From Ruminococcus sp. (lineage in GTDB: Bacteria; Bacillota; Clostridia; Oscillospirales; Ruminococcaceae): DNA of 55,541 nt. The DNA lies in the NCBI GenBank assembly GCA_017543335.1, contig JAFYGE010000057.1, forward strand, positions 1 through 55,541, in the 5' to 3' direction. Positions 1-55,541 of the stretch are shown piece after piece. Within the stretch, counting starts at the first letter, position 1. Each line of letters starts with the position of its first letter. Below the pieces are notes generated by a model. The model ran no database searches and was not told the origin of the DNA. It saw only the letters and a list, made by a program, of their open reading frames with translations. Both the position numbers and the translations under genes were made by a program.

Positions 1-257
1 TCCCAACTGCTATGTCCCGAAAGGCATACAGATATTGATGACATAATATTAAATACGAGCGGTGTTATGATTGGGGCGTGTGTCATATTTGCTATACGAA
101 AAGCCACAAATTCTGATTTATTTTAGTAAATTGCCGTTTGCGAAAGCAGACTGACCGTCTTGCAGAGAGTGAACGAGCTTGCGAGTGAGAGCGTGAAAGC
201 GGTCGAGCTGGCTCAGCTCGAAATTCTGATTTATCTTAGCAACATAAATAAACACAA
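1..257. other. Gene-free stretch with a 19-nt direct repeat and hairpin
   Basis: I see no convincing gene before position 388. The stretch holds two near-identical 19-nt direct repeats (AAATTCTGATTTATTTTAG at 108-126 and AAATTCTGATTTATCTTAG at 221-239, one mismatch) flanking about 94 nt. Just inside the right copy lies a perfect 8-bp hairpin (203-210 with 214-221, loop GCT). No start codon with a ribosome site and no tRNA fold was recognised. Confidence 0.5.
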
Positions 258-289
258 TGCCCCGAAGCGTATTGAAACGCTTCGGGGCA
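258..289. terminator. Strong hairpin downstream of the phzF-like gene
   Basis: A perfect 13-bp stem (258-270 with 277-289, loop ATTGAA) of TGCCCCG type lies after the end of the minus-strand phzF-like gene. Neither side has a long T tract, so it may act as a weak bidirectional terminator or mRNA 3' end. A hairpin with the same TGCCCCG start recurs at 8856-8892. Confidence 0.6.
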
Positions 290-387
290 AAACTTCTATA
301 TTGGTATCCGCATTATTGAGCGGCCTTTTTCAATGTTGAGCGATGATATAAAAACAGAAGTGCCGCCTTGAAGGTGACACATATAAA

Positions 388-1164
388 TCATAAACCAACA
401 ATGTCATTTATTGAAAAAAGTACAGCTTTTCCAGAGACTATGATCTCATCTCCGACACTTTCGCAGTACAGAATACCGGTACGTGAAGAAGCTTGAAAAG
501 CAGTTATGTTTGTTTTGTTCAGACGTTTGCACCAGTATGGAGCAATCATGCAGTGTGTTGAACCAGTCACAGGATCCTCGGTTATACCGAACTTTGGAGC
601 GAATACTCTGGAAACGCAGTCGTATTCAGTACCTTTGGCAGTGACGGCAATACAAGCTCCGTCAAGTTTTGAGATAAGCTCCATATCGGGCTGCAAGTTC
701 CGAACTTCGTCCTCATCTCTGAGAACGAACAGAATATCACGGTCTTTATAGGCGGCAAGAGGAATAGTACCTAATGCTTCTATCATCATATCAGTTATCT
801 CGATATGCTCAATATCATAGGCAGGAAAGTTCATTCTGATAAGTTCTCCTGACCTTTGTACAGTAAACTCACCGATCTGTCCGGCGAATTCCAGTTCAGC
901 TGCCTCATTCTCGTAAAAATTGAAGAGAACGAACGCAGCCGCCAGAGTAGCGTGACCGCAGAAATCGATCTCACTCTTTGGAGTAAACCAGCGGATATGA
1001 TAGCGTCCATTCTCATTTACAACAAACGCAGTCTCAGACAGATTATTCTCAGCAGCAATACTCTGCATAATATCATTGCCGGGAAAGTGGTCAAGAACAC
1101 ATACAGCAGCAGGGTTTCCTGAGAATATCTTGTCTGTGAATGCGTCTATAATGTATTGTTTCAT
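388..1164 (-). CDS. PhzF family isomerase
   Basis: A 258-residue protein of the PhzF (phenazine biosynthesis-like, diaminopimelate-epimerase fold) family. Visible hallmarks are the N-terminal NPAAVCVL, the catalytic glutamate in NNLSETAF (Glu44), DFCGHATLA at about 67-75, and EDPVTGSTHCM near 196, which belong to the two pseudo-symmetric halves. Length is close to the usual 260-300. A clear AGGAGG site precedes the ATG. It directly follows the broken metallopeptidase gene (one ends where the next begins), so the two were probably co-transcribed. The substrate cannot be told from sequence: most stand-alone homologues are uncharacterised isomerases, and there are no phenazine genes here. Confidence 0.85.
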   Translation of the reverse strand: MKQYIIDAFTDKIFSGNPAAVCVLDHFPGNDIMQSIAAENNLSETAFVVNENGRYHIRWFTPKSEIDFCGHATLAAAFVLFNFYENEAAELEFAGQIGEFTVQRSGELIRMNFPAYDIEHIEITDMMIEALGTIPLAAYKDRDILFVLRDEDEVRNLQPDMELISKLDGACIAVTAKGTEYDCVSRVFAPKFGITEDPVTGSTHCMIAPYWCKRLNKTNITAFQASSRTGILYCESVGDEIIVSGKAVLFSINDIVGL

Positions 1165-1758
1165 TTAAGCCTCCTGTTTCCTTGCACCGGCAGTCATACG
1201 CTTTATCAGCAGGCTGCCATTATCTTTGAGCCATTTATTCCATTTGTCATAGTCAGGAAATACACGATATATCTCAGCATAAAAAGCTTTTGAATGGTTC
1301 ATGTGTATACGGTGACAAAGCTCGTGGACTACCACTGAGTCGAGGACCTCTGGTGGAGCAGCCATAAGCAGACAGTTGAAATTCAGGTTGCCATTTGAAG
1401 TACAGCTGCCCCATTTAGTCCTTTGATTGCGTATAGTTATCCTGCCGTATGTTACACCAAGCTTGTAAGCGTAATACTTTACACGTTCGGGAATCACAGT
1501 AAGAGCTTTCTCAGCCATATCACGTATATCCTGCTCCGAGAATGGTTTTAACACTTCAAGCTCACGGTTACACTGCTGAACTTTGGCAATGTGCGTCTGT
1601 ATCCATTTCTCGCTCTTTTCAATGAAAACGATAATATCTTTATTGGAGCAACGCAGAGGTGCTCTGACCACGAGATGTCCGTCTTCAGCGATCTGCAATG
1701 CAAGTGTTTTACGCTTACTGCGGATTATCTCTGCTCATTTTAATGTACTATTATCCAT
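1165..1758 (-). pseudogene. YgjP/SprT-like zinc metallopeptidase, interrupted by in-frame TGA
   Basis: The frame encodes a YgjP-type (DUF45) metallopeptidase with the zinc motif HELCH, RTKWGSC upstream, and a third ligand region at NHSKAF. The natural start appears to be the ATG at 1758-1756, preceded by GGAGCC. Codon 8 in that frame is TGA (1737-1735). The frame then continues in register with the family-typical AEIIRSKRKTLALQ. The next possible start is a TTG at 1698, which gives 177 residues lacking the conserved first strand and has no good ribosome site. I infer a recent nonsense mutation, possibly with residual translation from the TTG; a sequencing error is the alternative. The gene abuts the phzF-like gene. 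Confidence 0.75.
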
Positions 1759-1872
1759 TTTGGCTCCTATTAATTTGTTGTACAGCCTAAGCATGATGCG
1801 TGTTTTTGAGGTGCTTTGGATTTTCAACAGGCGACGGGGAGTTTATTTATTCTGGAGTTTTAGTTATTTCGA

Positions 1873-3552
1873 TCATGATAAAATAATTGCATCTTGCATA
1901 TTTATTATGCCGTCATAATTTACATCAAGCACATTAACATCATCAATACCAAATGTGCTGTTATCTATATAAATCACACCATTCACAACTTTGTACATCT
2001 TTAATAGATATTTTTGAATCAGTTTTGCATCTAAAGCTGATTGAACACCGTTTCCGTCTACATCACCTATAAAATATGGGCAAGCAGGTGTTGTAGCCGG
2101 AATATCATATGTAATTCTTGAATGATATGGGATAACAATATTCCATTTGAAATGTGAATCATCTTCTGTTTCAGTTAACTTAATAGATGTATCTGAGTGC
2201 ATTTTCATAGGTATTTTTAAACCATCATTTTCTGTGACATCTAAATGATAAAAATGTTTTCCCAATTTAACCATACACCATGCATGACCGCCGCTGCTTA
2301 AAAAGTAAGTCTCAATACCAGCTTCACGAAGAAGAAGTGTTAAACCTCTTGCATAGCCGTCGCAAACAGTACGATCATTCATAAACACAGATGAATCAAC
2401 ATGATGTTTCATAGATGGATCAGGTTCACCATTTAAATATGCATAGTCAACTTTATTGCAGATCCAGTCATGTAATGCTTTGATTTTTTGTCCGTCAGTC
2501 ATATTTTGTGTTGTATTAGTTTTTACAACATATTTTATCTCTGCTTGCAGGTACTCTTCAAAAAATGGAAGTCGGTCACGATCAACCACTTCAAAATAAT
2601 TTTGTATCTGCTGATAATACTCATCCTTGATTACAGGTTGAGAAACAGGACTGTATCTTTGATTTTTATACGTAACTATGGACTCACCGTTGACTTTGGA
2701 TACGTTGGTTCCTTTTAAAACATGGTTAGCAAGTAATTGTCCAAATACTTCAGCATTTGGAACATTTACATTTTCAAGAGAGATACAGTTATCCAAATTG
2801 GTGCCTGCAAAATATTCTGGGACATTAGAAAAAGTGATACTTTTTAAGTTAGTGCAGTTATTAAAAATTGAACCGCCGAACCAATTAACTGATTCTGGTA
2901 TAGCAATTGATTTAAGACTTGTACAATTAGTAAATGCACCATATTGAAGCGAAGTCAAAGTATTTGGCAGGTTGACTGAAACTAAATTCTTACAATTGTA
3001 AAATGCAGAACTACCTATTTTTGTTACAGAAGGCATTTGAATAGAATTAAGTCCGGAATTATAAAAAGCTTGATACTCTATTGTATTTACTGTAGGCAAA
3101 GAAATAGACTGTAAATTTGAAGTTCCACAAAAAGCACTGCTGCCTATTCTATTTATGCCATTTGGAATCGTTACCGATTTTAAGCCGACTGCTTTATAGA
3201 AACACGACGCAGGAATTTCTTTAATTTGTGTATTTTTCTGTATTATTACCTCTGTTATAGTATTGTTATTCTGAAATAAACCATATCCTAATTCAGTTAC
3301 AGTTTTATTATTAATTTTAAGAGGAATCGTAACTTTAGTTTTTGTTCCGTTATATTTTGTGATCTTAACTGTATTACTTTCAGTAAGCTCATATTCCCAA
3401 TCTCCGGATGTATATGCCGCTTCAGCAGAAATAGTATTTATTGGAACTATCTTGCTGAAAGTACTTGTTTCTGAAGCGATAACACCTGTGGTTACAAGTG
3501 AAAGAGCCATAGCTGATGCTATAATCTTGTTAGAATTAATTTTTAGGTTCAT
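1873..3552 (-). CDS. Secreted leucine-rich repeat / transglutaminase-like / dockerin protein
   Basis: A 559-residue secreted protein with an N-terminal signal peptide (hydrophobic core IIASAMALSLVTTGVIA). About residues 60-270 are BspA-type leucine-rich repeats (blocks such as IGSSAFYNCKNLVSVNLP). Then comes a transglutaminase-like cysteine protease domain with DRTVCDGYARG (Cys), GGHAWC (His) and YHLDVTENDG (Asp). The C-terminus is a dockerin: a first calcium loop FIGDVDGNGVQSALDAKL and a second loop LDVNYDGIINMQDA. The last dockerin helix stops at IILS, a few residues earlier than expected, so cohesin binding may be weakened. Dockerins attach enzymes to cellulosomal scaffoldins; this one probably acts outside the cell on peptides or in adhesion. 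An AAGGAG site precedes the ATG. Confidence 0.85.
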   Translation of the reverse strand: MNLKINSNKIIASAMALSLVTTGVIASETSTFSKIVPINTISAEAAYTSGDWEYELTESNTVKITKYNGTKTKVTIPLKINNKTVTELGYGLFQNNNTITEVIIQKNTQIKEIPASCFYKAVGLKSVTIPNGINRIGSSAFCGTSNLQSISLPTVNTIEYQAFYNSGLNSIQMPSVTKIGSSAFYNCKNLVSVNLPNTLTSLQYGAFTNCTSLKSIAIPESVNWFGGSIFNNCTNLKSITFSNVPEYFAGTNLDNCISLENVNVPNAEVFGQLLANHVLKGTNVSKVNGESIVTYKNQRYSPVSQPVIKDEYYQQIQNYFEVVDRDRLPFFEEYLQAEIKYVVKTNTTQNMTDGQKIKALHDWICNKVDYAYLNGEPDPSMKHHVDSSVFMNDRTVCDGYARGLTLLLREAGIETYFLSSGGHAWCMVKLGKHFYHLDVTENDGLKIPMKMHSDTSIKLTETEDDSHFKWNIVIPYHSRITYDIPATTPACPYFIGDVDGNGVQSALDAKLIQKYLLKMYKVVNGVIYIDNSTFGIDDVNVLDVNYDGIINMQDAIILS

Positions 3553-3593
3553 ATTTAGATCTCCTTAGTAAAATTTAATGCTGCAGCATAATT

Positions 3594-3622
3594 AGTTTAA
3601 CATAACTTAACAATTTTGTCAA
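3594..3622 (-). promoter_or_regulatory. Promoter of the LRR-dockerin gene
   Basis: On the minus strand, TTGACA (3622-3617), 17 nt, then TAAACT (3599-3594) with an upstream TG (extended -10). It sits about 45 nt before the start codon of the LRR/transglutaminase/dockerin gene. Confidence 0.65.
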
Positions 3623-3702
3623 TTAAATATTAGATTTTCCTGGAATTTTGACATTTTCTTGACCATTCTGTAATAGGAGTGAGGGAGGATTTTATTGCTT
3701 TC

Positions 3703-3731
3703 TTGACAATTCTCGATTTATAATATATAAT
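3703..3731 (+). promoter_or_regulatory. Perfect consensus promoter of the DUF4178 operon
   Basis: TTGACA (3703-3708), exactly 17 nt, TATAAT (3726-3731), an unaltered sigma-A consensus. It drives the DUF4178 - DUF350 - aminopropyltransferase operon, with transcription starting about 25-30 nt before the first codon. Confidence 0.9.
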
Positions 3732-3765
3732 ATAAAAAACAATGATATAAAGGGGAGATATAGCA

Positions 3766-4875
3766 TTGAGATTCAATTTAGAAGATATAGTAAATGTCGA
3801 CGGCGATAAATACCGCATTGTCGGCAAGATAAAATATAAAAACAACAGCGACGGTATGTGCTGGGACGAATATCGTATGTTTCCTCTCAGCGGATTTTCG
3901 GAAGCATGGCTAAGCATCGATGATGTATATAAAGAATATTCTATCAGCAGAAGAGCAGCATTATCCACAAGCACTGCTGATTATCACCTTGTAGATAAAG
4001 GCACAGAGATCGTTGTGAGCCGTGAAGGTAATGTTGACGTCGATGTGGGCGACAGAGCCATTTTTGAAGAATATGAGGATGTTACCGAGGAAAAGATAAT
4101 CTCACGTGAAGTATGGGACGACGAAACAGAGATATGTACAGGATATTATCTTGATGAAGATGAAATATCTTTACTGAGCAGCAATACACAATATGGTATG
4201 CGTAGTAATATTCCGGCAAGTTATGGCAGCTCAGCAACTATTAGAAGATCGGGAAAAAATAAAGCCGTAGTAATTATGGTTATAGCAATTGCTTTATTTA
4301 TGTTCTTGCCGCATATTTTGAAAATGTTTCGTTCGACTCAAACTATTCAGAAGTATCTGGATAAAAGCAATAAGTATTCCTATGTTACTTCAATAACCGG
4401 TGAGAGTGGTCAAAAAGCAAAAGTGTACAAAGCAAGTCAGGGGTATACTGTCGGAGATGCAGCACGAGGTATCATAGATGCTATTGAAGGTGAAACCGAG
4501 AAGGTCCAGCAGGACACGACGGAAGATAACGGTTCAATAGGCATACTGACTAAGGATGAATATTGTCTCATATATCTTTCTGAGGACGGAGATGTGCTCG
4601 TACAGGTCTCTAACCGTAAATACGCATATACTACAGATTCTCAGCCGTATCACAGTTCTAAGCGTGTACATTCATATTACAGGCGTTTTTATTATTCGGG
4701 CGGATATAGTCACGATCAGCGTGAATACAAAGATTCGTCACCTTACAGTTCTTACGACGGAGATATGATGACTTTTTCTTCAGATGATTATTACAGCAGC
4801 TACTCAAAAAGCGTTCGTCAGGACAGTGTTCACTCCAGAAGCTCGTCAGGCGGCGGACTAAGCAGCGGAAAATAA
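3766..4875 (+). CDS. DUF4178 domain membrane protein
   Basis: A 369-residue protein. The N-terminal about 140 residues form a DUF4178 domain (DKYRIVGKIKYKN, CWDEYRMF). One membrane helix follows at about 167-186 (VVIMVIAIALFMFLPHIL), then a second soluble region and a low-complexity Ser/Tyr/Gly-rich tail. The start is a TTG at 3766, chosen because AGGGGAG lies 8 nt upstream and the promoter just before that. No function is established for DUF4178. It is often found next to DUF350 and aminopropyltransferase-like genes, as here, so a joint membrane or polyamine-linked role is plausible but unproven. Confidence 0.8.
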   Translation: MRFNLEDIVNVDGDKYRIVGKIKYKNNSDGMCWDEYRMFPLSGFSEAWLSIDDVYKEYSISRRAALSTSTADYHLVDKGTEIVVSREGNVDVDVGDRAIFEEYEDVTEEKIISREVWDDETEICTGYYLDEDEISLLSSNTQYGMRSNIPASYGSSATIRRSGKNKAVVIMVIAIALFMFLPHILKMFRSTQTIQKYLDKSNKYSYVTSITGESGQKAKVYKASQGYTVGDAARGIIDAIEGETEKVQQDTTEDNGSIGILTKDEYCLIYLSEDGDVLVQVSNRKYAYTTDSQPYHSSKRVHSYYRRFYYSGGYSHDQREYKDSSPYSSYDGDMMTFSSDDYYSSYSKSVRQDSVHSRSSSGGGLSSGK

Positions 4876-4887
4876 CAGGAGGTTTTT

Positions 4888-5319
4888 ATGGATTTTTACA
4901 AAGATGTACTCGAAATAGCAATTTATTCATGTCTTGGAGTAATACTTATGGTCGCAGCCAATTTTCTGGTAGACCTTATCATACCATGCTCTTTCCCGGA
5001 GGAGATAAAAAAAGGAAACACTGCAATAGGATTTGTTTCAGCAGGAATAAATATCGGTGTAGGAATATTGCTTCGTGCAGCAATATACTCGCCAACAGAA
5101 AGCGAACATGATTCTGATCTGTTAGTCGGTCTTGGCAGCAGTATTTTATATTTTATTGTTGGAATCGTATTCTTTATGCTTGGTTATCTTGCTATAAAGC
5201 TCATCAACCGCAAGTATGAGCTGAATGAAGAGATCGGCAAAGGCAATACCGCAGCCGGTATCATGGTCTCAGGTATATTCATTGGAATTGCCGTACTTAT
5301 CAGTGGTGTGATAATGTGA
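4888..5319 (+). CDS. DUF350 family membrane protein
   Basis: A 143-residue integral membrane protein built of two tandem halves, each with two hydrophobic helices. Each half holds the DUF350 signature: KKGNTAIGFVSAGINIGVGI in the first, GKGNTAAGIMVSGIFIGIAV in the second. AGGAGG precedes the ATG 12 nt after the DUF4178 gene. Its stop codon (5317-5319) lies just before the aminopropyltransferase start. The biochemical role is unknown; the conserved gene neighbourhood suggests it works with the two flanking proteins in the membrane. Confidence 0.85.
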   Translation: MDFYKDVLEIAIYSCLGVILMVAANFLVDLIIPCSFPEEIKKGNTAIGFVSAGINIGVGILLRAAIYSPTESEHDSDLLVGLGSSILYFIVGIVFFMLGYLAIKLINRKYELNEEIGKGNTAAGIMVSGIFIGIAVLISGVIM

Positions 5320-5330
5320 GGGGGACTTCA

Positions 5331-6833
5331 ATGAAGAATTATCGAATTCTTATGCTGACAACACTTATTATTTCAGGCTGTTCAATGGTCTATGAGCTGA
5401 TAATAAGTGCTGTCAGCTCTTATCTTGTCGGCGATTCCACATTGGAGTATTCCGTAACTATCGGACTTTATATGTTTGCATTAGGAATTGGCTCATTCCT
5501 TTCAAAATTTGTCAAAAAGAATCTTTTCAGCAGTTTTGCTCTTGTCGAGATATGTATAGGATTGATAGGCGGTACAAGTTCACTGGTACTGTTCCTTGCT
5601 AACCTGTATATAGAGTCATATGCCTGTGTAATGTACATTGAGATACTTCTCATAGGTACACTTGCGGGACTTGAGATACCTCTTCTGACACGTATAATAG
5701 AAGAAGACAGAAAAGAACTTAGACTGACTATTTCATCTGTTTTCTCCTTTGACTATATCGGAGGTCTGGTAGGTGCGATAGCTTTCCCGATACTACTGCT
5801 GCCTCATCTCGGTTACTTTGCAACTGCCTTTTTGACAGGCTCGTTCAATCTTATTTGTGCTGCCGTAATTATTTTTTCATTCAAGGACAGACTTAAAAAA
5901 AGTTTTATATTTCGCAGTGTATCAGTAGTTCTGCTTGCTGCTATGGCAACAGGGATCGTTTTCTCAGAGAACATAAGCCGCACAATTGAAGGCGGTCTTT
6001 ATCGTGATGACATTATCCTTATTGAGCAGACTCAGTACCAAAAGATAGTAGTTACACGTCATAAAGATGATATCCGCCTTTATATCGACGGAAATTGTCA
6101 GTTCTCCTCAGTTGACGAATATCGTTATCATGAGGGACTTGTGCATATCCCGATGCTTTATGCGGATAAGCACGACAATGTACTCATACTCGGCGGAGGC
6201 GACGGACTTGCGGTACGTGAATTGCTTAAATATCCCGACGTTCAACATATAACCATGATCGATCTCGATAAGGGTATGACTGACCTTTGCAGTTCAAATG
6301 AGCATATATCAAAGCTGAATGAAGGCTCGCTGACAAGCGATAAGCTCACTATAAAAAATATGGATGCCTATGAATATCTGAAAACTTCAGAAGAGCTTTT
6401 CGATGTTATAATAGTTGATCTCCCAGACCCTAACAATGAAGCTCTGAATAAGCTGTATAGCAATATATTCTATCGTTTATGCAGTCACCATCTCAGCGAT
6501 ACAGGAATAATGAATGTTCAGTCCACAAGTCCATACTATGCTACTAAAGCTTTCTGGTGTATCAACAAGACAATAGAAAGTGAAGGGATGAATGTTATAC
6601 CGTATCACCTGCAAGTTCCTGCTTTCGGCGACTGGGGATTCAATATGGCAAGCCGCTCGGACCTTGAAAGAAAGCACGAGCTGCTGTCAGATACACGCTT
6701 CCTGACAAGCGATAATATCGACTCGCTGTTCCTCTTTGGCAAGGACGAAGTTGATACAAGTATCGATATCAATCGACTTACCAAACCTATCCTCATACAG
6801 TATTACAATGATGCTGTCAGAAATTGGGAATAA
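5331..6833 (+). CDS. Membrane-anchored spermidine synthase-like aminopropyltransferase
   Basis: A 500-residue protein. The first about 200 residues hold several membrane helices (TTLIISGCSMVYELIISAV, then helices near 40-60, 75-110 and 140-200). The C-terminal half is a spermidine synthase-type Rossmann domain: NVLILGGGDGLAVRELLKYP (nucleotide/dcSAM loop), MIDLDKGMTDL and the catalytic-loop VDLPDPNN. Such proteins transfer aminopropyl groups from decarboxylated SAM, or are uncharacterised relatives. A GTG at 5316 is in frame, but GAGGGG fits the ATG at 5331, so I start there. It is the third gene of the operon and is followed by a terminator. No SAM decarboxylase is present nearby. Confidence 0.85.
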   Translation: MKNYRILMLTTLIISGCSMVYELIISAVSSYLVGDSTLEYSVTIGLYMFALGIGSFLSKFVKKNLFSSFALVEICIGLIGGTSSLVLFLANLYIESYACVMYIEILLIGTLAGLEIPLLTRIIEEDRKELRLTISSVFSFDYIGGLVGAIAFPILLLPHLGYFATAFLTGSFNLICAAVIIFSFKDRLKKSFIFRSVSVVLLAAMATGIVFSENISRTIEGGLYRDDIILIEQTQYQKIVVTRHKDDIRLYIDGNCQFSSVDEYRYHEGLVHIPMLYADKHDNVLILGGGDGLAVRELLKYPDVQHITMIDLDKGMTDLCSSNEHISKLNEGSLTSDKLTIKNMDAYEYLKTSEELFDVIIVDLPDPNNEALNKLYSNIFYRLCSHHLSDTGIMNVQSTSPYYATKAFWCINKTIESEGMNVIPYHLQVPAFGDWGFNMASRSDLERKHELLSDTRFLTSDNIDSLFLFGKDEVDTSIDINRLTKPILIQYYNDAVRNWE

Positions 6834-6887
6834 ATTGATCCCACTGAAACTCATTCGTTTTGCCAAGAGACAGAATTAATAAATTAT

Positions 6888-6917
6888 AGTAACCCGGAGC
6901 AATTGCCTCGGGTTACT
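6888..6917 (+). terminator. Intrinsic terminator after the aminopropyltransferase gene
   Basis: A 9-bp perfect stem AGTAACCCG / CGGGTTACT (6888-6896 with 6909-6917), followed by TTTATTTT. It ends the DUF4178 operon. Confidence 0.85.
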
Positions 6918-7085
6918 TTTATTTTCACATTTTGAGTATTCATTATATCATCATCGAAAATGAAAACTGTTTCTGAGACAAGTTTTTCAGTAGTACCAAT
7001 TTGTCTGCAAACCATACACCCTCATTTGTTTCGGGACATACAACTTCTCCTTTCCGCATACACTTCAAATGGAGGAGGGAGAGGA

Positions 7086-7205
7086 ATGAAAGACATAATA
7101 CATATAAAGAACACCTTCAAATCGGCTGATCCGGAATGTTTACGCAAAGCTGTTACCGCAAAGGTAGAGAAGCTCGTAAACAACAAGCTGAAAAGTGCTG
7201 GCTGA
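7086..7205 (+). CDS. 39-residue leader protein of the serine recombinase
   Basis: A short frame starting MKDIIHIKNTFK and ending KLVNNKLKSAG, 39 residues, mostly predicted helix and basic. GGAGGAGGGAGAGGA lies directly before the ATG, an unusually strong ribosome site. The frame runs open upstream to 6960, but that part looks non-coding. It ends about 30 nt before the recombinase start, so the two are likely co-translated. Small helical ORFs often precede serine recombinase genes in Clostridia; a role as accessory or directionality factor is only an inference. Confidence 0.55.
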   Translation: MKDIIHIKNTFKSADPECLRKAVTAKVEKLVNNKLKSAG

Positions 7206-7238
7206 GTATAGAAATACAAAGCAAAGGAGGTGAGGTCG

Positions 7239-8810
7239 ATGCCGAAAGTGGCTATATACTGCCGCCTGTCCATAGAGGACAGGGACAAAACAAGCGGAGA
7301 TAACAGTGCAAGTATACAGAACCAAAAGTCTATGCTCAGGGATTACTGCCATGAGCGTGACTGGGAGATATACGACATATACATTGATGACGGCTACAGC
7401 GGTATTGACCGCAGCCGTCCGGAATTCAACCGTATGCTAAGAGACTGCGAGATAAGGAATGTCGACATAGTCCTCTGTAAGGATCAGTCACGTTTTTCCC
7501 GTGATACAGTGGTCATCGAGCAATTCATAAATGACAAGTTCCTTGAATGGGGAATACGTTTCATAGGAGTGGCTGACAATGCTGATACTGACAGTGAAAG
7601 CTACTCCACCATGAGGTTGTTCACCAGTGCGTATAACGAGATGTACGTCAAGGACATTTCTGCTAAGATACGGCGTACACTCGCATACAAACGTGAGCAG
7701 GGACAGTTCATAGGTTCGTTTGCACCATATGGCTATCTTATTGACCCCAACGACAAGCACCGCCTCATAGTTGATGAGAAAACAGCTCCTGTTGTCAGAC
7801 TGATATTTGATATGTACATCAGCGGTGAAGGCTACCGGAAGATAGTCCGGAAGCTCAACAGTGAGGGTATAGTAAGTCCATCTGAGTACAAACGCAGAAA
7901 CGGCTCAAAGTACGTCAACTTTAACGCTGATTCAAGCAGCTCCAAGGGACTGTGGACGCAGTCCACCATTGCGAGGATGCTTGCCAATGAGGTGTACACC
8001 GGTACACTTGTACAAGGAAAATCCCACCATATAAGCTATAAAAACAAGAAGCGGAAAAAGGTTGAACAGGCTGATTGGGTACGAATACCGGATGCACATG
8101 AGGCTATTATAGATATGGAAACATGGAGACGTTCACAGGAGCGTTTTAACAGTCACACAAGAGTCGGCAAACGATCTTACGAGCTTTCTCCGCTGTCGGG
8201 CAAGGTCAGGTGTGCCTGCTGCGGACGTCCCATGAAACGCAGCGTCTACTACAACAAGGCTAAGACGATACGTTACTATGGACTGCAATGTGCTGCATAC
8301 AAGAGCGGTGCTATGAACTGTTCCAACACTAAGACTATCAGCGGTATGGTCCTCGAAAAGCATATCCTTGACGAGCTGAACACTATTATTGAACAGTACT
8401 GCCGGTCAGATGAGATAAGTATTGCGGATATTCACTCTGAGCATATGAAGGAGCTTCAGCGACGCTTTTTCGCATTGGAAGAAAAGTGTAAAACTGCCAG
8501 AGATAGGCTTTTAAGGATGTACAAGGATAAACTTGACGGAATTGTTTCAGATGAAGACTATTCTATTTTTCGTCAGAGCCTCAGTGATGAAGAGAACAAT
8601 GTTTCGGAGCAGTTAGCTAAGGTAGCAAGTCAGATAGAGGACTGCCGAAAGAGATGCGATAACATTGAAGAGCAGAAGGCTCTCATTGAGAAATACACCC
8701 ATTTTGATAAGCTCGACCGTTCCGTTGCAGATGAGTTCATCGACTTCGTTGAGATCGGTATGACCGGCGAAAACGGCGAGCGTGAGATACATATACATTG
8801 GAAAATATAG
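7239..8810 (+). CDS. Large serine recombinase
   Basis: A 523-residue site-specific recombinase. Its resolvase catalytic domain has VAIYCRLSIEDRD with the nucleophile serine, DDGYSGIDRSRPEFNRML and CKDQSRFSRD. Then come a recombinase domain (about 160-290), a zinc ribbon (CACC and a second cysteine pair around CAAYKSGAMNC) and a C-terminal coiled coil (about 385-460). AAAGGAGG is 8 nt before the ATG at 7239; an in-frame GTG at 7230 overlaps that site and is not used. It should catalyse integration or excision of a mobile element, but no other element genes or att sites are recognisable, so it is probably an isolated remnant or a tiny cassette. Confidence 0.9.
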   Translation: MPKVAIYCRLSIEDRDKTSGDNSASIQNQKSMLRDYCHERDWEIYDIYIDDGYSGIDRSRPEFNRMLRDCEIRNVDIVLCKDQSRFSRDTVVIEQFINDKFLEWGIRFIGVADNADTDSESYSTMRLFTSAYNEMYVKDISAKIRRTLAYKREQGQFIGSFAPYGYLIDPNDKHRLIVDEKTAPVVRLIFDMYISGEGYRKIVRKLNSEGIVSPSEYKRRNGSKYVNFNADSSSSKGLWTQSTIARMLANEVYTGTLVQGKSHHISYKNKKRKKVEQADWVRIPDAHEAIIDMETWRRSQERFNSHTRVGKRSYELSPLSGKVRCACCGRPMKRSVYYNKAKTIRYYGLQCAAYKSGAMNCSNTKTISGMVLEKHILDELNTIIEQYCRSDEISIADIHSEHMKELQRRFFALEEKCKTARDRLLRMYKDKLDGIVSDEDYSIFRQSLSDEENNVSEQLAKVASQIEDCRKRCDNIEEQKALIEKYTHFDKLDRSVADEFIDFVEIGMTGENGEREIHIHWKI

Positions 8811-8851
8811 GCAATACAACACAAAGATCGTACTGAACGGTATTGCCTATA
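8806..8851. repeat. Interspersed inverted repeat, copy A
   Basis: TATAGGCAATAC (8806-8817) is a perfect 12-nt inverted match to 8840-8851, with a 22-nt centre that still contains ACACAAAG. It overlaps the recombinase stop codon. The arms and centre match the hairpins at 29087-29120 and 44841-44876, so it is a diverged copy of the same repeat. Confidence 0.6.
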
Positions 8852-8855
8852 ATCG

Positions 8856-8892
8856 AATGCCCCGTAGTAATTCGTTATTACTACGGGGCATT
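8856..8892. terminator. Bidirectional terminator between recombinase and acetyltransferase genes
   Basis: A perfect 16-bp stem (8856-8871 with 8877-8892, loop TCGTT) between two convergent genes. AT-rich sequence follows on each side. Confidence 0.8.
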
Positions 8893-8924
8893 TATATGTA
8901 TTCGTTGTTAGATGATGCCGAGTT

Positions 8925-9416
8925 TTACAGTTCTAAGACCATAAAAACGTCTGAATAGATACTTGAATTGTATTTTTCGGTGTCGACAAATCCGACTCTG
9001 CGGTACAATGCAACTGCCTTAGTACTTGTTGACAAGGAATCCAGATACATTTTCTTATATCCATGCTCCCTTGCTTTGCTTATCGCATACATGAGCAGCT
9101 TCTTTCCGTACCCATTACCGTGATATTTTTCTGACAGATAAAGCGATTTCAGCTCACAGCTTTTACAGTCTAATTCAGCAAAAGCAACAGTACCGATCAT
9201 GCTGTCTGTATCAAACATACACCAGAATCCCTAGAAGTATTCTTCTATATCAAGATAATAGCTATGCCTGCCATTTATATCCAGACACCTGTGAGATTCA
9301 GGCAGACATTTCTCCAAGAATGAGATAAGAAGCGGTTCATATTCCTTGCGGTACTCAACCGGCTCAAAAGGCATCAGATCTTCATCTGGAGTAAATAACT
9401 TATTCAACGATTCCAT
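8925..9416 (-). pseudogene. GNAT acetyltransferase gene split by an in-frame TAG
   Basis: One continuous frame codes for a GNAT N-acetyltransferase of about 163 residues but carries TAG at 9233-9231. The first part (from ATG 9416, good AGGAGA site) ends in YYLDIEEYF. After the stop the same frame reads on through GFWCMFDTDSMIGTVAF to the acetyl-CoA loop EKYHGNGYGKKLL and the final LYRRVGFVDTEKY. Both parts belong to one family, so this is a single nonsense mutation and not two genes. An internal ATG at 9218 could give a 97-residue fragment lacking the first strands. The gene follows the CPBP gene closely. Confidence 0.8.
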
Positions 9417-9428
9417 ATTTTTCTCCTT

Positions 9429-10298
9429 TTACTGATCTGACCAGTATGACTCCCGCTTATTTTCACGGTACAGAATATTGAATGCGAAAACCACCATTGG
9501 TATCATGCTTATCAGACCTATATCAACAGGACCGAATATTGAACGCTCACCATGTTCACCGTTGCTGAACATAAGTGGATTAAATGAGGAGTTTATAGTG
9601 CCGTGGAAAAGTGCCGGCAGCCAGATACACTCGGATTTTTCATAAAGAAAGTCAGCTATGATGCCCATAGCAGTTGTGTAAATGCAGAACGCAATCAGTC
9701 CGAGGAAAGGTGCACCGATATAGTCCTTTCCGTATTCATAGCCAATTAGCAGCATTAACGGAAAGTGCCATGAACCGTGGATTATTCCGCCGAGCACCAG
9801 TCCCTTAGTTCGTCCGAAATTTTCTTTCAGTCTTGGGAAAAGGAAGCCTCTCCAGCCAATCTCCTCACCAAGTCCCAGTATAACTGCGATCACGAGATGA
9901 GGCGAAGTAAAAGAAAGTACGATCTCATTGATAACGTATGATAAGTATGAACCGCTGCTTTCCTTTAGCTTTTCATAAGTAGTCGGATCTGTCTCTTTTA
10001 AAAAGGTACCGGAAAAGTCTAATTCGTCATTAAACACTATATAAAACAGTATCGCTCCCAGCAGTTGCGAGACAGTAGGTAACAGCCACGCAATAAGTAT
10101 CAGTTTCTTATTGTTGGTAATATCAGGCTTCCAACCAAAATTTTTTATATCTGCTCCTGCGATAAAAGCTCCGATAGTCGGCATAAACATACATAAAGCT
10201 ATCAGCCCACCAGAAGTATTAGAGCTTTGGGCTGCACTCAGCTGAAGAAAATACGCACTTATAAATGTAAAAAGAAGGTATTTCAAAGTTTTGGACAT
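9429..10298 (-). CDS. CPBP family intramembrane metalloprotease
   Basis: A membrane protein of about 289 residues with around seven or eight helices and the CPBP (Rce1/Abi) active-site motifs: EEIGWRGFLFPRL (EExxxR) and the histidine motif GGIIHGSWHFPLM. Members are glutamate intramembrane proteases; bacterial ones act in bacteriocin self-immunity or processing, but many have no known role. I start at ATG 10298 because AAAGAGGTG lies just upstream; an in-frame ATG at 10316 precedes that site. A good promoter lies upstream and the split GNAT gene follows 12 nt after it. No bacteriocin gene is visible beside it. Confidence 0.85.
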   Translation of the reverse strand: MSKTLKYLLFTFISAYFLQLSAAQSSNTSGGLIALCMFMPTIGAFIAGADIKNFGWKPDITNNKKLILIAWLLPTVSQLLGAILFYIVFNDELDFSGTFLKETDPTTYEKLKESSGSYLSYVINEIVLSFTSPHLVIAVILGLGEEIGWRGFLFPRLKENFGRTKGLVLGGIIHGSWHFPLMLLIGYEYGKDYIGAPFLGLIAFCIYTTAMGIIADFLYEKSECIWLPALFHGTINSSFNPLMFSNGEHGERSIFGPVDIGLISMIPMVVFAFNILYRENKRESYWSDQ

Positions 10299-10333
10299 AA
10301 GACACCTCTTTCGCATAAATCATTATACTGTAT

Positions 10334-10362
10334 ATTATACCATAAGACACTGAAAATTCCAA
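10334..10362 (-). promoter_or_regulatory. Promoter of the CPBP gene
   Basis: On the minus strand, TTGGAA (10362-10357), 17 nt, TATAAT (10339-10334) with TG one base upstream (extended -10). Confidence 0.7.
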
Positions 10363-10438
10363 CTGCTTCGGAAAGTTTTTCGGCAGCATAATGCCAGAGC
10401 AAAATAATGCTTTTATCCGGAAATGCGACTCGGTTTAA

Positions 10439-11014
10439 TATGATTCATCCCACGGCGGAATAGACGGAGGCTGCTCTACAGCGGACGGAGTACCGGAAAA
10501 GGGGATAAATCTCAATATACTTTTAAAGTTGAGAGACATTCTGGAAGTAAACGGATACGATGTAATAGTCACCCGAGATGAAGACAGGTCGATACACGAC
10601 GACGGAGTTGAAGGAATAGCGAATCAGAAGAGCAGTGACATGGACAACAGACTGGATATTTTTAACAGCCGACAGAATGCGGTGTGCATATCCATACACC
10701 AGAATCAATTCAACGACCCGAAATATCATGGAGCTCAGATGTTTTATTCATCGTCGAATAAGCACAGCGAGGAGTTGGCAAGAGGGATACAAAAACGTTT
10801 TGTAGAATTTGTTCAGCCGGACAACAGCCGTGAGATAAAGCAATGTGGTAAAGAGTTGTTTTTGTGTTATTACTGCAATAATCCTACTGTTATGGTTGAG
10901 TGCGGATTTTTATCGAATCCGGAAGAGGCTGAGCTCCTTAAAAGTGAGGACTATCAGGGGAAGGTCGCATTTACAATTTTTTCAGGAATCAACGATTTTG
11001 TGAATTCAAAATAA
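10439..11014 (+). pseudogene. N-acetylmuramoyl-L-alanine amidase (Amidase_3), start lost
   Basis: The frame encodes an Amidase_3 (CwlD/LytC type) zinc hydrolase that cuts the amide bond between muramic acid and the stem peptide. Zinc ligands are visible in YDSSHGGIDGG (His), PEKGINLNI (Glu) and ISIHQNQF (His); the catalytic Glu is in VMVECGFLSN. A TAA stop (10436-10438) lies immediately before YDSSHGG and no ATG or GTG follows until after the first two ligands; only a TTG at 10529 could start. I therefore read it as a 5'-damaged gene. Position before a tail-fibre gene suggests a phage lysin origin. Confidence 0.7.
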
Positions 11015-11027
11015 AGTAATTTGAGCC

Positions 11028-11049
11028 GGCTTCGCTTTTGTGCGGAGCC
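11028..11049 (+). terminator. Intrinsic terminator after the amidase
   Basis: GGCTTCGC (11028-11035) pairs with GCGGAGCC (11042-11049), including one G-T pair, followed by ATTTTTT. Confidence 0.75.
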
Positions 11050-11170
11050 ATTTTTTATATCGTACCAAAAATTTTTTGAGGATAAAGAAAAATTATACAA
11101 CGGAAATACATTGAAAAAGACTCGTTTTTTGCCCTCTTATGAGGCCACATTTTTTTAAGGAGTTGATTTA

Positions 11171-11371
11171 ATGTTCAACAGCAAAAAGTTTATAAGGTAC
11201 GAAAATGGCAAAGCCGTGATACGTGCAGAGCTGATATTCGATACTCCGTCAGAGCTTCCTGCGTCGGTAGAATACGAAGGCTATATACTCTCACAGGGGT
11301 CAGTAGCGTGGACTGTAAAGACCAAGGAAGTATATGCACTTGCTTCTGACGGAAACTGGGTAAAACAGTAA
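11171..11371 (+). CDS. Small phage-type hypothetical protein
   Basis: A 66-residue, beta-rich protein starting MFNSKKFIRYENGKAV and ending SDGNWVKQ, with AAGGAG before the ATG. I do not recognise a domain of known function. It sits 11 nt before the pyocin-knob protein and seems co-transcribed with it. Proteins of this type and place commonly accompany tail-fibre genes in Firmicute prophages, so it is probably a phage structural accessory left in the remnant. Confidence 0.6.
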   Translation: MFNSKKFIRYENGKAVIRAELIFDTPSELPASVEYEGYILSQGSVAWTVKTKEVYALASDGNWVKQ

Positions 11372-11382
11372 GGAGGAGATGT

Positions 11383-11805
11383 ATGAATAATATTGTCGAT
11401 TCTATAATTGCTGCAAAGATAGCCGGTGATACTTATTCGACCGGAGAGATCGACAGCAAACTTGCGGCAAAAGCTGATGAAGCCGATCTTGAGGAGCTTA
11501 CAAGTGAGTTCAACACACTTAATACGAGAACTTTCGGATTAGGTGAGCTTATGAAGAATGCTGATGACCTTAACAATTATAATGTTGCAGGAGCATACAG
11601 ATGTTCTACACAAGCTATGGCTATGACACTCGTAAACTGTCCGACTACCGACGGATTCAGACTTGAAGTAAAATACACTGTCGGAGATACAAGATGTATC
11701 CAGATACTTTATCCGAACAGAGCAAATGGTATCTTTTTCATGAGAGCATACGGAACTTCAGGCTGGGGTTCGTGGTTCAAATATGCCGGAGAAGAAATAA
11801 TATGA
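11383..11805 (+). CDS. Pyocin-knob domain protein, tail-fibre remnant
   Basis: A 140-residue protein. Residues about 20-55 form a heptad-like helix (ADEADLEELTSEFNTLNTRT), and about 60-140 a pyocin-knob domain (DLNNYNVAGAYRCS, Gln in IQILYPN, WGSWFKY), the trimeric knob found on phage and tailocin fibres. AAGGAGGAG precedes the ATG. It is far shorter than a full fibre, so this may be a stub or a small stand-alone knob. A terminator follows directly, which closes the phage-like patch just before the polysaccharide locus. Confidence 0.75.
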   Translation: MNNIVDSIIAAKIAGDTYSTGEIDSKLAAKADEADLEELTSEFNTLNTRTFGLGELMKNADDLNNYNVAGAYRCSTQAMAMTLVNCPTTDGFRLEVKYTVGDTRCIQILYPNRANGIFFMRAYGTSGWGSWFKYAGEEII

Positions 11806-11809
11806 CTGG

Positions 11810-11834
11810 TGGGCTGCAATGCAGCCCATTTTTT
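11810..11834 (+). terminator. Intrinsic terminator after the pyocin-knob gene
   Basis: TGGGCTGC (11810-11817) pairs perfectly with GCAGCCCA (11821-11828), loop AAT, followed by a run of six T. Confidence 0.9.
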
Positions 11835-11907
11835 ATGAACAAAATATGTCAAATGATACAAAATTATAGTTTGAAAAATTAAATATATTGGTTTATTAAA
11901 ATAAAGG

Positions 11908-11936
11908 TTGATTTATTTTATATACTGTGATATAAT
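11908..11936 (+). promoter_or_regulatory. Promoter of the polysaccharide locus
   Basis: TTGATT (11908-11913), 17 nt, TATAAT (11931-11936) with TG one base upstream (extended -10). It leaves a roughly 70-nt AT-rich leader before rfbA. Confidence 0.75.
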
Positions 11937-12012
11937 AATAATTAGTATAAAAATTAGGGTGTTTTTATTGGCTTGATAATAATTTTATTTAATTTGTACC
12001 GGAGGTAAAATA

Positions 12013-12897
12013 ATGAAAGGTATTATATTGGCTGGCGGAGCTGGTACCAGACTTTATCCTATTACTATCTCAGTAAGTAAGCAGCTTTTGCCTATATATG
12101 ATAAGCCGCTGGTTTATTACCCTTTATCGATGCTTATGCTCGCAAGGATCCGTGAAGTTCTTCTCATTTCTACCCCTGATGATATCGATGATTATAAGAA
12201 ACTTCTCGGAGACGGATCCAGGATAGGGATGCGTATAGAGTATAAGATACAGGAAAAACCAAGAGGACTTGCTGACGCTTTTATACTTGGAGAGGAGTTT
12301 ATCGGCGATGACAGCGTTTGCCTCGTTCTTGGTGACAACGTGTTCTATGGTGCAGCTATGAGTGCCATATTGAGACAGGCTATGGACTCTATCAAGGACG
12401 GCGGTGCTTCTATTTTCGGATGCTTTATGAAAGATCCGAGAGAGTTCGGAGTAGTTGAGTTCGATGAGAATAAAAAGGTTATTTCAATAGAGGAAAAACC
12501 TCAGAAACCAAAGTCGAATTACGCTATACCTGGACTTTATTTCTATGATAATAACGTAGTTGAGATAGCTAAGAACGTAGTACCTTCCGCAAGAGGAGAA
12601 ATAGAGATATCCTCTATAAACAATGCTTATCTTGAAAAAGGACAGCTGAATGTAACTCTTATGGGAAGAGGTGTCTCATGGTTCGATACAGGTTCGCCGA
12701 AGGGTATGCACAAGGCAAGCGGATTTGTTAAGACAATACAGGAAATGCAGGGATTCTATATTTCATGTATAGAAGAGATAGCTTGGAGAAAAAAATTCAT
12801 CGATGATGCTCAGCTGAAAAAATGCGGCGAAGAATTGAAAATGACAGAATACGGAAGATATCTGTTATCCCTTCCTGCACAGGAAGAAGATCAGTGA
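12013..12897 (+). CDS. rfbA: Glucose-1-phosphate thymidylyltransferase
   Basis: A 294-residue nucleotidyltransferase making dTDP-glucose from dTTP and glucose 1-phosphate, the first step of dTDP-deoxysugar synthesis. Signatures are GIILAGGAGTRLYPIT (nucleotide-binding loop), SKQLLPIYDKP, LVLGDNVFYG with the metal-binding Asp, FGVVEFDE, EEKPQKPKSNYA and GLYFYDN. Length equals that of typical RmlA. CCGGAGG precedes the ATG. It opens the locus, while its pathway partner rfbB lies about 22 kb downstream; FdtA- and FdtB-like enzymes follow it. No RmlC or RmlD is present in the window. Confidence 0.95.
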   Translation: MKGIILAGGAGTRLYPITISVSKQLLPIYDKPLVYYPLSMLMLARIREVLLISTPDDIDDYKKLLGDGSRIGMRIEYKIQEKPRGLADAFILGEEFIGDDSVCLVLGDNVFYGAAMSAILRQAMDSIKDGGASIFGCFMKDPREFGVVEFDENKKVISIEEKPQKPKSNYAIPGLYFYDNNVVEIAKNVVPSARGEIEISSINNAYLEKGQLNVTLMGRGVSWFDTGSPKGMHKASGFVKTIQEMQGFYISCIEEIAWRKKFIDDAQLKKCGEELKMTEYGRYLLSLPAQEEDQ

Positions 12898-12957
12898 TCG
12901 CTGATGTTGTCCGGCATATATTTTAATAAGTATAAATGAAATCAGAGGTATAATGTA

Positions 12958-13614
12958 ATGAACGGAAAACTTATCGTTATAGAAGGTCTTGACGGAAGCG
13001 GTAAGGCTACACAGGCAAAGGCTCTTTATGAAGAGATACAGAAAAGAGAAAAAAACGTTATGAAAGTATCTTTTCCGGATTATGAAAGTCAGTCTTCAGC
13101 ACTTGTAAAAATGTATCTTGCCGGTGAATTCGGTACAGATCCGGATTCAGTTAATCCATATGCGGCTTCAAGCTTCTATGCTGTGGACAGATTTGCAAGT
13201 TACGCTAAAAACTGGAAAAAATTCTATCTTGAAGGCGGAGTTGTCATAGCTGACAGATATACAACTTCAAATGCTATTCATCAGTGTGCTAAACTTCCGG
13301 AGGATAAGTGGGAAGACTTCATTAAGTGGCTCTTTGAATACGAGTATAAGCTTATCGGCATACCTGAACCATATAAGACCATATACCTCAGAGTTGACCC
13401 TGATGTAAGTCAGGAACTCATGACAAAGCGTTATGAGGGTAACGAGAATAAAAAGGATATCCATGAAGCTAATCTTGATTATCTTAAACGCTCACGCCGT
13501 GCTGCCGATTTTTGTGCAAAGACTCTCGGCTGGAGCGTCGTTGAGTGCATCAAGGACGGTGCGATGAGAAGCATAGAAGATATCCATGACGAAATAATGG
13601 CAATAATATACTAA
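12958..13614 (+). CDS. tmk: Thymidylate kinase
   Basis: A 218-residue P-loop kinase converting dTMP to dTDP. It shows the P-loop IEGLDGSGKATQ at about 8-19, the DR(Y/F) motif VIADRYTTSN, and a C-terminal LID region rich in Arg/Lys (YLKRSRRAADF). It resembles the clostridial dTMP kinases of around 215 residues. Its position right after rfbA and before dTDP-sugar enzymes suggests a locus-specific dTTP supply, though it could be the housekeeping enzyme. Ribosome site GAGGTATA precedes the ATG. A hairpin after the gene may reduce read-through into the next unit. Confidence 0.85.
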   Translation: MNGKLIVIEGLDGSGKATQAKALYEEIQKREKNVMKVSFPDYESQSSALVKMYLAGEFGTDPDSVNPYAASSFYAVDRFASYAKNWKKFYLEGGVVIADRYTTSNAIHQCAKLPEDKWEDFIKWLFEYEYKLIGIPEPYKTIYLRVDPDVSQELMTKRYEGNENKKDIHEANLDYLKRSRRAADFCAKTLGWSVVECIKDGAMRSIEDIHDEIMAIIY

Positions 13615-13635
13615 ATATATTTAGCAATATGATAT

Positions 13636-13672
13636 TAAAGCGGAGATCATTTACTTATAATGCTCCGCTTTA
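13636..13672 (+). terminator. Likely terminator after tmk
   Basis: A perfect 10-bp stem TAAAGCGGAG / CTCCGCTTTA (13636-13645 with 13663-13672) with a 17-nt loop. Only a modest T-rich tail follows, so termination may be partial. Confidence 0.6.
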
Positions 13673-13779
13673 TCGTTGCTTTTACAAAAACAATATTTTT
13701 TTAATATATGAAAAATATGCCGTCCTTTGTTTAAAGTCACGAAAAGTCCATGCAAATAATGTATGTTGGCTTTTATTGC

Positions 13780-13808
13780 TTGACTTTTCTATTGCCATAT
13801 GCTATAAT
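13780..13808 (+). promoter_or_regulatory. Internal promoter before the fdtA-like gene
   Basis: TTGACT (13780-13785), 17 nt, TATAAT (13803-13808) with TG one base upstream (extended -10). It shows that the open frame upstream of 13893 is non-coding leader and that the main part of the locus has its own start of transcription. Confidence 0.8.
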
Positions 13809-13892
13809 TACTTTGTAAAATTAGCCTTGTTGGTGGGAAATGCCTTGAAATACGGTCTTTTCAGCCACTTGGTTGGATCAGGAGAAAGAGAA

Positions 13893-14315
13893 ATGAAATA
13901 TAGCTTGATCGACATCAAAAGTACACATTATGATGATAAAACAGCCGGTGGGTTGTCTTTCTTTGAAGGAGAAAGAGACGTACCATTTAAAATAAGAAGA
14001 ATATATTGGATCTATGAAGCTGAAAAAGGTACGCATCGTGGTTTTCACGCTCATACCTTAAACTGGCAGCTTCTTTTTTGTCCTTATGGCAGTATCGATA
14101 TCATACTCGATGACGGTCATGAGCGTGAAAAGGTCACACTTGACAGCCCTTCAAAAGGGCTTGTTCTTAGTCCGGGATTGTGGAGAGAGATGATCTGGAA
14201 TAAGACGGGTTCGGTTCTTTGCGTTGCAGCTTCGGAATATTACGATCCTGATGAATACATAAGAGATTATGATAAGTTTATCGAATACGTAAAAAATAAA
14301 GAGTCTGAACAATAA
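13893..14315 (+). CDS. FdtA/QdtA-like dTDP-4-keto-6-deoxyglucose 3,4-ketoisomerase
   Basis: A 140-residue cupin of the WxcM/FdtA family. It moves the keto group of dTDP-4-keto-6-deoxyglucose from C4 to C3. Diagnostic stretches are GTHRGFHAHTLNWQLLFC (cupin histidines), SIDIILDDG, TLDSPSKGLVLSPGLWREM and SEYYDPDEYIRDYDKF. The ATG at 13893 is chosen for its GGAGAAAGAG site and the promoter just upstream; a longer frame to 13629 runs through leader and terminator sequence. FdtA and QdtA differ in C4 stereochemistry, which I cannot assign. With the aminotransferase at 16182 it should yield a 3-amino-3,6-dideoxyhexose. Confidence 0.85.
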   Translation: MKYSLIDIKSTHYDDKTAGGLSFFEGERDVPFKIRRIYWIYEAEKGTHRGFHAHTLNWQLLFCPYGSIDIILDDGHEREKVTLDSPSKGLVLSPGLWREMIWNKTGSVLCVAASEYYDPDEYIRDYDKFIEYVKNKESEQ

Positions 14316-14345
14316 TAAAGAACTTTTTACAGGGGGACTGTGACA

Positions 14346-15167
14346 ATGGCTGAACAGGCTAAAGGAAATTATAATCTCATCTCATCTGAGGAAGGCGAGA
14401 TAGCAAAATATTTAAAAGAAAAAAACCTCAGACATACTAATGAAATATCACAAGAAGTACATCCGGTAGATAGTTTTTATACAAGGTACGTGAAACGTAT
14501 CCTTGATATACTTATTTCCCTTCCGGTTTTTTTGCTGACTTTCCCATTTAATCTTATATTTGGTATATGTACATATTTCGACGTTGGAAGTCCTATATTC
14601 TATCATCAGACAAGAGCCGGAAAAGACCTTAAAGAGATAGATATGATAAAATTCAGAAATATGACAAATGCGACCGATGAGAACGGAAATCTCCTTCCGG
14701 CTAAGGACCGTGTTACCAAATTCGGCAGATTTATGAGAAAAACTTCGCTGGATGAGCTTCTTAACTTCTGGAGCGTACTTAAAGGCGATATGTCAATTAT
14801 CGGACCAAGACCGCTCCCTTTGTTTTTTACAGAGAGAATGAGCGAAAGACATAAAGCAAGATACGCTGTTCGTCCGGGACTTGAATGTCCGAGAATGGTA
14901 CCGCAGGATAATCCCGATAAATCAATATATCACTATCACTTTGAAAGCGATATATGGTATGTAGAACACGTAAGCTTCAAAACAGATGTCATGCTCGTGT
15001 TCAAACTTATAAAGATGACGCTTTCTTTCCGCAAGCGTGCTAAAAATGCTAATGTTGCAAGCTATTTCGTAGGATACGACGACGAGGGATACGCAACAAG
15101 CACTACTCATGCAAAGAAAGTATACGGCGAGGATTTCTGGAAAAAAAGCACAGTCACTCAGGACTGA
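14346..15167 (+). CDS. Undecaprenyl-phosphate sugar phosphotransferase (initiating enzyme)
   Basis: A 273-residue membrane enzyme of the bacterial sugar transferase family (PF02397), which starts the repeat unit by moving a sugar phosphate onto undecaprenyl phosphate. It has one N-terminal membrane hairpin (ILDILISLPVFLLTFPFNLI, about 50-70), then FYHQTRAGKD, MIKFRNMTNAT, RVTKFGRFMRKTSLDELLNF and GDMSIIGPRPL. It lacks the long polyprenol transferase N-terminus of WbaP, so it is PglC-sized plus a tail. AGGGGG lies 9 nt before the ATG at 14346; an in-frame GTG at 14340 is less well spaced. Confidence 0.9.
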   Translation: MAEQAKGNYNLISSEEGEIAKYLKEKNLRHTNEISQEVHPVDSFYTRYVKRILDILISLPVFLLTFPFNLIFGICTYFDVGSPIFYHQTRAGKDLKEIDMIKFRNMTNATDENGNLLPAKDRVTKFGRFMRKTSLDELLNFWSVLKGDMSIIGPRPLPLFFTERMSERHKARYAVRPGLECPRMVPQDNPDKSIYHYHFESDIWYVEHVSFKTDVMLVFKLIKMTLSFRKRAKNANVASYFVGYDDEGYATSTTHAKKVYGEDFWKKSTVTQD

Positions 15168-15198
15168 TGGCTTTATATAAAGTAAAGGTGGTTAGAGA

Positions 15199-16170
15199 AT
15201 GGGTAATGACAGAGAGGTAGTTCTTGTTACGGCTATCGGAACTATGACTGCAACAACTGTAGTTGAAGAATTGAAAAAAATGGGTAAGTATTACATAATA
15301 GGCGGAGATATCTATGAAAAAAATATGGTCGCTACAACAAAGGATGTAGATGAATTCCATGTTTTTCCACCTGCTATCTATGAACTGGATAAGTATATAG
15401 AGTTCGTTCTGAAATTCTGCAAAGAGCACGAAGTTAAGTACTACTTCGCTGTTATCGATGAGGAGATAGTTAATCTTTCAAATAACAGAGAAAAATTTGA
15501 GGAAATAGGCGTGAAGCTCTGTATTCCTAACAAAAAGCTTGTCGAGACCTGCCATTTCAAGAATAAATTCTCTGAATGGCTGGAAAAAGAAATGCCTGAG
15601 ATCTCAATAAAGACTTTTTGCAGTGCTGATGAGATAAAAGATGAAGATTTCCCGATCTTTGTAAAGCCTGTAGAGGGCAGAGCAAGTACAGGATGCCGCA
15701 AGATAGATACAAGAGCTCAGCTTGATGAGTTCGTTGATACTGCGGAAATAGGTAAGACTATTATTGCTCAGCAGTTCGCAGAGGGAGAGATCGCTACAGT
15801 TGATATTATCAGCAATAACAAGACCGGTCAGGTAATACTGGCTCCTCGAAAGGAATTGCTCAGAAATTCAAACGGATGCGGTATAGCTGTAAAGACTTTC
15901 CATTCAGAAAAGCTTGAAGATATATGCCGCAGACTCGTACAGAAACTTGAACTTAACGGCATCGTTAATGCAGAATTTTTCTGCAAGGACGGCGAGTATA
16001 AGATCATAGAAATAAATCCTCGTTTTTCTGCCGGTACAGGATATTCATGTATGGCAGGTGCAAAAATGGTCTTGAATGCTATGGAGATCGCTGACGGTAA
16101 ATCGTGTACTGTCGGTGAACTGACACTTGGGAAACATTATGCTAAACGATATGAAACTTATGAAATGTGA
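15199..16170 (+). CDS. ATP-grasp carboxylate-amine ligase 1
   Basis: A 323-residue ATP-grasp enzyme of the carbamoyl-phosphate-synthase-like type. It has an N-terminal pre-ATP-grasp Rossmann part (VVLVTAIGTMTATTVVEELK), the ATP-binding strand FPIFVKPVEGRASTGCRKI, a central QQFAEGEIATVDII, and the C-terminal metal motif IIEINPRFSAGTGYS. Such enzymes activate a carboxylate as acyl phosphate and join it to an amine. The stop overlaps the region of the next gene's ribosome site (11 nt before DegT), so it is coupled to the aminotransferase. I infer that it may acylate the new 3-amino group or an amino acid substituent; the substrates are unknown. Confidence 0.8.
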   Translation: MGNDREVVLVTAIGTMTATTVVEELKKMGKYYIIGGDIYEKNMVATTKDVDEFHVFPPAIYELDKYIEFVLKFCKEHEVKYYFAVIDEEIVNLSNNREKFEEIGVKLCIPNKKLVETCHFKNKFSEWLEKEMPEISIKTFCSADEIKDEDFPIFVKPVEGRASTGCRKIDTRAQLDEFVDTAEIGKTIIAQQFAEGEIATVDIISNNKTGQVILAPRKELLRNSNGCGIAVKTFHSEKLEDICRRLVQKLELNGIVNAEFFCKDGEYKIIEINPRFSAGTGYSCMAGAKMVLNAMEIADGKSCTVGELTLGKHYAKRYETYEM

Positions 16171-16181
16171 GGAATAATTCA

Positions 16182-17276
16182 ATGGATGTTAAATTTACTG
16201 TGCTTCAGAGAGGCTTTGAACTGCATAAGGATGAGTACGAGGAAGCTGCTTTAAGAGCTCTTCGTTCAGGCTGGTACGTCCTCGGAAATGAGCTTGAAAG
16301 CTTTGAGAAGGAATTCTCTTCATATATCGGCATGAATTACGGTATAGGCGTAAATTCAGGTCAGGACGCTCTCATCCTTGCGGTCAGAGCACTTGGCATA
16401 GGAGCAGGGGATGAGGTGATAACTCAGTCCAATGCTTATATTGCATCAGTTTTGGGAATAACAGAAAATGGAGCAACACCGGTTTTTGTTGAGCCTGATA
16501 AGTATTTCGGTATGGATCCGGAAAAGCTTGAAGCTGCTATAACGCCTAAGACAAAGGCTATACTACCGGTGCATCTTTATGGACATATATGCGATATGAG
16601 CCGTATAAAGGCTATCGCTGACAAGCACGGTATACCTGTGATAGAGGACTGTGCACAGTGCCACGGTTCAAATCAGAACGGAAAGAAAGCCGGCTCTTTC
16701 AGCACTATCTCATGCTTTAGCTTCTATCCTACAAAGCCGCTCGGAGCATTTGGCGATGCAGGCATATGTCTTACAAATGACCCTGAGCTCAACGAGAAGC
16801 TCCGTATGCTTCGTTTCTACGGAAGCCGAAAGAAGTACGTCAGCGAGATCACAGGAATCAATACTCGTATGGACGAGATGCAGGCTGCACTCCTCAGCGT
16901 CGGACTTAAATATATCGACGAAGAAAAGAAGATACGTCAGCATATAGCTGAAAAGTACCTTAAAGGCATAACTAATCCGCTTATAAAGCTCCCTGAGACA
17001 AGAGAGGATACAGAGCACGTTTACCATATTTTCGGTATCCTTTGCGAAAAGAGAGACGAGCTTATAAGCTTCCTTGCTGATAAGGGAGTACAGGTAGGTA
17101 TCCACTATCCTATACCTCCTCACCTTTCACCATGTTATGATTACCTCGGTCTGAACAAGGGGGACTTCCCTGTTGCTGAGTATTATGCAGATCATGAGGT
17201 TAGTCTGCCTATATATGCAGGTATGCCTGATGAAGAGGTAGATGCTGTGATTGAGGCAATTAATTCTTTTGAGTAA
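16182..17276 (+). CDS. FdtB/QdtB-like sugar 3-aminotransferase (DegT/DnrJ/EryC1)
   Basis: A 364-residue PLP-dependent sugar aminotransferase. Signatures are RSGWYVLGNELESFEKEF, GVNSGQDALILAVRALGIG, the PLP-stacking EDCAQCHGS, the Schiff-base lysine in SFYPTKPLGAFGDAG, and GINTRMDEMQAALL. Together with the FdtA-like isomerase it should aminate C3 of a dTDP-3-keto-6-deoxyhexose using glutamate. The start is ATG 16182, 12 nt after the preceding stop, with GAGGA in front; an in-frame GTG at 16167 overlaps the previous gene and is less likely. No FdtC/QdtC N-acetyltransferase is found nearby, so acylation must be by another route. Confidence 0.9.
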   Translation: MDVKFTVLQRGFELHKDEYEEAALRALRSGWYVLGNELESFEKEFSSYIGMNYGIGVNSGQDALILAVRALGIGAGDEVITQSNAYIASVLGITENGATPVFVEPDKYFGMDPEKLEAAITPKTKAILPVHLYGHICDMSRIKAIADKHGIPVIEDCAQCHGSNQNGKKAGSFSTISCFSFYPTKPLGAFGDAGICLTNDPELNEKLRMLRFYGSRKKYVSEITGINTRMDEMQAALLSVGLKYIDEEKKIRQHIAEKYLKGITNPLIKLPETREDTEHVYHIFGILCEKRDELISFLADKGVQVGIHYPIPPHLSPCYDYLGLNKGDFPVAEYYADHEVSLPIYAGMPDEEVDAVIEAINSFE

Positions 17277-17312
17277 TATCAGCTGAGGTTTATTATATAA
17301 TGGGGTGTCGAC

Positions 17313-18518
17313 ATGAATAAAACAAAGTTAAAAGAAAAAATTAGAACACTGGTCCCTGATATACGCTTTGTAAGAAAAAGCATTGCCAAAATGAGGTATC
17401 GTTCTATCAGTAAACGCTTTATTGATGAGAATGAGATCAGAGCAGCTGAAGAAAATAGTGAACTGAAAAAAGATTTTGTAAAGAAATACACCGAGAAATG
17501 GCCTGATATATACAAAAGGACATTAAAGGAGTATGATAAGCTCTTAAATTGGACAGTTGATCCTCAGAAGCGTAAAGATTTAGAAAGACTTAAAACTGAT
17601 ATACATTTCTGTAAGTATGCTTACGGATTTGTTCCTTATGAATATGTCAGCTTAGAGCTCGAAAATAAGGACATGGATACAAGAAAGACTTATGTTTCAA
17701 ATCGTGACACTCATGTATATCAGTGCATGATAAATGACCTTACTGAAACAGCTGTAACTTCTGATAAGGTAAAGACATATGAAACATATAAAAAGTATTT
17801 TCATCGTGATGCCATAGAGGTAGTCTCTGAAAAGGACTATGATAAATTCAAGAAATTTATTTCTGCTCATCCGGTTTTTGTAAAAAAACCGGTATACGAG
17901 TGCGGCGGCAGAGGCATTGAGCGTGTTGATGTACGTGAAAAAGGCTCTGAACCGAAAAAAGTATTCGATGAAATGGTGGCTGCCGGAAAGCATATCTGTG
18001 AAGAGGTAGTCAAGCAAAGTGAGAAAATAGCTGTATTTAATTCATCAAGCGTCAATACAGTAAGAATAGTTACACTTACAACTAAAAATGGTGTAGAGCC
18101 GTTCTTTTCTGTAATGCGTTTCGGCAGAGGCGGAACTTTTGTTGATAACGCAAGCAGCGGCGGTGTTTTCGCTGGTGTGGATATAAATACAGGTACTGTA
18201 AATACAGACGCATATGACAAGGGCAATGATGTCTATGCTGCTCATCCTGACACCGGAGTTACTTTTAAAGGCTTCAAAATACCAAAATGGGATGAACTTG
18301 TTGAGACCTGCAAGGAAATGTCAGGTATGAATAAAAAGCTGAAGGCCTATACATGGGATATGGCATTGGCTGAATTGCCTGATGGGTCTGAAAAATGGGT
18401 CGTTATAGAGTGTAATGCAATGGGAGAATTCCTCATACAGATAGTTTCCAAAAAAGGCATTAAAGCTGATTTTGAGGCTAAGATGAGAAATATGGACCTT
18501 ATGGTCGATTTTAAATGA
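17313..18518 (+). CDS. Sugar-transfer-associated ATP-grasp protein
   Basis: A 401-residue protein of the ATP-grasp_ST type (PF14397-like) common in capsule and teichoic acid loci. After a helical N-terminus it has FVKKPVYECGGRGIERVDV, SSSVNTVRIVTLTTKNG (highly typical), MRFGRGGTFVDNASSGGVFA and the C-terminal VVIECNAMGEFL. The chemistry is thought to be ligation of an amino acid or other carboxylate to a glycan or precursor, but no member of this exact sort is known to me in detail. It is the second of three ATP-grasp enzymes in 4.7 kb. Confidence 0.8.
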   Translation: MNKTKLKEKIRTLVPDIRFVRKSIAKMRYRSISKRFIDENEIRAAEENSELKKDFVKKYTEKWPDIYKRTLKEYDKLLNWTVDPQKRKDLERLKTDIHFCKYAYGFVPYEYVSLELENKDMDTRKTYVSNRDTHVYQCMINDLTETAVTSDKVKTYETYKKYFHRDAIEVVSEKDYDKFKKFISAHPVFVKKPVYECGGRGIERVDVREKGSEPKKVFDEMVAAGKHICEEVVKQSEKIAVFNSSSVNTVRIVTLTTKNGVEPFFSVMRFGRGGTFVDNASSGGVFAGVDINTGTVNTDAYDKGNDVYAAHPDTGVTFKGFKIPKWDELVETCKEMSGMNKKLKAYTWDMALAELPDGSEKWVVIECNAMGEFLIQIVSKKGIKADFEAKMRNMDLMVDFK

Positions 18519-18576
18519 CCTGAGTATTGCGTTTACTTGGCGATCTGTATATTAAAAATCAATTTGGGAGAACATC

Positions 18577-19857
18577 ATGTACGAAGATTTAAAAGGTAAA
18601 AAACTTCTTATAGTTGGTTCATACAATGAGTCTGATATGGTCGAAGTTGCCCATGAAATGGGACTTTATGTTATAGTAGTGGACAACGTGCTTGACCGTA
18701 AGGTAGCTCATGCTAAAAATGTTGCAGACGAAGCTTGGGATATAAGCTATACAGACATTGAAGCTGTTGCTGCAAAGTGCAGAGAAGCCGGAGTTGACGG
18801 CGTTATGGCCGGATACAGCGAATACAGGATAATGGCTGCTGCACAGATTTCAAAAGCTATCGGCAAGCCTTTCTATGCAACAGAAGAACAGGTCGATTTC
18901 ACAAGAAATAAGAGACTTTTTCAGGAGGCTTGTGCTAAGTACGGAATAAAGACTCCGCACGGATACTGCACTAACGGTCTTATCAGCGAAGAGGCAAAGG
19001 ACAAGGTCGAGTATCCTGTTATCGTAAAGCCTGCTGACTGCAACGGACGTGTCGGTATTTCAGTTTGCCACGACCGCAAACAGCTCGATGAAGCTATCGA
19101 GCTTGCACTTGAAAAGTCAAGAACACATACCTATATGATAGAGGATTTCCTCGACGGTACCGAGTTTTCAGCCGTTTATACGATCAAAAACGGCGAAATG
19201 AGCCTTTCATGCCTCAATGCAAAGTATATAACCAAAGATCAGCGTAAGGAAAATTTCCTTTGCGACTGCTCTATAATACCTGCTGCATTCGTAGATGATT
19301 TCAAGGTACAGATAGATGCTAAGATAAAGGAATTCCTCAAAGGAATGAATGCGATCAACGGAGTTGCTAATTTTCAGGGAATGTATACCAATCACGGTAT
19401 ATACCTCTTTGAAATGGGATTCCGTGTAAACGGAAATAATGATTACAGGGCAATTGAGCGTGAAAACGGGATAAGCTTCCTTAAAATGCTCATTTCGTAT
19501 TCACTTTGCGGCGATATGCGTGATGACCTTAAAAAGGATAACCCTAAGTTCAGCAAGTACTACTGCACACTGCCTTTCTATGGCCATGCAGGTACTATAG
19601 CTAAGCTTGACATAGATAAGGTCCTGAAAATGGAAGATGTATACCTTTCTGCAATGAAAGCTGAAATAGGCAATACTATGACAGAAAGCGGTACAAGCGG
19701 TCAGAAGCTGTTTTCATTTATGGTGGTTGCAGAGAATATGACCCAGCTCAAAGAGCGTATAAAGAAAATTCAGGAAAGCATTACAGTTGAAGACGAAAAC
19801 GGAAACAATCTTGTATTCGATTTCTTTGATCCTTCAGTGCTCGAAGAAAGTATATGA
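18577..19857 (+). CDS. ATP-grasp carboxylate-amine ligase 3
   Basis: A 426-residue ATP-grasp protein related to the carbamoyl-phosphate-synthase large subunit and PurK/biotin carboxylase group. It starts with a Rossmann part (KKLLIVGSYNESDMVEVAHE), then YPVIVKPADCNGRVGISVCH, YMIEDFLDGTEFSAVYTI, and the metal-binding C-terminus LFEMGFRVNGNNDYRAIE. A C-terminal extension covers about residues 330-426. Presumed role: ATP-dependent amide bond formation on the glycan or its decorating acid. It is distinct in sequence from the ligase at 15199, so the locus may form more than one amide. Confidence 0.8.
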   Translation: MYEDLKGKKLLIVGSYNESDMVEVAHEMGLYVIVVDNVLDRKVAHAKNVADEAWDISYTDIEAVAAKCREAGVDGVMAGYSEYRIMAAAQISKAIGKPFYATEEQVDFTRNKRLFQEACAKYGIKTPHGYCTNGLISEEAKDKVEYPVIVKPADCNGRVGISVCHDRKQLDEAIELALEKSRTHTYMIEDFLDGTEFSAVYTIKNGEMSLSCLNAKYITKDQRKENFLCDCSIIPAAFVDDFKVQIDAKIKEFLKGMNAINGVANFQGMYTNHGIYLFEMGFRVNGNNDYRAIERENGISFLKMLISYSLCGDMRDDLKKDNPKFSKYYCTLPFYGHAGTIAKLDIDKVLKMEDVYLSAMKAEIGNTMTESGTSGQKLFSFMVVAENMTQLKERIKKIQESITVEDENGNNLVFDFFDPSVLEESI

Positions 19858-19881
19858 TCCAAAGGAAGTAGAGGAGAAGTA

Positions 19882-20874
19882 ATGAGCGGAAAAATACTAA
19901 CGGTATCAGTTGCTGCGTATAATGTTGAGCAGTATATAAAACAGAATCTTGATTCAATGACAGTGCCTGAGCTTGTCGATAAGCTTGAGATATTCGTTGT
20001 TGATGACGGCGGAAAAGACGGTACTTTAGAAATTGCTAAGGAGTATGAAGCAAAATATCCGGGTACAGTATATGCTGTCCACAAGGAAAATGGCGGATAT
20101 GGCTCGACTGTAAACTATAGCATCGCCCATGCTACCGGAAAGTATTTTAAACTTCTTGACGGTGATGACTGGTTCAATACAGCTAACCTTATAAAGTTTG
20201 TCGAACTGCTCGAAAACGGCAATGAGGACCTTATTATCACGGACTATTTCAAAGGTCCTGAAGAGGGAAGCATGAAGACTGTCAATACAGGTTCAGTGAA
20301 TCATAATGTAACCAAAACCGAAAATATACACGATATTATCGGACATTGGTCTATTGCATATAAGACTGAGATACTGAAAGCTTCAGGTCTTGAACTCCCT
20401 GAGCATCAGTTCTATACCGATAAGATATTCTCCACTATACCAATGGCACTTGTAAAAAGCGTCAAAGCTTATGCACTTCCGGTCTACTCCTACAGAATAG
20501 GCAGAGACGGTCAGAGCGTAAGCCGTGAATCAAGAATAAAAAATGTTAAGAATTATCTTAATATCTGTAATATAATATGCGATTACTGCGGCAAGATAAA
20601 TGCGTCACCTGAGAAAAACAAGTATGTTTTCCGCAGAGCTGTAAGCGACTACAGACTTGGTATTAAAACTGCACTTCTTTGTCCTAACAAGAAGGAAAAT
20701 CTTGCTATGATAAAAGAGTATGAGAACAGAAATAAGCAAAAGAATAATAAGGTATTTACAGCGGCAGGTAAAACTACAAGCAAAACAGGTAAATTGATCT
20801 GCTTTATGAGAAAAACAAAGTACCTCGGCTATTGGGGACTTGCACTCATACCTAAATCAAAACTCGATTTCTGA
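19882..20874 (+). CDS. GT2 family glycosyltransferase
   Basis: A 330-residue GT-A fold glycosyltransferase. Its nucleotide-binding start is VSVAAYNVEQYIKQNLDSM, with FVVDDGGKDGTLEIA, NGGYGSTVNYSIAHATGKYF and the DxD-type metal motif LLDGDDWF. The C-terminus (about 230-330) is basic and lacks membrane helices. It is probably a cytoplasmic, membrane-associated enzyme adding one sugar to the lipid-linked unit. It resembles the GT2 at 45623-46648 in motif layout. Only this GT and the initiating transferase are obvious in the locus, which would imply a short repeat unit or glycosyltransferases supplied elsewhere. Confidence 0.85.
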   Translation: MSGKILTVSVAAYNVEQYIKQNLDSMTVPELVDKLEIFVVDDGGKDGTLEIAKEYEAKYPGTVYAVHKENGGYGSTVNYSIAHATGKYFKLLDGDDWFNTANLIKFVELLENGNEDLIITDYFKGPEEGSMKTVNTGSVNHNVTKTENIHDIIGHWSIAYKTEILKASGLELPEHQFYTDKIFSTIPMALVKSVKAYALPVYSYRIGRDGQSVSRESRIKNVKNYLNICNIICDYCGKINASPEKNKYVFRRAVSDYRLGIKTALLCPNKKENLAMIKEYENRNKQKNNKVFTAAGKTTSKTGKLICFMRKTKYLGYWGLALIPKSKLDF

Positions 20875-20931
20875 GCGGAAAAAAATAACTGATATTACAC
20901 GATATCCATAAGAATGATTAGGAGGCATCAT

Positions 20932-22287
20932 ATGAATAAAACTGAGCAATTCCTCGCCTGTATAGATGAACTTGCAGGAAAACCAATACCTGAAAAAGTT
21001 ATGAAAAGGGCTAAAGAGTCACTTCTGGATTATCTGGCAGTATCAGCAGCAGGTGCTGTATATTTGAGCGATAAGCTGGAAAAATATATGGAGTTCGCAT
21101 CGCCTGAAAGCGGTGATTTCATGGCAGTTGGTACCGGAAATAAGCTTGTTCTTAAAGAAGCTGTTTTTCTCAATGGACTTTGCGGTCACGCTCTGGACTT
21201 TGACGACGGTACCAATGCCGGTATAATCCATCTCGGTTCACCGATATTCTCGTTATTGCTCCCACTTGCGGAAAAATATGATATTAAAGTGGACGACCTT
21301 CTGAGGGCAGCTGTTATCGGATATGAGACATCATTTACTATGGCTATTTCGATACAGCCCGGACATAAAGCTATGGGATATCATGCTACAGGTACCTGCG
21401 GTATCCTTGGAGCAGTTATCGCAGCTTCATATATGCTCGGATTTACCGAAGAAGAACGAAGAAATGCGATGGCTTCAGCTTGTGTAGCTGCATCTGGTAT
21501 GCTTCTTGTACTTGATGACGGTTCTGAACTGAAGCCTTATAATGTTGCTAAAACAGCACTTCTTGCTCTTACAGCATTGCAGCTCGGAAAGTCCGGATTC
21601 AAGGGACATCCCGATCCGCTGTACAGCAGCAGAGGTTATCTCAAAATGATGACCGGAAGAAATGACATAGAATTGAAACCATTACAATATAACGGCACAT
21701 ATGCGATAGAAAAAACCTACACTAAGCCTTATGCAGCTTGCAGATATTGTCATCCGGCTATCGAAGCTGCGATAAGTATGAGGAATGAGTACGGAATAAA
21801 GCCGGAAGATGTTGAGAAAATAAATGTAAGTACATACTCACTGGCTGTTAAGGGCCACGATCATATTGAAATACCTGTATCAGCCTCGGCTAAAATGAGT
21901 ATACCATACGGCGTTGCTGTCGGAGTCATTTACGGTAAAGCCGGACTTAATGAGTATAAGGACGAAACTCTTGCTTTGTCTGAAGTAAAAGAGCTTACAA
22001 GAAAGGTATCTGTATCTGAAGATCAGGGGATGAGCGACAGATTCCCCGGAACTCAGGAAGCCTGCGTTCAGATAAATGCCGGCGGAAAACAGTACTCCAA
22101 AACAGTTGATTTCCCTAAGGGCGAACCTGAAAATCCTATGGGAACTCAGGAATTCAGCGAAAGATACACCGACCTTATGTTATATGGATGCAGAAGCCGT
22201 GAGCAGGCTGACCGCATCTATGATTCGGTAATGAATAAAGATATCTCTGTATCAGAGCTTACAGGTATGATAGGAAAGGAAATATGA
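20932..22287 (+). CDS. MmgE/PrpD family dehydratase/decarboxylase-like protein
   Basis: A 451-residue MmgE/PrpD protein, the family of 2-methylcitrate dehydratase and cis-aconitate decarboxylase. The substrate-site signatures are GHALDFDDGTNAG and GYHATGTCGILGAVIAAS, with PYAACRYCHPAIEAA later. Length is normal. GGAGG lies 6 nt before the ATG at 20932; an earlier in-frame start at 20914 precedes that site. It opens the small-acid cassette and overlaps the reductase gene by 4 nt. Such enzymes add or remove water on tricarboxylates or decarboxylate them; propionate-cycle partners (methylcitrate synthase, PrpB) are absent, so a biosynthetic role in glycan decoration is inferred. Confidence 0.85.
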   Translation: MNKTEQFLACIDELAGKPIPEKVMKRAKESLLDYLAVSAAGAVYLSDKLEKYMEFASPESGDFMAVGTGNKLVLKEAVFLNGLCGHALDFDDGTNAGIIHLGSPIFSLLLPLAEKYDIKVDDLLRAAVIGYETSFTMAISIQPGHKAMGYHATGTCGILGAVIAASYMLGFTEEERRNAMASACVAASGMLLVLDDGSELKPYNVAKTALLALTALQLGKSGFKGHPDPLYSSRGYLKMMTGRNDIELKPLQYNGTYAIEKTYTKPYAACRYCHPAIEAAISMRNEYGIKPEDVEKINVSTYSLAVKGHDHIEIPVSASAKMSIPYGVAVGVIYGKAGLNEYKDETLALSEVKELTRKVSVSEDQGMSDRFPGTQEACVQINAGGKQYSKTVDFPKGEPENPMGTQEFSERYTDLMLYGCRSREQADRIYDSVMNKDISVSELTGMIGKEI

Positions 22288-23255
22288 TTATGAGTAAAGT
22301 TAAACTTGTTCTTGGCACTATGACCTTTGGCGAATCTGTTTTTGGTAAGGATGCAGAGGATATAGTAAAAAAATATATTGAATACGGCTATGACGAGCTT
22401 GATACTGCCTATGTCTATAATGACGGACAGTGCGAGAAGATACTCGGTGATATACTTGGTACTATTGGTAAGGATAAGGTCAAGGTCTCAACTAAGGTCA
22501 ATCCGAGAATAACAGGAAAACTCGACGGACAAGCTGCATACGATCAGCTCAGTGAGTCGCTGGAGCGTATGGGACTTGAAAGCGTTGATACTTTTTACCT
22601 GCATTTTCCTGACCCGAATACACCTGTTGACTCTGTACTTGAAGCCTGCGGTGAGCTTCACAAGCAGGGCAAGTTCAAGGAGCTTGGACTGAGCAATTTC
22701 CCTGCATGGCTGGTGGCTGATGTTTATCATCGCTGCAAGAGCAATGGCTGGGTGCTCCCGACAGTCTATGAGGGAATTTATAATCCGCTTACAAGAAGAG
22801 CTGAGGCAGAGCTTAACGATGCACTTGATTATTTCGGTATGCGTTTTTATGCCTATAATCCTATGGCTGGCGGACTTCTTACAGGTAGATATAAGAATTT
22901 CGAGGACGCTCCTACAGACGGACGTTTTACTCACAGACCGAATTATCAGAAACGCTACTGGAAGGAGTCATGCTTCAAGGCTGTAGAGCTCCTTTCTGAG
23001 GCTTGTGAAGCTGAGGGTATCACAATTATCAATGCTGTTTACCGCTGGCTTGCTGAGCATTCGATGCTCAACGGCGACAGGGGCGACGCTATCATAATCG
23101 GAGCTTCAAAAATAGGTCACCTTATTCAGAATATGGATTCTGTCAATGAAGGTCCGCTTTCAGATAAACTACTTGCTGCGTTTGATAAAGCGTGGGAGAT
23201 CTGCAAGAGCGACAGCTCTGAATATTTCAGATTTTACGGTTCTGCTATGAATTGA
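22284..23255 (+). CDS. AKR7-type aldo/keto reductase
   Basis: A 323-residue (beta/alpha)8 NADPH-dependent reductase. Sequence along its length is close to the AKR7 group (aflatoxin aldehyde / succinic semialdehyde reductases): ELDTAYVYNDGQCEKILG (catalytic Asp and Tyr), STKVNP (Lys), DTFYLHFPDPNTPVDSVL (His), KELGLSNFPAWLVADV, SNGWVLPTVYEGIYNPLTRR and YAYNPMAGGLLTGRYK. AKR7 enzymes reduce short-chain semialdehydes to hydroxy acids. Next to a 2-oxoacid decarboxylase, reduction of the resulting aldehyde is the natural reading. ATG 22284 overlaps the prior stop; ATG 22290 is also possible. Confidence 0.85.
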   Translation: MIMSKVKLVLGTMTFGESVFGKDAEDIVKKYIEYGYDELDTAYVYNDGQCEKILGDILGTIGKDKVKVSTKVNPRITGKLDGQAAYDQLSESLERMGLESVDTFYLHFPDPNTPVDSVLEACGELHKQGKFKELGLSNFPAWLVADVYHRCKSNGWVLPTVYEGIYNPLTRRAEAELNDALDYFGMRFYAYNPMAGGLLTGRYKNFEDAPTDGRFTHRPNYQKRYWKESCFKAVELLSEACEAEGITIINAVYRWLAEHSMLNGDRGDAIIIGASKIGHLIQNMDSVNEGPLSDKLLAAFDKAWEICKSDSSEYFRFYGSAMN

Positions 23256-23265
23256 GGAGGATGTA

Positions 23266-24393
23266 ATGTTAGATCAGAATATTGTATGTGAAGAACTTAA
23301 AAAGAACGGTGTCACCTTTTTTACAGGTGTTCCGGACTCTTATCTCAATGGATTCTGCAATCATATATTGAAAAATTACCCTGAGCGTAATATAATCGCT
23401 GCTAACGAGGGAAATGCTGTGGGAATTGCAGCAGGTCACTATATAGCATCAAAGGAGATACCTCTGGTTTATATGCAGAACTCCGGACTTGGAAATACCG
23501 TTAATCCGCTGGTATCACTTGCTGATGAACACGTATACTCCATACCGATGATACTTCTTATCGGCTGGAGAGGTCAGCCCGGTACAGGCGACTGGCCTCA
23601 GCATGAACTTCAGGGAGAAATAACAACTAAGCTCCTTGATGTTATGAATATCCCATATACTATTCTTGAAGATGATAACAGCAAGATAGGTGAAGTTATC
23701 GAAAAGGCAGTTTCTTATGCAAAAGAAACAAGACGTTCATATGCACTTATAGCTCCGAAGGGAGTAATGGCTGGCGAAAAAGCTAATAATAAGGACGATC
23801 TCTATCCGCTTTCAAGAGAGGAAGCGATCGAAACAGTCCTTGATAATATGCCGGAGGATACTGTATATTCAGCTACTACAGGCAGAGCTACAAGAGAGCT
23901 CTTCTTCCTCAGAGAAAGAAGAAATGAAAGCCGCAAAAACGACTTCCTCAACGTTGGCTCAATGGGACACGCTTCATCTGTTGCACTTGGTATAGCTCTT
24001 GAAAAGAAGAACAGACAGGTGGTTTGCTTTGACGGTGACTCAGCTGCTATTCTTCATCTTGGTGCACTTACAATGGTAAGCAAGCTTGATTGTCCGAACT
24101 TCCTTCATATAGTTCTCAATAACGGTGCTCATGAATCTGTTGGCGGACAGCCTTCCGCAGGCTATCTTGTCGACTTTACAAAGATCGCAGAGAGCTGCGG
24201 ATATGAGACTGTCGGAAAGGCTGCTGAAAATAAAGAGGAGCTTATCAGTGCTGTAAAACAGCTCAGTTCACGCAAAAAAGCCGGCTTTATCGAAGTAAAG
24301 ATACATAAGGGATTAAGCGGAAAACTGCCGCCTCTTGATTTCTCACACAGAGAGGCGATAGATGATTTAATATCAGAATTGAATAAAGATTGA
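23266..24393 (+). CDS. Phosphonopyruvate decarboxylase-like ThDP enzyme
   Basis: A 375-residue thiamine-diphosphate enzyme similar in length and motifs to phosphonopyruvate decarboxylase (Ppd/AepY) and sulfopyruvate decarboxylase. It shows FFTGVPDSYLNGFCNHIL, the catalytic-Glu motif IAANEGNAVGIAAGHY, VYMQNSGLGNTVNPL, IGWRGQPGTGDWPQHELQG, and the ThDP/Mg motif CFDGDSAAILHLG ending in VLNN. It should decarboxylate a 3-substituted pyruvate to a substituted acetaldehyde. No PEP mutase or aminoethylphosphonate gene is present, so phosphonopyruvate is not the assured substrate. AGGAGG precedes the ATG. Confidence 0.85.
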   Translation: MLDQNIVCEELKKNGVTFFTGVPDSYLNGFCNHILKNYPERNIIAANEGNAVGIAAGHYIASKEIPLVYMQNSGLGNTVNPLVSLADEHVYSIPMILLIGWRGQPGTGDWPQHELQGEITTKLLDVMNIPYTILEDDNSKIGEVIEKAVSYAKETRRSYALIAPKGVMAGEKANNKDDLYPLSREEAIETVLDNMPEDTVYSATTGRATRELFFLRERRNESRKNDFLNVGSMGHASSVALGIALEKKNRQVVCFDGDSAAILHLGALTMVSKLDCPNFLHIVLNNGAHESVGGQPSAGYLVDFTKIAESCGYETVGKAAENKEELISAVKQLSSRKKAGFIEVKIHKGLSGKLPPLDFSHREAIDDLISELNKD

Positions 24394-24411
24394 TAGAAAG
24401 GAATTAAGATC

Positions 24412-25314
24412 ATGAACAGTATGGAAAAAACAAGAGAATTTCTCAGATCTATAGGTCTTCCCGGCGGAGATGCTTACGATCTTCCTACATCTGAAAAAAG
24501 ATTTGCTGACGGAGGTCAGTATAGATTTGAAGTTCCCGGAATACAGGGACCTGCTGTAATGGAAGCACTTCTCGAAGAAATAGATAAGTACGGTCTCTAT
24601 CTCCACCGTGTTACTCAGACTAAGGGCATAATGATGCTCACTGATAACGAGATAAGCCGTATGGTCGAACTTGCTAAGACAGCTCAGACTGACCTTATCC
24701 TCGCTATCGGACCAAGAGCAACTACAGATACATCAGCTTCTGTAAATACTCCTGAGGGCGTTCGTATGGGCTACAGACTCAGAGGTCAGGAGCAGGTAGT
24801 AAGAGCTATTGAGGATGTTAAGAGAGCTGCTTCACTTGGCTGTACAGGATTCCTCGTATATGACGAGGGCTGTCTCTGGGTACTCAATGAAGCAAGAAAA
24901 GCCGGTGAGATACCAGCAAACTGCCATTTCAAGCTCTCTGCACACTCCGGTCACGGAAATCCTTGCTCAGCAAAGCTCCTTGAGAGCATAGGTGCAGACT
25001 CACTCAATCCGGTACGTGATATACAGCTTCAGATGCTCGCTGCAATGAGACAGGCTATCGATATTCCTATAGACATCCATACAGAGAATCCAAAGTCAAC
25101 AGGCGGATTTATCCGTCATTACGAGGTTCCTGAGATGATAAGAGTTGCTGCACCTCTCTATCTCAAGACAGGCGGTTCAGTAGCTCAGACTCATAGTTGG
25201 GACAGCACTGTTTCAGATGCAAAGGCAAGAGCTAAACAGGTAACTCTCGTAAAGAGAATGATAGATTCATATTATCCAGACGCAATTCAGTCACCGAAAG
25301 GGGAACTTAAATAA
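24412..25314 (+). CDS. TIM-barrel protein, peptidase U32-like (function unknown)
   Basis: A 300-residue protein with alternating strand/helix pattern of a TIM barrel: QTDLILAIGPRATTDTSAS, CTGFLVYDEGCLWVLNEARK, CHFKLSAHSGHGNPCSAKLL, IGADSLNPVRDIQLQML, IPIDIHTENPKSTGG, APLYLKTGG. It weakly recalls the U32 peptidase / prephenate-type barrel families, but lacks the usual U32 cysteine-rich signature, so I do not assign an activity. Conserved-looking His, Glu and Asp at strand ends suggest a metal- or acid-binding active site. The stop and the next start overlap (TAATG), so it is translationally coupled to the C-C bond lyase and is probably a step of the same pathway. Confidence 0.65.
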   Translation: MNSMEKTREFLRSIGLPGGDAYDLPTSEKRFADGGQYRFEVPGIQGPAVMEALLEEIDKYGLYLHRVTQTKGIMMLTDNEISRMVELAKTAQTDLILAIGPRATTDTSASVNTPEGVRMGYRLRGQEQVVRAIEDVKRAASLGCTGFLVYDEGCLWVLNEARKAGEIPANCHFKLSAHSGHGNPCSAKLLESIGADSLNPVRDIQLQMLAAMRQAIDIPIDIHTENPKSTGGFIRHYEVPEMIRVAAPLYLKTGGSVAQTHSWDSTVSDAKARAKQVTLVKRMIDSYYPDAIQSPKGELK

Positions 25315-26462
25315 TGAGACATCATCTTTATAATCCGGATTTCAAATTTGTGGTAGAACCTGAAAATTTTGATAAATATACAGATAGGGAACTCCTCCAG
25401 TACTGCCTTGGTGCTACTATGTATATGCCCGGAACAAAAGATTTTGCTCCGAAAATACTGTCCGGTGCAATGCCGGGACTTACAACCATAGTTCTTTGCT
25501 TTGAGGATGCCTGCCCTGAGGACAAAGTGCCGGAGGCTGAGGAAAATGTCCACAGACTTCTTGACACTGTAACAAATGCAGTTGACAGCGGTCAGCTCGC
25601 ACCGGAAAAAGTGCCGCTCATCTTTGTAAGAATACGAAATCTTGAGCAGTTCAAGCATTTTGGCGAAGCTCTTACAAAGAATCAGGTGCGTTCACTTGCA
25701 GGTATAAACTTCCCTAAGTTCAACGCAGAGAACGGTTATGAATATTACGCTTACCTTCGTGACCTCAATGACAGATTCGGCGAGATACTCTACGGTATGC
25801 CGATAATCGAGGACCCGGAAGTTGCTTACAAAGAGTGCAGACTCACTCAGCTTGTCGGCATAAAGAAAATACTCGACAAGTACCATGACCTCGTACTTCA
25901 GGTGCGTGTGGGCGGTACAGATTTCTCATCTGTATTCGGCGTAAGAAGAGGCGTTGACTATTCTATATATGACATTATGACAGTTCGTGAGTGTCTTTCA
26001 GACATCATGAATGTGTGCGGAAGAAATAATGATTATGTAATTTCCGGCCCTGTATGGGAGTACTTCCGTGCTCCTAAGGAGCTTATGTTTGAAGAGCTTC
26101 CAAAGCACAGCCTTGAAGATTACCTTATGAAGCGTATTCCTATCGTAAATAATGAAATAGACGGACTTCTCAGAGAAGTTATACTCGATAAGGCAAACGG
26201 CTTTATCGGAAGAACAGTCATCCACCCGACTCATGTTAAGTTTGTAAATGCATTAATGGCTGTAACTAAGGAAGAATACGACGATGCCTGCATGATACTC
26301 GGTCATAAGGAAGGCGGAGTGCTCAAGGGCACAGGTGCAAATAAGATGAACGAGGTCAAGCCGCATACAAACTGGGCAATGAAGATATGTATGAGAGCAA
26401 GAGCATTCGGCGTTATAGAGAATGAACATTCATACATCAAGCTTTTTGCCGTTAATGAGTAA
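25314..26462 (+). CDS. CitE/HpcH-HpaI-like C-C bond lyase
   Basis: A 382-residue TIM-barrel lyase of the HpcH/HpaI aldolase - citrate lyase beta superfamily. It has the opening RHHLYNPDF, LGATMYMPGTKDFAP, the metal/substrate motifs VLCFEDACPEDKV and FVRIRN, GMPIIEDPEVA, RVGGTDFSSVFGVRRG and GRTVIHPTHVKFVNALM. This 380-residue type (PF15617-like) is best known from tellurite-resistance-associated biosynthetic operons. It would make or break a carbon-carbon bond between an oxo-acid and an acyl unit, for example citramalate- or malate-like products. No Ter genes are nearby. It lies between the TIM-barrel gene and the fumarase-like pair. Confidence 0.8.
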   Translation: MRHHLYNPDFKFVVEPENFDKYTDRELLQYCLGATMYMPGTKDFAPKILSGAMPGLTTIVLCFEDACPEDKVPEAEENVHRLLDTVTNAVDSGQLAPEKVPLIFVRIRNLEQFKHFGEALTKNQVRSLAGINFPKFNAENGYEYYAYLRDLNDRFGEILYGMPIIEDPEVAYKECRLTQLVGIKKILDKYHDLVLQVRVGGTDFSSVFGVRRGVDYSIYDIMTVRECLSDIMNVCGRNNDYVISGPVWEYFRAPKELMFEELPKHSLEDYLMKRIPIVNNEIDGLLREVILDKANGFIGRTVIHPTHVKFVNALMAVTKEEYDDACMILGHKEGGVLKGTGANKMNEVKPHTNWAMKICMRARAFGVIENEHSYIKLFAVNE

Positions 26463-26480
26463 TATATAGTTGGTGATGAT

Positions 26481-26990
26481 ATGAGCATTGATATAAAAAC
26501 CCCTATTTCAAAAGAGGATATAGCCGGACTTAAAGTCGGTGATACTATATCCATATCAGGCTATATTTTTTGCGGAAGAGATGCAGTCCTTCCGAAGATA
26601 GTCGCACTTGCCAAAGAGGGAAAACTCGCTGAACATGGTATTGACCTTGAAGGAAGTGTTATATTCCATACTGCTGTAAGTCCGGCTGGTGTCGGACCTA
26701 CATCCAGTAATAAACTGGAGATAGAAAGCAGTATCGCACCGCTTTCTGAGTACGGTGTAAGACTCCACCTCGGAAAAGGTGAGATACACAAGGAAACTAT
26801 CGCTGCACTTGATAAATTCGGTTCTGTGTATGCGGTCATCCCACCGGTAACCGCTCTGCTGGAAGCTAAGACAACAGAAAAGAAACTCGTTGCCTTTCCG
26901 GAACTTGGTATGGAAGCTTTCTATGCACTTAAAGTTGAAGGTTATCCGGCTATTATAGCCGCTGCACACGGAAGGAGTATTTATGAGTGA
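26481..26990 (+). CDS. Class I fumarase/tartrate dehydratase beta-subunit-like protein
   Basis: A 169-residue protein of the FumA C-terminal (beta subunit) family of oxygen-sensitive hydro-lyases. Motifs are GDTISISGYIFCGRDAVLPK, VIFHTAVSPAGVGPTSSNKL (equivalent to the usual GPTTS.RM), GVRLHLGKGEIHKE and ELGMEAFYALKVEGYPAI. The methionine-arginine pair normally after GPTTS is replaced by KL, which may reflect another substrate. Its end overlaps the alpha-subunit gene by 8 nt, so the two are made together. The order beta then alpha is reversed relative to the common alpha-beta order. Confidence 0.8.
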   Translation: MSIDIKTPISKEDIAGLKVGDTISISGYIFCGRDAVLPKIVALAKEGKLAEHGIDLEGSVIFHTAVSPAGVGPTSSNKLEIESSIAPLSEYGVRLHLGKGEIHKETIAALDKFGSVYAVIPPVTALLEAKTTEKKLVAFPELGMEAFYALKVEGYPAIIAAAHGRSIYE

Positions 26991-27843
26991 TATAAATTAC
27001 GATCAGATCATCGAAAAAGTAAAAAATACTCTCGTAACAGCCGGCTCAACATTCCGTCCGGATAAGAAAGAAGCCTATAAGAAGGCTATTGAGTCAGAGA
27101 GTAATGAAAAAGCAAAATGGGTGCTTCAGACTATACTCGATAACGCAGAGGCTGCTGAAGAAAACCGCAGTCCGCTTTGTGACGACTCAGGTATTCCGCA
27201 TATGGTACTGGAGGTTGGTCCGGACGCTGTTGTTACAGGAAGAACTCTCGATGCTATACGTGAAGGCATCGCTCAGGGACTCAGAGCACTTCCCGGACGT
27301 CCTATGGGTATCATGGGAAATGACTCTCAGCGTATCGATCAGTCAGGCGGACTTGACCCTGATTCAGCCGGAGTTAAACCGGCTCCTATACTTATAAGAA
27401 ATACTGAGGATAACGTTCTCAGACTTCATATCATGATGTTTGGAGGAGGTCCTGCGATACGTGCAAAGACTTATCGTGTGTTCCATAAGCATAACACTCA
27501 GACTGTTATAGATGAGATAGTAAACTGGGCAACAGAATCTACTGCTCAGCTTGGATGTACTCCGTGTACTCTCGGAGTTGGTGTTGGCAGATCACATTTT
27601 GAAGCCGCTTCTATGATGCTTCAGGCTCTCGTTGACGGCAACCATAATGTCCAGAGCGAAATGGAGCAGGAGATAACAAGAAGAGTAAACGAAGCAAATA
27701 TAGGTCCTCTCGGACTTAAAGGCGATACCACTGTTATTTCAACATTTATGAAGGTCGGACCTCAGAGAGCAAGCGGCGTAAGAGTTGTATGTATGAGACC
27801 ATGCTGCTGCTTTGAACCGAGAATTGCTACAGTTGAACTGTAA
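26983..27843 (+). CDS. Class I fumarase/tartrate dehydratase alpha-subunit-like protein
   Basis: A 286-residue [4Fe-4S] hydro-lyase alpha subunit. Expected cluster cysteines are in PLCDDSG, LGCTPCTLGVGVG and the C-terminal RVVCMRPCCCFEPR, which is unusually cysteine-rich. Other typical parts are AGVKPAPILIRN and NIGPLGLKGDTTVISTFMKV. With the beta protein it should form an (alpha-beta)2 dehydratase acting on malate, tartrate, citramalate/mesaconate or a relative. GGAGTA within the beta gene serves as ribosome site. It is the last of the seven-gene small-acid cassette. Oxygen-labile clusters fit an anaerobe. Confidence 0.85.
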   Translation: MSDINYDQIIEKVKNTLVTAGSTFRPDKKEAYKKAIESESNEKAKWVLQTILDNAEAAEENRSPLCDDSGIPHMVLEVGPDAVVTGRTLDAIREGIAQGLRALPGRPMGIMGNDSQRIDQSGGLDPDSAGVKPAPILIRNTEDNVLRLHIMMFGGGPAIRAKTYRVFHKHNTQTVIDEIVNWATESTAQLGCTPCTLGVGVGRSHFEAASMMLQALVDGNHNVQSEMEQEITRRVNEANIGPLGLKGDTTVISTFMKVGPQRASGVRVVCMRPCCCFEPRIATVEL

Positions 27844-27858
27844 GCCCGGAGGTAGACC

Positions 27859-29079
27859 GTGGTAATATGTAAAAATAAATTCAGATTACACATAAATGAA
27901 GAATTCATTTACATTCTGGCATTCGGACTGTATTTTTTTGCTGAGTACTACCGCTCGACCATGTTCTTCCATACTTTTCCTACATTTTTTTTAGGTCCTA
28001 TGAAAGCTATGGCTACGGGATTGCTTATACTGAAATGTGTTATACACGATCAGTATAAGATGAAAAGATTCCTTACCATAGCATCGTCAATATTACTGTC
28101 GCTGCTTATAACGTTTAAATCGGAATATGCCCATGTGTTTTCAACGATGCTGTTTATAATATCGGCACAGGGAGTAAATTTCGATAATATGCTGAAATGT
28201 ACGCTGTACATAGGCTTGACTTTAACAGTTATATCAGTAGCAGCTTCACAAGTCGGAATAATACCTGATCTTGTTTATTACAGAGATAACGGAAGTATAC
28301 GTCATTCATTCGGTACGATATATCCGACGGACTTTGCTGCTCATATTTTCTATCTTGCACTTACGTTCTTCTATCTGCAAAGAGGAAAATTATGCTTCAA
28401 GCACATATGTATTATACTGTTTCTCATAGTGTTCCTTGATGTGTTATGCGATACAAGACTTACTGAACTGCAATTGACCTTTTTATTGTTAGCTGCATTA
28501 TTATACAAAAGAGCATATGTAAAGGAAAAGATAAGCTTGTTCTACAAAATAGCTATTCCTGCGGCAATGCCTGTATGTGCCTTTATTTCTATAATGATAT
28601 GTAAACTGTATGATAAAAAAGACCCGACTTGGAAGATGCTGAACTCGATCGTTTCAAGAAGACTTGAATACGGTAATAACTCGCTGAACGATAATAAGGT
28701 CAATCTCTTCGGAAGATTTATCGAGCAGAACGGAAGCGGAGGAACTGTTGATAATATGTATCAGAGAAATCTCGAATATACATTTATCGATATCTCTTAT
28801 ATGAGAGTTCTTCTTATGTACGGACTTGTAATGTTCGTGATAGTTCTTACAGTCTATCCGGCACTTTGTGTCATAAGAATGAAAAAAGGCGACCTGCTTC
28901 TTCCAATGTGTTTCTTTGTAATAGCTGTTTCAAGTATGATAGATCATCATCTGATAGATTTTGCTTATAACACGTTTATACTTTGTCTGTTTATGAATAA
29001 ATATAATCCTGTTGCTGATAGGATGATAGAAAAAGCAGTTCCGAAAAAAAGAAGATTCAGGATACGTTTAAAAGCGTAA
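27859..29079 (+). CDS. Wzy-like O-antigen/capsule polymerase
   Basis: A 406-residue polytopic membrane protein with about ten or eleven hydrophobic segments (for example FIYILAFGLYFFAEYY, IASSILLSLLITF and VLTVYPALCVI) and a large soluble loop around residues 255-320, the usual Wzy layout. Sequence conservation in this family is low, so assignment rests on topology and location just before the flippase. It would polymerise lipid-linked repeat units on the outer membrane face. The start is GTG 27859 with CCGGAGG in front. A hairpin of the interspersed repeat follows its stop. Confidence 0.7.
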   Translation: MVICKNKFRLHINEEFIYILAFGLYFFAEYYRSTMFFHTFPTFFLGPMKAMATGLLILKCVIHDQYKMKRFLTIASSILLSLLITFKSEYAHVFSTMLFIISAQGVNFDNMLKCTLYIGLTLTVISVAASQVGIIPDLVYYRDNGSIRHSFGTIYPTDFAAHIFYLALTFFYLQRGKLCFKHICIILFLIVFLDVLCDTRLTELQLTFLLLAALLYKRAYVKEKISLFYKIAIPAAMPVCAFISIMICKLYDKKDPTWKMLNSIVSRRLEYGNNSLNDNKVNLFGRFIEQNGSGGTVDNMYQRNLEYTFIDISYMRVLLMYGLVMFVIVLTVYPALCVIRMKKGDLLLPMCFFVIAVSSMIDHHLIDFAYNTFILCLFMNKYNPVADRMIEKAVPKKRRFRIRLKA

Positions 29080-29083
29080 GTTT

Positions 29084-29127
29084 AACACCGCACAAAGACC
29101 ATATATAGCCTTTGTGCGGTATTGCCT
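29084..29127. repeat. Interspersed inverted repeat, copy B, terminator-like
   Basis: Perfect 11-bp stem ACCGCACAAAG / CTTTGTGCGGT (29087-29097 with 29110-29120), then ATTGCCTAAAAAG. It matches the hairpin at 44841-44876 over the stem and shares GTATTGCC with the copy at 8806-8851. It lies between wzy-like and wzx-like genes and could attenuate transcription. Confidence 0.75.
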
Positions 29128-29159
29128 AAAAAGAAATTGAAAAGAGAGAAATAAAAATA

Positions 29160-30614
29160 ATGGCGAAACAAAAGTCAGTAAAATTTAATTTTATAATGGA
29201 GTCGATATTAACTATGTCGACTTTCATTTTTCCTCTTATAACTTTTCCTTATGTAACGAGGATACTTGGTGCAAATGGTACCGGAAAAGTTGCGTTTGCA
29301 ACTTCGATAATATCCTATTTTAATATCATTGCTCAGCTTGGTATACCAAAGTATGGAATCAGAGCCTGTGCTAAGGTGAGGGATGACAAAGAGAAGCTTA
29401 CACGAACAGCTCACGAGCTTCTTATCATCAATATAGTTATGAGCCTTATTTCGTATCTGCTTCTCGCATCAGCAATAATACTGATACCGAAATTAAGACA
29501 CGAGAAATTACTGTATATTATAATCAGCTTCACGATATTATTCAATACAATAGGAATGGAGTGGCTGTATAAAGCTCTTGAGCAGTATGCTTATATCACT
29601 GTAAGATCGATAATCTTCAAGTTCATAGCGTTGCTTTCTATGTTTATGTTTGTAAGACATGAAGGCGATTATCAGATATACGGAGCAGTATCCATACTTG
29701 CAGCATCAGCTTCAAATATATTCAACTTTATCCATGTTCATAAGTATATAAGCATGAAGCCTGTGGGGAATTATAATTATCGTCAGCACCTTAAAGCAGT
29801 AGCAGTATTTTTCGCAATGGCTTGTGCGACGACTATATATACTCACCTTGATACTGTAATGCTCGGCTTTATGAAAACAGACGATGATGTAGGTTACTAC
29901 AATGCGGCTGTAAAGATAAAAGTCATACTGGTAAGCATTGTTACTTCGCTTGGAACAGTTCTTCTTCCGAGAGTATCTTATTATATACAGCAGGGAAAGA
30001 CAGAGGAGTTCAGAAAGATAACAAGAAAAGCTCTGAATTTTGTTATGCTCATTGCAACTCCGCTCACTGTATACTTTATCATGTTTGCAAAAGCAGGAAT
30101 ACTCTTCCTTTCGGGTAAGAATTTTTACGATTCTATAGTGCCTATGCAGCTTATAATGCCGACGCTTATACTGATAGGTCTTTCAAATATCACCGGAATA
30201 CAGGTGCTTGTACCGCTTGGAAAGGAAAAAGTAGTTCTATACTCCGAGATCGCCGGAGCTGTAGTTGATCTGGCACTTAATGCGATACTGATACCGTTTA
30301 TGGCATCATCCGGTGCAGCAATAGGCACTCTTGTAGCTGAATTTGTAGTCCTTGCTTATCAGTATAACGCACTTAAAGATCAGCTTTCGGAAGATCTGAA
30401 AAAAATACACTATTTCAAGATATTAGCGGCGATAGCAGCCGGCTCGCTTGGTTCAGTTTGGGTACTCTGGCTGGGACTCGGCAGCTTCCTTACACTTCTT
30501 ATATCTTCAGTTATTTTCTTCGGATTATACGGAGTGACACTTCTCATATTAAAAGAAAAGCTTGTTAATGAGATCTTTGAACAGGTAATTGGAAAGATCA
30601 AAAAACGTTTTTAA
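29160..30614 (+). CDS. Wzx-like polysaccharide flippase
   Basis: A 484-residue membrane protein of the MOP/PST exporter superfamily with 12-14 predicted helices. Typical are the N-terminal STFIFPLITFPYVTRILGANGTG and FATSIISYFNIIAQLGIPKYGIRA, and the middle YTHLDTVMLGFMKTDDDVGYYNAAVKI (two charged positions facing the lumen). Length is usual for RfbX/Wzx. It moves undecaprenyl-linked repeat units across the membrane. GAGAG precedes the ATG. The glf gene follows with its ribosome site overlapping this stop. Confidence 0.9.
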   Translation: MAKQKSVKFNFIMESILTMSTFIFPLITFPYVTRILGANGTGKVAFATSIISYFNIIAQLGIPKYGIRACAKVRDDKEKLTRTAHELLIINIVMSLISYLLLASAIILIPKLRHEKLLYIIISFTILFNTIGMEWLYKALEQYAYITVRSIIFKFIALLSMFMFVRHEGDYQIYGAVSILAASASNIFNFIHVHKYISMKPVGNYNYRQHLKAVAVFFAMACATTIYTHLDTVMLGFMKTDDDVGYYNAAVKIKVILVSIVTSLGTVLLPRVSYYIQQGKTEEFRKITRKALNFVMLIATPLTVYFIMFAKAGILFLSGKNFYDSIVPMQLIMPTLILIGLSNITGIQVLVPLGKEKVVLYSEIAGAVVDLALNAILIPFMASSGAAIGTLVAEFVVLAYQYNALKDQLSEDLKKIHYFKILAAIAAGSLGSVWVLWLGLGSFLTLLISSVIFFGLYGVTLLILKEKLVNEIFEQVIGKIKKRF

Positions 30615-30627
30615 AGGAGCGATGAAA

Positions 30628-31740
30628 ATGAAATATGATTATCTTATAGTCGGAGCAGGACTTTATGGTGCTGTATTTGCCCGTGAAGCAGTAAATGCAG
30701 GAAAGAAAGTGCTTGTAGTTGAAAAGCGTCCGCATATTGCAGGAAACGTTTACACAGAGGACGTTGAGGGAATAAATGTCCACAAGTACGGAGCTCATAT
30801 CTTCCACACCAATAATAAGAAGGTCTGGGAGTATATAACTAAGTTTGCAGAGTTCAACCGCTTCACAAACTCTCCTGTAGCAAATTATAAGGGCGAGCTC
30901 TATTCGCTTCCTTTCAATATGTACACCTTCAATAAGATGTGGGGAGTTGTTACTCCTGAGGAGGCTGCTGCTAAGATAGAGGAGCAGCGTAAGGAAATAA
31001 AAGGTGAGCCGAAGAATCTTGAAGAGCAGGCTATCAGTCTGGTAGGACGTGACATCTACGAAAAGCTCATAAAGGGTTACACTGAGAAACAGTGGGGACG
31101 TGACTGCAAGGAGCTTCCTTCATTTATTATAAAGAGACTCCCTGTTCGTCTTACATTTGATAATAACTATTTCAATGCACTCTATCAGGGAATACCGGTT
31201 GGCGGATACACCAAAATGGTAGAAAATCTGCTTGATGGCATTGAAGTTAGACTTGATACCGATTACCTTAAAAACAAGCAGGAGCTTGATGAAATTGCTG
31301 ATAAGGTAGTGTATACAGGTCCTATCGATGCTTACTTTGATTTCAGTCTTGGTACACTCGAATACCGTTCAGTACGTTTTGAGAACGAGCTTCTTGATAT
31401 TCCTAATTATCAGGGAAATGCTGCTGTGAACTATACTGACCGTGAAACTCCGTGGACTCGTATAATCGAGCATAAATGGTTTGAATTCGGTAAGGACAAG
31501 GACGGAAATGATATTCCAAAGACCGTTATAAGCCGTGAGTACAGCTCTGAGTGGAAGCCGGGCGATGAACCATACTATCCGGTCAATGACGAGAAAAATG
31601 GTGCCCTTTATGCTGAGTACAAAAAGCTTGCTGATAAAGAGCAGAATATGATATTCGGCGGAAGACTCGGTGAATATAAGTATTACGATATGGATGCTGT
31701 TATTGCTTCTGCACTTGACATGGCTGAGAGAGAATTATAA
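30628..31740 (+). CDS. glf: UDP-galactopyranose mutase
   Basis: A 370-residue flavoenzyme converting UDP-galactopyranose to UDP-galactofuranose. The FAD site is YDYLIVGAGLYGAVFAREA with KVLVVEKRPHIAGN; then HKYGAHIFHTNNKKVWEY, NYKGELYSLPFNMYTFNKMW, GYTEKQWGRD and GGRLGEYKYYDMDAVI. Length matches the bacterial enzyme. AAAGGAG lies 8 nt before ATG 30628; the upstream ATG 30622 is too close to it. With galE it implies galactofuranose in the polysaccharide. A terminator follows. Confidence 0.95.
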   Translation: MKYDYLIVGAGLYGAVFAREAVNAGKKVLVVEKRPHIAGNVYTEDVEGINVHKYGAHIFHTNNKKVWEYITKFAEFNRFTNSPVANYKGELYSLPFNMYTFNKMWGVVTPEEAAAKIEEQRKEIKGEPKNLEEQAISLVGRDIYEKLIKGYTEKQWGRDCKELPSFIIKRLPVRLTFDNNYFNALYQGIPVGGYTKMVENLLDGIEVRLDTDYLKNKQELDEIADKVVYTGPIDAYFDFSLGTLEYRSVRFENELLDIPNYQGNAAVNYTDRETPWTRIIEHKWFEFGKDKDGNDIPKTVISREYSSEWKPGDEPYYPVNDEKNGALYAEYKKLADKEQNMIFGGRLGEYKYYDMDAVIASALDMAEREL

Positions 31741-31746
31741 TGACTA

Positions 31747-31774
31747 TGAGCATATTCCAACAGGGGTATGCTCA
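31747..31774 (+). terminator. Terminator after glf
   Basis: TGAGCATA / TATGCTCA (31747-31754 with 31767-31774), loop of 12 nt, followed by TTTTGTT. Confidence 0.75.
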
Positions 31775-31789
31775 TTTTGTTATGTCCGC

Positions 31790-31818
31790 TTGACAAAGTA
31801 CCCGTATTGAATTATAAT
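31790..31818 (+). promoter_or_regulatory. Perfect consensus promoter before galE
   Basis: TTGACA (31790-31795), 17 nt, TATAAT (31813-31818). It starts a separate galE - pfk transcript. Confidence 0.9.
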
Positions 31819-31865
31819 ATTATCATAGGTATTGTGCTTTGAAAAAAGCAGATTGTGAGGTTACT

Positions 31866-32885
31866 ATGAAAAAAATATTGCTTGCAGGCGGAGCAGGATA
31901 TATCGGCTCCCATACAGCGGTAGAACTTCTGAATTCAGGCTATGAAGTCGTTATCGCAGATAATTATTCAAACAGCTGTCCGGAAGCTGTTAAACGAGTT
32001 GAGGAAATAACCGGAAAATCCGTGAAAACTTACGAGGTCGACATTAAGGACAAAGATAAGCTGGAAGCAGTATTCAGCGAAAATGACATTGACGCTGTTA
32101 TACATTTTGCCGGACTTAAAGCTGTTGGTGAATCCGTAGCAAAGCCGGTGCTTTATTATAGAAATAATATCGATACAACTCTCTCTCTCCTTGAATGTAT
32201 GGAGAAGTACGGAGTAAAGAATATCATATTCTCGTCAAGTGCGACTGTATATGGTGAGGAAAATCCTGTACCATATACTGAGGAAATGAAAAGAGGCACC
32301 TGCACTAACCCTTACGGCTGGACTAAGGTAATGATGGAGCAGATACTCGAAGATGCTGCTAAAGCTGACAGCGAGCTTTCTGTTGTACTTCTCAGATATT
32401 TCAATCCTATCGGTGCACATGAGTCCGGTAAGATAGGTGAGGACCCTCAGGGTATCCCTAATAACCTTATGCCGTATGTTGCTCAGGTAGCAGTTGGCAG
32501 ACGTGAAAAACTCACTATATTCGGCAAGGATTATGATACTCCGGACGGTACTTGCCGCCGTGACTATATCCATGTAGTGGACCTCGCAAAAGGTCACGTT
32601 AAGGCTATAGATTACATCCTCGGACATGACGGTGTTGAGGTATTCAACCTCGGTACAGGCACTCCTTACAGCGTTACTGAAATAGTCGAGACTTTTGAGA
32701 AAGTCAATGACATAAAGATAAACCACGTTTACGGCGACAGAAGACCCGGAGATCTTCCTGAAAGTTATGCAAATGCAGATAAGGCTCTGAAGATACTCGG
32801 TTGGAAGACTGAAAAGACTCTTGCTGATATGTGCCGTGATACATGGAACTGGCAGAAGAATAATCCTAATGGATATAAAGCTTGA
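31866..32885 (+). CDS. galE: UDP-glucose 4-epimerase
   Basis: A 339-residue extended SDR enzyme interconverting UDP-glucose and UDP-galactose. The NAD site is ILLAGGAGYIGSHTAVELL; the catalytic site is IIFSSSATVYGE with Ser/Thr and NPYGWTKVMMEQ (Tyr, Lys). RRDYIHVVDLAKGHVKA and the length are those of GalE. ATG 31866 is preceded by GTGAGG; a TTG at 31839 in frame is not needed. It feeds Glf with UDP-galactose. It is followed 27 nt later by phosphofructokinase, an uncommon pairing. Confidence 0.95.
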   Translation: MKKILLAGGAGYIGSHTAVELLNSGYEVVIADNYSNSCPEAVKRVEEITGKSVKTYEVDIKDKDKLEAVFSENDIDAVIHFAGLKAVGESVAKPVLYYRNNIDTTLSLLECMEKYGVKNIIFSSSATVYGEENPVPYTEEMKRGTCTNPYGWTKVMMEQILEDAAKADSELSVVLLRYFNPIGAHESGKIGEDPQGIPNNLMPYVAQVAVGRREKLTIFGKDYDTPDGTCRRDYIHVVDLAKGHVKAIDYILGHDGVEVFNLGTGTPYSVTEIVETFEKVNDIKINHVYGDRRPGDLPESYANADKALKILGWKTEKTLADMCRDTWNWQKNNPNGYKA

Positions 32886-32912
32886 AAATACGACATAATG
32901 AAAGGGAAAAAT

Positions 32913-34130
32913 ATGATCAATATTGCTGTAGCACAGTCAGGCGGTCCGACTTGTGCAATTAATGCTTCACTTGTAGGTGTTTTTAAGGAATCACTCAAAG
33001 TTCCGAAAATTGATGCTATATTCGGTTCGATAAACGGAATAGAGGGTATCATCGACAATCATCTTGTTGATATGAAATCAATGATACTTACAAATGCAGA
33101 TATAGAGCTTCTCAGACAGACTCCTTCAACAGTTCTTGGTTCTTGCAGATATAAGCTTCCGGACTGGAGAGAAGATGAAGAAGTATACAAGAAGATAGTT
33201 GATACTTTCAAGCAGAGAAATATAGGAGCTTTCTTCTATATCGGCGGAAACGACTCTATGGATACTGTTAACAAGCTCTCTGAGTACGTCTATGAGCAGG
33301 GACTTGACGTAAAGATAATCGGTATCCCTAAGACTATCGACAATGACCTTTGCATAACAGACCATACCCCCGGATTTGGCTCAGCTGCAAAGTACGTTGC
33401 AACTACTATGCATGAGATAACCCGTGACAGTATCGTATACAGCATCCCGTCTGTTACTATCGTTGAGATAATGGGACGTCACGCAGGTTGGCTCACAGCT
33501 TCAAGTGCGGTTCTTCACGCTATGGGTGAGACTGCTCCGCATCTTGTATATGTGCCGGAGATAAAATTCTCGCTTGAAAGATTCCTTGCTGATGTAAGAC
33601 AGGAAATGTCCAAGCATAAGGCAGTTATCGTGGCAGTGTCAGAAGGTATTGAAGTTCCTGAGGGAGTTCAGTCCGGAGTTGTGGATAACTTTGGTCACAA
33701 GTATCTGTCTGGTATAGGCAAATATCTTGAAGAAATAGTCAGAAACGAGATAGGCTGCAAGGTTCGTTCAGTCGAGCTCAATGTTATGCAGCGTTGTTCA
33801 TCTCATGTTGGCTCAAAGACTGATATTGACGAGGCTGAAGCTATAGGTGCAGCCGGAGTTCGTTGTGCACTTGAAGGAAATACCGGAAAAGTAATGGTAT
33901 TCAAGAGAGTTTCTGATACTCCTTATACAGTAGTTATAGATACTGCTGCTGCAAATGAGATAGCAAACAACGAAAAGCCGCTGCCAAGAAAATACATAAA
34001 TTCAGCAGGAAATAATATAAGGGATTTCGCAATAGACTACTTCATGCCGCTTATACAGGGCGACCTCCAGTTAGTGACAGAGCACGGTATACCGAAACAT
34101 TTCGCTATACACGAGTCGGTTTTGAAATAA
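32913..34130 (+). CDS. 6-phosphofructokinase, probably pyrophosphate-dependent
   Basis: A 405-residue group II phosphofructokinase. GGNDSMDT has Asp where ATP enzymes have GGDGS glycine, and PKTIDNDL has the Lys of PPi-dependent enzymes in place of PGTIDND. Other conserved parts are AQSGGPTCAINASL, IMGRHAGWLTASSA and YVPEIKF. I therefore call it PPi-dependent from these two residues. It interconverts fructose 6-phosphate and fructose 1,6-bisphosphate, so it could link glycolysis with sugar nucleotide supply. AAAGGG precedes ATG 32913. A strong terminator follows. Confidence 0.85.
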   Translation: MINIAVAQSGGPTCAINASLVGVFKESLKVPKIDAIFGSINGIEGIIDNHLVDMKSMILTNADIELLRQTPSTVLGSCRYKLPDWREDEEVYKKIVDTFKQRNIGAFFYIGGNDSMDTVNKLSEYVYEQGLDVKIIGIPKTIDNDLCITDHTPGFGSAAKYVATTMHEITRDSIVYSIPSVTIVEIMGRHAGWLTASSAVLHAMGETAPHLVYVPEIKFSLERFLADVRQEMSKHKAVIVAVSEGIEVPEGVQSGVVDNFGHKYLSGIGKYLEEIVRNEIGCKVRSVELNVMQRCSSHVGSKTDIDEAEAIGAAGVRCALEGNTGKVMVFKRVSDTPYTVVIDTAAANEIANNEKPLPRKYINSAGNNIRDFAIDYFMPLIQGDLQLVTEHGIPKHFAIHESVLK

Positions 34131-34136
34131 AATCAC

Positions 34137-34163
34137 AAAGCACAGCCTTTATGACTGTGCTTT
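34137..34163 (+). terminator. Terminator after the phosphofructokinase gene
   Basis: AAAGCACAG / CTGTGCTTT (34137-34145 with 34155-34163), followed by more T. Confidence 0.9.
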
Positions 34164-34207
34164 TTTGTGAGGAGTTATTAATATTATTGTGAATATTATA
34201 TCAGTAC

Positions 34208-34236
34208 TGGACTTTTTATTTGGAATATGGTATAAT
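34208..34236 (+). promoter_or_regulatory. Promoter of rfbB
   Basis: TGGACT (34208-34213), 17 nt, TATAAT (34231-34236) with TG one base upstream (extended -10). Confidence 0.65.
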
Positions 34237-34302
34237 AAAAATGTATGAAAAATTTTCAATATATTTTTTGAGAGAATCATTATAAAAGATGGGAGATATA
34301 AT

Positions 34303-35331
34303 ATGAACGTTTTTGTAACAGGCGGTGCAGGTTTTATCGGTGCAAATTTTGTATTCCATATGCTCAATACTTATCCTGATTACAGGATAGTATGCCTTGA
34401 TAAGCTGACTTATGCCGGTAACCTTTCTACCCTTGAACCCGTTATGAATAACCCTAATTTCAGATTTGTGAAAATAGATATATGTGACAGAGAAGCGATT
34501 TACAAGCTTTTTGAGGAGGAAAAACCGGATATTGTGGTCAACTTTGCAGCTGAGTCCCATGTTGACCGCTCTATCGAGAATCCTGAGATATTCCTTCAGA
34601 CCAATATCCTCGGAACACAGGTGCTTATGGATGCCTGCCGCAAGTACGGTATACAGCGTTATCATCAGGTAAGTACAGATGAGGTTTACGGCGACCTTCC
34701 GCTTGACCGTCCTGACCTTTTCTTTACTGAGACAACACCTATCCATACAAGCAGTCCTTACAGCTCATCAAAAGCCGGAGCTGACCTGCTCGTGCTCGCT
34801 TACCACAGAACTTACGGACTCCCTGTGACTATCTCAAGATGTTCAAATAACTACGGACCATATCACTTCCCTGAAAAACTCATACCTCTTATGATAGCAA
34901 ATGCACTCAACGATAAGCCGCTGCCTGTATACGGTGAGGGACTAAATGTCCGTGACTGGCTCTATGTTGAGGATCACTGCCGTGCTATCGACCTTATCAT
35001 TCACAAGGGCAAAGTCGGCGAGGTATACAATGTCGGCGGACATAACGAAATGAAGAACATCGATATTGTTAAGCTTATTTGTAAGGAACTTGGCAAGCCG
35101 GAGTCGTTTATAACTCACGTTGAGGACAGAAAGGGTCATGATATGCGTTATGCTATCGACCCTACAAAGATCCACAACGAGCTCGGCTGGCTGCCTGAGA
35201 CAAAGTTTGAGGACGGTATCAAAAAGACTATCAAGTGGTATCTGGAGAATAAGGAATGGTGGGAGACTATCATTTCAGGCGAATACCAGAATTACTATGA
35301 AAAAATGTACGGAAACAGAGCAGAAGTCTGA
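34303..35331 (+). CDS. rfbB: dTDP-glucose 4,6-dehydratase
   Basis: A 342-residue extended SDR enzyme turning dTDP-glucose into dTDP-4-keto-6-deoxyglucose. Signatures are NVFVTGGAGFIGANFVFHML, CLDKLTYAGNLSTLE, FAAESHVDRSIENPE, QVSTDEVYGDLPLDRP (catalytic Thr-Asp-Glu), SSPYSSSKAGADLL (Tyr, Lys) and NNYGPYHFPEKLIPLM. It provides the shared intermediate for the FdtA/FdtB-like pair. It has its own promoter and ends the polysaccharide locus; a shared terminator separates it from the convergent xylosidase gene. Confidence 0.95.
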   Translation: MNVFVTGGAGFIGANFVFHMLNTYPDYRIVCLDKLTYAGNLSTLEPVMNNPNFRFVKIDICDREAIYKLFEEEKPDIVVNFAAESHVDRSIENPEIFLQTNILGTQVLMDACRKYGIQRYHQVSTDEVYGDLPLDRPDLFFTETTPIHTSSPYSSSKAGADLLVLAYHRTYGLPVTISRCSNNYGPYHFPEKLIPLMIANALNDKPLPVYGEGLNVRDWLYVEDHCRAIDLIIHKGKVGEVYNVGGHNEMKNIDIVKLICKELGKPESFITHVEDRKGHDMRYAIDPTKIHNELGWLPETKFEDGIKKTIKWYLENKEWWETIISGEYQNYYEKMYGNRAEV

Positions 35332-35344
35332 TTAAGTACAATAA

Positions 35345-35374
35345 AGACCCTTTCCGGATCAAAGGAAAGGGTCT
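35345..35374. terminator. Bidirectional terminator between rfbB and the alpha-xylosidase gene
   Basis: A perfect 11-bp stem AGACCCTTTCC / GGAAAGGGTCT (35345-35355 with 35364-35374), followed by GTTTTT. On the minus strand the stem is followed by TTTAT. Confidence 0.9.
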
Positions 35375-35378
35375 GTTT

Positions 35379-37694
35379 TTATTTTATGATAATTTCAAGT
35401 CCCTGAGCACTTCTTGCAGTGAAAGGCTTGTCAGTACCGGAAACAGTGAGGTATATTTTGCTGCCTGATCTCTCGGCTTTTATATCAGCAGCAAGCTCAG
35501 CATCTTTGCTGTAGACCTTTGTTTCTGCGGAATTGCCGTCGTCAAGACCGTATATGACTATCTCCATATTGTTTGCATAGTCGTATTCTGCGTGACCTTT
35601 ATAGTCGCCGAAGACAATAATTGAATTCGGCTTGGCATACAGCGGCAGACCAAAGTAGTTGTATTTATGTGAGTACCAGCTTCCGCCGCTCAGCTCTTCT
35701 CCGGACTGTATATCAGTCCATATACCGCCTGTAGGGAGGTAGAATTCACAGCAGCCGTCCTCACGCAGTACCGGAGCAACCAACAGTGCATCACCGAGCA
35801 TATACTGAGTATCAACAGTAAGTGCGGAGCGGTCATATCCGAAGTCTACCACCATTGCACGCATCATCGGGATACCGGTGATGTGAGTATTTACGGCATT
35901 TGAGAAAAGGTACGGCATAAGTCTGCCTTTAAGTTTCACGAAATGGCGTGCTACATCGCAGCTTTCCTCATCGAAGTTCCAAGGTACTCTGTAGGAGCTG
36001 CTGCCATGATAGCGTGAGTGTGTGGAAAGCAGACCAAAAGCGGTCCAGCGTTTATAGAGGTCTGGAGTTCCCTTTGCTTCAAATCCGGATATATCGTGGG
36101 AGAAAAATCCGAATCCTGACAGACACAGAGAAAGACCGCCACGTAATGTTTCCCACATTGAGCTGTAGTCCGAGAAGCAGTCACCGCCCCAGTGTACAGG
36201 GAACTGCTGACAGCCGGCAGTTGCTGCACGAGCGAAAAGGCAGGCATTATTAATACCCTGAGTATCTTTAAGAGCGTCAAAAACAGTTTTGTTATACAGG
36301 TATGAATAGTAGTTATGCATTTTGTACGGGTCGGAGTTGTCATAGTATACAACATCAGTCGGGATACGTTCACCGAAGTCAGTTTTTATTGCATCAACGC
36401 CGATTTTAGTGAGCTCTTTTATTTTAGAAGCGTACCAGTTTTTGGCATCGGGATTAGTGAAGTCGATAATAGCCATACCCGGCTGCCACATATCGCTTTG
36501 GTAAACCGAGCCGTCCTTGTTTTTCAAGAAATATCCTTTATCACATAATTCCCTGAATACACGAGCTTTTTGTCCGATATACGGGTTTATCCAGACGCAT
36601 ATCCTGAGCCCTTTTTCTTTAAGACGGGCTATCATTTTCTGTGGTTCAGGGAACATTCTCTTGTCCCATTCAAAGCTGCACCACTCAAATTCTTTCATCC
36701 AGAAGCAGTCGAAGTGGAAGACATCGAGCGGAATATCTCTGTGTTCCATTTCGTCTATGAAAGAATTGACAGTTTTTTCATCGTAGTTTGTGATAAATGA
36801 GGTCGAGAGCCAAAGTCCGAATGAATAGGCAGGGGGCAGTGCAGGCTTACCGGTGAGGTCGGTATATCTTTCGAGCACGTCAGCAACTGAGCCGCCGCCG
36901 AAAATGAAGTATTCAAGACGCTGTCCCTGAACAGAAAAAGCTGTTTTAGAAACATTTTCGCTTGCAACTTCAAAAGTTACTTTCTCCGGATGATTGACAA
37001 ACACTCCGTAGTTACGTGAAGAAACGAAAAAAGGTATAGATTTGTAGCTTTGTTCAGAGCAGGTACCGCCGTCATTATTCCATATGTCAACAGTCTGACC
37101 GTTTTTCACAAAAGCGGAGAATTTTTCACCGAATCCGTAGATATACTCTCCAACCGAGATGTTCAGCATCTCACGCACATAGTTTTTTTCAAATGTATCA
37201 GACCTTGAAAATGTGCGGACTCCTGTTTCGTATTCAAGACGTTTACTGTTCAGCCATGCATCTTCTTCGATATACGAGGTAGTACGCCAGCCGTTTTGGG
37301 TCAGCAATTTGCCGTCATACCAGAATGAATTTTCCCATTCACAGCCTAATTTTCCTATTTTTACGGAAGTTTTTCCAGAGATGAGTTCATAGTGACCGTC
37401 ACTGGTTATTTTTATAACAGGCTTGAAATCAGTCTCCTCGTGAAGTTCAAATGAAGGGGATTTATTCAAAGTACCTGAGAAATGCTCGATAGAAACTTTT
37501 ATGCTGTTTTCGAGTGTGGAAGTAAACCTTACGGTCAGCATAGGCCCGCCAAGTGTCATTCCTCTGTTTTCTATCCAATGTTGAGTGACATAAGCAGTAA
37601 CCGAAGTTCCGTCAGCTTCTATGTCGTATATCTGCGTAGCATAGCTTACATTATATCCCGGTTTACTGAGCCAGTAACCGTCTGAAACTTTCAT
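35379..37694 (-). CDS. GH31 alpha-xylosidase (YicI-like)
   Basis: A 771-residue glycoside hydrolase family 31 enzyme, the same length as E. coli YicI (772). The nucleophile Asp is in AIKTDFGERIPTDVVYY, the KTDFGE form typical of alpha-xylosidases, and the acid/base Asp is in HWGGDCFSDYSSMWETLRGG. Other parts are FHFDCFWMKEFEWCSFEWD and SGFGFFSHDISGFE. No signal peptide, so it acts in the cytoplasm, releasing alpha-xylose from imported xyloglucan oligosaccharides (isoprimeverose-type). AAAGGAG precedes the ATG. The AraC gene is divergent and probably controls it. Confidence 0.92.
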   Translation of the reverse strand: MKVSDGYWLSKPGYNVSYATQIYDIEADGTSVTAYVTQHWIENRGMTLGGPMLTVRFTSTLENSIKVSIEHFSGTLNKSPSFELHEETDFKPVIKITSDGHYELISGKTSVKIGKLGCEWENSFWYDGKLLTQNGWRTTSYIEEDAWLNSKRLEYETGVRTFSRSDTFEKNYVREMLNISVGEYIYGFGEKFSAFVKNGQTVDIWNNDGGTCSEQSYKSIPFFVSSRNYGVFVNHPEKVTFEVASENVSKTAFSVQGQRLEYFIFGGGSVADVLERYTDLTGKPALPPAYSFGLWLSTSFITNYDEKTVNSFIDEMEHRDIPLDVFHFDCFWMKEFEWCSFEWDKRMFPEPQKMIARLKEKGLRICVWINPYIGQKARVFRELCDKGYFLKNKDGSVYQSDMWQPGMAIIDFTNPDAKNWYASKIKELTKIGVDAIKTDFGERIPTDVVYYDNSDPYKMHNYYSYLYNKTVFDALKDTQGINNACLFARAATAGCQQFPVHWGGDCFSDYSSMWETLRGGLSLCLSGFGFFSHDISGFEAKGTPDLYKRWTAFGLLSTHSRYHGSSSYRVPWNFDEESCDVARHFVKLKGRLMPYLFSNAVNTHITGIPMMRAMVVDFGYDRSALTVDTQYMLGDALLVAPVLREDGCCEFYLPTGGIWTDIQSGEELSGGSWYSHKYNYFGLPLYAKPNSIIVFGDYKGHAEYDYANNMEIVIYGLDDGNSAETKVYSKDAELAADIKAERSGSKIYLTVSGTDKPFTARSAQGLEIIIK

Positions 37695-37761
37695 TTCAAT
37701 AACTCCTTTCGTAAAAATTCAACTTTTTGCCATGTTGACTGTTGAAAAACTCTTTATATTA

Positions 37762-37790
37762 TTGACGTATTTTTATACTTATGATATAAT
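37762..37790 (+). promoter_or_regulatory. Promoter of the AraC-type regulator gene
   Basis: TTGACG (37762-37767), 17 nt, TATAAT (37785-37790) with TG one base upstream. It lies in the divergent region between the xylosidase and regulator genes. Confidence 0.8.
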
Positions 37791-37865
37791 GATAACATTA
37801 ATTGTGGAAATATTCTATCAGAATACAAGCGAGTATTATAACAAAAATGCCAGCGAGGTGAAATT

Positions 37866-38792
37866 TTGAACGATTTTGTACCGTCAGGAAAAGGGAATAT
37901 CAGACCAGAAAAATACAGAGAAGCTGTTTTGCATGGTACTCCGCAGTTTCCTATGAGGATATATGAAAATAATTTTTCGTGGTATGTTAACAACATCATT
38001 GACTGGCATTGGCATCCGGAATTTGAATTTGCAGTGGTATTTTCCGGAGCTGTTAAATGTCATATGAACGATATTGCGATAGAGGTCAACGCAGGTGAGG
38101 GATTTTTTATTAATTCCAATACAATGCACATGGAGCGTCCGATAAACGGCTGTAATCCTCATATGGCTACTATATGCTTTATGCCGGAATTTATCGGCGA
38201 CTGCGGTTCTGATCTGATCTACAATAAATACATAGCTCCGTTTTTGTCTGACAAAGCTCTCAGAGGGATGAAGCTTGTTCCGGATATTCCGTGGCAGGGG
38301 AGGATACTTGCGTATATCCGCAGGCTTTTTGAGGATTCTCAGGACCGTGAATGGGGATATGAACTAAGGTCGAGAAATACTGTTGCAGATATATGGTACG
38401 AATTATCCTCAAATGTGAAGGTAACCGAAAATGACAAAGAAGATGATAATAATTCCACACTTGCTGAGAACAGGCTTAAAAAAATGCTCTCGTATATACA
38501 TGAGAATTTTCAGAGTGAACTCACTGTCGAGGACATTGCCCGTTCAGCTAATATAAGCAAAAGCGAGTGTTTCCGGTGCTTCCGGAATATAATAGGGAAA
38601 AAGCCGATAAATTACCTTAACGAGTACAGGCTCATAAATGCCGCTGAGCTTTTGCTGACTACCGATATGCAGATAACTGAGGTCTGCATCACGAGCGGTT
38701 TCAATCACATAAGTTATTTCGGAAAGGTATTCAGAAAGTACTATGGAGTAAGTCCGAAAAGATTCAGGAGCATAGAAAAAGTTCATGAATAA
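37866..38792 (+). CDS. AraC family transcriptional regulator with cupin sensor
   Basis: A 308-residue regulator. The N-terminal cupin (about 35-130) has DWHWHPEFEFAVVFSGAVKCH and EVNAGEGFFINSNTMHM, usually a sugar-sensing domain. Two C-terminal helix-turn-helix units follow (about 200-300): LTVEDIARSANISKSECFRC and ITEVCITSGFNHISYFGKVF, then the family hallmark YYGVSPKRFR. The start is probably TTG 37866, with GAGGTG upstream; the next ATG would cut into the cupin. It is divergent from the alpha-xylosidase gene and is a likely activator responding to xyloglucan-derived sugar. Confidence 0.88.
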   Translation: MNDFVPSGKGNIRPEKYREAVLHGTPQFPMRIYENNFSWYVNNIIDWHWHPEFEFAVVFSGAVKCHMNDIAIEVNAGEGFFINSNTMHMERPINGCNPHMATICFMPEFIGDCGSDLIYNKYIAPFLSDKALRGMKLVPDIPWQGRILAYIRRLFEDSQDREWGYELRSRNTVADIWYELSSNVKVTENDKEDDNNSTLAENRLKKMLSYIHENFQSELTVEDIARSANISKSECFRCFRNIIGKKPINYLNEYRLINAAELLLTTDMQITEVCITSGFNHISYFGKVFRKYYGVSPKRFRSIEKVHE

Positions 38793-38871
38793 TGTTCACA
38801 GAAAATTTACAATTTGCATCCGCACTTTTTTCAATTTTTTTCGTTATAGTTTATGAAGGGAGGTTCATAAC

Positions 38872-39333
38872 GTGTCAGCTGACTTACAAGACAAATATAA
38901 AAAAATATATCGTTATTGCTATCTGCGTGTGAAGAATCGTGAAACAGCGGAGGACATCACGCAGGAAACCTTCCTAAGATTTATTGAACATCCCGAATAT
39001 AAGGGACTTGACAAGGAACTTCAGCTTTTATATACCATTGCCGGAAATCTTTGTCTTGACCATTTCAGAAGTCAGTCTCCGGATGAACTGCCGGAAGATA
39101 TTCCGGACAGAAATGCAGACGGTGATAAGCTTGTCGATGATATTTCCCTTCACGACGCATTGAACAAGCTGCCGGCTGAAGACAGAGAGCTGATTCTGCT
39201 CAGATACATAAATAATGAGCCGCTGAGCGTTATATCCGCAATATACGGCATTTCAAGATTTGCACTCAGCCGAAAGCTCAAACGAATACTCTCTGCTCTG
39301 CGAAATGAACTTGGAAAGGAGGGTACGGTATGA
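38872..39333 (+). CDS. ECF-type sigma factor
   Basis: A 153-residue sigma-70 family factor with region 2 (YRYCYLRVKNRETAEDITQE, TFLRFIEHPEY) and region 4 (LPAEDRELILLRYINNEPL and AIYGISRFALSRKLKRILSA), no region 1 or 3. GTG start with GGGAGG in front. Its stop overlaps the ATG of the membrane protein gene by one base step (ATGA), the usual sigma/anti-sigma coupling. I infer that it directs transcription of its own operon, including the dockerin protein, and maybe other fibre-degradation genes. Confidence 0.88.
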   Translation: MSADLQDKYKKIYRYCYLRVKNRETAEDITQETFLRFIEHPEYKGLDKELQLLYTIAGNLCLDHFRSQSPDELPEDIPDRNADGDKLVDDISLHDALNKLPAEDRELILLRYINNEPLSVISAIYGISRFALSRKLKRILSALRNELGKEGTV

Positions 39334-40568
39334 ATAATAAAGAAAGAGAGGCTCTGGAGCGTGCATTTGATATTCCCGAGCCGGAAAAATGCAACGAATT
39401 TATCGAAGAATTATTAAAGAAAGAGAATACGAAAAAACGCCGTGGTATCGTACTTTTCCAGAGAATGCCTGCCGTTTTGAGATACAGTCTGGCAGCTTGC
39501 CTTGTAATAGCTGTTATAGGTATCATAGGCAATATAGGTAATCTTACAGATACAGATAAATACCGTGATAAAGAACCTGCATCAGTTAATTCTGAAACGA
39601 CAACATATACACCTGAGGAGGAGTCAACCACAGAAACTACCTCCGCTCCTTCTCAGGACTCCTATATAACTACCATTAGCACGGTAAGCGGAGGTAATGC
39701 TAACACAACGCTGACTACAGTAAAAGGCAGTGACATCAAAAACACAGTTACTTCTACAGCAAAAGTTACAGGCAGGAGCGTAAGGACTTCAACAGTCCAC
39801 GGAAGAACTTCTCATCCGGTAAGAACAACTGCTGCAAAGACAACAAAAAAGCCCTCCGGAATTGTTACAACAGCGAAAGCGGCACGTACTTCTCCGGCAA
39901 GAACTACGATAGTTACTACAATTGCCCGAAATAACGTAACTACAGATACTCCAAGTATACCAACTATCCCTACATCTCCAAGTGGTATCGAGCCAGCCGG
40001 AACAAGCGGTGATCATACAGTTGAACCGCCTGTAAGATATGATATAAAAGGACGAATTTATACTGAAGACCAGCTTTCAAATAACAAGGGAACAGAGGGA
40101 CCTCCTGTAACAGACGGCGATGTTCCGCCAAGTCTGGATAATATGATAAGACATTCTGATCTTATCCTTCTTGCGGAGGTTGACGAAGTTATATTTACGA
40201 AGATAAACGGAAAGCTCACCACTCAGGAGAATGTTACAATAATGGAGCCGTATTACGGTGATATGAACTATTATGAGCGTATATCTGTATATGCTGACGG
40301 AGGTTATATGCCAATGTCTGAATACAGACCCGACGTAGATCCTAACGGTACTTATTACGAGCCCGGCGGAAATACTACTATAGCTAAAGAAGGTGATTAT
40401 TATATCTATTTCCTTGTAAAGGATAAAAATTCAGAAGCCTACAGATTATTTGACGGAACTGATAACAGCAAATTTGTTTACCGGAACGGTATGTATTATT
40501 GCGTAGGCCGTGGAAGAGATAGCGTATCTCTACAGGAACTGCGTGACAGGATAAACGATTTAAAGTGA
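39330..40568 (+). CDS. Membrane anti-sigma-like protein with extracellular Thr/Ser-rich linker
   Basis: A 412-residue single-pass protein. The first about 45 residues are charged and cytoplasmic. One membrane helix lies at about 51-70 (RYSLAACLVIAVIGIIGNIG). A long Thr/Ser/Ala/Pro-rich linker runs from about 90 to 220. An extracellular domain of about 170 residues follows (SDLILLAEVDEVIFTKINGK and EGDYYIYFLVKDKNSEAYRL). Overlap with the sigma gene makes anti-sigma function likely, although no zinc anti-sigma motif is seen. The layout recalls clostridial RsgI proteins that sense polysaccharides outside, but the outer domain is not one I recognise. Confidence 0.7.
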   Translation: MNNKEREALERAFDIPEPEKCNEFIEELLKKENTKKRRGIVLFQRMPAVLRYSLAACLVIAVIGIIGNIGNLTDTDKYRDKEPASVNSETTTYTPEEESTTETTSAPSQDSYITTISTVSGGNANTTLTTVKGSDIKNTVTSTAKVTGRSVRTSTVHGRTSHPVRTTAAKTTKKPSGIVTTAKAARTSPARTTIVTTIARNNVTTDTPSIPTIPTSPSGIEPAGTSGDHTVEPPVRYDIKGRIYTEDQLSNNKGTEGPPVTDGDVPPSLDNMIRHSDLILLAEVDEVIFTKINGKLTTQENVTIMEPYYGDMNYYERISVYADGGYMPMSEYRPDVDPNGTYYEPGGNTTIAKEGDYYIYFLVKDKNSEAYRLFDGTDNSKFVYRNGMYYCVGRGRDSVSLQELRDRINDLK

Positions 40569-40582
40569 AAGGAGCATTTATT

Positions 40583-42667
40583 ATGAACATTTTGAAAAAA
40601 GCAGCAGCTATTATCACAGCAGTCGCCGCTATAGGAGCTTATATCCCTGTGACACCATATCTGCATGAACAGTCTGCGTATGCGTATGAAGTACAGACTG
40701 TTGAAGCTGATATTGATTTCAGTCAATATGACCTCACCGACTTTGATACAGTGTGTCAGCTTTCAGTAGATTACGGCGATTGCATAAGATCGGGAGATCA
40801 GATACTTATAATCAATCTTGTAGAAGACTATGGCTTTCAAGAGACTTATATTGATGACATGGCTGTAGTACTTGCACCGGATGAAGGCGAATATTCACTT
40901 TCAAAATTGAATGGTGTTTCGTATCGGGAGATACACACCTCCCGTGGACATCTTATGGACATTGAGCGGATAAGAGAAAGCGATATTATATGTATAGCTG
41001 ATAACAGAGAGTGCTTTTATAATTGCTGTCTCATAACAGCCGACGCTCAGACAGAGGGCGAGCTGAATGTTACTTATTATAAGAATGAAACGAGCAGTAC
41101 ATACAACTTCAAATTTGAGAAGGCAGAGTCAAGATACAAAATAACTGATGTAGTTGATGTAGAAGACTACGATCAGCTATCATATATCCTCAATTCACAG
41201 TGGCACATGGGAGCTTGTTTTTGCTATGGAAATGAATGTATCTTGGTAAGTCCGAGCTATATTGAACCTGAACCTATGGTAGAAGCCGGACCTGATTATG
41301 ACTATAATTCATATTACGAAAGCTTGTATAGTCAGGGGATAAATGTGACCGGATTCAAGATAGACGGCAATGCAGAATATAATGTGCTTAAATCCGGAAA
41401 ATGCTATGATAAGAACAATAAGGATAACTATATAGTTTATTCTATAATAGAATTCACTTCTGCGGGTGAGGCGATTCCATATATATATGGTGACAATACT
41501 GAAAGAACGCTCGTAATGGATAATCTTAAAGTTAATGAAAACGGAAAAGTATTCGGCAGTAATAATTTGGAATTTCCGGGTAATTTAGTCCTTGAACCAA
41601 AGAACATCTATCAGAGAAATGCAATGATAGAAGCTTATCCGGAGGGATTCAAGTACGAAAAATATTTTGACAGAAAAAATATCTACTTCCTGAATTATAT
41701 TGACCCTATAGGCTGTGTAGATAAGATAATAGTAAGCTCTGAGTCAAGATATAGCCTTGTTAATAAAGGAGATGCAAGTGTTTTCACTCCTTGGGATGAA
41801 GGTGTTTACGTTTTAACTATCGTAACATTTACTGAAGAAATAATAGGGTGCGGAGATACTCACTGTCACTATTTTTATCCGGTATACAGAAATTACTATG
41901 TAAAGAAGAGCAGCTCTCCATATCTGACTGTAAATTATATCGGAGAAACAAGATACCGTGATAAGGATATTGCTGAAAATCTTGCTTCTCATAAGGACGA
42001 TCCGGCTTGTTTCAGCTACAGAGAGCCGATCAATGAAATGGAAAATGCTGATTACCTGAAGCTTGTATACAATTGTCTTGACCCTAACAGAATTATGGTG
42101 GACTGGACTTATATATGCAATCAGCATATAATAAACAGAGATATGGTAGTTTCAAATATTTGTGCTGTAATGCCGGAGAATGCCAAAATAAAAGACGGTG
42201 ACTACCTAAAAGTAAGCGGAGTAGGCGATATAGCTTCTATAACTAAAGTTGAAGCTCCGGAGTATCTGTTGGACGGCGACAGTGATTCGTTAGATGCCAG
42301 CAAAATAGAAAAGTACAAACAGTTCTGCTTCATTTCTCTTACTGAGGATGACGGTTTTGTTGAAGTTGCTTCAAATTCTTTTAAAGAGAGTTATTACGAG
42401 CGTATATTCAAAGTAACAGACGGTAAGGTTGAGCTTTTTGCATCAAGTTTAAGCGACTGTATAGACTCAGGGGACGTTAATTTCGATTCTGAAAAAAATA
42501 TCGCAGACCTTGTATTGATAAATAAGCAGATGCTCAGAAGAACAAGATTCTGCAATACACAGCTCAGATTTGCTGATATGAATATGGACGGTATAGTTGA
42601 CGGATTTGATATGGTGCTTATGCGTCGTATGCTGATAAAACAGGCTGTTCCAAAATCTATGGACTGA
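40583..42667 (+). CDS. Secreted dockerin-containing protein of unknown function
   Basis: A 694-residue secreted protein. Signal peptide: ILKKAAAIITAVAAIGAYIP. The main body (about 30-610) is rich in Asp, Tyr and Asn, with no catalytic domain that I recognise. The C-terminal dockerin has loops DVNFDSEKNIADLVLINKQM and ADMNMDGIVDGFDMVLMRRM. AAAGGAG precedes ATG 40583; the in-frame GTG 40565 lies inside the upstream gene. Third gene of the sigma / anti-sigma operon, so its production is likely tied to the signal that the membrane protein reads. It would be displayed on a cell-bound scaffoldin. Confidence 0.8.
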   Translation: MNILKKAAAIITAVAAIGAYIPVTPYLHEQSAYAYEVQTVEADIDFSQYDLTDFDTVCQLSVDYGDCIRSGDQILIINLVEDYGFQETYIDDMAVVLAPDEGEYSLSKLNGVSYREIHTSRGHLMDIERIRESDIICIADNRECFYNCCLITADAQTEGELNVTYYKNETSSTYNFKFEKAESRYKITDVVDVEDYDQLSYILNSQWHMGACFCYGNECILVSPSYIEPEPMVEAGPDYDYNSYYESLYSQGINVTGFKIDGNAEYNVLKSGKCYDKNNKDNYIVYSIIEFTSAGEAIPYIYGDNTERTLVMDNLKVNENGKVFGSNNLEFPGNLVLEPKNIYQRNAMIEAYPEGFKYEKYFDRKNIYFLNYIDPIGCVDKIIVSSESRYSLVNKGDASVFTPWDEGVYVLTIVTFTEEIIGCGDTHCHYFYPVYRNYYVKKSSSPYLTVNYIGETRYRDKDIAENLASHKDDPACFSYREPINEMENADYLKLVYNCLDPNRIMVDWTYICNQHIINRDMVVSNICAVMPENAKIKDGDYLKVSGVGDIASITKVEAPEYLLDGDSDSLDASKIEKYKQFCFISLTEDDGFVEVASNSFKESYYERIFKVTDGKVELFASSLSDCIDSGDVNFDSEKNIADLVLINKQMLRRTRFCNTQLRFADMNMDGIVDGFDMVLMRRMLIKQAVPKSMD

Positions 42668-42674
42668 TATAAAA

Positions 42675-42704
42675 AAGGTTGCAGAGCGATCTCTCTGCAA
42701 CCTT
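42675..42704. terminator. Bidirectional terminator between the dockerin and OhrR-like genes
   Basis: A perfect 12-bp stem AAGGTTGCAGAG / CTCTGCAACCTT (42675-42686 with 42693-42704) with A-rich and T-rich flanks. Confidence 0.9.
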
Positions 42705-42707
42705 TTC

Positions 42708-43142
42708 TTATTCTTCTTTACTTAGCAGTTTATAGAGTATCCTGTAAAGCTCCATTGCTTCTTCCGGTTCAAGCCTGACGCAGCTGCCGATTTTAGCTGG
42801 AATATCAGCAGCTTTTTCCTTTAGCAGTTCACCGGCTTCGGTTATCTCGACAAGCAGTACACGTTCGTCCTCGGAGCTTCTGTAGCGTTTAACAAGTCCT
42901 TTTGCTTCAAGACTTTTAAGTACCGGTGTAAGAGTACCCGAATCAAGGAAAAGTTTAGAGCCAAGTTCTTTAACGCTTATCTTTTTTTCGTCCCAGAAAA
43001 CCAGCATAGCTATATACTGAGTGTACGTCAGATCAATAGCTGACAGGTAAGGGTGGTACTTTTTTATTACAGCTCTTGAGCAGGCGTAAAGCGGAAAGCA
43101 TATCTGGTTTTCAAGCTTTAATCCGTCATATTTATCAGCCAT
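42708..43142 (-). CDS. OhrR-like MarR family regulator
   Basis: A 144-residue winged-helix repressor. KLENQICFPLYACSRAVIKK near the N-terminus matches OhrR, with the reactive cysteine in QICF that senses organic hydroperoxides. The DNA-binding wing is in SVKELGSKLFLDSGTLTPVL and GLVKRYRSSEDERVLLVEIT. ATG 43142 lies one base after the stop of the TSCPD gene; a GTG 36 nt upstream is in frame but inside that gene. As last gene of the peroxidase operon it probably represses its own operon by binding the palindrome at 43926-43940. Confidence 0.88.
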   Translation of the reverse strand: MADKYDGLKLENQICFPLYACSRAVIKKYHPYLSAIDLTYTQYIAMLVFWDEKKISVKELGSKLFLDSGTLTPVLKSLEAKGLVKRYRSSEDERVLLVEITEAGELLKEKAADIPAKIGSCVRLEPEEAMELYRILYKLLSKEE

Positions 43143-43143
43143 A

Positions 43144-43407
43144 TCAGTTACTGTTCTGAACTTCATTGTAAGCAGCACGTACCGCTAAAGCAAGCTGATC
43201 TGCACATGAAGTTGGTCTTCTGCCGCAAATATTTCCCTTGAGTTTTTCCTCTATCTGCTCGACTGTCCAGCCGTCAATGAGCTTAGATATAGCTTTAAGG
43301 TTACCGTTGCATCCTCCTAAGAATGAAACATTGGTTATAACATTTCCCTCAATGTGAAAACTGATCTGCTGAGCACATACGTTTTTTGTGTTATAAGTAT
43401 AGTCCAT
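43144..43407 (-). CDS. TSCPD domain protein
   Basis: An 87-residue TSCPD (TIGR03905-type) protein. It shows VCAQQISFHIEGNVITNVSF, GGCNGNLKAISKLIDG and NICGRRPTSCADQLALAVRA with the family's spaced cysteines. The fold also occurs at the end of class II ribonucleotide reductases. Its role is unknown; conserved cysteines hint at metal or redox binding, which fits its place between glutathione peroxidase and OhrR. AGGAGG precedes the ATG. Confidence 0.85.
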   Translation of the reverse strand: MDYTYNTKNVCAQQISFHIEGNVITNVSFLGGCNGNLKAISKLIDGWTVEQIEEKLKGNICGRRPTSCADQLALAVRAAYNEVQNSN

Positions 43408-43424
43408 AATGATACCTCCTGAAA

Positions 43425-43898
43425 TTAAAGCAAGTTATTTATTTTTTCATCGAGTTTTTCCGGCTTTACTGTCGGAGCAAAGCGTTCGATGATATTTCCG
43501 TCTTTGTCAACGAGGAACTTTGTGAAATTCCATTTTATATTATCTCCGAGCAGTCCGCCTTTCTGTTTTTTCAAAAAAGTGTACAGCGGAGCTTCGTTTT
43601 TACCGTTTACTTCTATTTTAGCGAACTGTCTGAATGTCACACCGTATCTTGACTGGCAGAAGTCGACTATTTCTTCTTCTGTTCCGGGAGCTTGTCCGGC
43701 GAATTGGTTGCATGGAAAATCCAGAATCTCGAAGCCTTTTTCCTTATATTTTTCATACAGATCCTGAAGTCCCTCATACTGAGGAGTAAATCCGCAGCCA
43801 GTGGCAGTATTTACTATAAGAAGAACTTTTCCTCTGTACTCTGAAAGATAGACCATATTGCCCTTAGCATCTTTTACACTGAAATCATAAATATTCAT
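43425..43898 (-). CDS. Glutathione peroxidase family thiol peroxidase
   Basis: A 157-residue peroxidase of the GPx family. The catalytic tetrad is visible: Cys in VNTATGCGFT, Gln in FPCNQFAGQ, Trp and Asn in IKWNFTKFLVD. In Clostridia such cysteine enzymes usually use thioredoxin and reduce lipid or organic peroxides. AAGGAGG is placed for ATG 43898; upstream in-frame codons lie in the promoter. First gene of the OhrR-controlled operon. Confidence 0.9.
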   Translation of the reverse strand: MNIYDFSVKDAKGNMVYLSEYRGKVLLIVNTATGCGFTPQYEGLQDLYEKYKEKGFEILDFPCNQFAGQAPGTEEEIVDFCQSRYGVTFRQFAKIEVNGKNEAPLYTFLKKQKGGLLGDNIKWNFTKFLVDKDGNIIERFAPTVKPEKLDEKINNLL

Positions 43899-43925
43899 AT
43901 GTTTGACCTCCTTAGTATTATGAAG

Positions 43926-43940
43926 CTCAATTCGATTGAG
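43926..43940. promoter_or_regulatory. Candidate OhrR operator
   Basis: CTCAATTCGATTGAG, a perfect inverted repeat (6-bp arms, 3-nt centre), placed just downstream of the -10 box of the gpx promoter, so bound repressor would block initiation. A related half-site AATTGAG lies within the promoter spacer at 43964-43970. Confidence 0.65.
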
Positions 43941-43949
43941 TTCAATTAA

Positions 43950-43978
43950 ATTATACACTATGAAATTGAGTTTGTCAA
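43950..43978 (-). promoter_or_regulatory. Perfect consensus promoter of the gpx - TSCPD - ohrR operon
   Basis: On the minus strand, TTGACA (43978-43973), 17 nt, TATAAT (43955-43950). Confidence 0.9.
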
Positions 43979-44075
43979 GAGGTTTTTAAAAATTTTTTTG
44001 AGTCCGTCAAAGCAAAATCACCAAAAAACACTTTTGTTAACGATAGTATTTCGTTGCCGTGATTTTAATAATGTC

Positions 44076-44105
44076 TTGAAATAGTTATGGGAAATATGTT
44101 AGAAT
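44076..44105 (+). promoter_or_regulatory. Likely promoter of the acidic lipoprotein gene
   Basis: TTGAAA (44076-44081), 18 nt, TAGAAT (44100-44105) with TG upstream. It leaves a leader of about 80 nt. Confidence 0.55.
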
Positions 44106-44191
44106 AAAAGTGTTGTTATAATACTGCTCTTCCTGTACGACTTTTGTATTTACGGAGGGTCAGTGTAACTTATTAAAAAGGAGTATTTTTT

Positions 44192-44836
44192 ATGAAAAAG
44201 CTTATAAGTTTATCAGCAGCTCTTATGCTTGGTATATGTGCATTTGCAAGCTGCGGCAAGGACGACAGCAGCAGTGAATGCAGTGAGAGCAGCAAGGGAA
44301 GTAATTTAACAGGTAAGTGGGAAGTTACTAAGTATGTTATGGATGATAAGGAAGAAACTACATTATCTAAAGATGTACCGATAGCTGTAGGTCTTCAGTT
44401 TGAGCTTAAAGAAGACGGAAAAGCTATAGGCTGGAACCCTGTTGATAACGTTGAAGAGGAAATGGTTGCTAAGTGGACTGTTGACGGCGATAAGCTTACA
44501 TTAAGTGAGTATGTTGAAGAAGATGAAGACAAGGATAGTGATTCTGAGTCTGAAGACAAGGAAGACAACACTGAGGCTGCAACTGAAGAAGATGAGAACA
44601 AGGAAGACAGCACTGAGGCTACAACCGGAGAAGATGCTGACATGGTATTAGAGATAAAAGACGGAAAGCTTTGCTATAATGAAGAGGCTGATGGACATAA
44701 ACTCTATTTTGAGCTTTCAAAGGTAGATTCATATACAGTTGTTGATTTTGAAAAGCTCTATGGTTCTGATTCAGAGGATGAAGAGGACGAAGATGCTGAA
44801 ATAACAACAGAAGCAGAATCAACAGAAGCAGAATAA
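44192..44836 (+). CDS. Acidic secreted lipoprotein with tandem repeat
   Basis: A 214-residue lipoprotein: signal peptide LISLSAALMLGICAFASC with lipobox ASC (Cys at about 21). A lipocalin-like or DUF-type beta domain follows (TGKWEVTKYVMDDKEE and KEDGKAIGWNP, about 40-110), as in many small Ruminococcus lipoproteins. A very acidic insert at about 110-150 contains a tandem repeat (EDNTEAATEEDENK, then EDSTEATTGEDAD), mirrored in DNA at 44561-44602 and 44603-44641. The tail is again acidic. AAGGAG precedes the ATG. Function unknown; the acidic tracts may bind calcium. Confidence 0.75.
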   Translation: MKKLISLSAALMLGICAFASCGKDDSSSECSESSKGSNLTGKWEVTKYVMDDKEETTLSKDVPIAVGLQFELKEDGKAIGWNPVDNVEEEMVAKWTVDGDKLTLSEYVEEDEDKDSDSESEDKEDNTEAATEEDENKEDSTEATTGEDADMVLEIKDGKLCYNEEADGHKLYFELSKVDSYTVVDFEKLYGSDSEDEEDEDAEITTEAESTEAE

Positions 44837-44840
44837 TTAA

Positions 44841-44876
44841 GGCAATACCGCACAAAGCACGACCTTTGTGCGGTAT
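44841..44876. repeat. Interspersed inverted repeat, copy C, terminator-like
   Basis: Perfect 13-bp stem ATACCGCACAAAG / CTTTGTGCGGTAT (44845-44857 with 44864-44876), preceded by GGCA. Same family as 8806-8851 and 29084-29127. Confidence 0.75.
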
Positions 44877-44885
44877 CACTATAAA

Positions 44886-44920
44886 AACAGCACCTTTGAC
44901 GTTGAGTCAGAGGTGCTGTT
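44886..44920. terminator. Bidirectional terminator between lipoprotein and PAP2 genes
   Basis: A 15-bp stem (44886-44900 with 44906-44920, one G-T pair, loop GTTGA), flanked by AAAA and TTGTTTT. Confidence 0.85.
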
Positions 44921-44924
44921 TGTT

Positions 44925-45602
44925 TTATGTAGTTATTGTATCGCTCTTTTGATAACCGGTTCTTTTATAGTCACTTCCGAAGATAGTTCCGAATATTCCC
45001 TGACAGACTATAAACATCAGTGTAGCTGCGGTCACATCAAGAACTGAATGCTGTTTAAGGAACATAGTTGCAAGGATTATAGATGCTGAAAGAATCAGAC
45101 ATGGGATCTTTACAGCCGGCATAGCTGCTATCTTTCCTTTTGAGCGAAGGAGACTTGCCATTATTGCAAGTGTATTATATACGTGGATGCTTGGCATAAC
45201 ATTGGTCGGAGTATCGGTTGCGTAAAGCTTTTCGACCATTCTGCTGAATATATTGTCACGAGGAAGTGTGTCAGGACGAAGATGAAGGATGTTCGGAAAT
45301 ATAGTTGAAATTATAAGGAATATGGTCATGCCGGATATGAGAACCATACATAGTTCAGCGAATCGTCTTTCGTCGGCGAAGAGCTGATATATGATCCCTG
45401 CTGCAACGAAGATGAACCACAGCAGATAGGGAACTATAAAGAACTCGCAGAATGGTATCATATCATCGAATACACAGTGTATCTCAGTGCAGCGGGAGTA
45501 GTCGGTTTTTTCGACCGCACCAAACCATACAAGGTATACCACCATGTAGATAAGCATGGGAGCTACGATAAAGAGCTTATGCAAGAAAAATTTTTTATTC
45601 AT
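44925..45602 (-). CDS. PAP2 superfamily membrane phosphatase
   Basis: A 225-residue membrane protein with about six helices. It has the PAP2 motifs NVMPSIHVYNTLAIMAS (PSxH) and KQHSVLDVTAATLMF (SxxxD with His), while the first KxxxxxxRP motif is only partly present. Such proteins remove phosphate from lipid phosphates such as undecaprenyl diphosphate or phosphatidic acid, or transfer head groups (inositolphosphotransferase-like). ATG 45602 has GGAG 8 nt upstream and lies after the GT2 stop; longer starts overlap the GT2 gene. Likely paired with that glycosyltransferase in a lipid or glycan step. Confidence 0.8.
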   Translation of the reverse strand: MNKKFFLHKLFIVAPMLIYMVVYLVWFGAVEKTDYSRCTEIHCVFDDMIPFCEFFIVPYLLWFIFVAAGIIYQLFADERRFAELCMVLISGMTIFLIISTIFPNILHLRPDTLPRDNIFSRMVEKLYATDTPTNVMPSIHVYNTLAIMASLLRSKGKIAAMPAVKIPCLILSASIILATMFLKQHSVLDVTAATLMFIVCQGIFGTIFGSDYKRTGYQKSDTITT

Positions 45603-45622
45603 CCATATATCTCCATTCATCA

Positions 45623-46648
45623 TCAGTTGAATTTCCAAATATTCCGGAATATGCTGTAAACTCCGGATGCGATAGAGCGTCCCCATTTTCCGGGGAGGTT
45701 AAGTCCTATACCAAGCACCGATATACGAAGCTTTCTGTATATTCTTCTGTCACGTTCTTTCATGTACTGCCATAGCTCGTCTTTTTTAGCTATATGGTCT
45801 TTAGTACCTGAACGTATCAGCATTATAGAGGATACAGCCGTTATTATTTCAAGATAATTCAGCATATACCTTGCTCTTTTACGGGAAGCTGTTATCCTGT
45901 CATAATTTTCAGAGAAAAAGCGGTACATTTCCTTATTAACTCTAATCTGCTGATCTATACGTGAGATCATAACGTCTTCTCTTACGGACTGGTCATCTCT
46001 GCCGATGATATAGTCATAGAAGTCCATATCGAGGTAATACATAGTCCTTACGTAAGGCATAGGTTTGAAGACGAAAAGATTGTCCACATAAAAAGTATTT
46101 TCGGGAAGCACAAGTCTGCATTTACGCAGAAGCTGAGTTCTGTATACTACAGAATGCATCAGTATGTAGCTTCCTTTTAGTGGGATACCGATATCATTCC
46201 AGCCGAAAATGCGGTTTTTAGGGAGAAAACTTCTGTATCGCATTGTAGTTTTTGTGTTTTCATCCTTGTTGTCATAAAAAAAATTGCTTATAAGCAGATC
46301 GAGAGTTTTTCCGGAATATGCATATTTTTTCAGAATTTTCAAAATTTTCAGATATGCAGGTTTTTCAAGTCTGTCATCGCTGTCGACAACTTTGAAGTAC
46401 AGTCCTTTTGCAGCAGCGAGTCCGCTGTTTACAGCTGAACCGTGTCCGCCGTTTGACTTGTGGATAACCCTTATGATTTCCGGATATTTTTTTTGATATT
46501 CCTCTGCTATTTCATAAGTTGAGTCGGTAGAACCGTCGTCAACTATAATGATCTCGATGTCATTTCCGCCGGGCAGAAGCGAATCGATGCACCTTCTCAT
46601 GTAGTCCTGAGAGTTGTAGCAGGGAACTGCAAAACTGATCAATTTCAT
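45623..46648 (-). CDS. GT2 family glycosyltransferase
   Basis: A 341-residue GT-A enzyme: ISFAVPCYNSQDYMRRCIDS, EIIIVDDGSTDSTYEIAEEY, NGGHGSAVNSGLAAAKGLYF and the metal motif VVDSDDRL. A basic C-terminus follows without clear membrane helices. It shares its design with the GT2 at 19882 (same NGGxGSxVN block), so the two may act on related acceptors. Its own consensus-like promoter lies upstream at 46702-46730. It precedes the PAP2 gene in an apparent two-gene operon; the acceptor lipid or polymer is unknown. Confidence 0.85.
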   Translation of the reverse strand: MKLISFAVPCYNSQDYMRRCIDSLLPGGNDIEIIIVDDGSTDSTYEIAEEYQKKYPEIIRVIHKSNGGHGSAVNSGLAAAKGLYFKVVDSDDRLEKPAYLKILKILKKYAYSGKTLDLLISNFFYDNKDENTKTTMRYRSFLPKNRIFGWNDIGIPLKGSYILMHSVVYRTQLLRKCRLVLPENTFYVDNLFVFKPMPYVRTMYYLDMDFYDYIIGRDDQSVREDVMISRIDQQIRVNKEMYRFFSENYDRITASRKRARYMLNYLEIITAVSSIMLIRSGTKDHIAKKDELWQYMKERDRRIYRKLRISVLGIGLNLPGKWGRSIASGVYSIFRNIWKFN

Positions 46649-46701
46649 TTATATTTGTTCCTTTTGCCGGCTATTCCGGCTGTTTATTCTATACATGACA
46701 T

Positions 46702-46730
46702 ATTATAACACATTGTATAGCAAAGGTCAA
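46702..46730 (-). promoter_or_regulatory. Promoter of the GT2 - PAP2 operon
   Basis: On the minus strand, TTGACC (46730-46725), 17 nt, TATAAT (46707-46702) with TG upstream (extended -10). Confidence 0.8.
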
Positions 46731-46909
46731 GTGTGAAAATGACCATATAAAGGCGATAGGTTGGTACAGGTCGATTGTTTATATTTAACAGAACGGTGAT
46801 GTATGCAGGTATCTGGAGCACTCTCCGGTGCAGTTTTCTCTTTCTGCTCAGCCTCGGACTTCTTGCCCTTGTCTTTCTCATCTTCGGGAGTCTTGTTCTC
46901 GTTGTCCAT
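46727..46909 (-). pseudogene. Fragment resembling the start of a phage scaffold protein
   Basis: A frame starting MDNENKTPEDEKDKGKKSEA, highly charged for about 34 residues, then an abrupt change to unrelated sequence and a stop. AGTGAGG lies 7 nt before the ATG. Such charged openings are typical of phage scaffolding (DUF4355-like) proteins, and its place after a minor-head-type remnant fits. I read it as the 5' stub of a deleted gene; it could also be spurious. Confidence 0.35.
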
Positions 46910-46981
46910 GTTCATTCCTCACTTTCATCGGGATATAAAAATAGCACTTGCGAGGGACATTTGTGTCCTTAGCAAATGCTT

Positions 46982-47098
46982 TTATTCTTTAAACAGGCTT
47001 TCACCTGATTCAGAAACTATATTCAAAAAGTCTTGAAGCATATTCTTGACTTCAATGCCTTCTTCGTCAGCTCCATTGTAAATCACTTCATATTCCAT
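46982..47098 (-). CDS. 38-residue ORF downstream of the RNA candidate
   Basis: A short frame starting MEYEVIYNGADEEGIEVKN and ending GESLFKE. It is acidic and helical, with an excellent AAGGAGGTGAGG site before the ATG. It follows the folded RNA and terminator at 47131-47273 by about 30 nt, so it is the first gene that this leader could control. I recognise no family. It may be a small phage-derived protein left between the minor-head and scaffold fragments. Confidence 0.5.
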   Translation of the reverse strand: MEYEVIYNGADEEGIEVKNMLQDFLNIVSESGESLFKE

Positions 47099-47130
47099 TC
47101 TCCTCACCTCCTTCAAATGGGTATAAGAAA

Positions 47131-47273
47131 ACCGCTCCGATTACTCGAAGCGGTAGTCGAAAGAGTGGCTATCAGGCAGGCGTCCCATTCTCCTGCATCT
47201 CTCAGGTATAAACCTTGTCAAGCCAGCGGCGTGTGGACGGGGACGAAATCTTCCACCTCTGATACCCACTCTT
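47131..47273 (-). ncRNA. Structured leader RNA candidate with intrinsic terminator
   Basis: Read on the minus strand, a 14-bp closing helix is formed by 47273-47266 with 47168-47161 and, after one mismatch, 47264-47259 with 47175-47170. Inside are at least three local hairpins: GTGGA/TCCAC, AGGT/ACCT and GCAGG/CCTGC. About 6 nt after the closing helix comes a terminator hairpin (10-bp stem, 47154-47145 with 47140-47131, loop GTAA) followed by TTTTCTT, then the ribosome site of the 38-residue ORF. This aptamer-terminator-ORF order is that of a riboswitch or attenuator. It does not match any known class I can recall. Confidence 0.55.
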
Positions 47274-47296
47274 ATCTTACCTATATTATATCACAA

Positions 47297-47872
47297 TTAT
47301 TCGGATTTGTAAAGTATTTTTTTATTTTTTATAAGACGTTCCCATTCTTTTTCATTTATTTTCATAAACGTTATTATAGAGTTTTTAAAATCAGCATTAT
47401 CCGATGAAGTAACAAGTCTTAAAATAGTTTTAAATGGTATTCCTTTTTCTTCAAACGATTTTAGAATTAATGCTGTATTTGGCTTATTCGCTTCAATAAT
47501 AAACTCGGGAGCTTCGACTATTTCTTTCATATACTTGAAGTATTTTTCATAATCATTAGGATGTCGTTCCTTTATGTGCTGAATTCGTTCATCTGTAATA
47601 ATTACTTCATCTGTCAATATATCATCAGTAACGCATTTATAAACATCAATATCTATCTTTCCTACTTTATGCACATCTGTTTCCGCCGTTTCTTCTGTTT
47701 TTTCTTCAATTATACCACTTTTTTCTGAAATGTCAACATTTTCAGCCTGCGGAACAGGCTTTTCGACCTCGCCCTCATACACAGCAGTTCTGCCGTAGTC
47801 AGGTTTCAGAACAGTCTCGCCGTACTCTGTATTGACCTTGTCAACGAAGTCTTCGAGCTCCTTCTGAGTCTG
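47297..47872 (-). pseudogene. Phage-type protein remnant with PBECR nuclease-like C-terminus
   Basis: The open frame (after a TGA at 47875-47873) reads QTQKELEDFVDKVNTEYGET, a variable charged region, then a domain of about 110 residues: DEVIITDERIQHIKERHPND, EAPEFIIEANKPN, ILRLVTSSDNADFKNSIITF, ERLIKNKKILYKSE. This resembles the phage Barnase-EndoU-ColicinE5/D-RelE-like nuclease domains often fused to phage minor head proteins. No good ribosome site or start exists at the 5' end (only a GTG at 47782), so it is a truncated fragment. An intact stand-alone toxin is a less likely reading. Confidence 0.5.
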
Positions 47873-47882
47873 TCAAAAACTA

Positions 47883-47911
47883 TTGCAATTTAGATAAAAA
47901 CGTGATATAAT
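47883..47911 (+). promoter_or_regulatory. Promoter of the MIF-like gene
   Basis: TTGCAA (47883-47888), 17 nt, TATAAT (47906-47911) with TG one base upstream (extended -10). Confidence 0.75.
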
Positions 47912-47938
47912 TAAGAAAAAATTCAAGGAGGTCATTTT

Positions 47939-48280
47939 ATGCCATTCATCGACATCAAAACAAACGTACCTGTTTCACCAGATAAGCAGGAAGCAATAAA
48001 AACTGCTATGGGACTTGCAATAACTGATATTCCAGGAAAGTCCGAGAGCTGGCTTATGGTAGGAATACAGCCGGAATACGCTCTTTGGTTCAAAGGGGAC
48101 AAAGCACCTGCCGCAATGGTAGAGGTAAGCATATTCGGCAAAGCTTCTGACAATGCACTTGTAACTCTTACAAGCCACATAACAGGCACTCTTACAGATA
48201 AGCTTGGTATCTCATCAGACAGGATATACGTGAAGTATACAAGTACTGACCAGTGGGGCTGGAACGGTTCAAACTTCTGA
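47939..48280 (+). CDS. MIF/tautomerase superfamily protein
   Basis: A 113-residue homologue of macrophage migration inhibitory factor, with the catalytic proline as residue 2 (MPFIDIKTNVPVSPDKQEAI). Other family parts are SESWLMVGIQPEYALWFKG, APAAMVEVSIFGKAS and the end DQWGWNGSNF, equal in length to animal MIF (114-115). The family are trimeric tautomerases acting on phenylpyruvate-like enols. AAGGAGG precedes the ATG and a promoter lies upstream. It is 10 nt from a secreted dockerin gene, so the two are co-transcribed, although this protein has no signal peptide. Confidence 0.88.
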   Translation: MPFIDIKTNVPVSPDKQEAIKTAMGLAITDIPGKSESWLMVGIQPEYALWFKGDKAPAAMVEVSIFGKASDNALVTLTSHITGTLTDKLGISSDRIYVKYTSTDQWGWNGSNF

Positions 48281-48290
48281 GGTGTGTAAA

Positions 48291-49370
48291 ATGAAACTAA
48301 AAAAAATATGCAGCATAATTGCTGCCGGAGCTGTTCTTGTATGCCAGCTCGTTCCGTTTTCATCAGCTGCATCTGATACAATAGCACATGATGCTTCAAG
48401 AAATGTTCAAGAGGAGGGAGTCGGAAATCCCTTCAATTATGGAGAGAGGAATACTCCGGCAGATGCGTCGGCAGCTGAAATACGTGCGATAAATCATAAA
48501 ATGTCTGTTCAGGAAGTAAAGTACGCACTTTACAAGGAGATAGATGAACACTGGGACCTTATCTCTGTACGTCTTGGTCAGCCGGAAAGAGAGAAGGTTT
48601 ATGCACTTTTCCTCGGCATCGGCACAAGGGAGTCCACACTTGGCGGAAACGGTGACGGAGCTGATATAGAGACCGCTTTTTCTGAGGGATTCGGAGTAAG
48701 CTCGGCACACGCTTACGGTACTCTCCAGACTGCTGTAACTGCCTTTGCTGACTGTAATCCTCTTTTTATGAAAGAGGACAATGTACCTGAAATGTTTCAG
48801 TACACATTCAATGAGTCTAATTTCTATGATGCAATAATCTCAAATCACATGGGAATAAGAAAGATACTTCATTTTATTGAGATAGGTATAAATCAGGAAG
48901 GACTTAAAGGTTATCAGGTAGTGCGTGGAGCTTTGAAGGGCTTCAATACCGGCTGGTGCGACTATACAGGCGATAATGACGGCTACTATAAGAATTATCC
49001 TGACGAGATAATTGCTCTTGCACACTGGTATTACGATGAGGGACACCTTTATGATAACGTTTTTACATGGACAAATGCTGAGGCTGCCAATAAGTACCGT
49101 GAAGGAAATGCATGGGACTGGTGGGGCGGAGTTGAGCCGAGTATGGCTGAAATAACTCAGACAGAGCCAAAGCCGGAAAAAATTAAAGGCGACATCAATC
49201 TCGATAAAAGTGTATCTATAGCGGATGTGGTAGCATTGCAGAGTTATCTGTTATGCAGATCGGAATTGACATCAGAACAGGCTGAAAATGCTGATCTTGA
49301 TAGTGACGGAAGTGTTGACGGATTCGACATGAGTCTGCTAAGAAGGATAGTCATAAAACAGGGAAAATAA
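48291..49370 (+). CDS. Secreted dockerin protein with lysozyme-like domain
   Basis: A 359-residue secreted protein. Signal peptide IIAAGAVLVCQLVPFSSAAS. The central domain (about 70-270) has FLGIGTRESTLGGNGDG with a candidate catalytic Glu, SSAHAYGTLQTAVTAFADCN, and KGFNTGWCDYTGDNDGYYKN, in the manner of a lysozyme-like or transglycosylase fold; I cannot name the GH family. The C-terminal dockerin has GDINLDKSVSIADVVALQSY and ADLDSDGSVDGFDMSLLRRI. GAGGTG precedes ATG 48291. It may cut a cell-wall or plant glycan while docked on the cellulosome. A terminator follows. Confidence 0.8.
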   Translation: MKLKKICSIIAAGAVLVCQLVPFSSAASDTIAHDASRNVQEEGVGNPFNYGERNTPADASAAEIRAINHKMSVQEVKYALYKEIDEHWDLISVRLGQPEREKVYALFLGIGTRESTLGGNGDGADIETAFSEGFGVSSAHAYGTLQTAVTAFADCNPLFMKEDNVPEMFQYTFNESNFYDAIISNHMGIRKILHFIEIGINQEGLKGYQVVRGALKGFNTGWCDYTGDNDGYYKNYPDEIIALAHWYYDEGHLYDNVFTWTNAEAANKYREGNAWDWWGGVEPSMAEITQTEPKPEKIKGDINLDKSVSIADVVALQSYLLCRSELTSEQAENADLDSDGSVDGFDMSLLRRIVIKQGK

Positions 49371-49390
49371 TTATCTGAAACATATAAATA

Positions 49391-49421
49391 AAAGTCCGGA
49401 AGCTTTGAACTTCCGGACTTT
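49391..49421. terminator. Bidirectional terminator between dockerin and PBP genes
   Basis: A perfect 12-bp stem AAAGTCCGGAAG / CTTCCGGACTTT (49391-49402 with 49410-49421), followed by TTTT. Confidence 0.92.
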
Positions 49422-49425
49422 TTTA

Positions 49426-50961
49426 TCAATTACTGAAAACTATATCGATAATTCCTTTGTAAAGCTGAGCGGACTCGCTTGCAAAACTGAAATTGTGATC
49501 TTTAGGATTCTGTATCTGCATTACGATAACATATGAACCGCCGTTTGCTCTGTAGTCGCTGTAGTTGCTTGCGGTCGCACCGTTCTGACCGTTATCGTTA
49601 TTGTTCTTTACACAGCCTGTTATGTAAAGGAAGTCGCCTGAACCGGTCTCAGCTGTACCGGTCTTAGCTAACAGATGATAGCCTTCGGGAACGTAAAGTC
49701 CGAGATTTCCGGCAACACCTGACATACCGTCGAGCAGTCCCTGACGGAGCTCCTCAGGTATCGAGCCGATGACCTCATTAGGTTTGCTTCCCTCTTCAAT
49801 GACTTTGTTGAAATCGTTGGTATCGACTATATTTTTGATAACGAACGGCTTGACCATATCTCCGAAAGCGGCTTCACGTCCGAGAGCAGCAAGGTATATC
49901 GGACAGGTTCTGACATACGACTGACCGAAAGCACTTCGTCTGAGGTCGTCGTTGCAGTATATTTCGATATTATTTTCGAGTGAACCAAAATCGCAGTATA
50001 TCTCATAACCAGGACCAAAATTGAAGATGTTTCCGAGGTCGCTGAGTACCTGTTCTTTACCTATCTGATTGAAAGCTTTTGCGAAGAAGATATTGCTTGA
50101 ATTTACAAAAGCGGAGTACAGCGAGCGTTCTGCTATAGGATAGGACCAGTTTGTATCGTGATCCCAGTTGACGATAGTTGCACCGTCATCGACCCAAGTT
50201 CCGTCGTCGTAAAGGGAGGTTATACCGTGCTTTGCGGCTAAGACCTCTGACATTATTTTAAAGCATGAACCCGGTGTAGCGTTCTGGAAAGCCTTATTGC
50301 AGAAAGCTCCCCAGCTAAGGGTGTCACCATAATCCTGATCCTGCGAATATAGATCCGGATCATAAGAAGGATAGGAAACCTCTGACATTATTGAGCCGTC
50401 GTTTCGCATAACGACTACTGAACCGACTATATTCATATTTGCCATATATTGGTAAATAGCGTTCTGGACATTTGAATCAAGAGTGAGCTGTATAGAACGT
50501 CCTATCTTATCGTTTCCGTTTACGGGTTCCGGATTTTTGTCTCTGAGGATATCCTCGAAGGTCTCATCAAAACCTGAGGACAATTTATTGAGTATATTAG
50601 CGAATGACACTTTATTATTGTCGTTAGTGAATCTTTCCTCTGAGCCGTCAGGTTTCTGACCGCTGTACATCAGCAATTCTCCGTTGCAGTCGTAGAGATT
50701 TCCCTTGAGTACAGGAGTTGTGGTAGTTGTAGTAACAGTTGTAGTTGTCGCAGTGGTTGTTACTATAGTTGTCTGGATCTCTTCTTCACTATCCTGTTTT
50801 TCGGAGCTGGCATCTTCTGTTTGTTCCGAGCCTCCGAGCCATGCGGGCTTTTTAACTCCGGAGCTATCAGTGCGGCTTACCTCAGAGGCACAGGATGGCA
50901 GTGCTGTCATCAGCATTGCAGAAAGAAGCAGAGCAATGCCCTTTTTTCTTTTTGATTTCAT
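49426..50961 (-). CDS. Class B penicillin-binding protein anchored as a lipoprotein
   Basis: A 511-residue transpeptidase. The N-terminus is a lipoprotein signal (IALLLSAMLMTALPSCAS) in place of the usual membrane helix. A Thr-rich linker follows (about 60-85, mostly T with V and A). The transpeptidase domain has the SxxK serine in ATPGSCFKIM, SSN in FVNSSNIFFAKAF and KTG in LLAKTGTAETGSGDFLY. It resembles PbpA/FtsI-type proteins that cross-link peptidoglycan, but the N-terminal dimerisation domain is short. ATG 50961 is chosen for the signal; AAGGATGG lies upstream, and longer in-frame starts exist. It has its own promoter. Confidence 0.85.
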   Translation of the reverse strand: MKSKRKKGIALLLSAMLMTALPSCASEVSRTDSSGVKKPAWLGGSEQTEDASSEKQDSEEEIQTTIVTTTATTTTVTTTTTTPVLKGNLYDCNGELLMYSGQKPDGSEERFTNDNNKVSFANILNKLSSGFDETFEDILRDKNPEPVNGNDKIGRSIQLTLDSNVQNAIYQYMANMNIVGSVVVMRNDGSIMSEVSYPSYDPDLYSQDQDYGDTLSWGAFCNKAFQNATPGSCFKIMSEVLAAKHGITSLYDDGTWVDDGATIVNWDHDTNWSYPIAERSLYSAFVNSSNIFFAKAFNQIGKEQVLSDLGNIFNFGPGYEIYCDFGSLENNIEIYCNDDLRRSAFGQSYVRTCPIYLAALGREAAFGDMVKPFVIKNIVDTNDFNKVIEEGSKPNEVIGSIPEELRQGLLDGMSGVAGNLGLYVPEGYHLLAKTGTAETGSGDFLYITGCVKNNNDNGQNGATASNYSDYRANGGSYVIVMQIQNPKDHNFSFASESAQLYKGIIDIVFSN

Positions 50962-51038
50962 CTCGTTTACCATCCTTATTGGCGGCATAGGCTGACATTT
51001 TCAACAGTGATACCGCCAGAAATATATGTTGTAATTTT

Positions 51039-51067
51039 ATTATACTATTTTTTCCTTTTTACGTCAA
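51039..51067 (-). promoter_or_regulatory. Promoter of the PBP gene
   Basis: On the minus strand, TTGACG (51067-51062), 17 nt, TATAAT (51044-51039). Confidence 0.85.
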
Positions 51068-51192
51068 CATTTGACAGGTTATTTTTGCAGATATTTTGCA
51101 GATTGTAGCCACTTTGTAATCTGATTACAATTTTGTGTCAGAATGGATAAACTTTGCTGAAAGCATATATGTAAAAGCGGTGCAACTTGCTA

Positions 51193-51221
51193 TTGAAATA
51201 TACGATTTTATGTGATATAAT
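51193..51221 (+). promoter_or_regulatory. Promoter of the M42 peptidase operon
   Basis: TTGAAA (51193-51198), 17 nt, TATAAT (51216-51221) with TG one base upstream (extended -10). Confidence 0.85.
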
Positions 51222-51255
51222 GTAATTTAGTGTATTATCGAAAGGAAATAGGTCT

Positions 51256-52269
51256 ATGGAACTTAAAAAAATGATAACAGTGCTTTCTGAAGCCTATGGA
51301 GCTTCCGGAAATGAAGAGCCGGCTGCAGAACTTGCACTTGGTATGTTAAGGGAATATTGTCCGGATGCTGAGATAAAGAACGGAAATGTTATCGGCAGAT
51401 TTGGGGATTTTTCGGATGAAAAGAAGTCGCTTGTACTTGATGCACATATCGACCAGATAGGTATGATAGTTACATATATTACAGATGAGGGCTTTATAAA
51501 GGTGGGAAATCTTGGCGGTATCGACCGTCGGCTGCTGCCGGCACAGCCTGTCGTTGTTCACGGCAGAGAGGACATAAAGGGAGTTGTATGCTCTGTTCCT
51601 CCACACCTTACAAGCGGTGACAGTGAAGTGCTGAGCTTTGACGATACAGCGATAGACGTTGGTATGTCTAAGGAAGAGGCCGAAAAGATAGTGACTTACG
51701 GCGACTATATCACATTTGACGTGAAGTGCCGTGATTTAGCAGGCGAGCGTATTACCTGCGGAGCTCTCGACGACAGATGCGGAGTTGCAGCTCTGCTTCG
51801 TACTCTTGAAATGCTCAAAAACTGCGAAACAGCTTATAATGTGACCGTTATCTTCTCAACTCAGGAGGAGCTTGGAGAGCGTGGAGCAAAGATAGGTGCA
51901 TTTGAAATAGACCCTGACATAGCCATAGCAGTTGATGTTAGCTTTGCCTATGCTATAGGTGAGGACGAAAATAAATGCGGTTATCTCGGAAAAGGTCCGA
52001 TGATAGGTATATCTCCGTCGCTTTCAAGAGAGATAACCGACGGACTTATCGATACAGCAAAAAGCTCAGAGATACCTTATCAGCTCGAAGTTATGAGCGG
52101 CATGACTTCCACAAATGCCGACAGATATTCGGTTAACCGCTGCGGAGCTAAGACCTGTACAGTATCGATACCTCTTAGAAATATGCATACACCTGTTGAG
52201 GTCATAGATGTGAGAGATGTTGAGCTGACCGCAAAGCTTCTTGCTGATTATATAAGGAGGGACGTATAA
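51256..52269 (+). CDS. M42 family metallo-aminopeptidase 1
   Basis: A 337-residue cytoplasmic aminopeptidase of family M42 (FrvX/TET type). Metal ligands are in LDAHIDQIGMIVTYI (His), CGALDDRCGVAALL (bridging Asp), STQEELGERGAKIG (catalytic Glu and ligand), IAVDVSFAYAIG (Asp) and RNMHTPVEVID (His). Members form dodecameric tetrahedral shells that trim peptides. Stop and next start overlap (TAATG), so it is made with its paralogue; the two may form one hetero-oligomer, as for other paired TET peptidases. Confidence 0.9.
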   Translation: MELKKMITVLSEAYGASGNEEPAAELALGMLREYCPDAEIKNGNVIGRFGDFSDEKKSLVLDAHIDQIGMIVTYITDEGFIKVGNLGGIDRRLLPAQPVVVHGREDIKGVVCSVPPHLTSGDSEVLSFDDTAIDVGMSKEEAEKIVTYGDYITFDVKCRDLAGERITCGALDDRCGVAALLRTLEMLKNCETAYNVTVIFSTQEELGERGAKIGAFEIDPDIAIAVDVSFAYAIGEDENKCGYLGKGPMIGISPSLSREITDGLIDTAKSSEIPYQLEVMSGMTSTNADRYSVNRCGAKTCTVSIPLRNMHTPVEVIDVRDVELTAKLLADYIRRDV

Positions 52270-53300
52270 TGAAAGAACTTCTTAAAGAGCTGTGTGCTGT
52301 AAACGGCGTTTCAGGCGATGAACAGGATGTAAGAGATTTTATTATAGATAAAATAAAGGACGTTTGCGAGTACAGTATCGACCCGCTTGGAAGTCTTATA
52401 TGCTTTAAAAAGGGCAAAAAGACACCTGAAAAGAAACTCATGATATGTGCTCACATGGATGAGGTAGGATTTATAATTACAGCTGTCCGCAGCGACGGTA
52501 CTCTTTGCTTCGGAGCTGTCGGCGGTATCGACCCTGCTGTTATTATCGGCAGACAGGTAGTCGTAAAAAATCACTATACCGGCAAGAAGATATATGGCGT
52601 AGTAGGCTCTACAGCAGTTCATAATCTTACAAAGGAACAGCGTGAGAAAGCTCCGAAGATGTCCGGACTTTACATAGATATCGGTGCTGAGAATAAAGAA
52701 GATGCCGAGAAACTTGTAAATCTCGGTGACAACGCTTATTTCGTTTCAGAGTTTGCTGATCTTGGGGATAAGAGGATTAGGTCAAAGGCAATAGACGACC
52801 GTGCAGGCTGTGCAATGATGATAAGTCTGCTCCATGAAGAGCTTGAATATGATACCTATTTTGTTTTCAATGTTCAGGAGGAGATAGGACTTCGTGGCTC
52901 AACTGCGTCTGCTTTTGCAGTAGCTCCGGACTATGCGATAGTTCTTGAATCCACAACAGCTGCTGACATTGACGGTGCTTCCGGAGCTAAAAGAGTGTGT
53001 GAGCTCGGAAAGGGTCCTGTAGTGTCCTTCATGGACAGAAGCACTATGTATGACAAGGAATTGTACAGACTTGCTTTTGATATAGCTGCCGAGGAAAAGC
53101 TCCCATGCCAGACAAAGACAATGATAGCCGGCGGAAACGATGCCGGAGCTATTCACATAAGCGGCAGAGGTGTGCGTACTATTGCAGTCTCGCTGCCGTG
53201 CAGATACCTCCATTCAGCGTCAAGTGTCATAGAAACAGCTGACCTTGACAGCTCATATGCCCTTGTGAAAAAACTTGCACAGAGGATAATCGAATTATGA
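52269..53300 (+). CDS. M42 family metallo-aminopeptidase 2
   Basis: A 343-residue M42 peptidase, paralogous to the preceding gene. Ligand motifs are ICAHMDEVGFIITAV, SKAIDDRAGCAMMI, NVQEEIGLRGSTASAF, IVLESTTAADI (Glu in place of the usual Asp) and PCRYLHSASSVIE. The Asp-to-Glu difference between the two paralogues suggests distinct metal or residue preference. GGAGGG in the end of gene 1 serves as ribosome site, and its stop overlaps the next ATG by 4 nt. Confidence 0.9.
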   Translation: MKELLKELCAVNGVSGDEQDVRDFIIDKIKDVCEYSIDPLGSLICFKKGKKTPEKKLMICAHMDEVGFIITAVRSDGTLCFGAVGGIDPAVIIGRQVVVKNHYTGKKIYGVVGSTAVHNLTKEQREKAPKMSGLYIDIGAENKEDAEKLVNLGDNAYFVSEFADLGDKRIRSKAIDDRAGCAMMISLLHEELEYDTYFVFNVQEEIGLRGSTASAFAVAPDYAIVLESTTAADIDGASGAKRVCELGKGPVVSFMDRSTMYDKELYRLAFDIAAEEKLPCQTKTMIAGGNDAGAIHISGRGVRTIAVSLPCRYLHSASSVIETADLDSSYALVKKLAQRIIEL

Positions 53301-54100
53301 TAAAACTTATCGAACATGAACACGAGCTTGACAGTGAACTGCTTAACAAAACACTGTGCGGCAAGAAGATGCTTTCATATATGAGAGCGTATGGTCCGAA
53401 TTATGAGTTCTGCCGTTTTTATAAAATAACCGATAATTACGGCGGTGTGGGATATATGTTCATAATAAATGCCACACTTATTATATGTGCTGACGAGTAC
53501 CTTGAGGCTGATGAGGAACTTGACCTTTTTGTAAGTATGAACGTTCCTTTCCGTATCGAGGGTGACCAGCGTATCCTTAAAAATATCCGCATACCGGAAA
53601 GATATCAGGTGCTCAACCGTACTATTTTTGAGCTTATACCGGATGAAACTCCGCTTGAAGCTATTGAGGAGCACGTTGACTTCAATCCTAAGCTTACGGA
53701 CGTATACAAGATACTCAGCGAGGGATTCCCGAATATAGCAGATTTTTCACTGTGGTACACCGATACCTCACATCGCTGCCGTCACGGGATAAGCCGTGTG
53801 TTCACATATCGTGAGTCCACAACGGCATCTGCTGTGTTTGACATAGGCAGTACCGTACTTATCGGACAGGTCGCTACAAACATAGCTGCAAGAGGCAGGG
53901 GATACGCAAGAGAGTTCCTGAAATGGCTTGCGAAGTTCTTCAACGGACTCGGAAAACGTGCCTATCTGCTTGCACTTGATGTGCGTGTGAGCTTCTATGA
54001 AGAGATAGGATTCAAGGTAGTCGGAAAAGAGATAGTCCTTGAAAGAATAGATATTGTTAAGGATAGTATTGCGAAAGGAAAACTTGAAGATGAACAGTAA
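53297..54100 (+). CDS. GNAT-like acetyltransferase, two-domain
   Basis: A 267-residue protein. The N-terminal about 120 residues form an alpha/beta domain not recognised. The C-terminal half is a GNAT fold with the acetyl-CoA loop IAARGRGYAREFLKWLAKFF and the closing YEEIGFKVVGKEIVL. It overlaps the M42 gene at its start and the PLP-enzyme gene at its end (about 11 nt), so it is embedded in the operon. The acceptor is unknown; peptides or amino acids released by the peptidases are a guess. Confidence 0.8.
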   Translation: MIKLIEHEHELDSELLNKTLCGKKMLSYMRAYGPNYEFCRFYKITDNYGGVGYMFIINATLIICADEYLEADEELDLFVSMNVPFRIEGDQRILKNIRIPERYQVLNRTIFELIPDETPLEAIEEHVDFNPKLTDVYKILSEGFPNIADFSLWYTDTSHRCRHGISRVFTYRESTTASAVFDIGSTVLIGQVATNIAARGRGYAREFLKWLAKFFNGLGKRAYLLALDVRVSFYEEIGFKVVGKEIVLERIDIVKDSIAKGKLEDEQ

Positions 54101-55370
54101 GATAAATGATATTTACAACTTCTCACCAAAGCTTATGGAGCTTGCTGAAAAGGCTGAAAAGAACTGTGCCGGAGCTTTTGAGAGGATCGCTTCAGTGGCA
54201 GAGTACAACGGAGCAAAAGTACTGAAAGCATTTTCTGATAATAAGGTCAGCGAGCCTTGCTTCTACGGCTCAACAGGCTATGGTTACGGAGATATGGGCA
54301 GAGAGGTGATAGACAAAGTTTTCGCTCAGGCTCTTGGTGCTGAGGATGCACTTGTCCGCTTCAACTTTGTTTCAGGTACACACGCTCTTTCTGTAGCTCT
54401 TTTCGGAGTCCTCAGAACAGGTGATAAAATGATATCTGTAACCGGTAAACCTTATGACACTCTTGAAGAGGTAATAGGCATAAGCGGAAAGCCGGGTAAC
54501 GGCTCTCTTATCGACTACGGTGTAAAGTACGGACAAGTCGAGCTGAACGAGGACGGTTCACCAAAATATGACGAGATAACTGAAGCTGTAAAGGGTGCTA
54601 AAATAGCCTATATTCAGCGTTCAAGAGGCTATTCTCTCAGAGGAGCTTTCACAGTGAGCGAAATTGAGAAAATGATAAAAGCCGCTAAAAAAGGGAATCC
54701 GGACGTTATAATAATGGTCGATAACTGCTATGGCGAGTTTGTCGAGGAGTGCGAGCCTACAGCTGTCGGAGCTGATGTTATTATAGGTTCACTTATAAAG
54801 AATGCCGGAGGCGGGATTGCTCGCACAGGCGGATATATAGCCGGAAGAGCTGACCTCGTTGAGCTTTGTTCCTATCGTCTGACCTGTGTTGGCATGGGAA
54901 AAGAAGTCGGCTGCACACTCGGTATGAACAGAGAGATGCTCCTCGGACTTTTCTTCGCTCCGGACGTAGTTTCTAACGCTATAAAGACCTCAGCGTTTGC
55001 AAGTGAGCTTTTCACTATGCTTGGATTTGAGTGCTCTCCACGCAAAGACGATGCAAGAGGAGATATAATCACCGCTGTTAAACTTGGCAACGAGGAGAAA
55101 CTTACCGCATTCTGCCGTGGAATACAGAAGGGAGCTCCGGTTGATTCATTTGTAACTCCGGAAGCTTGGGATATGCCGGGATATTCAAGTCAGGTAATTA
55201 TGGCAGCAGGTGCTTTCACAAACGGTGCTTCTATCGAGCTTTCTGCCGATGCTCCTATCCGTGAGCCTTTTGCAGTCTGGATGCAGGGCGGTATCACCTA
55301 TACAAGCGGTAAGCTCGGAGTTATGCTCGCTGCTCAGGAAATGATAGATGGCGGATTGATAAAGATATAA
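54090..55370 (+). CDS. Methionine gamma-lyase-like PLP enzyme (aluminium resistance family)
   Basis: A 426-residue fold-type I PLP enzyme of the Met_gamma_lyase / 'aluminium resistance' family (PF06838). It has STGYGYGDMGREVIDKVFA, RFNFVSGTHALSVALFG, YIQRSRGYSLRGAFTVSEI, the PLP aspartate in IIMVDNCYGEFVE, and the Schiff-base lysine in IGSLIKNAGGGIARTGGYI. Chemistry is presumed to be C-S lyase activity on sulfur amino acids; the name comes from an old phenotype. AAAGGAAAACTTGAAG precedes ATG 54090, inside the GNAT gene. Often found beside miaA/hfq in Firmicutes; here it ends the M42 operon. Confidence 0.88.
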   Translation: MNSKINDIYNFSPKLMELAEKAEKNCAGAFERIASVAEYNGAKVLKAFSDNKVSEPCFYGSTGYGYGDMGREVIDKVFAQALGAEDALVRFNFVSGTHALSVALFGVLRTGDKMISVTGKPYDTLEEVIGISGKPGNGSLIDYGVKYGQVELNEDGSPKYDEITEAVKGAKIAYIQRSRGYSLRGAFTVSEIEKMIKAAKKGNPDVIIMVDNCYGEFVEECEPTAVGADVIIGSLIKNAGGGIARTGGYIAGRADLVELCSYRLTCVGMGKEVGCTLGMNREMLLGLFFAPDVVSNAIKTSAFASELFTMLGFECSPRKDDARGDIITAVKLGNEEKLTAFCRGIQKGAPVDSFVTPEAWDMPGYSSQVIMAAGAFTNGASIELSADAPIREPFAVWMQGGITYTSGKLGVMLAAQEMIDGGLIKI

Positions 55371-55376
55371 TAGTAA

Positions 55377-55399
55377 AAGGAGCTGCAAAACAGCTCCTT
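55377..55399 (+). terminator. Hairpin ending the M42 operon
   Basis: AAGGAGCTG / CAGCTCCTT (55377-55385 with 55391-55399), loop CAAAA. The T tail is short. Confidence 0.7.
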
Positions 55400-55431
55400 A
55401 CAGCTTGTCGAAAAAGTATTGATTCTTTAGG

Positions 55432-55541
55432 GGACGCCCTCTCGTGCAGGGCGTCCACCTCTTCAAAAACAGTCCACCGGACTGTTTTTGAATTCACCCA
55501 TTGCGGAGCGTTTTTGCGGCTATATGTGGGGCTTTGCCCCA
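55432..55541. repeat. Tandem hairpins at the window end
   Basis: Three palindromes in a row: GGACGCCCT / AGGGCGTCC (55432-55440 with 55448-55456); a perfect 14-bp stem at 55462-55475 with 55479-55492 (loop ACC); and TGGGGCTTTGCCCCA at the very end. No coding frame is apparent. They look like dispersed intergenic repeats of this genome or the start of a repeat that continues outside the window. Confidence 0.6.

Follow-up and report, generated by a model that had tools for sequence, protein, structure and literature searches.

Results

A seven-gene cassette lies within a polysaccharide locus

The window, the whole 55,541-nucleotide stretch of Ruminococcus sp. DNA that was analysed, holds a polysaccharide locus, recognised by an initiating transferase (PF02397), a glycosyltransferase (PF00535) and a flippase (PF01943). 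Within it lies a cassette of seven ORFs, all on the + strand, at 20932..27843. The cassette and its neighbours are as follows.

15199..16170, + strand: ATP-grasp protein with a PylC-like N-terminus and an ATPgrasp_Ter match (PF02655, PF15632, PF21360)
17313..18518, + strand: sugar-transfer-associated ATP-grasp protein (PF14397, 159.5 bits)
18577..19857, + strand: ATP-grasp protein, candidate acid-amine ligase (PF07478, PF02655); its relatives adjoin cassettes
19882..20874, + strand: GT2 glycosyltransferase (PF00535), 57 nt upstream of the cassette
20932..22287, + strand: MmgE/PrpD protein (PF03972, PF19305), class 0 of the locus PrpDs (class by identity)
22284..23255, + strand: AKR7-type aldo/keto reductase (PF00248), with aflatoxin aldehyde reductases as best solved relatives
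23266..24393, + strand: phosphonopyruvate-decarboxylase-like TPP enzyme (TIGR03297)
24412..25314, + strand: predicted TIM-barrel protein, common to both cassette forms (model and fold matches; no Pfam family)
25314..26462, + strand: PF15617 lyase of the CitE/CLYBL group, form-A type (Pfam, 381.1 bits)
26481..26990, + strand: class I fumarase-like beta subunit (PF05683, Fumerase_C)
26983..27843, + strand: class I fumarase-like alpha subunit (PF05681, Fumerase)
27859..29079, + strand: presumed Wzy polymerase, by position only (0 Pfam families), 15 nt past the alpha subunit that ends the cassette
29160..30614, + strand: Wzx-type flippase (PF01943, 115.2 bits)

A first-pass annotation had described seven tightly coupled genes at this position, and the ORFs bear this out. 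The intergenic gaps are, in order, -4, 10, 18, -1, 18 and -8 nt, so the three overlaps it had described (PrpD/reductase, TIM barrel/lyase and beta/alpha) are present; the PrpD frame has a possible alternative start at 20914. Its family calls also held: Pfam returned MmgE/PrpD, aldo/keto reductase, TPP enzyme, PF15617 C-C_Bond_Lyase, Fumerase_C and Fumerase, and the 'TIM-barrel' call agrees with a confident structural model and its fold matches, Pfam giving nothing for this protein at E 0.01. Neither a PEP mutase nor a CoA ligase was found by Pfam among the seven proteins. A single gene (GT2) separates the cassette from the ATP-grasp gene at 18577..19857.

Sequence features of the cassette proteins

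The nearest solved structures to the PrpD protein were IDS-epimerase (2hp3, E 5.6e-30) and then B. subtilis IRG1. It scored 34.2 bits against the 2-methylcitrate dehydratase equivalog TIGR02330 (cut-off 458), and its assignment is therefore at the level of PF03972/PF19305. The top solved matches of the reductase were four aflatoxin aldehyde reductase sequences (E 1.8e-85 to 1.7e-83, the best being 2bp1 at E 1.8e-85; next match 7.3e-30), which we take to be AKR7 enzymes.

The TPP enzyme exceeded the NCBIfam phosphonopyruvate decarboxylase equivalog TIGR03297 (424.8 bits against a cut-off of 312.5), and a PEP mutase is encoded in the same genome, on a separate contig, C23. Both would fit a phosphonate route, in which a true phosphonopyruvate decarboxylase leads to 2-hydroxyethylphosphonate from phosphonopyruvate supplied elsewhere or by the TIM protein. 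However, the PEP mutase on C23 has its own decarboxylase close by, approximately 42% identical to that of the cassette, as well as an aminotransferase and a nucleotidyltransferase (identified by eye), and 2 of 80 related loci have a PEP mutase of this kind close to the cassette, a third match being short and partial. Profile similarity between the TIM protein and PEP mutase was looked for and none was seen. Known pathways to 2-aminoethyl- and 2-hydroxyethylphosphonate share with the cassette this TPP family, above the equivalog cut-off, and a reductase; unlike them, the cassette has no PEP mutase and carries an additional lyase, PrpD, TIM barrel and hydratase. Since a phosphonate route leaves the lyase, PrpD and hydratase without a role, we regard it as improbable.

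The TIM protein is the best conserved member of the cassette, with 82-89% identity to 30 aligned relatives, and the residues invariant in 41 rows include E40, D151, K174, D203, D221 and K252. Its predicted structure (mean pLDDT 91) matches TIM barrels. Among four plasmid relatives, two bear a U32 peptidase annotation; the window protein was not matched by the U32 Pfam model, nor by any other Pfam family at E 0.01. A natural-product reading suggested by an Enterobacter plasmid relative (35% identity in the TIM protein) was dropped as the remaining genes there differ.

A profile match to human CLYBL (5vxc, E 3.3e-29) supports placing the lyase, called CitE-like in the first-pass annotation, in the CitE/CLYBL acyl-CoA lyase group; a single-sequence search found no solved relative. 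R106, E166, D203 and H304-P305 (Arg, Glu, Asp and an IHP motif) are invariant in 44 rows, and we assume for them the catalytic roles of their counterparts in CitE, CLYBL and malyl-CoA lyases. With its profile similarity and conserved residues, the protein resembles the citramalyl-CoA/malyl-CoA lyases (CLYBL, Mcl, CitE), from which it differs as a divergent subfamily of approximately 380 aa. No PF15617 match was found anywhere in the genomes, of unstated completeness, of three relatives that carry the cassette (L025, L039 and L052), and the lyase may thus be dispensable in some cases.

PF15617 lyases also occur in the Ter-associated biosynthetic module with PRTase_2/TRSP, and ATP-grasp genes lie near the cassette. 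The cassette product could be a Ter-linked stress metabolite, signalling or protective and neither part of a glycan nor a nutrient: the only high-scoring PF15617 relative whose neighbourhood was scanned (L174) adjoins TerD and PRTase_2/TRSP, and one ATP-grasp protein of the window exceeds the ATPgrasp_Ter cut-off. Yet TerD, PRTase_2 and TRSP are absent among the 17 window proteins scanned, and the cassette lyase has other partners than in the Ter module. The 12 high-scoring PF15617 rows from outside cassettes are 36-47% identical to the window lyase, against 55-88% for cassette rows (alignment A7). We consider a Ter-linked metabolite very improbable.

Both fumarase-like subunits exceeded their Pfam cut-offs (Fumerase 175.4 bits, Fumerase_C 84.1 bits). 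In the alpha subunit C66 and C192 are invariant and C274 nearly so, and CDDSG and GGGPAIR replace CQDTG and GGGSENM. The fumarase motifs CQDTG/GGGSEN were not found in 8 cassette rows (alignment A5), which have CDDSG or CDDTG with GGGPAIR or GGGPEIR; both occur in five alpha rows from other TIM loci, and CQDTG also in 7xky. The beta subunit is unlike those of five other TIM loci. The window alpha subunit is the sole PF05681 match in its genome (assembly 85.9% complete). Despite this, a housekeeping fumarase was given little weight, as the motifs depart from those of fumarase.

The cassette recurs in two nearly exclusive forms

Relatives were located with patterns from the window TIM protein, and the best 80 of 255 were compared; found and ranked in this way, the sample is biased towards close relatives. 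Markers were counted with HMMs built on the loci themselves, which makes the counts lower bounds. Loci truncated by contig ends were left out, which removed 20 of 80 from the seven-gene count and 40 of 80 from the flank count.

The identical seven-gene run, in the same order, was present in 34 of the 60 loci with room for seven genes, and the cassette is thus not a chance assembly. It is a true recurring unit, and it takes one of two forms. Form A, that of the window, has the decarboxylase and reductase (39 of 60); form B has neither, and carries a 2-hydroxyacid dehydrogenase (17 of 60). Both occur in one locus (L028) and neither in three, making the two forms nearly exclusive. The hosts are Bacillota and, more rarely, genomes named as Lentisphaerota, Fibrobacterota, Bacteroidota and Spirochaetota; many are metagenome-assembled, so errors of binning are possible. 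Carriers identified by their records include Lachnospiraceae FE2018 (L014, form B) and NE2001 (L042, form A, with a permease) and Acetatifactor muris DSM 23669 (L082, form A). In the portion of the open-licence PubMed Central literature covered, we found no published description of this gene set.

Lyase and PrpD follow the form

The nearest neighbour of a protein was of the same form in 67 of 67 cases for the lyase and 63 of 63 for PrpD, and less strictly so for the TIM protein (64/72) and the alpha (FumA, 55/65) and beta (FumB, 55/66) subunits. Quick trees, built without a shuffled control, gave fewest A/B changes of 1 for the lyase, 9 for the TIM protein and 11 for FumA. Between two loci from genomes named Lachnospiraceae, one of form A (L042) and one of form B (L014), FumA is 94.7% and the TIM protein 88.7% identical, the lyase just 58.2% and PrpD 39.5%. 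Judged by these comparisons the cassette is modular: the TIM protein and fumarase-like pair are common to both forms, and the lyase and PrpD follow the form. The modularity of the unit is new here.

The association with glycan loci is partial

Of the 24 strict seven-gene loci flanked by 9 kb on each side, 13 had at least three polysaccharide markers, a DctM-type permease was present in 8 and LysR in 6. In a same-genus genome (G410) the cassette sits amid housekeeping genes, and no glycan genes were found among the eight of ten neighbouring ORFs scanned. The cassette does not always accompany wzx, wzy and ATP-grasp genes, and the glycan link is partial. All form-B loci with 9 kb to either side (11/11) lie within polysaccharide loci and lack the permease.

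Among the families looked for, ATP-grasp was commonest within 60 nt of the cassette. In form A, 24 of 53 loci carry such a gene somewhere in the stretch, and in 12 it is no more than 60 nt from a cassette gene; in form B the numbers are 18 and 15 of 19. Wzx is present in 22 of 53 form-A and 14 of 19 form-B loci, and as close as this in 3 and 6 of them. Fifteen ATP-grasp genes fall inside the cassette spans of the 19 form-B loci. At one locus, L072, an AMP-binding adenylation enzyme, a PP-binding-like carrier protein and an MBOAT protein join the cassette. Both arrangements would be expected of a route whose product, a carboxylic acid, is to be attached. The L072 trio comprises the same three kinds of protein as Dlt-type D-alanylation, from which it would differ in that the acid comes from the cassette and is not D-alanine.

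Upstream of the cassette, some form-A loci have LysR, a DctM permease with its small partner, or both; the 60-nt limit misses most permease pairs, which are somewhat further from PrpD (69 nt in L012). Permease loci are all of PrpD class 0 (14/14), and of the form-A loci of this class with room, 12 of 24 carry a DctM-type permease without an adjacent ATP-grasp, and 7 lack both. The neighbours of TIM relatives at 52-56% identity vary in combination and comprise Ldh_2, malic enzyme (documented at L121 and L125), a class I fumarase whose motifs are the standard ones, CoA transferase, TRAP genes and creatininase.

These permease, LysR and catabolic-looking neighbours, together with G410, would suit a pathway that ferments or assimilates a carboxylic acid taken up from outside. 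The glycan neighbours would then be incidental, accessory operons of either kind accumulating in the same islands of the genome. Import is not certain, however, as a single query found no DctP-like binding protein in the 80 loci, and the permease-free glycan setting of form B, with ATP-grasp genes inside its spans, argues against this account, which we consider rather unlikely, if the most serious of the alternatives.

Discussion

We tentatively favour the reading that the cassette is a modular operon, spread by horizontal transfer, whose product is a small hydroxy-acid often ligated to a surface glycan. The gene set, its conservation, the exchange of modules and the neighbours are read from sequence; from these we infer the order and direction of steps, the product and its attachment. 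The TIM-barrel protein and fumarase-like Fe-S hydratase (the common part), with the CitE/CLYBL-type lyase and PrpD (the form-specific part), would make an unusual 2-oxo-acid. 2-Oxo-acids are substrates for both the Ppd-like and 2-hydroxyacid dehydrogenase families. In form A the TPP enzyme would decarboxylate the 2-oxo-acid to an acid-bearing aldehyde, which the AKR7-type reductase would convert to an omega-hydroxy acid; in form B the D-2-hydroxyacid dehydrogenase would reduce it directly. At many polysaccharide loci the neighbouring ATP-grasp ligase probably couples the acid to a sugar amine, and at L072 only it may be transferred through the adenylation enzyme, carrier protein and MBOAT. Counting against this reading are the DctM loci without an adjacent ATP-grasp, G410, the three genomes without PF15617, the lack of a CoA ligase and the catabolic-looking loci of distant TIM relatives.

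The possible roles recall the methylcitrate cycle (PrpC, PrpD, an aconitase-type hydratase and PrpB): C-C joining with an acyl-CoA, dehydration by a PrpD homologous to that of the cassette, Fe-S hydration, and release of a 2-oxo-acid by a TIM-barrel lyase. In contrast to that cycle, the cassette lyase is of CitE/CLYBL type and not a citrate synthase, the hydratase is of fumarase type, no sequence likeness of the TIM barrel to PrpB is detectable, and a decarboxylase and reductase or a 2-hydroxyacid dehydrogenase are added. By Pfam families, no homologue of citrate-synthase-type PrpC, aconitase or PrpB was found among the seven proteins. The cassette could thus carry out a similar chain conversion with mostly unrelated enzymes, feeding a glycan substituent. 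The lyase would condense an acyl-CoA, R-CH2-CO-CoA, with a 2-oxo-acid, PrpD would dehydrate the product and the fumarase-like pair rehydrate it with the hydroxyl shifted, and the TIM protein, as an undescribed lyase family, would release R-CO-COOH, which form A would trim and then reduce, and form B reduce without trimming, to give the substituent. The lyase, PrpD and terminal enzymes would have to recognise R and would therefore travel together; the hydratase and TIM lyase would see the constant half and would therefore be common to both forms. We consider this scheme unlikely; if true, it would mean combinatorial diversification of surface acids.

The non-sugar acids carried by surface glycans shape how phages and hosts recognise bacteria, and to our knowledge the biosynthetic genes for many of them have not been described. 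The TIM protein represents an enzyme family that no Pfam model covers here and that some public records call a peptidase. Module exchange predicts that swapped lyase, PrpD and terminal enzymes yield a different acid, the TIM barrel and hydratase staying constant. If our favoured reading is true, rumen and gut bacteria would possess in the cassette a transferable, mix-and-match route to surface acids.

The seven-gene cassette and its place in the window

The first-pass annotation had claimed a tightly coupled run of seven enzyme genes, and the genes, their order, their strand and their tight or overlapping spacing are all present in the window:

20932-27843, + strand: MmgE/PrpD protein (PrpD), AKR7-type reductase, phosphonopyruvate-decarboxylase-like TPP enzyme (Ppd), TIM-barrel protein (TIM), PF15617 lyase, fumarase-like beta (FumB) and alpha (FumA) subunits, in that order

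Successive intergenic gaps are -4, 10, 18, -1, 18 and -8 nt. A GT2 gene ends 57 nt before the cassette and a presumed polymerase gene begins 15 nt past its end. Upstream lie genes for an FdtA-like protein, an initiating sugar transferase, three ATP-grasp proteins and a DegT aminotransferase; a Wzx-type flippase and UDP-galactopyranose mutase are encoded downstream.

The TPP enzyme scored above the curated phosphonopyruvate decarboxylase cut-off. The reductase is closest to aflatoxin aldehyde reductases, members of the AKR7 family, which is known for reduction of succinic semialdehyde. For PrpD the closest solved structure is IDS-epimerase, and its score against the 2-methylcitrate dehydratase model was far under the cut-off. 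The lyase profile best matched human CLYBL, with malyl-CoA lyases and CitE matched too, and R106, E166, D203 and H304-P305, presumably catalytic or CoA-binding residues, are invariant in an alignment of 44 rows. In the fumarase-like pair three cysteines are conserved (one nearly rather than wholly invariant), but the motifs are CDDSG and GGGPAIR where alpha subunits from five further loci show CQDTG and GGGSEN, a departure that makes fumarate an unlikely substrate of the pair.

A separate phosphonate-type locus lies elsewhere in the same genome (contig C23, locus L138, 7424-12474). It encodes a PEP mutase whose N-terminal part is longer, together with a second decarboxylase (~42% identity to that of the cassette) and, identified by eye, an aminotransferase and a nucleotidyltransferase.

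Distribution of the unit

Pattern-based scanning of 84,980 species genomes for TIM relatives gave 255 hits; the analysis kept the best 80, many of them from metagenome-assembled genomes. By organism name these best 80 of 255 comprise Bacillota (70), Lentisphaerota (2), Fibrobacterota (2), Bacteroidota (2), Spirochaetota (1) and three without a phylum. The gene set does recur elsewhere: 34 of the 60 loci with room for all seven genes, among the best 80 of 255, have the identical order. Of 398 genomes drawn evenly from the phylum, 32 had some TIM relative, and one of at least 70% occurred only in the window's own genome and in G095, a genome that likewise has all seven genes in order. Within the genus, TIM was found in 3 of 24 genomes, own included, and the other two carry all seven genes. 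Given this uneven occurrence in both samples, the cassette is an accessory, patchily distributed unit.

Two forms of the cassette

Among the 60 loci with room, 39 carry the reductase and decarboxylase (form A, as in the window) and 17 a D-2-hydroxyacid dehydrogenase in their place (form B; PF02826 in the single one scanned), with both sets in one locus (L028) and neither in three (L027, L064, L066). Judged by their families, both sets of terminal enzymes would take a 2-oxo-acid as substrate.

The analysis of exchange covered all 80 loci (53 with Ppd alone, taken as A; 19 B; 1 with both; 7 unassigned). The nearest relative was of the same form for the lyase (67/67) and PrpD (63/63), and less strictly so for TIM (64/72), FumA (55/65) and FumB (55/66). 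Identity between forms reached 97.3% for TIM and 94.7% for FumA, and 64.7% at most for the lyase. The fewest A/B changes on quick trees, made without a shuffled control and with unassigned rows left out of the count, were 9 for TIM (81 rows), 11 for FumA (71 rows) and 1 for the lyase (75 rows). The clearest pair, L042 (A) and L014 (B), shares 94.7% identity in FumA, 87.4% in FumB and 88.7% in TIM, against 58.2% in the lyase and 39.5% in PrpD. PrpD classes 0 (including the window), 2 and 3 occur in form A and class 1 in form B, where L053 is a single; four form-A loci hold classes 0 and 2 together. These comparisons make TIM and the hydratase parts shared by the two forms, with lyase, PrpD and terminal enzymes swapped as one set.

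In L028 the two terminal modules occur together, with a separate PrpD class for each, around a single lyase, TIM and hydratase. Three form-A cassettes (L025, L039, L052) have no PF15617 lyase at the locus.

The TIM-barrel protein and its relatives

A Pfam search with TIM (24412-25314) gave no match. Its predicted structure is confident (pLDDT 91) and fits many barrels about equally well; the label U32 peptidase appears on two of four plasmid relatives. Homologues at 52-56% have neighbours that vary by locus (class I fumarase, Ldh_2, creatininase, CoA transferase, PrpR_N sigma-54 activator, TRAP genes), and these loci look catabolic; malic enzyme lies beside distant homologues in L121 and L125. 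The neighbours of the 52-56% homologues suggest that the TIM family acts on carboxylic acids beside a fumarase-type step.

Proteins of this type, ~300 aa and without a Pfam match, some labelled U32 peptidases, were found in highly diverse loci. On an Enterobacter chuandaensis plasmid (L115, 8907-20511), a 35% relative lies amid an apparent small-molecule cluster encoding kinase-like, 2-hydroxyacid dehydrogenase, aminotransferase and two haem-oxygenase-like proteins. Long open frames antisense to the TIM gene form one family in 63 loci; we take them as a shadow of that gene's high conservation rather than as real genes.

Surroundings of the cassette

Surroundings were counted in the 40 loci with at least 9 kb either side. 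The proposed tie to a polysaccharide locus held throughout form B (markers in 11/11, permease in 0/11) but in only 13 of 24 loci with the strict seven-gene run, where at least three polysaccharide markers were present; eight of these 24 have a DctM-type permease and two have both. The permease is PF06808 in the one scanned, its small partner has no Pfam match, LysR is often upstream, and a search with one query found no DctP-like protein. Fourteen of the 80 loci, L012, L042 and L067 among them, have permease and partner upstream of PrpD; on the TIM tree the permease takes at fewest 13 changes, short-flank loci being scored as without it.

Form-A loci with class 0 PrpD and room (n = 24) have the permease in 12, ATP-grasp within 60 nt in 5, neither in 7 and both in none; with classes 2 and 3 the figures are 0/12 for the permease and 5/12 for ATP-grasp within 60 nt. 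Overall, ATP-grasp lies ≤60 nt from a cassette gene in 12/53 A and 15/19 B loci, and Wzx in 3/53 and 6/19. In G410, a genome of the same genus, the cassette adjoins recG, ymdB and purA; eight of ten neighbouring ORFs were scanned, and the six with Pfam families included none for glycan synthesis.

Locus L072 (12440-18939) reads reductase, decarboxylase, lyase, TIM, FumB, FumA, carrier, MBOAT acyltransferase, porphyrin-type protein, AMP-binding ligase, PrpD. Its phosphopantetheine-type carrier (19.9 bits, under the 20.8 cut-off), MBOAT and AMP-binding ligase resemble Dlt-type acid transfer. Amid these three is a fused NAD-binding/porphobilinogen-deaminase protein.

Proposed working of the cassette

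On the most likely reading, TIM and hydratase, shared by both forms, would act together with each form's own lyase and PrpD to yield an unusual 2-oxo-acid, which form A would decarboxylate and then reduce and form B would reduce. A parallel with the methylcitrate cycle may account for why lyase and PrpD, unlike hydratase and TIM, track the terminal enzymes. Two results speak against it: genome-wide searches of the L025, L039 and L052 genomes found no PF15617 match, and no PrpB likeness is detectable in TIM by sequence. In loci with ATP-grasp or MBOAT genes the acid is probably attached to a surface polymer; a different use is as likely in the permease-type loci.

In titles and abstract openings of the literature we found no account of the seven-gene set. 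Systems of this general kind, which make a non-sugar acid for a glycan, are known; what is new, as far as can be seen from those titles and openings, is the set of enzymes combined here, the exchangeable modules and a TIM family without a Pfam model.
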